In this document: positions 1 through 51,509 of the stretch, piece by piece
Numbering within the stretch: position 1 is the first letter of the stretch
Layout: each line of letters opens with the position of its first letter
DNA from: a bacterium
Lineage (GTDB): Bacteria > Bacillota_I > Bacilli_A > RF39 > UBA660
Reading direction: 5' to 3'
DNA length: 51,509 bases
Assembly (NCBI GenBank): GCA_029218465.1
Contig: JAQXRJ010000085.1
Coordinates: forward strand, 1 to 51,509
Translations under genes and position numbers: made by a program
The notes under the pieces: model-generated
What the model saw: the letters and a program-made list of their open reading frames with translations, nothing else
The model's database searches: none
Told to the model about the DNA's origin: nothing

Positions 1-444
<444 letters not shown>

Positions 445-449
445 CTATC

Positions 450-1058
450 TTAATTTAATTTATTTACTCTAACTTTAGAAGGACGTATTACACGACCTTT
501 TAAGGTATAACCTTTATTAAATACTTCTGTTATTATATCATCATCTTTATTGTCATCTTGTGAAATCATTACTGCTTCATGTAAATCCGGGTTAAATTCA
601 TGATCAAGTGAATCAATTTCTTCAACACCAAATTTTTTTAAAGTATCTATTAGATGACTATAAATCAATTCATAACCTTCAGAATATTTTTCAAACTCAG
701 GATTTTTATCTTTCATATTTAAAGCTCTTTCAAAATTATCAAGTATTGGAAGCATTTCTAAAATTATATCTTTATTGGCAAATTTCATCATATTAGATAC
801 TTCTTCATCTTTTCTTTTTCTATAATTTATAAGTTCTGCCTGAGCTTGTTTAACTTTATTATTTAAATTATCTACAGTATTTTTGAGAATTAATATTTCC
901 TCTTCATCATGCGTTATATCATCAATTTCTTTGCAGCATTCACACGATTCATCACAATTACAGTTTTCATTAGAATTGCATTCGTCACCACAACTATCAC
1001 ATTTGCAATTACATGTTTTTTCTTTTTTTATTTCTTCTTTTTCTTTACACTTTTTCAT
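450..1058 (-). CDS. grpE: Nucleotide exchange factor GrpE with Cys-rich N-terminal extension
   Basis: GrpE core (NYRKRKDEEVSNMMKFANKDIILEMLPILDNFERAL ... GVEEIDSLDHEFNPDLHEAVM ... GYTLKGRVIRPSKVRVNK); between hrcA and dnaK. Confidence 0.96.
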   Translation of the reverse strand: MKKCKEKEEIKKEKTCNCKCDSCGDECNSNENCNCDESCECCKEIDDITHDEEEILILKNTVDNLNNKVKQAQAELINYRKRKDEEVSNMMKFANKDIILEMLPILDNFERALNMKDKNPEFEKYSEGYELIYSHLIDTLKKFGVEEIDSLDHEFNPDLHEAVMISQDDNKDDDIITEVFNKGYTLKGRVIRPSKVRVNKLN

Positions 1059-1065
1059 ATGTCAC

Positions 1066-2049
1066 CTATCTTTCTATATTCTTTTTGATAAATTCTAGAA
1101 GTTGAACAACTCTGTCATATTCCATTCTTTTTGGTCCAATAACAGCAAGCGTACCTTCTTCCTTATCAGTTTTATATTTGGTCTTAATAATAGTCATATC
1201 TTCATCTATATTATTTTCTTTTCCAATATAAACTTTTATATTATTATCATTTTCCTCAACAAGCTCTATAAAATCTTTATCATCAAATTTATCAAATATT
1301 TCACTAATTTTGTCGATATCATTAAATTCTGGCTGTTTAAGTATGTTTTTTTTACCAACTATATCTACATTTTTACTTGTAACTTTAGTAAACACATCAT
1401 AAAAAACATTATAAAGTCGCTCATGTTCTTTGACATAATTTCCAATTATAGGCTTTATTTCAAATTCAAGTTTGTTAGACACTTCATCAATTGGAGTACC
1501 TACAATCATATTATTAATAAGTTCTACTGTTTTTTTTATTTCTTCTAAATTTATTTTAGAAACGTTTATATTTCTATGCTCAACAAAACCTTTATCAGTT
1601 ATAACTATTACTATCATATTGTCTATATCTATAGGTACAACTTCAATTTGTTTTAATTTACTTTCATGAGAAAGAGTTCCGAGCTTAACAGATGTATAAT
1701 TCGTCATATCAGATACTATTTCCAAGCTTTTCTTTACACAATCGGTTAATTGCAATTGATTATTCTTAAATATTATTTGAAGCTTTAACATATCTTCTGC
1801 GCTCATCTCTTTTAATTCCATTAAATTATCAACGTAATATCTATATCCTGACTCTGATGGAATCCTCCCTGATGAAGTATGAGTTTTTTCTAAGAGTCCC
1901 ATATCTTCCAAATATGCCATTTCACTTCTTATAGTAGCACTAGAACAATTAAGTCTATCACATATTAAATTAGAACCAACTGGTTTTGCTAATTTAATAT
2001 ACTCTAAAACTATTATTTTTAAAATTTCATTTTGTCTATTGGTAAGCAC
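1066..2049 (-). CDS. hrcA: Heat-inducible transcription repressor HrcA
   Basis: N-terminal wHTH (LTNRQNEILKIIVLEYIKLAKPVGS...SSATIRSEMAYLEDMGLLEKTHTSSGRIPSESGYRYYVD); GTG start at 2047-2049 preceded by AGGAGGTGAAGTA. Confidence 0.96.
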   Translation of the reverse strand: MLTNRQNEILKIIVLEYIKLAKPVGSNLICDRLNCSSATIRSEMAYLEDMGLLEKTHTSSGRIPSESGYRYYVDNLMELKEMSAEDMLKLQIIFKNNQLQLTDCVKKSLEIVSDMTNYTSVKLGTLSHESKLKQIEVVPIDIDNMIVIVITDKGFVEHRNINVSKINLEEIKKTVELINNMIVGTPIDEVSNKLEFEIKPIIGNYVKEHERLYNVFYDVFTKVTSKNVDIVGKKNILKQPEFNDIDKISEIFDKFDDKDFIELVEENDNNIKVYIGKENNIDEDMTIIKTKYKTDKEEGTLAVIGPKRMEYDRVVQLLEFIKKNIER

Positions 2050-2060
2050 TACTTCACCTC

Positions 2061-2087
2061 CTAGCACTCCTTTTTTTTGAATGCTAA
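2061..2087. promoter_or_regulatory. CIRCE-like operator (proximal)
   Basis: CTAGCACTC-N9-GAATGCTAA, close to consensus TTAGCACTC-N9-GAGTGCTAA. Confidence 0.9.
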
Positions 2088-2091
2088 ACTA

Positions 2092-2119
2092 ATTATAACA
2101 CATTTCTAGCACTTGTCAA
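2092..2119 (-). promoter_or_regulatory. Sigma-A promoter of hrcA-grpE-dnaK
   Basis: Minus strand TTGACA (2114-2119), 16 nt, TATAAT (2092-2097). Confidence 0.85.
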
Positions 2120-2133
2120 TATAAGAGTGCCAA
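2106..2133. promoter_or_regulatory. CIRCE-like operator (distal, overlapping -35)
   Basis: CTAGCACTT-N10-GAGTGCCAA; degenerate CIRCE half-sites with 10-nt spacer. Confidence 0.7.
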
Positions 2134-2277
2134 AAAATGTATTCTTTTATCAATATATTAATTTAGTCAATTTTATTTTAAGAGCAGGACAACAGTAAAA
2201 TAAATCTTTTTATATTTTGTGAAACTTTTGAGGAATTTAACATGTTATTTGATATAATTAAATAGAGGTGATTATAA

Positions 2278-3183
2278 TTGGGTAATATTATTTTAAAATG
2301 TAATAACTTAAGCAAATCTTTTGGAAAAAGAAAAATACTAAAAAATGTAACATTTTCAATTAATAAGGGAGATATTTTAGGATTTATTGGACCAAACGGA
2401 AGTGGCAAAACTACAACAATAAAATGTATTTTAGGTTTAAATAAAATTGATTCAGGAAATGTATATATAAATGATTATAATATAGAAAATAATTTTGAAA
2501 AAGCTATAGAAAAAGTTGGATGTATAGTAGAAAATCCAGATTTATATATGTATCTAACTGGAAGACAAAATCTAAAGCTAATTGCTAGCATGTACAATAA
2601 TATAGATAAATCTAGAATAAATGAAGTAATTAATATAGTTGGATTATCATCTAGAATTAACGACAAAGTTTCTAAATATTCTTTAGGAATGAGACAAAGG
2701 CTCGGAATTGCGCAAGCACTGTTACACAATCCAAATTTATTAATTTTTGATGAACCGACTAATGGACTAGATCCTGAAGGAATAAAAGATTTAAGAACTC
2801 TACTTAAGGAGCTTGCAGATAATGGAATGGCTATATTAATATCAAGCCATAATTTATCAGAATTAGAAAGTTTCTGCAACAAAATTTGTATTATAAAAAA
2901 TGGTACAGTCATAGAAACAAATGATGTTACATCAATTAAAAGAGAGAAAAAAAGCTCTATATACGAATTTGAAATTGATGATACATCAAAATTAAAAGAC
3001 ACCCTAGAAAATTTTGACATTATTAATGATAAAATATTTGAAATAACAATTGAAAAAGAAGATATTCCTTTTATAATTAAGGAGTTAGTTAAACGTGAAA
3101 TAAATATATATGGTGTAAATGAGAAAACATTAACTCTCGAAGAAGCATTTTTAAATAAGACTGGAGGTAATAAAATTGATTAA
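2278..3183 (+). CDS. ABC transporter ATP-binding protein (BcrA/NatA-like)
   Basis: Walker A GPNGSGKTT, signature YSLGMRQRLGIAQAL, Walker B LLIFDEPTNGLDP; TTG start with GAGGTGA RBS. Confidence 0.93.
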   Translation: MGNIILKCNNLSKSFGKRKILKNVTFSINKGDILGFIGPNGSGKTTTIKCILGLNKIDSGNVYINDYNIENNFEKAIEKVGCIVENPDLYMYLTGRQNLKLIASMYNNIDKSRINEVINIVGLSSRINDKVSKYSLGMRQRLGIAQALLHNPNLLIFDEPTNGLDPEGIKDLRTLLKELADNGMAILISSHNLSELESFCNKICIIKNGTVIETNDVTSIKREKKSSIYEFEIDDTSKLKDTLENFDIINDKIFEITIEKEDIPFIIKELVKREINIYGVNEKTLTLEEAFLNKTGGNKID

Positions 3184-4618
3184 TTTAATAAAAAATGAGT
3201 TATTTAAAATATTTAAAAAGAAAAGTATATATATAATTCTTCTTATAACTCTAGGATTTATTATATTTAATAATGCAATGTATAAAGTAATGGATAACCC
3301 TAATGTTTATGATAACATTTATGTAAACAATATAAAAGAAGAAATAAAAACATTAGATCCAAATGATGACAAACAGTATTACGCTGATTTAACATCCGAA
3401 ATTGAGATACACGATTTAAAACAAGAATATGGCCATAATTCATGGCAAGCATATGTAATAGATGCAGATATTTCGCCCATTATATGTGAAAAAAATATTT
3501 ATAGATATGTTGAAAAAGATTCTACTTCATTAAAAAATACTGAAGAAAAAATAAATAAGTATCTTAATTTATTAAATGATGATAACTGGAAAAATTACGC
3601 AATCGATAAGTTAAATGAATATAAGTTAGAGCTTAATAATCTAAAAAAACAACAATTAGACCAAGAAATATTAAAAGCTCAAGAGGAATTATTAAATAAA
3701 GATATAGAAAAGCTTGAACTTAGAATTAAAAAAAATATAGAGTATAAAGATGATTATATTAACTTGGCTCTTATGTATTATGAACCAAACATAGAAAATT
3801 TTGATAAATATAATAAAAACTTAATTAATGACTTAAAAGATAATTATAATGAGATAGAAGCAAAAAGAGAATATAAAAATCTTGCTGAAGACAATGCAAA
3901 ATATAAATATTCGATTGATAACAAAGTAGAAGTAGATAACTACTCCTCTACTAGATATGGAATAGTTAACTTTATGTCAGAATATTCAATATTTATATTA
4001 ATAATATCGACAGTTATATCAGGAAGTATTGTATCAACTGAATTTGATAAAGGTACTATTAAATTACTATTAGTAAGACCTTTTAAAAGAAATAAAATAT
4101 TATTATCAAAACTTATTACCAGTTTATTAATGATAATCTTCTCTATAATTATAATATTCTTTTTACAACTTGTAGTTGGAGGTATATTTTATGGATATGA
4201 TTCCTTAAAAATTCCTGCTATTATATACAACTTTAATACATCAAACATAGAATATATAAATGTATTTAAATATTCAATACAATCAATAATTGCTTCTCTG
4301 CCTAAATTTATTTTACTTTCAACACTAGGTTTTGCAATTTCAACAATAATTAATAATTCAATTGTCGGAGTAACAATACCAATAATTGGATATTTCGTCG
4401 CAGAAATAATTAATGCTCTTGCAACATATAAAAATATTAAAATATTAAAATATTTTATCACATTAAATTGGGATTTATCAAAATATTTATATGGAGGCAT
4501 AGCTGAGTTTAGTAATTTAACACCTACCTACTCATTTATAGTATGTATAATATATTTAATTATAATAATTATACCAACATTTATTGTATTTAATAAAAAA
4601 AATATTAAGAATATATAA
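3176..4618 (+). CDS. ABC-2 type permease with long inter-TM coiled-coil region
   Basis: N-terminal TM, large K/E-rich loop, then 5-6 TM helices (EFDKGTIKLLLVRPFKRNKILLSKL); overlaps upstream ATPase. Confidence 0.85.
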   Translation: MINLIKNELFKIFKKKSIYIILLITLGFIIFNNAMYKVMDNPNVYDNIYVNNIKEEIKTLDPNDDKQYYADLTSEIEIHDLKQEYGHNSWQAYVIDADISPIICEKNIYRYVEKDSTSLKNTEEKINKYLNLLNDDNWKNYAIDKLNEYKLELNNLKKQQLDQEILKAQEELLNKDIEKLELRIKKNIEYKDDYINLALMYYEPNIENFDKYNKNLINDLKDNYNEIEAKREYKNLAEDNAKYKYSIDNKVEVDNYSSTRYGIVNFMSEYSIFILIISTVISGSIVSTEFDKGTIKLLLVRPFKRNKILLSKLITSLLMIIFSIIIIFFLQLVVGGIFYGYDSLKIPAIIYNFNTSNIEYINVFKYSIQSIIASLPKFILLSTLGFAISTIINNSIVGVTIPIIGYFVAEIINALATYKNIKILKYFITLNWDLSKYLYGGIAEFSNLTPTYSFIVCIIYLIIIIIPTFIVFNKKNIKNI

Positions 4619-4623
4619 AATAA

Positions 4624-4644
4624 AAAGAGAGAATTTCTCTCTTT
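4624..4644. terminator. Bidirectional terminator between convergent ABC permease and galE
   Basis: AAAGAGAGAATTTCTCTCTTT inverted repeat. Confidence 0.75.
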
Positions 4645-4664
4645 AATATTATCTATAATGAAAC

Positions 4665-5663
4665 TTATTTATTATTTATTACATATTTATAAGAGTCTCT
4701 ACACATATCATCTATTGTTTTTTGAGCTTTAAATCCAAGTTCAATAGTAGCTTTTTTTGTGTCTGCATAGCACTCTGCAACGTCACCAGGCCTTCTATCA
4801 ACAATCCTATAATTAACTTCTATATTATTAACTTTTGAGAAAGTATTAACAAGTTCCAAAACACTATACCCGTGCCCAGTTCCTAAATTATATATAAATA
4901 TACCTTTATCTTTATTTATTTTTTCTATTGATAACACGTGCCCGATAGCAAGATCAACAACATGAATATAATCTCTTACCCCTGTACCATCAACAGTATC
5001 ATAATCATTACCAAAAATATTTAAGAATGGCAATTCCTTATTAGCAACTTTAACTATATATGGCATTAAATTATTTGGAATACCGTTAGGCTCTTCTCCA
5101 ATAAGTCCAGAAGCATGTGCACCTATTGGATTAAAATACCTTAATATAACAATATTCCATGAATTATCTGATGCATATAAATCTTTCAATATATTTTCAA
5201 TCATTAGCTTAGTTTGTCCATAAGGATTAGTAGCAGCAAGTGAAAAATCTTCTTTCAAAGGTAGTTTTTTAGGTATTCCATAAACAGTAGCAGATGAAGA
5301 AAACACTAAATTCTTACAATCGAATTCTTTCATTACTTCGCATAAATTAATTGTTGATAATAAATTGTTTTCATAATACATTAATGGATTTAATACAGAT
5401 TCTCCTACAGCCTTATATCCAGCAAAGTGAATTACAAAATTAATTTCATTTTCTTTAAAAATTTTTCTAAGCAACTCCTTATCTCTAACATCTCCTAAAT
5501 AGAATTTTACTTTTTTTCCAGTTATTTGTTCTATCTTAGATACAACTTCTTTCTTTGAATTAGATAAATTATCTATTATGACGACTTCATATCCTCGATC
5601 TAATAATTCACAACATGTATGACTTCCAATATATCCAGTGCCTCCTGTAACTAATACTTTCAT
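4665..5663 (-). CDS. galE: UDP-glucose 4-epimerase
   Basis: MKVLVTGGTGYIGSHTCCELLDRGYEVVIIDNLSNS; YGQTK; start trimmed to the ATG at 5661-5663. Confidence 0.95.
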   Translation of the reverse strand: MKVLVTGGTGYIGSHTCCELLDRGYEVVIIDNLSNSKKEVVSKIEQITGKKVKFYLGDVRDKELLRKIFKENEINFVIHFAGYKAVGESVLNPLMYYENNLLSTINLCEVMKEFDCKNLVFSSSATVYGIPKKLPLKEDFSLAATNPYGQTKLMIENILKDLYASDNSWNIVILRYFNPIGAHASGLIGEEPNGIPNNLMPYIVKVANKELPFLNIFGNDYDTVDGTGVRDYIHVVDLAIGHVLSIEKINKDKGIFIYNLGTGHGYSVLELVNTFSKVNNIEVNYRIVDRRPGDVAECYADTKKATIELGFKAQKTIDDMCRDSYKYVINNK

Positions 5664-5722
5664 ATAATCATCTCCTAACATTATTTTACAAAAAATCAAA
5701 AGAAAAATAAAGCAAATTAACT

Positions 5723-6040
5723 TTATTTTTCAACAGTTTTCTTTATGTTGCTTAAAGATGTAAATATCTTATTTTCTAATATTTTATATAATATATCTGC
5801 ACCAATAAAACTAAATAAACTGCTCCAAATACAACAAATAAAATTTAAATTAGAGAAAGTTAAGGAAAATAGTGTTCCTATTAAAAAAGACACAATTAAA
5901 GAAACAATTACACAATGACTACTGCATTTAATATTTAAATTTTCTTTTATTTTTTGAACTAAATTAGTAATTATTAAACTATTAATGAATCCCATTACTA
6001 ATACATCTTTAATTAAACTAAAATTAATTATATCTAACAC
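5723..6040 (-). CDS. Small integral membrane protein, unknown
   Basis: Hydrophobic 105-aa ORF upstream of galE. Confidence 0.55.
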   Translation of the reverse strand: MLDIINFSLIKDVLVMGFINSLIITNLVQKIKENLNIKCSSHCVIVSLIVSFLIGTLFSLTFSNLNFICCIWSSLFSFIGADILYKILENKIFTSLSNIKKTVEK

Positions 6041-6091
6041 CTCTATATATATTTTATGTTTATTAAATATAATGTATAGGCGTATTCTACA

Positions 6092-6313
6092 TTATTTTAA
6101 TACTTCCAAAAAGGTCCTTATAAGTTCTATCTTTTCTCCTGCCTTACTTATCTTATCTTCCGTTGTTAATTTGTATTCCTTTTTCATTTCCATTTCCATT
6201 TGTTTTATTTTATCAGGATATCTCATTAATTCTTTATACCAGTAAGAATGATATCTAATATAATTATTTAAATTTGGATTAGATCTAATCTTTAATAATA
6301 TATCGGCTCTCAT
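6092..6313 (-). CDS. ylbE: YlbE-like protein
   Basis: RADILLKIRSNPNLNNYIRYHSYWYKELMRYPDKIKQMEMEMK is YlbE-like; next to YlbD-like ORF. Confidence 0.75.
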   Translation of the reverse strand: MRADILLKIRSNPNLNNYIRYHSYWYKELMRYPDKIKQMEMEMKKEYKLTTEDKISKAGEKIELIRTFLEVLK

Positions 6314-6699
6314 TAATCATCAAAATGTTTGTATATTGGCTTTGGTTCATATGACTCTTTTGAACTAACGGTTGCTCCCAATTCTTGAACCATAGAAATT
6401 GTTTTTTGAAGAGAATTAATTCCTTTTTGAACTTTATCCAAATTTATACCTTTTACCGCGGTAACTAATTCTTTTATTGCACCTTCTACACCAACTGTAC
6501 TTGTTGCTGCTTTAGCTGTAGCATTAACAACATTGCTAGTATTATTTAAATAGCTACTCCATACATCGTTATTTTTACCATACAATTCGAACATTTCGTA
6601 AAATTTTTGCCATGTCATGCTATTATTATTTACAAATTTAATTAAAGAAGGATTATCTTTAACAAAAGTTTTAAATGTTTCTTTAGACATATACCTCAC
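6313..6699 (-). CDS. ylbD: YlbD-like putative spore coat protein
   Basis: FKTFVKDNPSLIKFVNNNSMTWQKFYEMFELYGKNNDVWSSY typical of YlbD family. Confidence 0.75.
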   Translation of the reverse strand: MRYMSKETFKTFVKDNPSLIKFVNNNSMTWQKFYEMFELYGKNNDVWSSYLNNTSNVVNATAKAATSTVGVEGAIKELVTAVKGINLDKVQKGINSLQKTISMVQELGATVSSKESYEPKPIYKHFDD

Positions 6700-6735
6700 C
6701 TAATTAAGTATATGAAATAATAGATAAATGTTTCC

Positions 6736-7590
6736 TTATTCTTTAATTAAATCATCTAATAAAACAATGGTATATCCTCTTTGTTCAATATAATTTATTA
6801 TATATTTTAACTCTTTTAAAGTTTGACCATTATTTGAAAGCTTTATTATAGAACCTGGCTCTAGTTTGTTCTTAACCAAATTGTATGGATAATTATTAGT
6901 CATTATATTTGGAATTATTGTATGCATCTTTTTATAACAGCAATTATTTAATACTTCAAAGTTTTCACTATCTAAATAGCAATACTTCAATTCTTGATTT
7001 GTATATTTTTTAATTAACCTATTATATTTATTATAATTGTCTTCTTTATATAAATCATCTAATAATTCAACTTTACAGCCCTTTTTTACAATTTTATCCA
7101 ATATATCTATAGAATCATCTATTATATTCTTATTAACAAAAAAAGTTGCATAAATATCTTTTGAATACAGAACATTTAGAATTTCTTCTATATAATTTGT
7201 ATTTTCTACTTTAAATATTAGACTTACATTTTTATTCTTTTCATTTCCTTTTGAAATGTATTTATCATAAGTATTAGAAATAGATATTTCTGGTAAAACA
7301 TCTTGAAATACAAGCAAACTATCGTTAAATGAACCATATTTCTTCATTTCATAATAACTCTTATTTATATCAACCTTTATGCCAACCACACCAGGTATAA
7401 TATTATTATCGTTGATAATTGCATTTACATAATTTAATTCATAATTAGAACTTGTTCTTCTTATCTCTTTCATAATTGGATCATTATTTTTAATTATTAT
7501 ACTTGCTAAATTAGTATAGTAAAAGCTAAAACAAAGCAAATAAGAAACTCCTATAATAGAAAATATTTTTTTGATCACACTAATCACCAT
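6736..7590 (-). CDS. NodB/polysaccharide-deacetylase-like membrane-anchored protein, apparently lacking catalytic motifs
   Basis: N-terminal TM and NodB-like pattern (VSLIFKVENTNYIEEILNVLYSKDIYATFFVNKNII...PGSIIKLSNN...LKYIINYIEQRGYTIVLLDDLI). Confidence 0.6.
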   Translation of the reverse strand: MVISVIKKIFSIIGVSYLLCFSFYYTNLASIIIKNNDPIMKEIRRTSSNYELNYVNAIINDNNIIPGVVGIKVDINKSYYEMKKYGSFNDSLLVFQDVLPEISISNTYDKYISKGNEKNKNVSLIFKVENTNYIEEILNVLYSKDIYATFFVNKNIIDDSIDILDKIVKKGCKVELLDDLYKEDNYNKYNRLIKKYTNQELKYCYLDSENFEVLNNCCYKKMHTIIPNIMTNNYPYNLVKNKLEPGSIIKLSNNGQTLKELKYIINYIEQRGYTIVLLDDLIKE

Positions 7591-7669
7591 TAAATTATAT
7601 GTTTATTTATTAATAATATTGAGGTAATAAACTTATTTTTTTTGAATAAACTATATTAGGTGATTTTTT

Positions 7670-8269
7670 ATGCGTTTTTTTAATTATAATCCAACTATTA
7701 TGAATTTAGACGATTACTACAATCAAATAGAAAATAATCCTAATATAAATGGAGTCTTTATAAATGTTGAATTAGATAAAAATTTTGATTTACAAGTATT
7801 TTTACCAAATATTTATTCTACTATTCCTTTAGAAGAATTTTTAGATAAATTTAAGACCTCTAAGAAGCAAATAATAATAAATATGATTCTAGCATATACA
7901 TTGCTCACTGATCAAACATCTGAACAAATTGCAAGTTATAATAATGTTTTTGTAAAGAAGATTCTTCAATTAATAAGTAGATATCCAAATAAATTTTATC
8001 TATCATCTATATCTACATCTACATTATATTTCTTAAAATTAAATCCAATTCCTTATCCTATCGGAACAATTATTACTAGATCTGATTTAGGTTTTATAGA
8101 TGTAGACTTTTATGTATTTAGTCAATATTTTATAAATATTGATTTTATAGGAGGATTGCTTTCAAGAGGCAAAACTGTTATGATTTTCCCTAATGATTCT
8201 GAACTTTATAAAGATCTTCCAGATAATATTAAAAATAATGTTGATTATATTATTGAAACAAGTAATTAG
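7670..8269 (+). CDS. Hypothetical protein with possible degenerate GDPD-like TIM-barrel pattern
   Basis: 199-aa ORF; IPLEEFLDKFK..KQIIINM; FYLSSISTSTLYFLKLNPIPYPIGTII; GKTVMIFPND. Confidence 0.5.
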   Translation: MRFFNYNPTIMNLDDYYNQIENNPNINGVFINVELDKNFDLQVFLPNIYSTIPLEEFLDKFKTSKKQIIINMILAYTLLTDQTSEQIASYNNVFVKKILQLISRYPNKFYLSSISTSTLYFLKLNPIPYPIGTIITRSDLGFIDVDFYVFSQYFINIDFIGGLLSRGKTVMIFPNDSELYKDLPDNIKNNVDYIIETSN

Positions 8270-9201
8270 ATTTCGAGTAAAAACAAATCAAAGTCAAAAT
8301 CATTAGCACTCACACCAGTTTTAATGTTAATGTCAATTTGACCAAGCTTGTTTAAATATGACAATAGTTTCTCATCACTATATCTATGACATGTCTCTAT
8401 TGCAAGTTTAACTCTATAAGGATGAATATTAAACATTGATGTTATTATATCAGAACTATAGCCTTCATTTAATAGTATTCTAGTTTTGTAAAGAAGTCTA
8501 AAATGATCAGCAACTAGTATAGTTATCTTAGTAACTTCTTCTCCACGATTTAATAAGTTTTTGTATATTTCAAAAGCTTTTTTTCTATTTTTACTTGTTA
8601 TTGCATTTAGAAGAGTAAATACGTCTTCATCCAACTCTCTAATACATATCTTATCTATATCTTCTTTGTCAATATGTTTATCTGGATATTTATATAGTTT
8701 TAACTTTTCAAGTTCATTAAGTATTCTAATATTATCATTATTTAAATAATTTACAAAATATGAAATTGTTTTGTTGTCCATTATATAGTCTTCTAAATTT
8801 GCTTTAATTTTATCGTTTATAGAAATGTTCCTTTCTATAACATTAAATTCTTTTCTTATAAGTTTATTTATCTTTTTTCTTTCATCTAATTTATCACTAA
8901 CTATTATAAGCAAATTATTAGGATTTGGGTTATTAATATATTCAATTAATAAATCTTCATTTTGTATAATTTCCCCTCTTTTTTTATCTCCTGTTAAAAA
9001 TATTGGAGAAAATGCAACTACTACTTTTGAAGATGTAAAAAGCCCATAAGTATTTAACTCTTCAATTAATTTTTCTAAATATGTTTCGCTTAAATCATAC
9101 TTTATTAAGTCTGCATTTTCTAGTTCTTGCATTTTTATAATATTCTTAATTGTGTCATTTATAGTTATTAAATCATCTGATAATATTAAATAATTTTTCA
9201 T
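8266..9201 (-). CDS. holA: DNA polymerase III delta subunit
   Basis: Delta-type architecture (SSKVVVAFSPIFLTG...ELDEDVFTLLNAITSKNRKKAFEIYKNLLNRGEEVTKITILVADHFRLLYKTRILLNEG). Confidence 0.85.
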   Translation of the reverse strand: MKNYLILSDDLITINDTIKNIIKMQELENADLIKYDLSETYLEKLIEELNTYGLFTSSKVVVAFSPIFLTGDKKRGEIIQNEDLLIEYINNPNPNNLLIIVSDKLDERKKINKLIRKEFNVIERNISINDKIKANLEDYIMDNKTISYFVNYLNNDNIRILNELEKLKLYKYPDKHIDKEDIDKICIRELDEDVFTLLNAITSKNRKKAFEIYKNLLNRGEEVTKITILVADHFRLLYKTRILLNEGYSSDIITSMFNIHPYRVKLAIETCHRYSDEKLLSYLNKLGQIDINIKTGVSANDFDFDLFLLEI

Positions 9202-9393
9202 ACACATCACTATTAGAGTATATCATCACAAAAGAAAAAAAACTACTATATTTGGCAAAAAATTATTAGTTAGATTTCTTAATTTCTATATTATTATTAA
9301 GAAACATACATAAAATATTTAACAATTTCTTTTAATCTTCATAAGAAATAAATTTTTAATTCAAAAAGAAAAAAACAAAAACTGTTTTTTATA

Positions 9394-10665
9394 TTATTTA
9401 ATATAATATGTTCCAGAATAACATGTGTTCGAGTTCCCATACTTATCCCTTACTACAAATTTAGCTTTTCTTATGCCACTGTTTACTATTCTTAATTTTA
9501 ATTTGCCTTGTAATGTATTAAAATAATTATAGTTTTCAACTAAATTATTAAAATTATTTGGCTCATTATAATATATATCAAAACTAACTGTTTCACTTGA
9601 AGGTGTAACTTTAAAATATATTGGACTTTCTACCCATGTTTTTTCACTAACGGATTTGCCTGTCTCATTAATAACTTCTAATTTAGGACATGCAACATTA
9701 ATAACTGTAAAGCTATAAATACTCGAAGTAGAGCTATTACCTGCTCCTGTTGTTACTTTAACTTTATAGTTGCCACTTTTAAAAACTTCTAAAGAAGAAT
9801 TACTCGAAACTTTTAAGTCATCTTTATACCATTCATAAATATATCCAGAATTTGTATTTTTAGGTGAAACATCTGCAGTTAATAAAACACTCTTATTAGT
9901 TTTATTTGAAGAATTTATTATAACACTAGGTTTAGTAGAATCAATTTTTGAGATTTTAATACTTCGAGATTTAGTATTGCCATAATTGTCTTTTACCAAT
10001 ATACTTACTGTTTGATTAGAATTGAATCTCTTTGTATCAGAAGAAGAATAAGTCTTTCCACCATCAAAAGAATATTTTAGATCATTTGATGATGAAGCAT
10101 TAATTTTTAAAGTTACTGATGTAGTCCATTTAGCACTGTTACCAGTCACGCTATTTATAATTAAATCATTTTTTAGAAGCTGATCATATTTTTTTTCAAT
10201 GCTTAGATTACCATCAGAATTATTGGCTGATTCTTCATTATCAATTTCTTTTTCTATTATTGTGCTGTTTTCTTCATAGTTTTTGACAATATTTATAACA
10301 TAGGTTTTTTTGTTTCCATTTTCCGCATTTACTACAATTGAATAATTAAAACTAGAATCAACTTTTAACTCTTTATTACATCCAATTGTTTCTGCCTTTG
10401 ATGATGAAGAAACACACAATATCTTAACAGAATCTTTATTTGTATTTAAGGAATAATTATAAACATTTCTATCAAATTTTGGAAATATATTTTCGTTTTC
10501 CACACTTAAATTTTTTAAATAAGCATTAGAATCTTTTTTATTCATTCTACATGAAATAATTAAAACTAATGTAACTGTAATTAGCATTATTACTAATAAT
10601 AGTCTTATAAGATGTGGTTTTCTATAATCTTCATCTATATACAAATCTTCATTATATTCAGGCAT
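9394..10665 (-). CDS. Membrane-anchored protein with cadherin-like beta-sandwich and Ig-like repeats
   Basis: N-terminal TM after short cytosolic tail; LKNLSVENENIFPKFDRNVYNYSLNTNKDSVKI resembles cadherin-like domain; start trimmed to MPEYNEDL with GAGGGGG RBS. Confidence 0.65.
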   Translation of the reverse strand: MPEYNEDLYIDEDYRKPHLIRLLLVIMLITVTLVLIISCRMNKKDSNAYLKNLSVENENIFPKFDRNVYNYSLNTNKDSVKILCVSSSSKAETIGCNKELKVDSSFNYSIVVNAENGNKKTYVINIVKNYEENSTIIEKEIDNEESANNSDGNLSIEKKYDQLLKNDLIINSVTGNSAKWTTSVTLKINASSSNDLKYSFDGGKTYSSSDTKRFNSNQTVSILVKDNYGNTKSRSIKISKIDSTKPSVIINSSNKTNKSVLLTADVSPKNTNSGYIYEWYKDDLKVSSNSSLEVFKSGNYKVKVTTGAGNSSTSSIYSFTVINVACPKLEVINETGKSVSEKTWVESPIYFKVTPSSETVSFDIYYNEPNNFNNLVENYNYFNTLQGKLKLRIVNSGIRKAKFVVRDKYGNSNTCYSGTYYIK

Positions 10666-10731
10666 TAGTCTAACCCCCTCACAGGTTAATAATATACCAA
10701 ATATGCTACAAAATGTCAAAAATAAGCAAAA

Positions 10732-12111
10732 CTAAGTTTGCTTATTAAAATAATTTATTAAATTAGTAAATTCTCTTTTTATCAAAAATAAATGTTCTTC
10801 TGAAGTTGCTTCAAATCTAGCTGTTATGTTTGGTCCAGTATTACTTACCCTTATTAAAGCCCAGCCATTATTCTTTATTATTTTAACTCCATCTGTTTCA
10901 TCAACTTTAAATCTCATTTTTATACAGTATTTTCTTATATTTTCTATAACATCATTTTTTATACTGTTAGGAGATGGAAATTTAATCTCATCAGTTGAAT
11001 AATATTTATCTATATCACTGACTAACTGACTTAACGATTTATTACTTTTTGATAGTAATTCAATCATTCTAAGTCCAGCATAGATACCACTTCCAATAAC
11101 AGGTATTCTGTCATTAAAATAAATGTGACCAGAATACTCACCACCAAAAAGTATATTATCCTCTATTACTTTAGTCATAGTATATGATGCTCCTGTTCTG
11201 TAACATATAGGGGAACCACCATATTTAACTATTTCGTTTTTTAAAGCATCTGAACATTTTACATCATAAAGTATTCTTTTATCATCATTATTAAGTATTA
11301 TATCTCTGGAAATAACGGCCATATATATATCTGTTTTTATAATATTGCCTTTTTCATCAACAATTCCACATCTGTCACCATCACCATCAAAACCAATCCC
11401 AATATCGGCATTTAGTTCAAGAACTTTATTCTTCAACTGTTGTTGATTTTCACTTACACATGGATCTGGATGATGGTTAGGAAAGTTTGAATCGCTTTCT
11501 TCATTAATAATTGTTAAATCAACATTAAAAGATTCAAATATTTTTCTAGCTATTACACTAGTAGTCCCATTAGCGAGATCTATTACTACCTTAAGTTTTT
11601 TATTTCCAAGTCTTATTCCGTCTCTAATTATTTTTATATAATCTTCCCCTATATCACACTTAGAAAGTTTTCCAACGCCCTCTTCAAAGTCATTTTTTTC
11701 AATAAATTTTCTAAACTTTTCAATAGAATCTCCTTTTACAGGACCACCTTCATCAAATGCAAATTTGAAACCATTATCATCTTTAGGATTGTGACTTGCA
11801 GTGACCATTATATAAGAAGGAATATTAAGCAAATATTTTGCATAGTAACACATTGGTGTTGTAACAAGGCCTATGCTAACTACATCTACACCTGTAGATA
11901 AAATACCTATAGTAAGGGATAGAGACAATTCAATGGAAGAATATCTATTATCATAACCAACAATGCATTTTTTCTTATTACTTCTTGTCAAATATGTTCC
12001 ATATGCTTTACCTATTGTATATGCAATATCCTTATTAATATCATTAGGATATGTTCCTCTAATGTCATATGCTTTAAATATTTCTTTATTAATATTTTTT
12101 ACTATTTTCAT
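10732..12111 (-). CDS. Phosphomannomutase/phosphoglucomutase
   Basis: TASHNPKDDNGFKFAF and GFDGDGDRCGIVDEKG; GEYSGHIYF. Confidence 0.93.
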   Translation of the reverse strand: MKIVKNINKEIFKAYDIRGTYPNDINKDIAYTIGKAYGTYLTRSNKKKCIVGYDNRYSSIELSLSLTIGILSTGVDVVSIGLVTTPMCYYAKYLLNIPSYIMVTASHNPKDDNGFKFAFDEGGPVKGDSIEKFRKFIEKNDFEEGVGKLSKCDIGEDYIKIIRDGIRLGNKKLKVVIDLANGTTSVIARKIFESFNVDLTIINEESDSNFPNHHPDPCVSENQQQLKNKVLELNADIGIGFDGDGDRCGIVDEKGNIIKTDIYMAVISRDIILNNDDKRILYDVKCSDALKNEIVKYGGSPICYRTGASYTMTKVIEDNILFGGEYSGHIYFNDRIPVIGSGIYAGLRMIELLSKSNKSLSQLVSDIDKYYSTDEIKFPSPNSIKNDVIENIRKYCIKMRFKVDETDGVKIIKNNGWALIRVSNTGPNITARFEATSEEHLFLIKREFTNLINYFNKQT

Positions 12112-12119
12112 ACAAACAC

Positions 12120-12590
12120 CTATTCATTTAAAGCTATTTTACAGCTAAATCCTTTAGATTCATATAAATTTTTTTGAGTATCAATATCATTAATATAATT
12201 ACTCAAAACCTCCTTACTTGAATCATCTAAAGAAGCAACATTAAAGAAGATAGAATTTTCAGAACTATTGTATTGTGCTATGGGAATATCTTTTAATTGT
12301 TGAAATTCTAACATTTCTGAATTAAAATCATTTAGTGAGCTATCATTAACGTTTTGATAAGTAATCTTTAATGAATATATGGCATCATTTCTGTATATTG
12401 TTTGATATAATATATTAAGCATATTATTATTGTTAGACTTTACGGTGTTGCAATCCATTATTTTGAATGTATATACATTTTTTGATGAGTTATTTTCCTC
12501 TTTAGGTATAATTATTCTAAATAAAGGTGGTACAAATATCATTATTATTAGAAATACTATAAACAAATAATAAACTTTATAATTTTTCAT
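12120..12590 (-). CDS. Hypothetical membrane-anchored protein
   Basis: 156-aa ORF with N-terminal TM. Confidence 0.55.
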   Translation of the reverse strand: MKNYKVYYLFIVFLIIMIFVPPLFRIIIPKEENNSSKNVYTFKIMDCNTVKSNNNNMLNILYQTIYRNDAIYSLKITYQNVNDSSLNDFNSEMLEFQQLKDIPIAQYNSSENSIFFNVASLDDSSKEVLSNYINDIDTQKNLYESKGFSCKIALNE

Positions 12591-12657
12591 ATATATAACC
12601 CTCTTTTCTATTATAGTAATATGATATCACATTTAGCTTCAAAATTAAATATCAAAA

Positions 12658-12682
12658 AGAAAAAATGCAATAATTTGCATTT
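12658..12682 (-). terminator. Rho-independent terminator of tig
   Basis: AAAAATGCAA-TAAT-TTGCATTTTT. Confidence 0.8.
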
Positions 12683-12685
12683 TTA

Positions 12686-13948
12686 CTATTTATTAAATTC
12701 TTTTAGCAAATCGATTACTTTACGAACCTCTAAATCATATTTAATCATTTCTAATCCACCAAAAGCTTTTAAAAATTCGTCTTTTTTCATATTATACTTT
12801 TTAGATAGTTCATCAGCCTCTTTATCAGCATCTTCATCACTTATTTCTATTTTTTCAAGTTTTGCAATTTCTTCAAGCATTAATCTATATAATACATTTT
12901 TATATCCTTCTTTTTCTAGTTCACTTCTTAGTTGTTCTTCATTAGATTTTGTTAAGCTGTAATATAAATCTATACTAGCCCCTTGAGTTTTTAAATTATC
13001 TTCGAATCTATGTAATAGTCTATGAGTTTCTTCTTCAACCATTTCCTCCGGTATATCAACATCTACATTTTTGGCAACAGCATCTAGTAATTGATCTATA
13101 TATTTATTTTCAGCATCACTTTCCTTATGAGCCTTAATTCCCTTTTTTATTTCTTCTTCTAAAGTTTCTTTAGAATTAACCCCCTCCATAGCAAGATCTT
13201 CGAATAATTCTTCATCTAATTCTCGCGTTTTCTTTTCTTTTATTTCATTGACTTTAACTTTAAATATTACTTCCTTACCTTTTAAATCCTCAGCAGGATA
13301 TTCTTCTGGGAAAGTAACGTTAATTTCTTTTTCTTCTCCTGGTTTCATTCCAATTAACTGTTCTTCAAAGCCTGGTATGAATGTATTTGAACCAATTTCA
13401 AGCTCATAATTTTCACCTTTTCCACCTGCAAAGGCGATACCATCCTTAAATCCCTCAAAATCAATAATTGCAACATTACCAGATTCAACATTACCATTAT
13501 TCTTTAAAACTAAATCAGTATATTTTTCAAGCAAATGAGATACTTCATGATCAATCTCTTCTTTTGTAACTTTAACTTTTTCTTTTTTGACATTTAATCC
13601 TTTATAATTTTTAATCTTTACTTCAGGAGATGTAACTATAGTAAATTGAAATTCTACCTTTTCAGAGTCAATTGATAAAATATTTACTTTTGGCTGTACA
13701 ACTGGAACTAACTTTGAATCTGCTATAGCCTTTAAATATGCTTCTTGAACAACATAATCACTCGCCTCTAAAAACAAGCTTTCTTTTCCATATTTCTTTT
13801 CAAAAACTTCACGAGTAGCTTTTCCTTTTCTAAATCCAGGAATAGTTACCTCACTATTTTTCTTTTTAAATGCTTTATCTAAGGCACTTTGCCAAGTGTC
13901 TCCATCAATTATTATTTTTATTTCATGATTATTATTTTTCTTTGTCAT
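12686..13948 (-). CDS. tig: Trigger factor
   Basis: TIPGFRKGKATREVFEKKYG; FKBP domain; trigger factor C-terminal domain. Confidence 0.95.
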   Translation of the reverse strand: MTKKNNNHEIKIIIDGDTWQSALDKAFKKKNSEVTIPGFRKGKATREVFEKKYGKESLFLEASDYVVQEAYLKAIADSKLVPVVQPKVNILSIDSEKVEFQFTIVTSPEVKIKNYKGLNVKKEKVKVTKEEIDHEVSHLLEKYTDLVLKNNGNVESGNVAIIDFEGFKDGIAFAGGKGENYELEIGSNTFIPGFEEQLIGMKPGEEKEINVTFPEEYPAEDLKGKEVIFKVKVNEIKEKKTRELDEELFEDLAMEGVNSKETLEEEIKKGIKAHKESDAENKYIDQLLDAVAKNVDVDIPEEMVEEETHRLLHRFEDNLKTQGASIDLYYSLTKSNEEQLRSELEKEGYKNVLYRLMLEEIAKLEKIEISDEDADKEADELSKKYNMKKDEFLKAFGGLEMIKYDLEVRKVIDLLKEFNK

Positions 13949-13996
13949 AATATTTCCTCCAACAAATATATATTATATATTATTAAGTAATTTAAA

Positions 13997-14018
13997 ACAA
14001 GTAGAATTTTCTACTTGT
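13997..14018 (-). terminator. Terminator whose stem includes a stop codon
   Basis: ACAAGTAG-AAAATT-CTACTTGT followed by TTTTAAA on minus strand. Confidence 0.65.
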
Positions 14019-14217
14019 CATGATAATCCAGTTTATCCCTATATTTAGTTAATAATTTAGATAATACAAAAGTAAATATTGGATATATAATACTAATTTT
14101 TAATACAAAAGTAAGTAAACATAATATTAATGTCATAATGAGTAATAATATTATTAAATATCTAAGTACTTTACGGATTCTATAATTTTTATATTTTGTT
14201 TCATTATCTATTTTAAT
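14011..14217 (-). CDS. Candidate 68-aa single-TM protein with non-canonical (AUU) start
   Basis: Open frame IKIDNETKYKNYRIRKVLRYLIILLLIMTLILCLLTFVLKISIIYPIFTFVLSKLLTKYRDKLDYHDK; GGAG 7 nt before ATT; overlaps preceding stop by 1 nt; absent from ORF track. Confidence 0.4.
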   Translation of the reverse strand: MKIDNETKYKNYRIRKVLRYLIILLLIMTLILCLLTFVLKISIIYPIFTFVLSKLLTKYRDKLDYHDK

Positions 14218-14893
14218 AAGGCATCTCCATCTCAGATACTACCCATCTACTATTAATCTTTTCTATAACAAATTTGTTTATTTTATATGTATAATTGCAG
14301 TTATCTACACAGTCAATATCTGAATACATGCTTTTTACATTATATACAATTTTGTCATTACTTTCACTTACAATGTTATAGGAATCCATTTGTATATATC
14401 TTTCATCTCGGTCTAAAGAATATGGAATTACATATAATTCATTATTATAATCCAAATATTGTTCTCCAACCATTTTTGAAGCTAAATCATTAGATATATA
14501 TTTTCTTAAATAGGTTATTACATCATTTTTAGTTTTAAATTCACTGTCGCAAACTTTGTAATATATTTTTCCATCAAGAGTTTTATTACTATCTGTACAT
14601 ATTGATAACCAATTGGTTCCAAATGCAACTGAATTAGAAAGTGTATCTAATGTTACATAATACATTGAATCAAATAATTCATCTGTATTAATATCATTAT
14701 CTATAGTTGCATATTTGCCATCTCCACTAATACTATCGTCAGATAATGAATTAGACGTAAAATTAATATTACTAAACCAAACTCCCGCTCCACACAATGA
14801 TACTATTAAACATATAACCGTTACAAATATAATAGTTAATCCAGCCTTTCTTTTTTCTAGCAATACATTTTTTTTATTTTTTTTCTTTTCCAT
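14213..14893 (-). CDS. Hypothetical membrane-anchored protein
   Basis: 226-aa ORF with basic N-terminus and TM helix. Confidence 0.6.
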   Translation of the reverse strand: MEKKKNKKNVLLEKRKAGLTIIFVTVICLIVSLCGAGVWFSNINFTSNSLSDDSISGDGKYATIDNDINTDELFDSMYYVTLDTLSNSVAFGTNWLSICTDSNKTLDGKIYYKVCDSEFKTKNDVITYLRKYISNDLASKMVGEQYLDYNNELYVIPYSLDRDERYIQMDSYNIVSESNDKIVYNVKSMYSDIDCVDNCNYTYKINKFVIEKINSRWVVSEMEMPY

Positions 14894-14953
14894 AACAATT
14901 CTCCAATCTTTATTATAATAATATCATATTTTTTTGTCTTTGAATAGTATCAA

Positions 14954-15580
14954 TTATTGTTTTTTAAAAATAGTATAAGCCATAAGACCAATAACTACAA
15001 AAGTAAGTGCAAAAATTACTTTATTCAAACTTTTAGGATTATTTTCTGCGTTGTTTACAATTGCATCTGTTAAAAAATATTGAGAGCAATGATCTATACT
15101 AAATTCTGCATAACCATCGGTAACAATAATATCTTTTTCTATAAATTCAATTTTTTTTATATCTTCATTATAATAATATAAATACAATTTGTTACCATCT
15201 TTAAATTTATCAGAAACATCTACTTTTATACTTGCAGAGGTTGGTAAACTCCCATGATGTGAAAATGATAAATACTTTTTAGTAATGTTTCCTGCTATTG
15301 AATCAATTTCATCTTTTTTTTCACTTTCAAAATCAATATTAAAGTTTAATTTAATTTTATCATTAATTTTATTTTTATCAAATGACCATGAATACTCATA
15401 ATTTGTTTTTTTTTCCTTTATTTTAACAATTACCAAATTTTTATCAATTGTCTTAGAAATATAGTAATCATCTTCATTAATGCCATCAAATTCTACGAAA
15501 GGTTCTACGTCATTTAAAATTGAGGCATATATAAATTGAGGCATAAAAAACAATAGAATCATTATTAACAACTTTCTCAT
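14954..15580 (-). CDS. Secreted surface protein with C-terminal TM anchor
   Basis: Signal peptide MRKLLIMILLFFMPQFIYAS and C-terminal TM VIFALTFVVIGLMAYTIFKKQ. Confidence 0.6.
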   Translation of the reverse strand: MRKLLIMILLFFMPQFIYASILNDVEPFVEFDGINEDDYYISKTIDKNLVIVKIKEKKTNYEYSWSFDKNKINDKIKLNFNIDFESEKKDEIDSIAGNITKKYLSFSHHGSLPTSASIKVDVSDKFKDGNKLYLYYYNEDIKKIEFIEKDIIVTDGYAEFSIDHCSQYFLTDAIVNNAENNPKSLNKVIFALTFVVIGLMAYTIFKKQ

Positions 15581-15642
15581 ATTTATCCTTCCTATTCCAA
15601 TAATTAATTTAATACATATATAATAATATTCTTATAAAACTA

Positions 15643-16305
15643 TTAAGACAATAACAAAAATGTTAAAGGAATAAGCTGATAAACAAATTTGATTAACATA
15701 AGTATTATAATATTGTTATCATTTTTTATATAAGCTATGCTTAAGACTATCTCAGGAATAAAATACATCAAAAAATAAATAAATATATTTGATGTTGGAA
15801 AACCAATAAAAACAAATGTTATTAACGTATAAATCAAACCACTAATTATTACAAACAAAAACTTATTATCAAAAATATCAATGATTGACTTTCTAAAAAG
15901 CAATTCTTCGGCAATAATTGCAAAAATCATAGTTTTAAAAATAGTATAATATGTAGAAATTTCAAAAAGTGATGTTATTGCACCAGTATTATCATCAACT
16001 GCTAAATCAGGACAAATACTTTCAGTTATGATACCCATAATCATATTAGAAGCAAAAATAATAAATACCCATAATACAATCTTTTTAATTATTGTAGAAA
16101 TCTTAGTTATTTTTATTTTATTTATGCATCTTTTTAATTCATCCATGTATAAAAAAACAATCAAAAGTAAAAAAACAGCATCAAATAAAAACGAACATAA
16201 AATTGAATTTATTGCAAACTGATTAACAAGAAAAGTTATTATCGTTGGATAAATTAAATACATTAAAAATAACAAAAATGTTTTAACAATTTTTTTATCT
16301 TTCAT
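15643..16305 (-). CDS. CPBP-family intramembrane (Abi/CAAX-type) protease-like protein
   Basis: EELLFRKSIIDIF motif in a multi-TM protein. Confidence 0.75.
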   Translation of the reverse strand: MKDKKIVKTFLLFLMYLIYPTIITFLVNQFAINSILCSFLFDAVFLLLIVFLYMDELKRCINKIKITKISTIIKKIVLWVFIIFASNMIMGIITESICPDLAVDDNTGAITSLFEISTYYTIFKTMIFAIIAEELLFRKSIIDIFDNKFLFVIISGLIYTLITFVFIGFPTSNIFIYFLMYFIPEIVLSIAYIKNDNNIIILMLIKFVYQLIPLTFLLLS

Positions 16306-16372
16306 AACAATTCACACCTACCTTTATTAATATAATTATATCACACATAGAAAAAAAAAAAAGAAGAAAAGA

Positions 16373-16394
16373 AAAAAACTCAATTGAGTTTTTT
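16373..16394 (-). terminator. Perfect-palindrome terminator after tiny ORF
   Basis: AAAAAACTCAATTGAGTTTTTT with TTTTCTTTTC-type tract on minus strand. Confidence 0.75.
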
Positions 16395-16401
16395 CTTTAT
16401 A

Positions 16402-16431
16402 TTATAAAAATCTTCTTAACCATGCCCACAT
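16402..16431 (-). CDS. Candidate 9-aa peptide gene, MWAWLRRFL
   Basis: ATG TGG GCA TGG TTA AGA AGA TTT TTA TAA; GGGAGG 9 nt upstream; promoter upstream and terminator 7 nt downstream. Confidence 0.5.
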   Translation of the reverse strand: MWAWLRRFL

Positions 16432-16485
16432 GTTCAAAATCCTCCCTTCATATGTACTAAATTATACAAACTGTATCACACTATA

Positions 16486-16506
16486 TTGTATAATAGTATT
16501 ATACAA
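16486..16506. promoter_or_regulatory. Operator-like dyad TTGTATAAT-AGT-ATTATACAA
   Basis: 9-bp perfect inverted repeat overlapping the -10 of the tiny-ORF promoter. Confidence 0.55.
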
Positions 16507-16526
16507 CAAAGTATCACAGTTTACAA
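16498..16526 (-). promoter_or_regulatory. Sigma-A promoter for the tiny-ORF unit
   Basis: TTGTAA (16521-16526), 17 nt, TATAAT (16498-16503) on minus strand. Confidence 0.6.
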
Positions 16527-16581
16527 TAAATTTAGGATTATTTATAGAAAACATTTCAAATGTTTCTATCAAAAATAAAAA

Positions 16582-16610
16582 GCAGTATAGAAAATAAATC
16601 TAATACTGCT
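16582..16610 (-). terminator. Terminator downstream of rpmA
   Basis: AGCAGTAT...ATACTGCT stem-loop with A/T-rich flank. Confidence 0.6.
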
Positions 16611-16631
16611 CGATTTATAAAAATATTTCAA

Positions 16632-16916
16632 TTATTTTTCCATTGTATAACAGCTTACTTGTTTTTTATCTTTTCCAAGTCTTTCAAATCTTACCACACC
16701 ATCTACTGTTGTATATAATGTATCATCATTACCACGTCTTACATTTGTACCTGGATAAATTTTTGTTCCTCTTTGACGATATAAAATAGAACCAGCTGTA
16801 ACGAACTCACCGTCTGCAGCTTTAGCACCTAATCTTCGACCTGCTGAATCACGACCATTTGATGTGGAACCTTGCCCTTTATGATGAGCAAACAATTGTA
16901 TATTTAACTTTAACAT
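16632..16916 (-). CDS. rpmA: 50S ribosomal protein L27 with Prp-type N-terminal propeptide
   Basis: [39 protein letters not shown]. Confidence 0.98.
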
Positions 16917-16918
16917 CG

Positions 16919-17227
16919 TTATTCCTCCTCAATCTTTATATTTTTAGAATATTTCTTAGATAATTCACTAAACATATTTATCATATTTTGAATTAACTTA
17001 TTAGAAATATCATCGTTCTTATTTATTATTATATAAAATGCATTTTTCTTTTCTTCATATGTAATATAACTTTTATCGAATTCTAATAACGCATTTACCG
17101 TAGTTATCATTATTGATGAAGCACTACTGCATACAATATCTTTTCCATAATCATCATATTCTGTATGACCAATTAAACTGATTTTATAAAATTCATTATT
17201 TTTTTTCTTAACTAATACTCTTAACAT
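16919..17227 (-). CDS. prp: Ribosomal-processing cysteine protease Prp
   Basis: [28 protein letters not shown]; between rplU and rpmA. Confidence 0.93.
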
Positions 17228-17231
17228 TTAA

Positions 17232-17534
17232 TTAACCATTAATTTTTTCAATAAGAACTTGTGTATAAGGCTGTCTATGTCCTTGGCGATGACGATTACT
17301 TCTATCTTTTTGCTTGTAAGTAAATATTTTTATTTTCTTTTGTTTTCCATGTTTTAGAATTTTACCTACAACAGTAGCGTCATTAAGATAAGGATTTCCA
17401 ACTTTTGTATCAATCATTAAAACTTTATCAAATACGACTTCACTACCCGCTTCACCATCTAATTTTTCAACATAGATAGATTCACCTTCACTAACGTAGT
17501 ATTGTTTACCACCTGTAGTAATTACTGCTTTCAT
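17232..17534 (-). CDS. rplU: 50S ribosomal protein L21
   Basis: MKAVITTGGKQYYVSEGESIYVEKLDGEAGSEVVFDKVLM; start trimmed to ATG at 17532-17534 after AAGGAGGAT. Confidence 0.97.
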   Translation of the reverse strand: MKAVITTGGKQYYVSEGESIYVEKLDGEAGSEVVFDKVLMIDTKVGNPYLNDATVVGKILKHGKQKKIKIFTYKQKDRSNRHRQGHRQPYTQVLIEKING

Positions 17535-17547
17535 ATTATCCTCCTTT

Positions 17548-17634
17548 ATATTATCTAGACTCGCTCTTAAGGTACTTAATAAGTTTTCTAACCTATTCAA
17601 TGCGGTTTGAAACCTATAAAGGCTACAAACATAA
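17548..17634 (-). ncRNA. Candidate ribosomal protein L21 leader
   Basis: GTTTGTAGCCTTTATAGGTTTCAAACCGCATTGAATAGGTTAGAAAACTTATTAAGTACCTTAAGAGCGAGTC immediately upstream of rplU; position and CCGC-containing core fit Firmicutes L21 leaders; not modelled. Confidence 0.5.
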
Positions 17635-17754
17635 AAGATTTTAACACAAAAATCGTTGTAAGTCAAACACTGTTTTATAATTTGTTGGCATTTTCTTTCA
17701 AAATAAATTTAATAGTTTTTAAAACTCTAATTATTATTTTAATTTAAATATATA

Positions 17755-17783
17755 AAAGCTAAACTGATTTTTGTTTAGCTTTT
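17755..17783 (-). terminator. Terminator downstream of yneF-like gene
   Basis: AAAAGCTAAAC...GTTTAGCTTTT. Confidence 0.7.
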
Positions 17784-17791
17784 ATTACAAG

Positions 17792-18001
17792 TTACATGAA
17801 TTTTTCCATTGATTTCATCATTTGATTAATTTGCTTTTGAGATGGTTTTCTACCCATCTGCATCATTAATGTCTTAATCATTTCTTCATTAATAGGCGGA
17901 TTCTTTTTTAAATAACTCTTCATAACTTTTCTACATACAAAAAATCCTATAATTGAACCTACAACTATTCCAATAAATACCTGTAATATATCAAGCCACA
18001 T
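17792..18001 (-). CDS. yneF: YneF/UPF0154 family membrane protein
   Basis: [55 protein letters not shown]. Confidence 0.92.
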
Positions 18002-18043
18002 ATTATCATCTCCTTAAATTATATTTTACTAAAAATAATATGT

Positions 18044-18469
18044 TTACACAAGCATTTTTACGCTTGAAATGAAGAAATAATCATTATTATTAAAATCACA
18101 AACAAAGTAATTTTTATTACTTTGTGCAAGAATATTAAAAAATTCTGTAAAATTTTTATTTGAATTTATAAGAATGTATGCTTTTTTTGCAACTAATACA
18201 CTAATCTCATCCTTATATAGATTATTTATAATATGACTATTATTTTTTTTAGAGTAAGTCATCTTCTTATGCATTTTAAGAAATATATCTTTATCAACAC
18301 TTTCATTATCTATTTTATTAGTTAACTGTTTAAACATATTAAAACCATGCTCTAAGTCTTTTTTTCTTAAATGATATAGCTGATTTAAAACACTATACAA
18401 GCTACTAGGAGTATTATCATAAAGACTAATATATTCTTTTTTAATATCAAATACATAATAAATTCTCAT
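18044..18469 (-). CDS. sirA: SirA-like sporulation inhibitor of replication
   Basis: N-terminal MRIYYVFDIKKEYISLY and size fit SirA; sits between yneF and tkt as in B. subtilis. Confidence 0.7.
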   Translation of the reverse strand: MRIYYVFDIKKEYISLYDNTPSSLYSVLNQLYHLRKKDLEHGFNMFKQLTNKIDNESVDKDIFLKMHKKMTYSKKNNSHIINNLYKDEISVLVAKKAYILINSNKNFTEFFNILAQSNKNYFVCDFNNNDYFFISSVKMLV

Positions 18470-18528
18470 TAAACATCACCTACTACATATTAATATTAAA
18501 ATAGTTCAAAATTTGTCAAAAAAAGAAA

Positions 18529-20475
18529 TTATTTTATTAATTTCTCAATTTGTGATTCTATATATTTTTCTGTGTAATTGTATTTTTCCTTTTGATCAGT
18601 TATGGGTGCACTGATACCAAATTTATCTATTGTGAATAAATGCGCTCTATTACTAACAAACCTATCCCATGAATATGATGACGATGCCTCTATAACAAAT
18701 GTATTATCACATTCAGGCAATATTTCATTTTTATAGTTATTGTCCATTTTATCAAACATATCAATTGAAGGCATGCTTACTACTCTAACATCTATTCCTT
18801 TTTCTTTTAATTTTTCTGAAACATCAATAGCTAGGTGCAATTCTTCTCCACAAGAAATAATTATCAAGTCTATCTTTTTTGATTCTTTTTTTATAATATA
18901 TGCACCGTTTTTAACATCATTTACTTTTGTGTCCTTTAATATTTTAAGATCATTTTTACTTAGAATTATTGCAGAAGGGTTTCTTGATTCAAGTATTGAT
19001 TTATATGTTCCTAAAACCTCATTAGCATCACTTGGTCTATATACGTCTAAATTTGGAATTGCTCTTAAACCAACCAGCTGTTCAACTGGTCCATGAGTTA
19101 TTCCATCTCCACCAATAAAAATAGAATCATGAGTAAATACATATATTACCGGCAAGTTCATTATGGAACTCATTCTAATAGATGGTTTCATATAATCAGA
19201 AAAAGCTAAAAATGTTGATGTTACAGCAGTTAAACCACAAAGAGCAAGTCCGTTACATATACCAGCTGATGAGTGTTCCCTTATTCCAAAGTTAATGCAT
19301 CTATCTATATCAGAAGAAAAATCAACCTTAGTAGAAGTTGCAACATCACAACTTCCTCCTATTAAGTAAGGATATAAAGATAATATTTGATTTAAAATTT
19401 TACCCGATGTTTCTCTTGGTGATTCAATACCATTTTCTGGTGCTTCATAATATAAATCTTTAATCTTAATTTTTTCTCCACTATTAATTAGTAAATCAAA
19501 TAGCTCTTTATCTTTTTCATCTAGAGATGTTACCTTATTCATCCATTTCGTTTTAACTTCATCCATTCTATTATTAATTTTATCTCTTAGGTATTGCACA
19601 CAATCATCACTAACTTGAAATGGAATATCTCTTAAACCAAGTTTTTGTTTAATCAAAGTAGTATCTTCATCGGATAAAGTTCCACCATGTATTTTGCTAG
19701 TACCTTCTAACATTGAATATTTACCTATTATAGTTTTTATTTCTATTATAGTTGGTTTGTTAGATGCTTTAGCACTATTGATAGCATCGTTAATTGCACC
19801 AATATCATCTCCATCACTTACTAATATATAATACCAGTTCATTGACTCAAATCTAGCTTTTATATTTTCTAAAAAAGTATTAGATAATTTACCATCTAAA
19901 GTTATATCGTTTGAATCATATAAAAGTGTTAAATTATCAAGCTTATATGTACCTGCCAACGAACATGCTTCATAACTTATTCCTTCCATTAAATCTCCAT
20001 CACCACACATGCAGTAAACGTTATAATCTATCACATTTTTTAATTTCTTTGATAAATATTTAGATGCAAGTGCCATACCAACCGCATTTGATATTCCTTG
20101 TCCTAAAGCACCAGTTGTTGAATCAACTCCAGGAGTTAGTCCTTTTTCTGGATGTCCAGGAGTAATGGAATCAAGTTTCCTGAATTTCTTTAAGTCATCA
20201 AGAGAAACACTAAAACCAGACATATATAAAATTGAATACAATAACGCAGAAGCATGTCCTCCTGATAAAACAAATCTATCTCTATTTATCCAATTGGGAT
20301 TATTTATATCAAATCGTAAATGATTGGCATATAAAGAGTAAATAGTTGGCGCAGCACCTAAAACAACTCCTGGATGCCCACTGCCAGCTTCATTAATCAT
20401 ATCTATTCCAATTCCTCTAATATTATCTATAGTTTTCTTATCTAATAAATTAGTTTCCTTCTTTTTGATTAACAT
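18529..20475 (-). CDS. tkt: Transketolase
   Basis: GHPGVVLGAAP; GDGDLMEGISYEA; GGDGITHGPVEQL. Confidence 0.96.
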   Translation of the reverse strand: MLIKKKETNLLDKKTIDNIRGIGIDMINEAGSGHPGVVLGAAPTIYSLYANHLRFDINNPNWINRDRFVLSGGHASALLYSILYMSGFSVSLDDLKKFRKLDSITPGHPEKGLTPGVDSTTGALGQGISNAVGMALASKYLSKKLKNVIDYNVYCMCGDGDLMEGISYEACSLAGTYKLDNLTLLYDSNDITLDGKLSNTFLENIKARFESMNWYYILVSDGDDIGAINDAINSAKASNKPTIIEIKTIIGKYSMLEGTSKIHGGTLSDEDTTLIKQKLGLRDIPFQVSDDCVQYLRDKINNRMDEVKTKWMNKVTSLDEKDKELFDLLINSGEKIKIKDLYYEAPENGIESPRETSGKILNQILSLYPYLIGGSCDVATSTKVDFSSDIDRCINFGIREHSSAGICNGLALCGLTAVTSTFLAFSDYMKPSIRMSSIMNLPVIYVFTHDSIFIGGDGITHGPVEQLVGLRAIPNLDVYRPSDANEVLGTYKSILESRNPSAIILSKNDLKILKDTKVNDVKNGAYIIKKESKKIDLIIISCGEELHLAIDVSEKLKEKGIDVRVVSMPSIDMFDKMDNNYKNEILPECDNTFVIEASSSYSWDRFVSNRAHLFTIDKFGISAPITDQKEKYNYTEKYIESQIEKLIK

Positions 20476-20532
20476 CTAATCACCTTCCTAAATTATTATA
20501 GCACTTTATTATTATATTTCAAAACTAATAAA

Positions 20533-20560
20533 AATTCATATGTCTATAGACATATGAATT
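20533..20560 (-). terminator. 28-nt perfect palindrome, probable terminator
   Basis: AATTCATATGTCTATAGACATATGAATT followed by TTTTATTAG on minus strand, after the NTP-transferase stop. Confidence 0.65.
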
Positions 20561-20579
20561 AATACTTATATTTTAATTC

Positions 20580-21476
20580 TTAGCTCCAAAGATTATCAGG
20601 GTACTCTCCTTTTGATATTAAATCTTTTATTGAATTTGATAAGTCTTCTTTATCTTCTTTATAAGTCATACCATGCCATACTGCATTTGTTTTCAATACT
20701 TCTACTGTAACATCATTATTCTTAATTTGTTCAAACACAACGTCTGGAATTAAATATTCACATTTGTCTAATTTGTATTTATTATCTTTTAAGAAGCTTT
20801 CAAATCTGCTTTCTAAATATCCAAAAATATTTGGTGTAAAACCAAACAAGTTCATTGATACAAGAGAATCAGATGACACTTCAAAAGACTCACTTCCATC
20901 TAAAGGAGATGCAACTATCTTATTATTTACCTTTTCTATAGAAGATTCAATTATTTTTTTTAAAAAATTGTTTTTAAGTTCACAAACACCTCTCTTAACT
21001 GCTCCATTCTCAGTTAATGTATTTGATACTTTATAGCCAACCATTGCATATTTATTAGTTTTATTATTATTTTTTAGAAACTCAGAAATTATTTTAAATG
21101 CATCTTTTCCGTAAAAATCGTCTGCATTTATAATTGCAAAATTGCTTTTTACAACATCTTTACAACATAATATTGCATGAGCAGTTCCTAAAGGTTTAAC
21201 TCTATCATTTGGAAGCTTTACATCATATGGTACATTATCATTTTTTTGAAATACATATTCTATCTTAATTTTGTTTTCAATTCGTTTTCCAATTGTATTT
21301 CTAAATACTTTATAATTCTCTTCTTTAATTATAAAAATTACTTTATCAAATCCAAATCTTATAGCATCATATATAGAATAATCAATAATGAACTCGCCAC
21401 TGGGACCAACAGGTTCTATTTGTTTTAAACCACCAAATCTGCTTCCCATTCCTGCAGCCAAAATTACTAATTCCAT
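20580..21476 (-). CDS. Sugar-phosphate nucleotidyltransferase family protein
   Basis: MELVILAAGMGSRFGGLKQIEPVGPSGEFIIDYSIYDA. Confidence 0.85.
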   Translation of the reverse strand: MELVILAAGMGSRFGGLKQIEPVGPSGEFIIDYSIYDAIRFGFDKVIFIIKEENYKVFRNTIGKRIENKIKIEYVFQKNDNVPYDVKLPNDRVKPLGTAHAILCCKDVVKSNFAIINADDFYGKDAFKIISEFLKNNNKTNKYAMVGYKVSNTLTENGAVKRGVCELKNNFLKKIIESSIEKVNNKIVASPLDGSESFEVSSDSLVSMNLFGFTPNIFGYLESRFESFLKDNKYKLDKCEYLIPDVVFEQIKNNDVTVEVLKTNAVWHGMTYKEDKEDLSNSIKDLISKGEYPDNLWS

Positions 21477-21609
21477 AAAATCACTCCTATCTATTCACAA
21501 AAATTATACCAATTTTAAATTTAAACATCAAGAAAATAATAAATATATAAAAAGAAAGCATTTAATACTCTCTTTATATTATAATATTATTTAATTTTTT
21601 TATTATTAA

Positions 21610-23259
21610 TTAAATAGCATTAACTCTTTTATTAATTCTATCTTTTCCTAAAATTTTTAATACTTCATACAAATCAGGGGTCGTAGATTTTGTAGTCATA
21701 GCAACTCTAATTATCATACTAAAATCGGCAATACTACCTTTATAATCATCAGAATTTAATTTATATTCTTTCATATTTGAACAATATCCTAAAGAATCAC
21801 AAGCATCTTTCATTTTACTAAACCATGTATCTTTATCGTCTTTTTCACTATAATATTTTTCAAAATATGTATTTAAAACTTTTTTTATTTCTTCTTTATC
21901 AGTAATTTTTTGCCATTCATAATTATTTTGTTCACTATAGAAAAGTTTGTCATACATATACCAAATACAATTTTTTATGTCTTTATAAGTTGTATAATCT
22001 TTTCTAGGTTTTTTTTGTTCACGCTCTATGTTTATTACACTCATATAATATTTCTTGTCACTATTGATCAAATCAAATAATTCTCTATCATACTTTGAAG
22101 ACCAATCCATGCTTTTCTCTAACAGTTCTTCTTTACTCATTTTTGAAATTATATCCCTAGAAATATTATTAAGTTTTTCTAAATCAAAAAGAGCTCCTGA
22201 TGATGACATTTTCTTAGGAGAAACCTTAAAATCAATAAAAGATTTATCAGGGTTTAAAGCATGCCATTCTTCATAGTTTGAGTTAATAATAGTCATTAAT
22301 GCTTCAATTACTGCTAGAGTCGGATAACCCTTTTCTTCGTAATAACTCATTGATGCTTCAGGATCTTTTCTTTTACTTATTTTCCTTACTGTTTGTCCTT
22401 CCTTTTTTATTATTAGTGGAGTATGTACATATTTAGGTCTTTTGAATCCAAAAGTGTCAAACATTTCTATATGCTTTGTCACACTTGGAAGCCATTCTTC
22501 ACCACGGACAACATGTGTTGTATGCATTAAATGATCATCAACTATATGTGCAAAATGATAAGTTGGAAGCATATCACCCGATTTCATAATTACATCATCA
22601 ATATCATTTTCACTTAGAAATAGCTTCCCTTTAACTTCATCATCAACTACTATTTTATTGTCGAAATCCCCATTTGATTTAAATCTTATAACAAATGGTT
22701 CTCCACTATTTATTTTTTTTATTTGTTCTTCAATAGATAGTTTTCTACATTTTGCATATATCCCATAGTAACCAGTTCTCTTCTTTCTGGACTCTTGAAG
22801 ATTTCTCATTTCATCAAGTTCTTCTTTAGTGCAAAAACATGGATATGCTCTTCCCATTTCTATTAATTTTTTTATGTATGTATGATATATTTCTTTTCTT
22901 TTGCTTTGAATATAAGGGCCATAATTACCAACGATGTTTCCTTCAAACTCATATTCATCAGGGTTAATATCATAATGATTTAATGTTTTCATTATAAGCT
23001 TTACTGCATTTTCTACTTCTCTTTTTTGATCAGTATCTTCATTTCTTAAAAAGAAAACACCGTTAGAGTTCTTTGCAATATTATAATCTATTAAAGCCTG
23101 ATAAAATCCACCCAAATGCATATATCCTGTAGGAGATGGTGCGAATCTTGTAACACATGCATCTTTATCTAAACATCTTTCTGGATACTTATTTTCATAA
23201 TAATCAACATCATGCTCTAAATTTGGAAATATTATATTTGCTAAATCCTTATTTGTCAT
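21610..23259 (-). CDS. gltX: Glutamyl-tRNA synthetase
   Basis: TRFAPSPTGYMHLGGFYQAL and KISKRKDPEAS; start set to MTNKDLANI (ATG 23257-23259). Confidence 0.93.
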   Translation of the reverse strand: MTNKDLANIIFPNLEHDVDYYENKYPERCLDKDACVTRFAPSPTGYMHLGGFYQALIDYNIAKNSNGVFFLRNEDTDQKREVENAVKLIMKTLNHYDINPDEYEFEGNIVGNYGPYIQSKRKEIYHTYIKKLIEMGRAYPCFCTKEELDEMRNLQESRKKRTGYYGIYAKCRKLSIEEQIKKINSGEPFVIRFKSNGDFDNKIVVDDEVKGKLFLSENDIDDVIMKSGDMLPTYHFAHIVDDHLMHTTHVVRGEEWLPSVTKHIEMFDTFGFKRPKYVHTPLIIKKEGQTVRKISKRKDPEASMSYYEEKGYPTLAVIEALMTIINSNYEEWHALNPDKSFIDFKVSPKKMSSSGALFDLEKLNNISRDIISKMSKEELLEKSMDWSSKYDRELFDLINSDKKYYMSVINIEREQKKPRKDYTTYKDIKNCIWYMYDKLFYSEQNNYEWQKITDKEEIKKVLNTYFEKYYSEKDDKDTWFSKMKDACDSLGYCSNMKEYKLNSDDYKGSIADFSMIIRVAMTTKSTTPDLYEVLKILGKDRINKRVNAI

Positions 23260-23323
23260 TAAGTACACCTTCTATCCCACTTTTTGTTTTCATAAATTTG
23301 CAAGCAAATAATTTTTTTTTCAT
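23249..23323 (-). CDS. Candidate 24-aa upstream ORF overlapping gltX start
   Basis: CGGAGGTTAAT-ATG ... MKKKLFACKFMKTKSGIEGVLNDK*; overlaps gltX start by 11 nt. Confidence 0.5.
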   Translation of the reverse strand: MKKKLFACKFMKTKSGIEGVLNDK

Positions 23324-23337
23324 ATTAACCTCCGTAT

Positions 23338-23365
23338 ATTATATCACCATTAATATTATTTTCAA
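23338..23365 (-). promoter_or_regulatory. Sigma-A promoter for uORF-gltX
   Basis: TTGAAA, 16 nt, TATAAT (23338-23343) on minus strand. Confidence 0.65.
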
Positions 23366-23448
23366 ATAATAAATTAAATCTAATGTTCTAGTAAATAATT
23401 AATGCTTTGTAATTACTTTACAATTATTTAATCAACTCTGCAACATTT

Positions 23449-24342
23449 TTAATCAATACATATTAATTCATATTCTCTTTTTCCAAGACCCAAACTTTCA
23501 GCATATGGGAGTATTTCCCTTCCAAGTTTTTTATCTATTCTTTCTTGTAATTTTTTAGAACCCTTATCACAACTATTCCATATCATATCAATAAAGGCTT
23601 GATCATTAGCAACTGGATCAAGTGAAGCAATAATACCTAAATCACCCATTACAGGTGCAGTTTGATGGGCATCACAATCGCAATCTACAGATAAATAATT
23701 CATAACAGTTATATATAATATTGGCTTGTTTTGTTTATTAAAATAATCAGTAACAGAAGCAGCTGCTTCTGCCATAGACTCAATAAAATCAATTTGTTCA
23801 TACTTGCAACCCCAAGCTGTATTGGGATTATTATCTTGTCCGCAAGAATGAATATATGCTTTTCCATTTCGACTTGCAATGCCAATTGATTGATTCTTTA
23901 AACTAGCACCAAATCCTCCCATTGCGTGACCTTTTCCATGAGCCAAATTTATAATACAATCATAATTATTCAGATTATTACCAACAATATTATATTTTAA
24001 ATGTCTTCCATTAGCAACTGGAATAATCATCTCTCCTTCTGAATCCATTATATCAACTTCAGCATAATCCATAAAGCCATGTTCTCGTGCAACTTTTAAG
24101 TGCTCTTCTGCAGTTGTTCTAGCGCCAGGATAAGCAGTATTACATTCAATAATTGTACCATTTAGTTTTTTTACTAAAGGACCAATTAAATCGGCTTTTA
24201 AATATCCCTTTGAACCCTTTTCTCCAGTTGACACTTTTACTCCAACTTTTTTCCCTTCTAGTGAAACTCCTAAAGATTCATAGATTTTTATAAGATTTTG
24301 AGATGTAATGCTTTTCGAAAAATATACTTTTGATTTTGTCAT
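23449..24342 (-). CDS. DUF362 domain protein
   Basis: KVYFSKSITSQNLIKIYESLGVSLEGKKVGVKVSTGEKGSKGYLKADLI...GHAMGGFGASLKNQSIGIASRNGKAYIHS. Confidence 0.85.
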   Translation of the reverse strand: MTKSKVYFSKSITSQNLIKIYESLGVSLEGKKVGVKVSTGEKGSKGYLKADLIGPLVKKLNGTIIECNTAYPGARTTAEEHLKVAREHGFMDYAEVDIMDSEGEMIIPVANGRHLKYNIVGNNLNNYDCIINLAHGKGHAMGGFGASLKNQSIGIASRNGKAYIHSCGQDNNPNTAWGCKYEQIDFIESMAEAAASVTDYFNKQNKPILYITVMNYLSVDCDCDAHQTAPVMGDLGIIASLDPVANDQAFIDMIWNSCDKGSKKLQERIDKKLGREILPYAESLGLGKREYELICID

Positions 24343-24462
24343 TTTATGTATTCCTCTCTATAATTTTTTTATTTTATCTATAATTATTAGTTTGTTATAT
24401 GAATTATTATCATTTATGAAACACTCTATTATAATATAAGTACTACAAATATTATTTCTTTA

Positions 24463-24921
24463 TTAATAAAATTCATTATTCATTTCTTTATATTTATCAA
24501 ATAGTTTTAGACATTCTACTCTATCAATGCATTCAATGTAACTTCCTAATTTTTCTCTTCCACCAAATATCTTATTGAATTTATCATCTCTAAAACCAAT
24601 TAATTCATTGTCTTTTATAGTACATCCATAATATATTTTATCAATATTAGCCCACATACATGCACATAAGCACATATGACAAGGCTCACCTGTTGTGTAA
24701 ATAACACATCCAGATAAATCATGTGTATTTAATTTATCACAAGCTTCTCTTATTGCTGAGATCTCGCCATGACACGTTGGATCATCATTTATTAAAACTT
24801 TATTATGACTTCTAGCAATTATATTGTTATCTTTAACAATTACAGCACCAAATGGACCACCATGATGGTTATTAATTCCTAGATTTGCCTCTTCTATAGC
24901 AATTTTCATAAACTTATTCAT
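24463..24921 (-). CDS. Nucleoside/guanine deaminase (cytidine-deaminase fold)
   Basis: GGPFGAVIVKD; CHGEISAIREA; TGEPCHMCLCACMWA. Confidence 0.9.
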   Translation of the reverse strand: MNKFMKIAIEEANLGINNHHGGPFGAVIVKDNNIIARSHNKVLINDDPTCHGEISAIREACDKLNTHDLSGCVIYTTGEPCHMCLCACMWANIDKIYYGCTIKDNELIGFRDDKFNKIFGGREKLGSYIECIDRVECLKLFDKYKEMNNEFY

Positions 24922-24935
24922 ATAGCTCTCCTAAT

Positions 24936-25451
24936 TTATTTTTTCTTTCCAAATCTACTAAACGGAAAAAGTGTATATGATGCTTTTCCTTTTATATTTG
25001 ATTTTTTAATAAGACCAATCATTCTACTATCTTTTGAATTTTCTCTATTATCACCTAATACTAAGTAATATCCATCAGGTATTGTTTCTTTTCCAGATAT
25101 TGACTCAACACTAAAATCACTTGTAATAGTACCTGTAGCAAGATATTTTTCATCTATTTTTTCATCATTAATATAAAGTTTATTGTTTATGCATTCAACC
25201 TTGTCACCTGGTATTCCTATAACTCTTTTTATAATAGATTCACCCTCATATTTTATTACAACAATATCATATCTTTTTATATCATTAAACTTGTAACTTA
25301 TTTTGTCAAGCAACATTATATCTCCATTTAAGAGTGTATCTTTCATAGATGGACCAACCACTCTAACTGGAGATACTATAAACGTTCTTATTAATACAAC
25401 TATTATAATTATAATAACATATTCATACGTATCTTTAATAATTTTTTTCAT
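24936..25451 (-). CDS. lepB: Signal peptidase I
   Basis: VVGPSMKDTLLNGDIMLLDK; YDIVVIKYEGESIIKRVIGIPGDKV; LGDNRENSKDSR; start uncertain (MKK at 25451 or MPY at 25475). Confidence 0.95.
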   Translation of the reverse strand: MKKIIKDTYEYVIIIIIVVLIRTFIVSPVRVVGPSMKDTLLNGDIMLLDKISYKFNDIKRYDIVVIKYEGESIIKRVIGIPGDKVECINNKLYINDEKIDEKYLATGTITSDFSVESISGKETIPDGYYLVLGDNRENSKDSRMIGLIKKSNIKGKASYTLFPFSRFGKKK

Positions 25452-25452
25452 G

Positions 25453-25485
25453 ATTAAAAATAAAAAATAAGGCATAAGCCTTATT
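25453..25485 (-). terminator. Intrinsic terminator between rplS and lepB
   Basis: AATAAGGC-TTAT-GCCTTATT followed by TTTTATTTTTA. Confidence 0.75.
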
Positions 25486-25828
25486 CTTGTCCTCTTTCTT
25501 TAATTTTGTATTGACCAACCATATGTCTTAAGAATGTCAACTTAGCACGTCTTACTTTACCTTTTTTAACAACTGTTATCTTATCAATGCTTGGTGAATG
25601 AACAGGAAATATCCTTTCTACTCCAACTCCATAAGAATTCTTTCTTACAGTAAACGTTTCACTTATCCCTGATCCTTTACGTGCAATTACAGTTCCTTCA
25701 AATGCTTGAATTCTTTGTCTTTTGCCTTCGACAATTTTAACATCAACCCTAACAGTGTCTCCAACTCTAAATTCTGGAACATTAGGATTAAGTTGTTTAG
25801 CAGTAATTTTATCAATTACATTGCTCAT
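25481..25828 (-). CDS. rplS: 50S ribosomal protein L19
   Basis: [60 protein letters not shown]. Confidence 0.98.
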
Positions 25829-25937
25829 GATATCACTCCTTCTTTATTAAATAATCTTATAATACTTAAAATATTAAAGCGGATTAAGTTTTTCAACTCA
25901 TTAAGTGTAACATAAATTATATTTAAATACAATATAT

Positions 25938-26345
25938 TTATTTACATTTTTTTTCTGTTTCTTCAAGTCTTTTTACTATATGGCTATAAGAAAAGTAACC
26001 ATTTCTAATTAATTTATTCCAATTAGTAATATTTTCTCTTCCCTTTTTTTCTTTTGCTTCTTGCAAGGCTGAATATATTTGTGAATCACTAGCATCGAAA
26101 GTTAAGCCTAATTCTTTACATAAAATTTCCCTAGTTTCTTCATTAATTGTATAGTGCAATGCAGGAAGTGTATCTATCCATCTACTAACAGCATTCCAAA
26201 CTCTTATATTTTTAGTACTAGTTCCAGCTGAAAACAACGTTTTATTTAATTTATCCTTTGCAGTAAGTATCTCCTCTGGTGTGGCATCAGGTGTAATTCC
26301 TAATATTTCATAATATTCTTGTTCCAATTCTTTGTCATATTTCAT
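25938..26345 (-). CDS. Hypothetical protein with J-domain-like helical segments
   Basis: YYEILGITPDATPEEILTAKDKLNKTL; no HPD motif. Confidence 0.5.
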   Translation of the reverse strand: MKYDKELEQEYYEILGITPDATPEEILTAKDKLNKTLFSAGTSTKNIRVWNAVSRWIDTLPALHYTINEETREILCKELGLTFDASDSQIYSALQEAKEKKGRENITNWNKLIRNGYFSYSHIVKRLEETEKKCK

Positions 26346-26404
26346 TTAAAATCGCCTCTTTCAAAACATGCACATTATACCATAAAGTTAATTAAAAGTC
26401 AATT

Positions 26405-27601
26405 TTATCCATCTTGTTTCTCTATAACTTTATTATATTCTTCAATATAAGCATCTGTAATATTAAAATAATCCGTAATATTTTCACACACTTTATAAAA
26501 CACTTCAACACTAACATAATTTTCATGCTCAACTGTGTTTATAATTTTTTCTTTTATTATATATTCACTTTTTTCTAAATTACTTTTTATTTTGTTTCTA
26601 GACCTTAGTATAGCCTCATTTATTGCTTCTTCTACAGAATATATATTAACTTTTTCGTTTGTTTCGATTTCATTACAATAATTAAGACTTATAGGCACAA
26701 TAGCATTATTAATGGAAAATATATTTTCTTCTTTATAAGTTTTATATTTATTAAAATTTAAAAAATAAGCTTCTTTATCAAAAAACTTTATTTTTAGTCT
26801 TTTTGATTTATTTGATGTATAATTAACTTCTTTATAATACAAAGGCATATCTATAGTTGTTTTATACCATACTTCAGCATAAACTAATCCTTTCGCAGAT
26901 ATTGTGTTTTTTATTTTGTCATTCTTAGTTATTAATCCTGATACAATAACATCGCCCTTTTTTACATAATCTCCAATTTTCTTTTTTATTTCACCATGAC
27001 TTGCTTCTATTTTAGTTATTATACCTGATTTTTTCGCAATAAGATTTCTTTTTGGAAGTTCCTCACTCTTGTTCTTAATTATTCGTTCTTCAACACGGAT
27101 TTCATATGTACTACCAATTCTATTTATTTCCAACCATTCAATGTTTTCTTTATTATTATTAAGTATTTTTTCAACTATTTTTTCTTTTTCTTTATAGCTC
27201 TTTACTAAATTAAATTTTTTTATTCCATAAGTATTTAGTTCATTATATAACAAACCTCTTATTTCTCTTTTCGAATGGACAACTTCTACATCGAAAATTA
27301 TATTAGATAATAACAATAAATAAAAATATCCAATACAAAAAACAATAATAAAAATTAGATGTCTTTTAACAATATCTATTATCTTTATTAAGCCATATAA
27401 TTTAATAATTTTTATTTCGTACACTGTTTTTATTCTTTTTATATTTTCATAATCTTTTTTTGAAACCTTTATGTATGCACATTTATCACGTATCTCTATA
27501 TTTTCTATATAAATTCCATAATTATATATTTTTTTTATAAAACGTCTTACATCTTTCCCTATAATTTTTAACTCATAATAACTATTAAACAATAAAATCA
27601 C
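26405..27601 (-). CDS. yqfD: Sporulation protein YqfD
   Basis: YqfD organisation: RDKCAYIKVSKKDYENIKRI..., central TM, VEERIIKNKSEELPKRNLIAKKSGIITKIEASHGEIKKKIGDYVKKGDVIVSG; directly follows yqfC. Confidence 0.88.
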   Translation of the reverse strand: MILLFNSYYELKIIGKDVRRFIKKIYNYGIYIENIEIRDKCAYIKVSKKDYENIKRIKTVYEIKIIKLYGLIKIIDIVKRHLIFIIVFCIGYFYLLLLSNIIFDVEVVHSKREIRGLLYNELNTYGIKKFNLVKSYKEKEKIVEKILNNNKENIEWLEINRIGSTYEIRVEERIIKNKSEELPKRNLIAKKSGIITKIEASHGEIKKKIGDYVKKGDVIVSGLITKNDKIKNTISAKGLVYAEVWYKTTIDMPLYYKEVNYTSNKSKRLKIKFFDKEAYFLNFNKYKTYKEENIFSINNAIVPISLNYCNEIETNEKVNIYSVEEAINEAILRSRNKIKSNLEKSEYIIKEKIINTVEHENYVSVEVFYKVCENITDYFNITDAYIEEYNKVIEKQDG

Positions 27602-27831
27602 TCCAGTTCAATTGATTTTATATCTCCTTCTATTAACAATTCTTTATCTAAGAGTTTTTTTATCAAAAGATTATTTCCTTTTACAATTATATTCTTTTTT
27701 TTTGTAGAAATATTTACTCTTGTTTTTTCCATTACAATTATTTTTTCATAATTGATTATATTTACTTTGTTATCAATAAAACTAATTTTACATTGTTCAT
27801 CAAAAATATAATTTTTTAATTCTTTAAACAT
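27598..27831 (-). CDS. yqfC: YqfC/YabP family sporulation protein
   Basis: 76-aa beta-rich ORF overlapping yqfD start; ends in ELLIEGDIKSIELE. Confidence 0.8.
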   Translation of the reverse strand: MFKELKNYIFDEQCKISFIDNKVNIINYEKIIVMEKTRVNISTKKKNIIVKGNNLLIKKLLDKELLIEGDIKSIELE

Positions 27832-27845
27832 ATATTCACCAATTA

Positions 27846-27853
27846 ATTATATG
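27846..27853 (-). promoter_or_regulatory. Possible sigma-E-type -10 upstream of yqfC
   Basis: CATATAAT on minus strand close to sigma-E -10 CATACAnT; -35 not convincing. Confidence 0.35.
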
Positions 27854-27889
27854 TTTTAATATAAAAAATAAGCTACATTTGTAGCCATT

Positions 27890-29161
27890 TTAATTATCTT
27901 GAAAAACAAGAAATTTCTTATTTTTAATTCTTTTTACTTTTCTATAATTTTTATTTACTCCTTTTTCTATATTATCAATATTGCTTAGTAAGTTATTAAT
28001 TATAGAATTTCTAAAACTTATTTTTTTATTATGATGATTAATCAAAGAATGTGTTAATGTATTTAGCTCCTCTGAATTATTCATAACTGTTTTTATATTT
28101 ATAATCTCACTCATTATATAAGAATATAAATGTGGATTTTGTCTTATTTCTATATCATTTATTGAAAATAGATATTGTATTATTTCTTGTAAATAATTTG
28201 AAAATTCATTTTCAAAGTCACCTATAGAAAAATCTTTATTTATACACGAATTTGAATTTATATATGATTTATATTTCCCTTTATTATAATATATAGTTTC
28301 AATTACGATATCACTAAAGACCGTATTATATTTTAAATATGCAGATTGATATTTTAATTTTTTAAATTTATTCATATTAAGCAATTCAATTAAACTATCA
28401 TATTTTTTTAATAATAAATTTTCATATCTAATAATATTTTCTTCTTCTTGCTTTATTTTACTTTTATCTCCAAACATTTTCATTTTGCACAAATAAATAA
28501 TCGTTCTATATAAATTAACATCATCTCCTAATCTTAGTAAATAAGAATTATTATCACTTAGTTCTATATTTAATAAATCTTTTTTTATCATACATAACTC
28601 ATTAATATATCTGCAAGCCAAACTATCTATACATATTTCTTCTAATATACTATTTCTTTTTTCAATATTAAACTTAGCTAATACATTCAATTTAGAATTA
28701 TCATTTTCATCAGCTTCGTTTACTAAAGCAACGTTATATAATTCCTGTAAATTAGCATAATATTCTATTAATTCATTAATTTGATACAACGTGTTATCAT
28801 CATTTGATTTGGCTAAAAATTGAAATTCATCATCTAACTCTTCTAATATTTGGTCCATTGCTTCAGAAACGATTTCATCATTTTCAGGTTTAATACTTTC
28901 AATCAAATTATTCATTTCTTCAATGTCAAACAAAGCCATATATTTTTTATTAAAGCATAAACTTTTTTGTATTAAGTCTCGATTTTTGTAAAAATCATCA
29001 ACTATTTCAAATTCGTATTCACTCTGTCCATTAAGTAAATTTTTAATATCATGATAAATGCTTTTAATATCTTCTCTTCTGACTAATGTAAAATTCATAC
29101 CATAATATGTAACCAAATAATTATAAATACCTAGATATAGATATGTACTACTGACTTTCAT
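27890..29161 (-). CDS. Hypothetical protein (large, helical)
   Basis: Intact ORF, start trimmed to MKVSSTYLYLGIYNY (ATG 29159-29161) after GAAGGGAG. Confidence 0.6.
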   Translation of the reverse strand: MKVSSTYLYLGIYNYLVTYYGMNFTLVRREDIKSIYHDIKNLLNGQSEYEFEIVDDFYKNRDLIQKSLCFNKKYMALFDIEEMNNLIESIKPENDEIVSEAMDQILEELDDEFQFLAKSNDDNTLYQINELIEYYANLQELYNVALVNEADENDNSKLNVLAKFNIEKRNSILEEICIDSLACRYINELCMIKKDLLNIELSDNNSYLLRLGDDVNLYRTIIYLCKMKMFGDKSKIKQEEENIIRYENLLLKKYDSLIELLNMNKFKKLKYQSAYLKYNTVFSDIVIETIYYNKGKYKSYINSNSCINKDFSIGDFENEFSNYLQEIIQYLFSINDIEIRQNPHLYSYIMSEIINIKTVMNNSEELNTLTHSLINHHNKKISFRNSIINNLLSNIDNIEKGVNKNYRKVKRIKNKKFLVFQDN

Positions 29162-29189
29162 AACAAAACTCCCTTCAGCATTATTATAA

Positions 29190-29225
29190 CAAAAGATACT
29201 TATTATATCAATTAAGTATCTTTTG
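29190..29225 (-). terminator. 12-bp stem-loop overlapping yfhO-like 3' end
   Basis: CAAAAGATACTT-N12-AAGTATCTTTTG. Confidence 0.6.
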
Positions 29226-31749
29226 TTTTTTTGCACTTATAGTTTGGACTTTCAACATAAACATTAAATGCGAATAATGAAAAACCAATTAATGACAAGG
29301 TTTTCGCAACTGTCAATCCTGGAGACTTATATTCTATTTTAATATCATGATATCCCTCCTCCATTTTGAAGCCTATAAAAGAGAGATCCGTTTTTTCATA
29401 TTTTATTTTTTTATTGTCAACATAAATATTAAAGCCATTATCATATGGAATACTTAAATTAAAGTATCCATTACTAGAATTATTAATAGAGCCTTCAATT
29501 ACATCTCCACTGATATTTGAAATATTAAATGTGTCAATATCATTATATCCATTAACTAAATCACTATAGTTGATTATATATGTCTCTATATCAGATATTT
29601 TATAATTACCTTTATCAAACTTTATAGTTAATCTATTTAGCTTTTCTTCTGATATTGTATATTCAAATGTCTTATTATTATTATAATACTTCCAATTTTT
29701 ACAAGTTAGTTTATTACTTATACCATTTATATTTATTAAATTATCTCCAACTCCACATGAATTTGAATCTAACAAATTAAATTTTATAAAAAGTATTTCA
29801 TTTTCCAATTTTTTACCTAAATCAATAACAAGTTCTCCATTTTGCTCTGAATCTATTTTAACAACATTATCTTTTTTATCTATTGTTAAATCTTTTTTAA
29901 AAACAATTTCATAGTCAAAATCTATTTTTTTAATATTAGAATTATATTCTACAGCTGAATTGTCATCAATGATTACATAATTAAGAATTGCCTCAACATT
30001 GTATGGATACTCTAATTTATTATAATAAGAAATTGGCATTACTCTATTAGAAACATATCCAATTGGAAGAACATCATTATTTATATACAAATAATTGTTA
30101 TCTATTGATTTTACAAAGTCATAACCTAATTCATTTATTTCTGGTCCAATTAAATATTTATTACCAGAATAAATATTAAATATTAAATTTTTAGGAGCTG
30201 ACAACTGACCTCTACTTCTATTTAAAATATCATTTCCAATCCCTTGATAATAAAAATATTGATAGTTTTGATTTCCTATTGATGAGTAATAACTTGAAGT
30301 ATTATAATCTGAATTCACAATATAATTAGCAGTAGCAAGCCCACCATTTCTATTTGAAATTCTATATATAGAATTATCTATGTTTTGAATATAATCTACT
30401 AATTGTTTTGTTGAATTATTATTATAATCAATTTTTTTAGATTGTAATTTATCTAAATAATTTGAAACAGCAAACATACACATCATAATAATTATTAAAG
30501 GAACATATATATAATAATCTTTTTTTATAATAGAAAATATTATTAAACAACTCATAGTTATGACAAAATCAATATTTAAGTAAAAACTATTATCTTTTGA
30601 GAGAAAGACATATATACCTAAAATTATAAATAAAAATATAGGAATTAAATTACTTTTCTTGCTTTTAAACATACTATTCATCGTAATTGCAATAACAAAT
30701 ATAAACAAAGGAGTAAATGGAATTAACACTTTTGCATTTATATACATTCCTCCATTAAGTAAATAAATAAATATTGGAAATATTAATAAAATTGATAAAC
30801 AAATTGCAAGAAATCTATTTTCTTTTTTCTTTTCAACTATCGAATATATAAGTGCAAAATAGACAAATGACGTTAAGCCTGGGGAATAAGAATTATATAA
30901 TATATAACCGGTATTTATTGTAGGAATAAATAATTTTAAATAATCTATTACAACGGATGTATCAGCTCTTCCATTTAATAAGGCAATAAATGTGGGAAGA
31001 AGTATTATCATACTAGCTAAAATTCCAATAAAAATAGGCATAAGAAATTTAAAGCCATCAGTAAAAAACTGATTGAATTTAATTGTTTTATTAGTCTTTA
31101 TGTAAACATATATTCCATATAAAATAATGCATAAAATTGACGAAATACTAAAAAAATAGCTAGTTGATGTTATTAATATAATACTTAATGTTAAAAGACT
31201 TTTTCTATTATTATTAAAATAATTATCTACTCCTATTAGGCCCATTATTAAAAATGGCATATAGTTAACAAACATAATATGTCTATGAGAATGAAATAGC
31301 AAACATCCAGATAACATGTATAATATAGTACTTATAATAGTAATTTTTTTATCAAACTTCGAACTGATAAAATATTTAAATAATAATACACTTATATAAA
31401 TTAACAGTATTGATGATATCTGTATGTAACTCTTCATAGATATGAATGGCAATAAATAAGAAATTAAAATTGTAGGAGAAAGAAGTCCATAATATGATAA
31501 ATTATAAATATTTTGTCCAGAACCGATATTAAATGCAAAAGATGGAATAAGATTTCCTGTTTTGTAAAATAATTTTCTAAAGTAATCCGGTATTAAATAA
31601 TGCTGTACATTCCAATCAAGAGTAGATCCATAATAATATTTTCCAAATCTTGTTAGAAAAATATAAAAGCATGCAAAAATAATTGTTATAAATATTTCAA
31701 ATTTATATTTATTTATAAAACTCTTTATCTTATTCATAAGTACCACCAT
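29212..31749 (-). CDS. YfhO-family multi-TM membrane protein
   Basis: ~12 TM helices plus C-terminal beta domain (GYFNLSIPYDNGFNIYVDNKKIKYEKTDLSFIGFKMEEGYHDIKIEYKSPGLTVAKTLSLIG). Confidence 0.88.
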   Translation of the reverse strand: MVVLMNKIKSFINKYKFEIFITIIFACFYIFLTRFGKYYYGSTLDWNVQHYLIPDYFRKLFYKTGNLIPSFAFNIGSGQNIYNLSYYGLLSPTILISYLLPFISMKSYIQISSILLIYISVLLFKYFISSKFDKKITIISTILYMLSGCLLFHSHRHIMFVNYMPFLIMGLIGVDNYFNNNRKSLLTLSIILITSTSYFFSISSILCIILYGIYVYIKTNKTIKFNQFFTDGFKFLMPIFIGILASMIILLPTFIALLNGRADTSVVIDYLKLFIPTINTGYILYNSYSPGLTSFVYFALIYSIVEKKKENRFLAICLSILLIFPIFIYLLNGGMYINAKVLIPFTPLFIFVIAITMNSMFKSKKSNLIPIFLFIILGIYVFLSKDNSFYLNIDFVITMSCLIIFSIIKKDYYIYVPLIIIMMCMFAVSNYLDKLQSKKIDYNNNSTKQLVDYIQNIDNSIYRISNRNGGLATANYIVNSDYNTSSYYSSIGNQNYQYFYYQGIGNDILNRSRGQLSAPKNLIFNIYSGNKYLIGPEINELGYDFVKSIDNNYLYINNDVLPIGYVSNRVMPISYYNKLEYPYNVEAILNYVIIDDNSAVEYNSNIKKIDFDYEIVFKKDLTIDKKDNVVKIDSEQNGELVIDLGKKLENEILFIKFNLLDSNSCGVGDNLININGISNKLTCKNWKYYNNNKTFEYTISEEKLNRLTIKFDKGNYKISDIETYIINYSDLVNGYNDIDTFNISNISGDVIEGSINNSSNGYFNLSIPYDNGFNIYVDNKKIKYEKTDLSFIGFKMEEGYHDIKIEYKSPGLTVAKTLSLIGFSLFAFNVYVESPNYKCKKTKDT

Positions 31750-31883
31750 TACAAGTATATATTAAAATTCATGTCTATTCAATTAATAATAGAAAAAATA
31801 TTTAAATATTAATTGATATCAAATATAGATAATGTTCTATAATCTTTATGCTGTTTTTTAATACTTTAAAATTAAAATAAAAA

Positions 31884-31902
31884 AATCCTTAAAATAAGGA
31901 TC
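31884..31902 (-). terminator. Terminator downstream of tRNA-Arg
   Basis: ATCCTTATTTTAAGGAT followed by TTTTT on minus strand. Confidence 0.7.
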
Positions 31903-31916
31903 TTAGATTCATAAAA

Positions 31917-31993
<77 letters not shown>

Positions 31994-32070
31994 ATGTATA
32001 ACTCAAATACATATTAAATTATACACTATATTTTAAAATATTCAACCTTTTTTAGATATTTTTTTAATTT

Positions 32071-32991
32071 TTACTTTTTAAACTCTTTTACAGTTCTATT
32101 GTCAACATTAAAAATTATCTTATCAACATCATAATTATCAAAAACAGAATATCCAATGGTATAAACTACTTCTTCTAATATATAATCATTTCCCATAAAA
32201 ATACTATTATTAAAGTTAAGAAGCATAGTATCATCATTAATCTCATAATTAATTAATTCAGTTTTAGAATTTAATAAGCTAACTAAATTTGGTTGATATA
32301 TATAACTACTAGATAAACTTTCTATTATAATTTTAATTTTATCTTCGGAATTATTAACATAATTTGTAACTGGGACCAGATAATTTGTATTATCTATATT
32401 ATTTATATAATATACAACTACCTTTTGAATATCTTTTAAGCTTTTAATATTATATGTTTTATTAATACCAAATTCTCTTGTTATCACATTTGGAATGTCA
32501 AAATACTTGCTCAATTCTTCATCATTTACATACAGCTTTATATTATTTATTTCTTTTATTTCAAATATAGAATAAGAAATAGATTCAATTAATTTATTTT
32601 TAAACTTATCATCGACATTCAATATATCTTTAGAAAAATTAATTGATAACGTATCATCTTCTAAGCTTACATCTAATATTTTCGTTTTTTTAGGTACAAT
32701 GCTTTTTAAACCATTTGGCATAGCATTATTATTTATAAGTTTATTAATTATTTCAATAGCTTTATCTTTAGTTTTTTCCACGCTGTTTATTAAAACATTT
32801 ACTTTAACTAATAAATCGTTATCACTTAATAAATATACATAACCTATTTCGGTAGTTTTATATTCTATGGTAGGATTAACATTTAAAGAGTTAATATTAC
32901 TACTTTTGCTAGGCATCATATATATCATTAAAATAATAACGATTGTTATTGTTGTTATAAGTATCTTTCTCATAGCTTTTTTCTTAAGCAT
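32071..32991 (-). CDS. gerM: GerMN-domain protein (GerM-like)
   Basis: Two repeated GerMN-type units (VYLLSDNDLLVKVNVLI...; VVYYINNIDNTNYLVPVTNYVNN...IKIIIESLSSS). Confidence 0.82.
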   Translation of the reverse strand: MLKKKAMRKILITTITIVIILMIYMMPSKSSNINSLNVNPTIEYKTTEIGYVYLLSDNDLLVKVNVLINSVEKTKDKAIEIINKLINNNAMPNGLKSIVPKKTKILDVSLEDDTLSINFSKDILNVDDKFKNKLIESISYSIFEIKEINNIKLYVNDEELSKYFDIPNVITREFGINKTYNIKSLKDIQKVVVYYINNIDNTNYLVPVTNYVNNSEDKIKIIIESLSSSYIYQPNLVSLLNSKTELINYEINDDTMLLNFNNSIFMGNDYILEEVVYTIGYSVFDNYDVDKIIFNVDNRTVKEFKK

Positions 32992-33035
32992 AGTATCACC
33001 TATAAAATTTTATGAGATTACTTATATTTTATTCA

Positions 33036-33239
33036 TTATAATGAAAGTTCATTTAATTTTAATAATTCTATTACAGCACTGGCTCTTCCTTTAACTCCCA
33101 ATTTTTGCATTGTATTAGATATATGATTTCTAACTGTTTTTTCACTTATTCCGAGTTCACAGGCAATTTCTTTAGTACTGTAATTTTTTATTAAAAGTTC
33201 AAATACTTCTCTTTCACGAAGTGTTAATATTCCTTTAAT
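33036..33239 (-). CDS. gerE: LuxR-type sporulation regulator GerE, non-canonical start (ATT 33237-33239 or CTG 33243-33245)
   Basis: Frame translates IKGILTLREREVFELLIKNYSTKEIACELGISEKTVRNHISNTMQKLGVKGRASAVIELLKLNELSL*; close to B. subtilis GerE; absent from ORF track. Confidence 0.88.
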   Translation of the reverse strand: MKGILTLREREVFELLIKNYSTKEIACELGISEKTVRNHISNTMQKLGVKGRASAVIELLKLNELSL

Positions 33240-33275
33240 ATTCAGCCCTTCCTTCTTATATATTATTATCTATTG

Positions 33276-33301
33276 TATAATATGAAGTTACAAATATAAG
33301 T
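33276..33301 (-). promoter_or_regulatory. Putative sigma-K promoter of gerE
   Basis: Minus strand AC (33300-33301), 15 nt, CATATTATA (33276-33284); consensus AC-N~16-CATAnnnTA. Confidence 0.6.
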
Positions 33302-33320
33302 TGAAGGTATTTATCTATTA

Positions 33321-33845
33321 TTATTTAAATTGAACAGTAATATACACTTTATCGCTAAACTCTTCTTGAACGCTTCTCATAATATTATTAGCTAGTTCAG
33401 AATCATGTTTATCGCTGTCTATTACTACTGTTATTTCTTTATTTTCTATTTTAACGAATACAGGTAATTTATACTTTTCTTTTAGTTTTGATTCTAATAA
33501 TGCTTCATTGCTAGTTGTTTTTGTAAGCTGTTGTAATTCATTATAAGCATTATTCTTTTCTTCAGTTGTTATCGTTGAATTAGTAAGAAGAGATTCTAGG
33601 CTTTGTTTTAATTCAGCTCTTTCTTCATTTAAGTTTACTCTTAAAGCTTCAATCACTTCACTTTCTTCTACAGACACTACTGGATCATTTTTTTCTGCTT
33701 CAGTACTAGTAGTTGTAGTTGATTTGTCAATATTTGCGCTGTTATTAGTAAGTAACAGTTCATTTGGCATAGTAATGTAATACACACTAAGTACCAATAT
33801 TAAACTAAATAATGTTAAAAACCATAAATTCTGCTTATTTATCAT
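33321..33845 (-). CDS. spoIIIAH: Stage III sporulation protein AH
   Basis: MINKQNLWFLTLFSLILVLSVYYITMP + linker + C-terminal ring-building-type domain (KLPVFVKIENKEITVVIDSDKHDSELANNIMRSVQEEF). Confidence 0.9.
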   Translation of the reverse strand: MINKQNLWFLTLFSLILVLSVYYITMPNELLLTNNSANIDKSTTTTSTEAEKNDPVVSVEESEVIEALRVNLNEERAELKQSLESLLTNSTITTEEKNNAYNELQQLTKTTSNEALLESKLKEKYKLPVFVKIENKEITVVIDSDKHDSELANNIMRSVQEEFSDKVYITVQFK

Positions 33846-33927
33846 ACATATACTCTCCTTTACAATACATTTTATTGCAAGTTAAAAAAAATATTACATC
33901 AACTGTAACATCTTTAAAATTTTATAT

Positions 33928-35169
33928 TTATTTTTTGATTAATAATTCGTTAATCGAATTAATTATAGCTATTTTACCATATTCAAATGTAAGAGAACCT
34001 TGTTGATACGCAATGAATGGAGTTCTAAGAGGACCATCACAAGAAATTTCTATTGAAGAACCTTGAGTAAAAGATCCACTTGCCATTATAATTTCATCGT
34101 CATATCCAGGCATTTCAGATGGCTCAACCACTGCATTTGAATCAATTGCACTGTAAGACTGAATAGATTTACAGTAATTAATTAACTTATCTCTATCATT
34201 AAACACAATATTTTGTACAATATCCGCACGTTTTTCATTATATTTAGGTTCAACATTATAACCTAAATTTTCTAATATGTAACTTGTTAACACTGCAGTT
34301 TTAATACTTGCTGCAACTACACTAGGAGCAAAATATAATCCTTTCAAAAATTCTTTGTTTGCACCTAAACTAGGACCAACATCTTTACCCTCTCCAGGGA
34401 CAGTTAACCTTTCAGCTATCAAATGAATTAATTCTTTTTTTCCGACTACATAAGCTCCATTTGATGCCATACCAGCACCTAAATTTTTTATTAAAGAACC
34501 AATAATTATATCTGCTCCTACTTCAAGTGGTGATTTATCTTCAACAAATTCACAGTAACAATTATCTATAACTATAGTAAGTTCTTTATTGATTTTTTTG
34601 ATAATTTGTATTACTTTTTCTATTTTTTCTATAGTTATACTTTTTCTAGTAGAATATCCCTTTGATCTTTGTATATAAACAATTTTTGGAGTTTCCTTTT
34701 TTAAATATTTTTCAATTTTCTTATAATCAAAATCATCATTGACTAAATCTATCTCATTATAAATAACTCCAAATGATTTTAAAGAACTATTATTATCTTT
34801 TATCCCAATTACTTCATGCAAGGTATCATATGGTGTTCCTGATATACAAAGCATTATATCATTGGGTCTTAAAAGTCCAAACAAAGATACAGTTATAGCA
34901 TGAGATCCTGATATAAATTGATTTCTTACAAGTGCGTCTTCTCCACCAAATATATTACTGTAAATTTCTTCTATTGTGTCTCTGCCAATATCATTATATC
35001 CATAACCTGTCGTCATATTAAAATGAGCCTCGGACACATTATTTTTTTTAAATGCATTTAATACTTTTATACTATTTTTTAGACATTGTTCATCTATTTC
35101 TTTATAAATATCTCTTAAGTCTGTTTCTGATTTATCTAAAATATTTTTTAATCTTGAATCTAATTCCAT
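33928..35169 (-). CDS. ynbB: Methionine gamma-lyase/aluminium-resistance family PLP protein
   Basis: HFNMTTGYGYNDIGRDTIEEIYSNIFGGEDALVRNQFISGSHAI; GSLIKNLGAGMASNGAYVVGKKELI. Confidence 0.9.
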   Translation of the reverse strand: MELDSRLKNILDKSETDLRDIYKEIDEQCLKNSIKVLNAFKKNNVSEAHFNMTTGYGYNDIGRDTIEEIYSNIFGGEDALVRNQFISGSHAITVSLFGLLRPNDIMLCISGTPYDTLHEVIGIKDNNSSLKSFGVIYNEIDLVNDDFDYKKIEKYLKKETPKIVYIQRSKGYSTRKSITIEKIEKVIQIIKKINKELTIVIDNCYCEFVEDKSPLEVGADIIIGSLIKNLGAGMASNGAYVVGKKELIHLIAERLTVPGEGKDVGPSLGANKEFLKGLYFAPSVVAASIKTAVLTSYILENLGYNVEPKYNEKRADIVQNIVFNDRDKLINYCKSIQSYSAIDSNAVVEPSEMPGYDDEIIMASGSFTQGSSIEISCDGPLRTPFIAYQQGSLTFEYGKIAIINSINELLIKK

Positions 35170-35915
35170 TATCTACTTCCACCATCCACTCTTATAATAC
35201 TATCATTAATATAACTTGCTTCTTCACTAGCAAGAAAAAAAACTACATTTGCAATTTCTGATTCTTTTGCAAATCTACCAAGTAATATTTTCTCACTTTC
35301 ACTAGAAATAAATTTATTATCAAGCTCATTGTCAAGTTCCTTTATTTTATTTGTTTCTACCCATCCAGGTAATATTGAATTAACATTAATAAAAGGTGCA
35401 AACTCTCTGGCAAAATTATGTGTCATATTTATAATTGCAGCTTTTGATGCATCATACTCTAAAGTATTTGGATCATACTTGTCGATTGCATTATTAGAAG
35501 AAATATTAATTATATTCCCTTTTTTTTCTTTTAACATGTTTTTAGCAACATGCTTTGTTACAAGAAAAGTGCCTATAACATTTACATCAAAGACTTTTTT
35601 AAATGAATCATAATTCTTATCAAAAAAATCAATATTAACTTCTATTGCAGCATTATTTACTAAAATATCTATTCTACCAAATTTTGATATAATTTTTTCT
35701 ACCATATTTTCAACTTCACTTTCAGAAGAAATATTACACCTAATAGCTATTACATCAGCATTATATTTTTTTATTATTTCTTTTTTTAATTTGATAGCTT
35801 CATCATAATTATTATTATAACAAATTACAACACTATAATTTTGACTGGCAAATTTTTTTATTATTTCGCAACCTATATTTCCACTCGAACCAGTTACTAA
35901 AACACATTTTTTCAT
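35169..35915 (-). CDS. SDR-family oxidoreductase (FabG-like)
   Basis: VLVTGSSGNIGCEI; LVNNAA; YDASKAAIINMT. Confidence 0.92.
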   Translation of the reverse strand: MKKCVLVTGSSGNIGCEIIKKFASQNYSVVICYNNNYDEAIKLKKEIIKKYNADVIAIRCNISSESEVENMVEKIISKFGRIDILVNNAAIEVNIDFFDKNYDSFKKVFDVNVIGTFLVTKHVAKNMLKEKKGNIINISSNNAIDKYDPNTLEYDASKAAIINMTHNFAREFAPFINVNSILPGWVETNKIKELDNELDNKFISSESEKILLGRFAKESEIANVVFFLASEEASYINDSIIRVDGGSR

Positions 35916-35916
35916 A

Positions 35917-37194
35917 TTAACCTCTAATCATTTCTTTATATTGAGGGTATTTTTCGTTAATAACTCTTTTAACTTTTTCTAGCGTTTTATAATTTGAACT
36001 AGAAATAAATTGTCTGGATGTACAATATTGTTCACCAACTTGTTCACATGTCATTTTTTCATTTCCATATAGACCATATGTTTTTATAAAAATATCATAT
36101 TTTTTCAAGCCGGCATATTCATAAAAATATAAAAATTTTGTCTCTAAAATAGATTCTTTATATTTAGGAAGATTTAATTTTAGTTCATTTAGCAGATTAT
36201 CATTTTCTAAAATAGAAGCAATATTTTCTTCATTTTTTTTAGTTAAAATATTTTTCTTAAGCTCATAAGCTCTACAAAATTCAATTATACTTTGTATTTC
36301 CTGTTGATTATATTTTTCAAAAACATCTCCACAAATAGCTCTTTTTATATCTTCTTTCATGCTTAATTCAAACTCTACCTCTTCATAATCATCATCAAAA
36401 AATGCATTAGAAGCAATTATATCTGACAATGTATTTTCACCTTCATTATCTACACCAATCGGAGCATTTAATGATGCAACATTTTCATTAATAATTACAT
36501 TATAATAAAATTTCACGTCCTCTAAAGAAAGATCTAAATAGTCTGTAATCTCTTCATAGGAAGGATTTCTATCATACTTTTTTTGAAATTCAAAAAATAA
36601 AGCCTTAATCTTTGAACAAATTATTTCTACACCAACAGGCACTTTTATAGTTTTATACTTACATGTTATTGATCTTTCAATATATACTTTTATATAATAA
36701 ATAGCATATGATAGTAATCTCCCTTGTTTGTAATCATATTTTTTGATAGCCTCAAGCATTCCAATTACAGCATCTTGTGCTAAATCATCGACACCAATTC
36801 CAAATCTATTTGAATACGAGCTTGAAACCATAAGAACAAATTTCATATTAGACATTAATAAAACATCTATTGCATTTTTGTCTCCTTGCTCTTTTAGTTT
36901 TGCATAGTATATTTCTTCTTCTCTTGATAATGGTTTAAATTTTGCATTATCTCTATAATATCTAATAATAGGATTACTAACCTCATTAAATTCACTATCA
37001 TTTTTTGAATATCGAAATACATCTTTATTTGTTTTAGGTTGTTTTCCAAATAAATAATATACATATACGTTTATATCTTCTTCTGACAAATTTAACTCTT
37101 TACCAATCTTATCAATTTTTTGCATACTAATTTTATTTTTTTCATTTAAATTTTCTATAACTTTTTTTTCAAAAATATCGTATTCAGTCTTCAT
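35917..37194 (-). CDS. RNA polymerase sigma-70-family factor, atypical
   Basis: Sigma2-like region (MSNMKFVLMVSSSYSNRFGIGVDDLAQDAVIGMLEAIKKYDYKQGRLLSYAIYYIKVYIERSI), sigma3-like region, C-terminal HTH (MTCEQVGEQYCTSRQFISSSNYKTLEKVKRVI). Confidence 0.85.
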   Translation of the reverse strand: MKTEYDIFEKKVIENLNEKNKISMQKIDKIGKELNLSEEDINVYVYYLFGKQPKTNKDVFRYSKNDSEFNEVSNPIIRYYRDNAKFKPLSREEEIYYAKLKEQGDKNAIDVLLMSNMKFVLMVSSSYSNRFGIGVDDLAQDAVIGMLEAIKKYDYKQGRLLSYAIYYIKVYIERSITCKYKTIKVPVGVEIICSKIKALFFEFQKKYDRNPSYEEITDYLDLSLEDVKFYYNVIINENVASLNAPIGVDNEGENTLSDIIASNAFFDDDYEEVEFELSMKEDIKRAICGDVFEKYNQQEIQSIIEFCRAYELKKNILTKKNEENIASILENDNLLNELKLNLPKYKESILETKFLYFYEYAGLKKYDIFIKTYGLYGNEKMTCEQVGEQYCTSRQFISSSNYKTLEKVKRVINEKYPQYKEMIRG

Positions 37195-37309
37195 AGTCTA
37201 ACCCCTCTCTTCTTGACTTATATGAATACGTATGATATCACATTTTCTAAAAAAAGTAAAGAAAAGATATCTATAATTTATAGATACCACAAAAATATAA
37301 ATATATTTA

Positions 37310-38533
37310 TTATAGCTGCTCTTCAATTCTTATAAGTTCATTATATTTGCAAATTCTATCAGTTCTAGACATTGAACCTGTTTTTATTTGTCCTAAATTT
37401 AAACCAACCGCTAAATGAGCAATTGTTGTATCTTCTGTTTCGCCACTCCTATGTGAAATAATTGTTTTATAATTATTTTTTCTTGCAAGTTCTATTGTTT
37501 CAATAGTCTCAGTTATCGTTCCTATTTGATTTACTTTTATTAATATTGCATTACCAGCTTTTAAGTCAATTCCCTTTTGTAAATATTCCTTATTTGTAAC
37601 AAATAAATCATCTCCAACTATTTGAATCTTGTCTCCAAGCTCCATAGTTATCTTAGAAAATCCATCCCAATCAGATTCAGATACTGGGTCTTCAATAGAA
37701 ATAATTGGGTATTTGTTAATTAATTCTTTATAAAAATCAATAAGTTCATCTGTTGTGAGAGTTTTATTTTCTCCCTTCAAAATATATTTACCATCTTTAT
37801 AAAATTCACTTGCCGCAACATCTATTGCAATACAGACATCTTTTCCTTTTTCGTATCCAGCTTTTTCTATAGCTTCTACTATTAGTTTAAATCCTTCTTC
37901 ATTTGATGATAAATTAGGAGCAAATCCACCTTCATCTCCAACCCCAGTTGAATAACCTTTACTAGATAATACTGATTTTAGACTATGGAATACTTCACTG
38001 CCAACTCTAACTATTTCTTTTATACTATCCTTCATTGGTATAATCATGAATTCCTGAAAATCAAGCGAGTTTATTGCATGTGCCCCTCCGTTTAATATAT
38101 TCATCATTGGTCTTGGAATAGTTCTTCCTTCTCCAACATATTCATATAATGGAATTTTTTTAGATAAAGCCGCTGCCTTAAGTGTAGCCATACTTATGCC
38201 TAAAATAGCATTTGCTCCAAATCTTGATTTGGTTTTAGTTCCATCTATCTCTATCATTTTATAGTCAAGGTCTCTTTGATTATAAGCATCTAATCCTATA
38301 ACCAATTCTCTTAAAGGACCATTAACATTTTCAACTGCTTTTAGAACACCTTTCCCATTGTATCTATTTTTATCATTATCTCTTAATTCTAAAGCTTCAT
38401 TTGAACCTGTTGATGCACCACTTGGAACTGATGCTCTACCTATTGTACCATCCTCTAATATTACATCAACTTCTACTGTTGGGTTTCCCCTTGAATCAAG
38501 AATTTCTCTTCCTTTAACGTCAACTATTTTCAT
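37310..38533 (-). CDS. eno: Enolase
   Basis: [49 protein letters not shown]. Confidence 0.98.
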
Positions 38534-38985
38534 TATCTACTCTTTCCTTCCTTTTCTTTTTCAAAATCAATACCCATATATTTTATTCTTAGATTTAGTT
38601 CATCCTCTAATATTGAAATTTTTTTCATTAACATTTCCATTTTTTCTTCTTCAACATATTTTTTATATTTATTTATAACTTCCATCTTAAACTTTTCAAC
38701 TTCATCAAGCGCAAGATATAAACCATCTGCATTATCATCGTCACTGTCACAAACTATAGACATCATATTTATTAAATAATCTAATTTTCTTTTTACCTTT
38801 TTATCTATCATTTTTTCTATTAATGATGGATTAATTAGTATCATTTTGTTAACATTAATTGCGTCCTCAAACTTAACATTTTTTTTAGGGGTTATTTTAT
38901 ATCCTCCTATTTTATTATACTCAAAGTATTTTATAGTTTTTTCATCTTTATTTTTTACCACAAGAAATCTCTGTTCGTTTCCCAT
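38533..38985 (-). CDS. Hypothetical protein between trmD and eno
   Basis: 150-aa ORF, overlaps eno start; C-terminal coiled-coil-like. Confidence 0.6.
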
Positions 38986-38987
38986 AA

Positions 38988-39662
38988 TTACACCTCTTCA
39001 TTTAAAAGATCTGGTCTTCTATTCTTTGTGCGTTTTAATTGTTCTTCATGCCTATATTTTTCTATTTCTTTATGATTACCATTTAACAATACCTCCGGAA
39101 CTTTCATTCCTCTAAAGTCTCTAGGCTTTGTATATATTGGATAATCAAGCAAATTGTTACTAAACGAATCATTTATATGTGACTCCGTATTAATGACTCC
39201 ATCAAGCAATCTAATTATTGAATCACTTATAACCATACTAGGAAGCTCGCCACCGGTTAAAACATAATCACCTATACTAATCTCCATATTTGCTAGAGTT
39301 CTTATTCTTTCATCAAAACCTTCATAGTGTCCACAGATAAATATTATGTGCTTTTTATTAGATAAATCATAAGCCATCCTTTGCTTATATTGCTCTCCAT
39401 CAGGTGTAAGAAGAATAATAAATGAATCCTTTGTTTTTATACTGTCAACTGCATCAAATATTGGCTGTGGAGTAAGTACCATACCGGCTCCTCCACCATA
39501 AGGAGAATCATCAACTTTATTATGAGGATCATCCGTATAATCTCTAAAATTGATAATATTTATTTCAACTTTTTTATTATCTATTGCTCGTTTTATAATA
39601 GACTCGGATATAAATCCATCAAACATTTTAGGAAACAAAGTCAATATATCAATTTTCAACAT
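38988..39662 (-). CDS. trmD: tRNA (guanine-N1)-methyltransferase
   Basis: [62 protein letters not shown]. Confidence 0.97.
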
Positions 39663-40152
39663 ATGGAACCTCCTTTTTAAACATTATTTTATCACTCTTT
39701 TTGTCTACTGATAAAATAAAATCTTTATTAAAAGGTATTAAAATTTTCTTTTTACTTTTACTTATTATTTCAATTAGTTCATTATTATTTCCTGTGTTAT
39801 AAATATCAGATACTTTTCCAATATAATTATCTGCAATGAAGCAATCTAGACCTATCATATCATCCTTTAATATAACATTATTTAATTTCTCAAAGTCATC
39901 TCTATTTATATATACTTTTTTACCTTTAAATTGTAGCACATCATTAATATTATTATAATTCTTCAACATTATCATTTCATATTTTTTATGATGTCTGTAG
40001 CTTATTATAACTTTTTCTTCAAAATTATCGCCAATATATATTTTAGTGTTTTTGCAAAAAACAAGTTCTTTTTCCTCAAAACTAGAAATTATTCTAATCT
40101 CACCTTTTATTCCATGTGTATTAACGATTTTACCAATATATAAATAGTTCAT
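39649..40152 (-). CDS. rimM: 16S rRNA processing protein RimM
   Basis: [26 protein letters not shown]; adjacent to trmD; ends in TGA. Confidence 0.93.
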
Positions 40153-40180
40153 ATAATTACTCCATTCTTATATTTCAATA

Positions 40181-40924
40181 TTACTTATTCATTTCATATA
40201 AAAGTATACTAGTTGCAACCGCACCATTTAAACTTTCTCCTTTATCGTTCATATCTATATCTAAAAATGTATCACATTTATCAAGTATGTCTCTTGAAAC
40301 CCCATTTCCTTCATTACCTATAATTATTGCATATTTATTTTTATCCTTTTCTTTTAAATAAGAAACATTTTCACCATATTCAACCCTAGTTCCATATATA
40401 GGTATTTCATTTTTTATCAAAGAATTTATTACTTCGTTTAAGTCTTTGATAACAATATTTATATGAAAAATCATTCCTTGTGTTGATCTAATTACCTTAG
40501 GGTTATATAAATCAACTGTATCTTTGCTTAGGACAATAGTGTCTATATTAAAAGCACAAGCACTTCTAATAATAGTACCTAAATTTCCAGGATCTTGAAT
40601 ATTATCCAAAAGAAGTATTTTATCACCTTTAATGTCATTATGTTCATTCATTCTGCAAAGAGCCATTACTTTATTAGGTGTATCTAAAGAAGAAATTTTA
40701 TTTATTATTTCTTGTGTAACATACACAGCTGGGACATCAAGTGGTAATGCTTCATTCTCTTCTAAAATCATTTCAATAATATTTCCCGATTTATAAGCTT
40801 CTAATACTGAATGTAATCCTTCGACAATGAAAGAATTAGTTTTTTTTCTGTATTTTCTATCTTTAAGCTTAACATAAAGCTTAACCTTATCATTTTCTAA
40901 ACTTGTTATAACCAATTTAATCAC
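40181..40924 (-). CDS. TrmH/SpoU-family RNA methyltransferase
   Basis: FIVEGLHSVLEA; LLLDNIQDPGNLGTIIRSACAF; IIGNEGNGVS; SLNGAVATSILLYE. Confidence 0.93.
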   Translation of the reverse strand: MIKLVITSLENDKVKLYVKLKDRKYRKKTNSFIVEGLHSVLEAYKSGNIIEMILEENEALPLDVPAVYVTQEIINKISSLDTPNKVMALCRMNEHNDIKGDKILLLDNIQDPGNLGTIIRSACAFNIDTIVLSKDTVDLYNPKVIRSTQGMIFHINIVIKDLNEVINSLIKNEIPIYGTRVEYGENVSYLKEKDKNKYAIIIGNEGNGVSRDILDKCDTFLDIDMNDKGESLNGAVATSILLYEMNK

Positions 40925-40946
40925 CTAACAATATATTAACATAAAT

Positions 40947-41588
40947 TTAATATTCTTTCAGCATTTTTATTGCCTTTTTATATTCAGGAAAATTAGATTC
41001 AACAACTTTCCAAAATTTTTTAGAATGATTTGCTTCAACTAAATGTGAAAGCTCATGAATAATTACGTAATCAATACATAACATATTTCTCTTAATTAAC
41101 AACATATTAAGAGTTATTCTTCTTGTTTTAGTATTACAAACACCCCATCTTGTTTTCATTTTTCTAATAGTTATTCCACTAGGCTTAGGTATATCTTGAA
41201 CAAAATTTTTATATAAATATTCAAGTCTTGATGAAAATAAATTTAATGCAAGTTTTATTAGTTCTTTATCTATGTTAGTAGATTCATTTACATAAACAAA
41301 GTCCCCATCAAATATAAGACCTTTATTATTTCCGTAGATTATTTTATACTCTTTTCCTAAATAGAAAAATTTAGAATTAAATGCTTGTTTTTTTATATTA
41401 TACTGATACATTTTTGAAATGCTTTTATACTCTTTTTCGATTATTCTTTGTATATTCTTATCACTAGTAAAAATATTAGTACTTACTATCAAATTCATTT
41501 GATCATCAAATTTTATATATGTATTTTTAGTTCTATGTGACTTTTTGATAATTATATTATATTTTTTATTTTCTATTTCTAACTGCAT
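40947..41588 (-). CDS. YgjP-like metallopeptidase
   Basis: RKMKTRWGVCNTKTRRITLNMLL; YVIIHELSHLVEANHSKKFW. Confidence 0.9.
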   Translation of the reverse strand: MQLEIENKKYNIIIKKSHRTKNTYIKFDDQMNLIVSTNIFTSDKNIQRIIEKEYKSISKMYQYNIKKQAFNSKFFYLGKEYKIIYGNNKGLIFDGDFVYVNESTNIDKELIKLALNLFSSRLEYLYKNFVQDIPKPSGITIRKMKTRWGVCNTKTRRITLNMLLIKRNMLCIDYVIIHELSHLVEANHSKKFWKVVESNFPEYKKAIKMLKEY

Positions 41589-41654
41589 ATTAATACCTCA
41601 TTAATTATGATAACACAACAAAGAAAAAAATACTTTCAAATATGAAAGAATTTT

Positions 41655-42128
41655 TTAATTATAGTTTAAAATTGCAATTGATAAATTTAAGTATCCTGCA
41701 AAAATTATCCAAATAATATAAGGTATAAACAAATATGCTGATATTTTATTAAATTTTTTAAACTTTATAAAAGTAACTACTACAGTAATAAGTAAAAATA
41801 CTATCCAAATAAAAGAAAAGCTTAATGCCTGATTTTTAAAGAAAAATATGCTCCAGAAAAAATTAATTATCAGTTGCATGTAATACCAAAAGCTTGCATT
41901 TGAAATATCATAACCTTCTGTCTTGTTTTTCAACAATAAATAAGATATTCCTATTAATAAAAATATTATAGTCCAAACAAAACCAAATATAAATCTAGGA
42001 GGAGATAATGGTGGCTTATTTAATGTCATATAAATGTCTACATAGCTACTTGTCAATGATGAACTTAATTTCCCCACTATAAGAGGAAAAAATAAATAGA
42101 ATAGATTTAATATGATTTTTTTTATCAT
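41655..42128 (-). CDS. TspO/MBR family protein
   Basis: LNKPPLSPPRFIFGFVWTIIFLLIGISYLL; 5 TM. Confidence 0.9.
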   Translation of the reverse strand: MIKKIILNLFYLFFPLIVGKLSSSLTSSYVDIYMTLNKPPLSPPRFIFGFVWTIIFLLIGISYLLLKNKTEGYDISNASFWYYMQLIINFFWSIFFFKNQALSFSFIWIVFLLITVVVTFIKFKKFNKISAYLFIPYIIWIIFAGYLNLSIAILNYN

Positions 42129-42176
42129 TTTATCACCTATATAAATCTATTCTAATGTTTTATACAATATACTAAA

Positions 42177-44300
42177 TTAAATGTCTTTTCTTGAAAAGTT
42201 TAATCTACCTTTTTTATCTGTTCCTATTGCTTTTACTAGTATTTCATCACCAAGAGAAACTACATCTTCAACTTTTTCAACTCTATCTTTTGATAATTTT
42301 GAAATATGTACAAGTCCTTCACAGCCAGGCCAAACCTGAACAAAGCATCCGAATTCTTCTATTTTCACTACCTTCGCAGTATATATTTTACCTTCTTCTA
42401 CTTCTTTTACAACATCTTGTATCATTTGTGCAGTTTTATTAATTATTTCTTTATCAGTATGATAAATAATAACTCTACCATCATCTTCTAAATCAACTTT
42501 AACTGCATTAATATCAGTAACAGCATTTACTCCACTTGCTTCTAAAATAATTTTTGTAATCATTTCACCACCACGACCAATTACATCTTTAATTTTTTCC
42601 GGTTTAATCATAAATGTCATTGTCTTAGGAGCATATTTAGATACTTCTTTGCGTGGTTCTGGTATTTGCGCTTGTATAACATCTAATATTTGCATTCTAG
42701 CTACTTTTGCTTGAGCAAGTGCTTCTTTTAATATTTGCTCATTTATACCTCTAATTTTAATATCCATTTGCAATGCACATATTCCATCTCTTGTTCCTGC
42801 TACTTTAAAATCCATATCTCCTAGATGATCTTCCATTCCTTGAATATCAGTTAAAATTGTATAATCATCACCATCGGTAATAAGTCCCATAGCAATTCCA
42901 GCAACTGGTGCTTTTATTGGAACACCCGCAGCCATAAGGCTCATGCAACCGGCGCAAATAGACGCTTGAGAACTTGAACCATTACTTTCTAATATTTCGG
43001 ATACTACACGAATAGTATAAGGAAATTCTTCTTCACTTGGAATTACTTGAGCAAGAGCTTTTTCTCCTAATGCTCCGTGACCTATTTCACGTCTTCCAGG
43101 TGCACCATATCTACCTGTTTCACCAACTGAGAATTGAGGAAAATTATAGTGAAGCATAAATCTTTTTTCATCTTCAAGCGATAATCCATCTAATATCTGA
43201 TGTTCACCTAAAGCACCTAGCGTAGTTATACTTAAACTTTGAGTTTGACCTCTTGTAAATAAAGCTGAACCATGAGTTCTAGGTAATAAATCAATGTCAG
43301 TTGAAAGTGGTCTAATTTCAGTCATAGTTCTTCCATCTGCTCTAATATGTTCTTTAACAACAATTTTTCTAAATACCTCATATTCAATCTGTTCTAATAC
43401 TAATTTAACTTTTGTTAACAATACATCTAGTTCTTCTTTTTCTAGTTCTGCATTCTCTTGTGTATACTTATCTACTATATTTTTTTTAATTTCATCAAGT
43501 CTAGCATAGCTTTCGAGTTTGTCCTTAATACGTAATGCTTTATCTAATTCATCTTTTGCAATGTTTTCAATTTCCTCTTTCATTTGAGCAGTAATTTCAA
43601 GTGTTTCATATTCCATTTTTTCATCACCAATTTCATTAATGATTGTTTCTTGGAATTCAACTAGTTCTTTTATAGCTTCATGGCCAAACATTAGTGCTTC
43701 TAACATAACATCTTCACTTACTTCTTTAGCACTTGATTCAACCATATTAATTGCATCTTTTGTACCTGCAACTGTTAAATCAATATCAGATTTTTCTAAC
43801 TCTTCAGGTGTTGGATTTATTATAAATTCGCCATCAACTCTACCAACTTTAACACCCGCAACCGGTCCATCAAAAGGAATTTTACTAATTGAGGTTGAAA
43901 GACTTGAGCCAAATAGAGCTGTTATTTCTGGAGAACAGTTTTGTTCAACAGATAATACAGTATTAACTATTTGTACTTCATTTCTAAATCCCTCTGGAAA
44001 TAATGGTCTCATAGGCCTATCAATCATTCTGGCAGCAAGTGTTGCTGCATCTGTTGGTCTTCCTTCCCTTTTAATGAATCCTCCAGGTATCTTACCAACA
44101 GAATATAGTTTTTCCTGATATAAAACCATAAGTGGAAAGAAGTCTGATAATACATTTGCGTTTTTTGATACTACAGCTGTAGATAAGATAACTGTATCAC
44201 CATATCGAACTAAAACTGAACCCGTTGCTTGTTTAGCTAATTCTCCGTGTTCAACTATTAACTTTCTTCCTCTAAAATCTAATTCAAAAATTTTTTTCAT
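42177..44300 (-). CDS. pnp: Polyribonucleotide nucleotidyltransferase
   Basis: Two RNase PH domains, KH ([15 protein letters not shown]), S1 domain; downstream of rpsO. Confidence 0.98.
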
Positions 44301-44309
44301 TATTGCCTC

Positions 44310-44343
44310 CTACAAAAAAATAAGACACCAAAAATAAGTGTCT
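44310..44343 (-). terminator. Terminator between rpsO and pnp
   Basis: AGACAC-TTATTTTTG-GTGTCT then TTATTTTTTT on minus strand. Confidence 0.8.
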
Positions 44344-44611
44344 ACTTTCTTAATCCTAATTTTTTAATTACTTCACGATATCTATTAATATCTTTTTTAG
44401 CAAGATATCCAAGCATGTTTCTTCTTTGCCCAACTTTTTTCAAAAGACCTCTTCTTGAATGGTAATCATGCTTATGAACTTTTAAATGTTCAGTTAATTC
44501 TTTAATTTCTTCAGTTAAAATTGCAATTTGAACTTCAGCTGAACCAGTATCTTTTTCATCTCTTGCAAAATTTTTAATAATATTTGTTTTTACTTCTTTA
44601 GTTAAAGCCAT
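44342..44611 (-). CDS. rpsO: 30S ribosomal protein S15
   Basis: [50 protein letters not shown]. Confidence 0.98.
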
Positions 44612-44735
44612 CTTTATCCTCCTTATATATTAATTCACATGATCTGAGTAATGGTCGGAAAATCCAATTACCAAGAACAAGTAACGCTATAAATATACCT
44701 TAAAAACATAAATAAATCAAGCTATTTTTGATTAT
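44612..44735 (-). promoter_or_regulatory. rpsO promoter and structured 5' leader, candidate S15 autoregulatory element
   Basis: TTGATT-N17-TATATT promoter followed by a leader with nested inverted repeats GTAAT..GG-ATTTT-CC..ATTAC. Confidence 0.45.
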
Positions 44736-44802
44736 TTATATTTTTTTATGAATAATATAATCAAATTTATTTATAAATACTTAATCATGATAAAAAATTT
44801 AA

Positions 44803-45867
44803 CTATTTACTAAATAGTCTTTCTTCAAGAGACCTTTTATAATTTAATACTTTAGATTTTGTATCTACATTTTTTAAAATAGTAATACACTCATTTGCTC
44901 TATTTGAATTTATTATTTGTTTTAATATCCATATTGCTTTTTCTTTATCATTTTTATATAATTCAAAAATATTAATACCAATACAGTACCCCATTATGGC
45001 ATTATATGGAATTCTATCTGCATAATCTAAATTATACTTAGAAGCAAGTTTAGAATTGCTTATTATTTTGCCTTTTTTGTTTAATTTACTATATTCTTCT
45101 AATATTTTTATTTCATCGAGCTTGCAAATAATATCACAATAATTATCTTTTAAATATTCATATGCGGACAAATAAAAACCATTCGTTTTAAAAATCTCTT
45201 CATAAAAATCCGTACAGGAAAGTTCAAAAAAACAAGTTTCTATCTCTCTTTGTAAACTATTATCAGTATATCTTTTTGGATTCATTAAAGCAGCAACTCC
45301 ATGTCCAAATTCATGAACACCAGTTGTAATGCTTTCACAATCAGGTTGGTTTCTATAATAAAATTGTTTTATATATATTTTTTCTATATAATCAATAAAA
45401 AACATAATTCCATATTCATCATTAGAATAAATATCAGAATAAAATTTTATAGCACCATTGTTTAAAATTCTATTGAAGCAGTTGTAAAATTCTTCATCCA
45501 ATGATTTATAAAATTCTCCAATTAACTCTATATGTTCATTTTTATTTAATCTTACATCAGTTTGAATATTGTCTCTAACTTTTTTAAATTTATCTTTTTT
45601 CAAAGCATTTTTAAATTTTTCAAGATATTCAACATAAGGATAATAAATTCTAAATTCTTCAAATTCTTCAGTTAAAATTTCATCAAAAGAAAGATTAGTT
45701 TTATTAAAATCATTTTTTTCTAAATTGATATCTATTATATAACTATCTATTAATTTTATAGCATCTTTTATTTTTATTATTTTTTCTAAATCAGTTTCTA
45801 TCTTCAAAGCTTCTTTAAGTTTTTTTTCATCTTCTATTAGAGAGTTAACTCCCCAATTATTTTTCAT
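44803..45867 (-). CDS. M3-like (oligoendopeptidase-type) zinc metallopeptidase, short
   Basis: TTGVHEFGHGVAALMNP (HExGH); start trimmed to MKNNWGV after GGGGGT. Confidence 0.7.
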   Translation of the reverse strand: MKNNWGVNSLIEDEKKLKEALKIETDLEKIIKIKDAIKLIDSYIIDINLEKNDFNKTNLSFDEILTEEFEEFRIYYPYVEYLEKFKNALKKDKFKKVRDNIQTDVRLNKNEHIELIGEFYKSLDEEFYNCFNRILNNGAIKFYSDIYSNDEYGIMFFIDYIEKIYIKQFYYRNQPDCESITTGVHEFGHGVAALMNPKRYTDNSLQREIETCFFELSCTDFYEEIFKTNGFYLSAYEYLKDNYCDIICKLDEIKILEEYSKLNKKGKIISNSKLASKYNLDYADRIPYNAIMGYCIGINIFELYKNDKEKAIWILKQIINSNRANECITILKNVDTKSKVLNYKRSLEERLFSK

Positions 45868-46016
45868 ATTATACCCCCTAATAAATTTATAGTATTCTAT
45901 CATATTTTGAACTTTTAATCAAATAATATCTTATAGTTAATTAAATGTTGACTTTTAATTAACTTTTCATTATGCTTATCTTATATTAATAATAGTTAAG
46001 AAAGTGGTGAAGATGA

Positions 46017-46589
46017 ATGAATAATTATTGTACTAATTGTGGTACCAAGTTAGAAAAAAATGAATTAGTGTGTAAGAATTGTAATATACCAATAGTTGAT
46101 TTACCTTATAATTATAAATATAAATCTCCAGAAAGAAGAAAAAAAATTAAGAGGAATTTAATTATAATTAGTGTATGTACATTATTTATTGTTGCTTTTA
46201 TTTTCTCAAAAAATATTATAAAAAAAATTAAAGTTAATAAATTACAAAGAGAATATGTTGAACCTTATTTAAAAGAAAATTATGCTAGTTTAAATTATTC
46301 AGTAAAATATGTTTCATCTGGACAATGTATAATTTCAGGAGAATGTTCTTCCAATCTTTTTTCAGGATGTGAAGGCGGATATTGTGAAGAATACGAGTAT
46401 CTTGACAAAAAAGATTGTAAATCATACTATTATTCTGTTAAAACAGATACAGAAAGCTTCAAAATAACTGTTTTTAATAAAGATAACAAATTTACAGTTG
46501 TTAAAGGTGTAAACATTTATGGAGATTATCAAAATACAATTGATGATTATGGAATAAATAATAATGATAACAATATTTATAATGATTAA
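46017..46589 (+). CDS. Zinc-ribbon membrane protein
   Basis: MNNYCTNCGTKLEKNELVCKNCNIP + TM helix. Confidence 0.75.
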   Translation: MNNYCTNCGTKLEKNELVCKNCNIPIVDLPYNYKYKSPERRKKIKRNLIIISVCTLFIVAFIFSKNIIKKIKVNKLQREYVEPYLKENYASLNYSVKYVSSGQCIISGECSSNLFSGCEGGYCEEYEYLDKKDCKSYYYSVKTDTESFKITVFNKDNKFTVVKGVNIYGDYQNTIDDYGINNNDNNIYND

Positions 46590-46789
46590 ATTTATTTGTT
46601 ATTTTGTTATAGTTATATATATTATATAGTGTTAATAAAAATGTTTTAAAAAAAATAATGTGTAAATAAATTAAGGTATTATATAAATTATATTTCAACA
46701 AGAATTTTAAAATATATACTCAACCTATTATGCTAGATATGTTCTAATATCCATAAATATATAATTAATAATGAAAGAAGGTGTTTTTA

Positions 46790-47176
46790 ATGAATAATTA
46801 TTGTAGGAATTGTGGGGAAAAATTAGAAAATGATATAAATGTATGTCCTAAATGTAATGCAGAAGTATTTAAAAATAGAATAAATGTTGAAGAAAAGAAA
46901 AAAGAACTATATGAATATAAAAATAAAGAAAATAAATATGTAATATTAATTATAGCTTTATTTTCATTATCATGTATATCATTTGTTTTTAATTTTCTTT
47001 CATATATAAACCCTTTATTATTTTTGTGTGCAATAATCACTTTAATATATGCTAAAATTACCATGAATAAAAGTATAAAAATCAAAATAATATTTAATAT
47101 TATTATAATTTTACCAATTTTATACTTATTGTATAGTGTAATATCAATAATTATTTCATGGTTTTTCGGCTTATAA
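46790..47176 (+). CDS. Zinc-ribbon membrane protein (second copy of the N-terminal domain)
   Basis: MNNYCRNCGEKLENDINVCPKCNAEVF + 2-3 TM helices; ATG at 46790 after GAAGG. Confidence 0.75.
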   Translation: MNNYCRNCGEKLENDINVCPKCNAEVFKNRINVEEKKKELYEYKNKENKYVILIIALFSLSCISFVFNFLSYINPLLFLCAIITLIYAKITMNKSIKIKIIFNIIIILPILYLLYSVISIIISWFFGL

Positions 47177-47189
47177 AGGTGTTACTGAT

Positions 47190-47900
47190 ATGTTTAATAC
47201 AAAAATACCCTTGTATGCAATTTGTATAATAATTGCAATTCTTAGTGGATTATTTTTTATATATAATAATGTGAAAATTTTAAAGTTTAAGAAAGAGGAA
47301 ATAATTGGATTATTAATTTATATTGGATTAGGGACAATATTTGGTGCAAAATATTTTACATTTATTACAAATTCAAAAGAATTTAATGGAATATTTGAAT
47401 TTTCAAAAATTGGATTATCATCATATGGTGCAATTATTGGAATAATAATTTTGATATTTATTTTCTCAAAACAATATAAAAAAAGATTTCAAGACTTAGT
47501 TTATGTTTTATTAACATCAATTCCATTGATGTACAGCATTGGTAAAATTGGTTGCTTTGTTGCTGGATGTTGCTATGGTATAAAATATAATAGACCTTTA
47601 AGTGTTACATATAATTATTCCTATACTGCTCCAATAGGAATAAGTTTGTTTCCTATTCAACTATTAGAGGCAATTACATTCATGATAATATTTATATATG
47701 TATTTATTAAATCAAAAAAGCAAAAACCAAATAACATACTTATTGGAAAAATATTTGTAATTTGTGCAACATCAAAATTTTTATTAGATTACTTGAGAAT
47801 GAGTCACGTAGGGAAACTATTATCAATTAACCAACTAGTGAGTGTATTATTTATTCTAATAGGTTTATATTTAACATTTAAAAAAAATAAAGTTCAATAG
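47190..47900 (+). CDS. Lgt-like (prolipoprotein diacylglyceryl transferase family) membrane protein
   Basis: GKIGCFVAGCCYGIKYNRPLSVTYNYSYTAPIGISLFPIQLLEAI. Confidence 0.75.
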   Translation: MFNTKIPLYAICIIIAILSGLFFIYNNVKILKFKKEEIIGLLIYIGLGTIFGAKYFTFITNSKEFNGIFEFSKIGLSSYGAIIGIIILIFIFSKQYKKRFQDLVYVLLTSIPLMYSIGKIGCFVAGCCYGIKYNRPLSVTYNYSYTAPIGISLFPIQLLEAITFMIIFIYVFIKSKKQKPNNILIGKIFVICATSKFLLDYLRMSHVGKLLSINQLVSVLFILIGLYLTFKKNKVQ

Positions 47901-48008
47901 AAACTTTTATAACTAATGGATTTTTTATATTAGACTTAAGCAAAATAGAGATATTTTTACAAATAAAAAGCTTTTAATTTAAAGTCTTTTATAATTGGTT
48001 TTATTGTA

Positions 48009-48310
48009 TTATAAGACATATGTTAAAACAATTTCTTTAATTTGAACTAATTTAGATTTTGTTTTGATATTTAAGCCGTTTTGATTTAAGGTCATGTCTT
48101 CAGAGAGTAGTACATCATCATATATTTGTGTACCATTTTTATAGGTCTTTGTAGTAGTTTTAAATTTTTTCATTTAATTACAAATATGTTATCAATTTTA
48201 CTTTAACCATCAGTTTCAAAGCAAATTGTGTAAGTTTTGTTTTTTCTTAATGTTAAACTAAAATTATTATTAGTAATTCTCCAATAAGATATAGCAAGCT
48301 TTTCTTATTT
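48009..48310 (-). pseudogene. Probable decayed gene: 54-aa ORF plus upstream frame fragment
   Basis: MKKFKTTTKTYKNGTQIYDDVLLSEDMTLNQNGLNIKTKSKLVQIKEIVLTYVL* (48009-48173) preceded in another frame by start-less KLAISYWRITNNNFSLTLRKNKTYTICFETDG*. Confidence 0.4.
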
Positions 48311-48322
48311 AGAATTTATATA

Positions 48323-49411
48323 TTAATTATTATTTTCACTAATGTTTAGAATAATTCCAATACTTATCATACTAACTAGTAGTGAGGAACCGCCATAAGA
48401 AAGGAATGGCAATGTTACACCTGTTACTGGTATCAATCCGACAACTACCATTAGATTCATTATTGTCTGAATTAACATTTGAAAGGTCATTCCAAATGAT
48501 AAATATTTTCCAAAAGAATCATCACATTTAAGAGAAACCCTAATACCTCTATATAAAATAAATATAAATAAACCAGATACAATTAGTATTCCCAAAAAAC
48601 CAAATTCTTCACTAATAATAGAAAAAATAAAATCTGTTTGTGGCTCTGGTAAATAAAAATGCTTTTGTCTAGAGTTTCCTAAACCCATACCGAGAATTCC
48701 CCCAGGTCCTATAGCATATAAACTTTGTATAATTTGAAATCCGGTTCCTAAAGGGTCTGCCCATGGGTTTAAAAAAGATGTGATTCTATCAATTCTATAT
48801 GGTGCAATTAAAATTAAAATTACAATTCCTACAATGCCAATGACTCCAAGTCCAATAAAAAATTTCATATTAACTCCAGCAACATATAACATTGCAATAA
48901 TAGATACCACAATAATCATACCTGTACCAAAATCAGGTTGTAGCATTATTAGTCCAAATACAAAAAATAATATTGCAAGTATCGGTATTACTCCTTTTTT
49001 TATATTCTTTAAAAACTTATTTGAATTAGTTATATATTTACTTGTTAAAATAATTAATGAAATTTTAGCAAATTCACTAGGTTGTACCCCAAATGATCCT
49101 ATTCCGAACCAACTTCTACTACCATTTCTTACACTACCAATACCTGGAATTAATACTAGTACTAGAAGAACAATACTTGACAAAAATATTTTCAAAGCTT
49201 TATCTTTATAAAAATTATAATTTATTTTACTAACAATAATCATTAAAGTTACGCCTATTATAAAGAATAAAGTCTGTTGCTTTACATATTTAAACGAATC
49301 ATTAAATTTATACTCTGCCCAAATATAAGATGCAGAATATATCATTATAATTCCAAACAATGATAGTAATATAACTGCAAAAAAAAGATATATATCCGGT
49401 TTCCTTTTCAA
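48323..49411 (-). CDS. FtsW/RodA/SpoVE family lipid II polymerase
   Basis: GSRSWFGIGSFGVQPSEFAKISLI; LQPDFGTGMI; LPFLSYGGSSLL; TTG start at 49409-49411 after GAAGGTGAT. Confidence 0.95.
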   Translation of the reverse strand: MKRKPDIYLFFAVILLSLFGIIMIYSASYIWAEYKFNDSFKYVKQQTLFFIIGVTLMIIVSKINYNFYKDKALKIFLSSIVLLVLVLIPGIGSVRNGSRSWFGIGSFGVQPSEFAKISLIILTSKYITNSNKFLKNIKKGVIPILAILFFVFGLIMLQPDFGTGMIIVVSIIAMLYVAGVNMKFFIGLGVIGIVGIVILILIAPYRIDRITSFLNPWADPLGTGFQIIQSLYAIGPGGILGMGLGNSRQKHFYLPEPQTDFIFSIISEEFGFLGILIVSGLFIFILYRGIRVSLKCDDSFGKYLSFGMTFQMLIQTIMNLMVVVGLIPVTGVTLPFLSYGGSSLLVSMISIGIILNISENNN

Positions 49412-49457
49412 AATATCACCTTCTATATATTTTACACTTTTATTTAATAAATTATGA

Positions 49458-50444
49458 TTATAACCAAACTCCAAAGAATATTCCGGCCATAGTTAAAACT
49501 AATCCAACAACCCAAAACAATTTAACTATATCTTGCTCTTTCCATCCCATTTTTTCAAAATGATGATGAAGTGGAGACATTAAGAACAACTTTCTTTTAA
49601 AGAATTTTACCCATATAACTTGTAATATCACACTCAACGTTTCTATTACAAATACACTAGCAACTACAAGCAGCGTTATTTCCCTATGTGTTAATATTGC
49701 AACTGCACCCATTACTGCGCCAAGAGCCAAAGAACCAGTATCCCCCATAAATACTTTTGCTGGATATGTATTATATATTAAAAATCCCATAACAGCCCCT
49801 GTAAGAACAAATGTAAATATTCCAATTTCTTCATATCCAACAACAAGGGAAATTAAACTAAAAGCAATAAATGCTATTGCAGATAGACCTCCAGCTAATC
49901 CATCAAGTCCATCAGTTAAGTTAACTGCATTCGATGAACCAACTAATACAAACAATAGAAATAATCCATATACCCATCCCATTTCTATATGAATTCCTAA
50001 AGTAGATACAATGAGTGACGTCTGACCACCATTACGTATATATAAATAGAAAAAACCAACTGCTATAATAAGCTGTAAAAATAACTTTTGAAATCCTGTT
50101 AGTCCCTCATTATCATGCCTTTTTAGACTTAAATAATCATCTAAAAATCCAATTAAAGCATATCCTATAAATACTAATAAAATAATAATTAAATTAGATG
50201 TCATTTCAATTTTATTTGTAATTAATAAAACTAATGTAGTAATAAAAGTTGATATAATGAATATTAATCCCCCCATAGTGGGAGTTCCTTGCTTCTTCTT
50301 ATGATTTTCTCCAACATAATCACTAATAGTTTGTCGAACTTTCATTCTTTTTAGCATTGGTACCATAAATGCACCTAAAACAACTGATGTTAAAAAACCT
50401 ATCATTATTGCAAATATTGATTTAGTTAATAATAATATTCCCAA
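49458..50444 (-). CDS. mraY: Phospho-N-acetylmuramoyl-pentapeptide-transferase
   Basis: KKQGTPTMGGLIFI; NLTDGLDGLAGG; MGDTGSLALG; PLHHHFEKMGW. Confidence 0.97.
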   Translation of the reverse strand: MGILLLTKSIFAIMIGFLTSVVLGAFMVPMLKRMKVRQTISDYVGENHKKKQGTPTMGGLIFIISTFITTLVLLITNKIEMTSNLIIILLVFIGYALIGFLDDYLSLKRHDNEGLTGFQKLFLQLIIAVGFFYLYIRNGGQTSLIVSTLGIHIEMGWVYGLFLLFVLVGSSNAVNLTDGLDGLAGGLSAIAFIAFSLISLVVGYEEIGIFTFVLTGAVMGFLIYNTYPAKVFMGDTGSLALGAVMGAVAILTHREITLLVVASVFVIETLSVILQVIWVKFFKRKLFLMSPLHHHFEKMGWKEQDIVKLFWVVGLVLTMAGIFFGVWL

Positions 50445-50530
50445 TCTAATCACTCCAAATCCGTACTAAGATTATACTATAAATTCTTTAAAAAAACTTA
50501 TCGAATTTTGAAATTTTACATAATTTTACA

Positions 50531-51509
50531 CTAATTCCCCAGCATTAATCTAATTATAGAAGTTGATTCTACTTTTGTGCCAGCTTCAGGAGACTGTTCT
50601 ATAACTTTTTCACCATTACCACTAAATTCCACATTTAATGGATACAATGTTTTTGATGCTTCTTTTGCAGTTTTACCTAATACATCAGGTACTATCACAT
50701 AAGTTGGATCCATCCATTCATGAGTTTTTTCTATTCCACCTTCCTGTTTGTCTATTTCAAGTGCATCAATTATATCAAGTAATATTCTTCTTGCAACTGG
50801 TGCAGTGGTGTAACTTGATAATAATGCTGTATTCTTAGGATTATCAATAGCAACGTATAAAATTGCTTTTGGAGCATTAGCTGGTACAACAGCCATAAAA
50901 CTCATTATATAATTATTTACCAAATATTTACCATTTTGTACTTTTTGGGCAGTTCCTGTTTTTCCACCTACTCTATATCCATCAATATATGCATATTTTC
51001 CACCACCTCTAGCTACTACACTTTCAAGAGCATAACGCATTGTATTTGAGGTTTCTTCACTTATAGTTGTTCTAACTAATTTAGGAGAGTTTTCCAACAT
51101 CACACTATTGGTTTCAGGTTCAGATATGCTTTTAACAATATATGGTGTATAAAGTTTTCCACCATTAACTACCGCAGATACTGCTGCTGTTTGTTGTATT
51201 GGTGTTACACTTACTCCTTGACCAAAAGCAGTAGTGGCAAGTTCCAAGTCTTTTACTTTATCTAATGAAAATATAATTCCAGTCCCCTCTCCATTTAAAT
51301 CTATCCCAGTTTTTTCTCCAAAACCAAATAAGTCTAAATATGAAAATAGCTTTTCTTTACCCAGTGCTAATCCCATGTGTACAAATCCTGGATTGCAAGA
51401 ATTCTCTAAAACTTGTAAAAAGGTTTGATAACCATGACCTCCTGCTTTCCAGCATCCTATCCTTGCACCACTTATTTTAACAGAACCCGAATCATAAAAA
51501 GTATCTTTC
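50531..51509 (-). CDS. Class B penicillin-binding protein (FtsI/SpoVD type) with C-terminal PASTA domain, N-terminus outside window
   Basis: SCNPGFVHMGLALGKEKLF (SxN), GYRVGGKTGTAQKV (KTG), VIVPDVLGKTAKEASKTL (PASTA); frame stays open to the window end. Confidence 0.95.
   Translation of the reverse strand, partial: KDTFYDSGSVKISGARIGCWKAGGHGYQTFLQVLENSCNPGFVHMGLALGKEKLFSYLDLFGFGEKTGIDLNGEGTGIIFSLDKVKDLELATTAFGQGVSVTPIQQTAAVSAVVNGGKLYTPYIVKSISEPETNSVMLENSPKLVRTTISEETSNTMRYALESVVARGGGKYAYIDGYRVGGKTGTAQKVQNGKYLVNNYIMSFMAVVPANAPKAILYVAIDNPKNTALLSSYTTAPVARRILLDIIDALEIDKQEGGIEKTHEWMDPTYVIVPDVLGKTAKEASKTLYPLNVEFSGNGEKVIEQSPEAGTKVESTSIIRLMLGN

Follow-up and report, generated by a model that had tools for sequence, protein, structure and literature searches.

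On the minus strand of the window (the whole stretch of DNA analysed, 51,509 nt) a stand-alone transcription unit lies between rpmA and a gene for a CPBP-family membrane protein. As the preliminary description had it, the unit contains a nine-codon ORF (start ATG 16431-16429, stop TAA 16404-16402), a GGGAGG Shine–Dalgarno (SD) sequence, a promoter of its own and a palindromic terminator. Its placement was likewise confirmed: rpmA is followed by its own hairpin (16610-16581) and the CPBP gene is preceded by its own extended −10 element. The features, read from upstream to downstream, are as follows.

16581..16610, minus strand: terminator-like hairpin of the upstream rplU-prp-rpmA operon, seen in the sequence.
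16498..16526, minus strand: distal promoter-like TTGTAA-N17-TATAAT, a possible additional promoter, unconserved on comparison with relatives.
16486..16506, minus strand: 21-nt perfect palindrome TTGTATAATACTATTATACAA, seen in the sequence, overlapping the distal −10.
16461..16470, minus strand: proximal −10 TTTGTATAAT (TATAAT 16466-16461), probable conserved promoter element, agreeing in position with the −10 of relatives.
16441..16446, minus strand: Shine–Dalgarno sequence GGGAGG, strong and retained in relatives.
16402..16431, minus strand: micropeptide ORF MWAWLRRFL, 30 nt including the stop codon TAA, conserved in 15 genera.
~16369..16398, minus strand: intrinsic terminator of the micropeptide unit, palindromic AAAGAAAAAACTC-AATT-GAGTTTTTTTCTT; terminator-like hairpins also lie 3′ of the peptide in relatives.
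16335..16343, minus strand: extended −10 TGATATAAT, the CPBP gene's own promoter; a similar TGNTATAAT is found in most relatives.
15643..16305, minus strand: CPBP/Rce1-like membrane protein, 220 aa, with degenerate catalytic motifs (PF02517 match, subfamily score gap, motifs, structural model); proposed partner of the micropeptide.

That the unit has a promoter holds, but the element originally named for it, TTGTAA-N17-TATAAT, is not conserved and is itself one of 37 σ70-like matches in a 3.5-kb stretch, a number close to chance (33.5 expected). Because the −10 elements of relatives sit ∼ 35–57 nt 5′ of the micropeptide ATG, we favour the proximal −10. Promoter-like matches also occur on the opposite strand, where they would bear on an antisense RNA of a type I toxin–antitoxin system, but the total of matches does not exceed chance. 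The palindrome TTGTATAATACTATTATACAA is flanked by two TGTGATAC repeats in an operator-like arrangement that, among the genomes seen, is present in this one only. At L075, L080, L081, L106 and in the L043-L047 group an extra hairpin, e.g. TTAACTAATTAA...TTAATTAGTTAA, lies between the micropeptide stop codon and the terminator.

Comparison with relatives shows the nine-codon ORF to be a real gene under coding constraint. A degenerate peptide pattern matched 10 times in 389 family genomes and its reverse not at all; a looser pattern gave 17 against two for its reversed control. When 85,462 species (one genome each) were scanned, 23 matches were obtained, 18 genuine and five by chance. The genuine ones all stem from Bacilli-type metagenome-assembled genomes (MAGs) and 17 of the 18 have the CPBP gene downstream (at L048 it was seen through the overlapping locus L039). 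The five chance matches (L052, L055, L061, L063, L070) lie outside Bacilli MAGs, have neither an SD nor a CPBP gene, in the case of L063 contain an in-frame stop, and serve as an internal control. Two viral matches (L118, on a contig as long as that of L052, and L119, which encodes the same MWLWFIHFF) also have no SD and were rejected as chance. None of 1,800 micro-ORFs of 6–20 aa at control loci carries the conserved core ending, which together with the reversed-pattern control and the conservation across genera rejects a chance ORF.

Pattern matches and loci found through the CPBP gene together place relatives of the micropeptide in 15 genera of one family, all compared genomes being MAGs of uncultured gut Bacilli. 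When 15 representatives were compared, conservation was seen in the SD core and at most of the first and second positions of codons, whereas column identity in the flanks (0.33–0.35) is at the random background. The pN/pS of the ORF is 0.35, synonymous sites being more variable than non-synonymous ones. The codons are thus conserved while the flanks drift, as had been proposed as a check. A search for stop codons and frameshifts found none: in all relatives examined the peptide frame is uninterrupted.

The peptides are 9–12 residues long and follow the consensus M(0-3)-[WL]-x-W-[LF]-x-[RK]-F-[FL]-stop, in which the ending W-[LF]-x-[RK]-F-[FL]-stop is constant and the N-terminus varies in length. 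Variants at CPBP-found loci include MLRWLRRFF, MLRWLKRFF, MLRWLRKFL, MWKWLARFF, MWRWLSRFF, MLKWLLKFF, MFWSWLRRFL, MKFAWAWLKRFL, MMGILAWFRRFF, MFDWFLRMFR and MLRWLLFWL. Computed net charges are +1 to +3 and helical moments are high. Positions 3, 6 and 7 are polar or variable and the remainder hydrophobic, which predicts a short amphipathic helix. At L114 (G162) a diverged micro-ORF, MWSKILKYLSIFH, adjoins a diverged CPBP gene whose product has lost the EE motif and the Lys described below, a natural test of co-divergence.

Since pattern searches favour conserved copies, loci found through the CPBP gene are the cleaner test of the proposed association between the two. In a profile search of one genome per genus (149), 16 genera scored at least 166 bits and all others at most 91 bits (paralogues); an order-level search did not find the subfamily outside the same family. 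The micro-ORF lies directly upstream at 12 of the 13 testable CPBP loci whose discovery did not involve the peptide pattern (L078, cut by a contig end, was left out). The sole exception, G069, keeps a related CPBP gene, and a search of its whole genome did not reveal the peptide; thus the CPBP protein does not strictly need the peptide in this one genome. Four pattern matches elsewhere in G069 were rejected, as they have other contexts and no SD, and one is antisense to an ftsK-like gene. Among the genomes checked, none bears the peptide without the CPBP gene.

Ancestrally the genes are ordered rplU-prp-rpmA-peptide-CPBP, and a gene for a 208-residue secreted protein often comes next. In at least three genera peptide and CPBP gene have left the rpmA site together, so a link of the peptide with rpmA was rejected, yet G444 keeps the peptide on the rpmA side (L065). 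There the peptide lies near rpmA and before hrcA, and the CPBP gene (284 bits), which has no micro-ORF in its leader, lies behind tig on a different contig. This retention of both genes without linkage favours action in trans over a cis-acting leader, with the caveat that it was seen in a single MAG and may reflect misbinning. Much of the linkage elsewhere is vertical inheritance of one ancestral order, and adjacency alone therefore overstates functional coupling. Peptide distances nevertheless correlate with CPBP distances when the distances of the rplU, prp and rpmA products are taken into account (partial Mantel r = 0.42, permutation p = 0.0005, n = 20), in a test that tends to false positives and may be over-optimistic. 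That the tiny gene and the degenerate CPBP gene travel together suggests that the peptide is the partner of that protein. A literature search found no such module of a CPBP protein and a small peptide.

The CPBP gene product matches PF02517 above the cut-off (E 2.5e-8). Its AlphaFold2 model (mean pLDDT 86.7) has Rce1 (4CAD) as top PDB fold match, with a probability of 0.90 but a TM-score of only 0.49 and an E-value of 0.49; a profile search of PDB sequences gave no match, and only the fold search reached Rce1. According to PMC3578759 the family is defined by the motifs EExxxR, FxxxH and HxxxN, of which one Glu and two His are putative cation-binding residues. The peptide-linked subfamily reads EELLF[RK]..YTxMN..IKFxYN where paralogues read EExxFR..FGxxH..HFxHN. 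Motif 1 is kept (EExxx[RK]). The His of motif 2 is Asn in most members (YxxxN) and is retained in L040, L058, L077 and L115; that of motif 4 is replaced by Lys (KxxxN), which is invariant in alignment A2. Nearly all paralogues of the same family keep the catalytic motifs including the His. The peptide-linked CPBP protein is, judged by these substitutions, probably not an active protease, contrary to the protease label it had been given, and with its metal-binding His lost it should not cleave peptides.

We consider it slightly better than an even chance that the locus encodes a two-gene module, in which the leaderless micropeptide acts in trans on a non-proteolytic CPBP membrane protein, either as its dedicated ligand or as a regulatory subunit. 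Separate translation from a strong ribosome-binding site would presumably yield more peptide than CPBP protein, and the peptide would form a short, cationic and amphipathic helix lying at the inner surface of the membrane. It would most likely bind in trans to a CPBP-fold protein that keeps the Glu of the catalytic site and has lost both metal-binding His, its Arg/Lys perhaps seated in the cavity where Glu residues are retained. Conservation of the ending over many genera favours a dedicated CPBP ligand or subunit, since it points to a fixed protein or lipid target more than to a signal specific to one species or a toxin in an arms race.

Small peptides that regulate bacterial membrane proteins are known from KdpF, AcrZ and CydX, transmembrane helices of ∼ 30–50 residues. 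The micropeptide resembles them as a tiny, here predicted, membrane-associated peptide dedicated to one membrane protein, but 9–12 residues cannot cross the membrane as one helix. On the protein side there are precedents for a CPBP fold whose catalytic residues are missing, as in SpdC/LyrA and LnsB (PMC7387801), or unneeded, as in Abx1, an Abi-domain protein that controls a histidine kinase without protease function (PMC3578759). The portions of these two sources available describe such proteins as regulators or chaperone-like subunits and assign no dedicated nonapeptide gene to them, unlike the present subfamily, which also has its own signature (YTxMN, IKFxYN).

The main rival takes the product for a leaderless, membrane-active toxin or bacteriocin-like peptide against which the CPBP protein confers immunity. 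It is the main one because every peptide-bearing genome checked also has the CPBP gene, while one CPBP gene occurs without the peptide. Abi/CPBP proteins are established bacteriocin immunity proteins that accompany class II bacteriocins, and a gene for a putative membrane-active peptide near a CPBP gene recalls that arrangement; short cationic amphipathic peptides with Trp, Phe and Arg also resemble antimicrobial peptides. We nonetheless regard this rival as unlikely. The asymmetry, although the one expected for toxin and immunity, comes from one genome, G069, and the core of the peptide has stayed conserved across some fifteen genera, where bacteriocins usually diversify. Nine residues, no leader, degenerate CPBP motifs with the catalytic His lost and, at the carrier loci compared with the window genes, no shared exporter adjacent also set it apart from class II systems, and neither PADLOC nor NCBIfam made a defence or immunity assignment.

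The preliminary description had pointed instead to signalling of the SIP/RopB type. Published leaderless communication peptides (LCPs) such as SIP and its relatives are, like the micropeptide, products of stand-alone ultrasmall ORFs of 8–10 residues without a leader, with a strong SD and their own promoter, and known examples begin with MW (PMC10518010). A secreted pheromone of this kind, sensed by a receptor other than RopB and served by the CPBP protein in the role of exporter, receptor or sensor adaptor, could draw on the example of Abx1 given above; we think it distinctly improbable. The partner here is a CPBP membrane protein and not an Rgg of the RopB clan: no Rgg-type receptor is apparent among the window ORFs, as had been noted, and the Rgg C-terminal domain (PF21259) exceeded the cut-off in one of 11 carrier genomes and in none of the other 10. 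The one carrier with such a match is that of L126 (G066:C41:317-757). An OppA-type binding protein was likewise found in one of 11 carriers; its rarity does not settle the matter, as LCPs can dispense with the canonical export and import machinery (PMC10518010). The one found lies in the window's own MAG (G000:C140, L128), which has 6% contamination, and may be foreign. Further, the peptides are cationic and amphipathic, not almost wholly hydrophobic, and their C-terminal core is shared across genera, whereas LCPs are species-specific, with distinct codes among close species (PMC10518010). The SIP/RopB analogy is not supported on these points.

The other role originally suggested, a leader peptide acting in cis to attenuate the CPBP gene by way of the terminator between them, would suit the order of promoter, micro-ORF, terminator and gene and the Trp-rich peptide, and is nevertheless very unlikely. 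It is disfavoured because G444 keeps peptide and CPBP gene on different contigs, with the peptide before hrcA and a CPBP leader free of a micro-ORF. In most loci, moreover, an extended −10 beyond the terminator belongs to the CPBP gene itself, the number of Trp varies, several variants have Leu at position 2, and the spacing from stop codon to terminator differs between loci. Least probable of all, and hardly credible, is a small regulatory RNA with an incidental or secondary ORF. The unit's own promoter and terminator and the extra hairpin in several lineages would fit it, but there is no Rfam match, conservation is confined to SD and codons with the untranslated regions at background, and synonymous variation exceeds non-synonymous.

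The comparative evidence is thus strong that these uncultured gut Bacilli have a genuine gene of nine codons under constraint. Common gene finders apply length limits above nine codons. A global catalogue of small ORFs began at 30 nt (PMC11364881), and given both limits whole classes of such tiny genes may go unnoticed. Further examples can be sought with the motif WLx[RK]F[FL]-stop, preceded by a strong SD. A peptide partner for a degenerate CPBP protein would also bear on the role of the many non-proteolytic CPBP proteins. More tentatively, at somewhat less than an even chance, an intramembrane protease that has lost its activity may have the 9–12-residue leaderless micropeptide as its obligate ligand or subunit, the two forming a membrane module of an undescribed kind that is invisible to standard annotation. 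The micropeptide gene would then rank with the smallest conserved coding genes known whose product works with a protein partner of its own.

Two further genes lie downstream on the minus strand. The product of 14213-14893 has a weak match to the IseA DL-endopeptidase inhibitor family (PF16800, 22 bits, below the cut-off). The 208-aa secreted protein (14954-15580), which has a C-terminal membrane helix and no Pfam or NCBIfam match, is encoded 3′ of the CPBP gene in many relatives and occurs also at L033, L058, L066, L068, L077, L079, L111 and L113-L115; it is a possible third component of the module.
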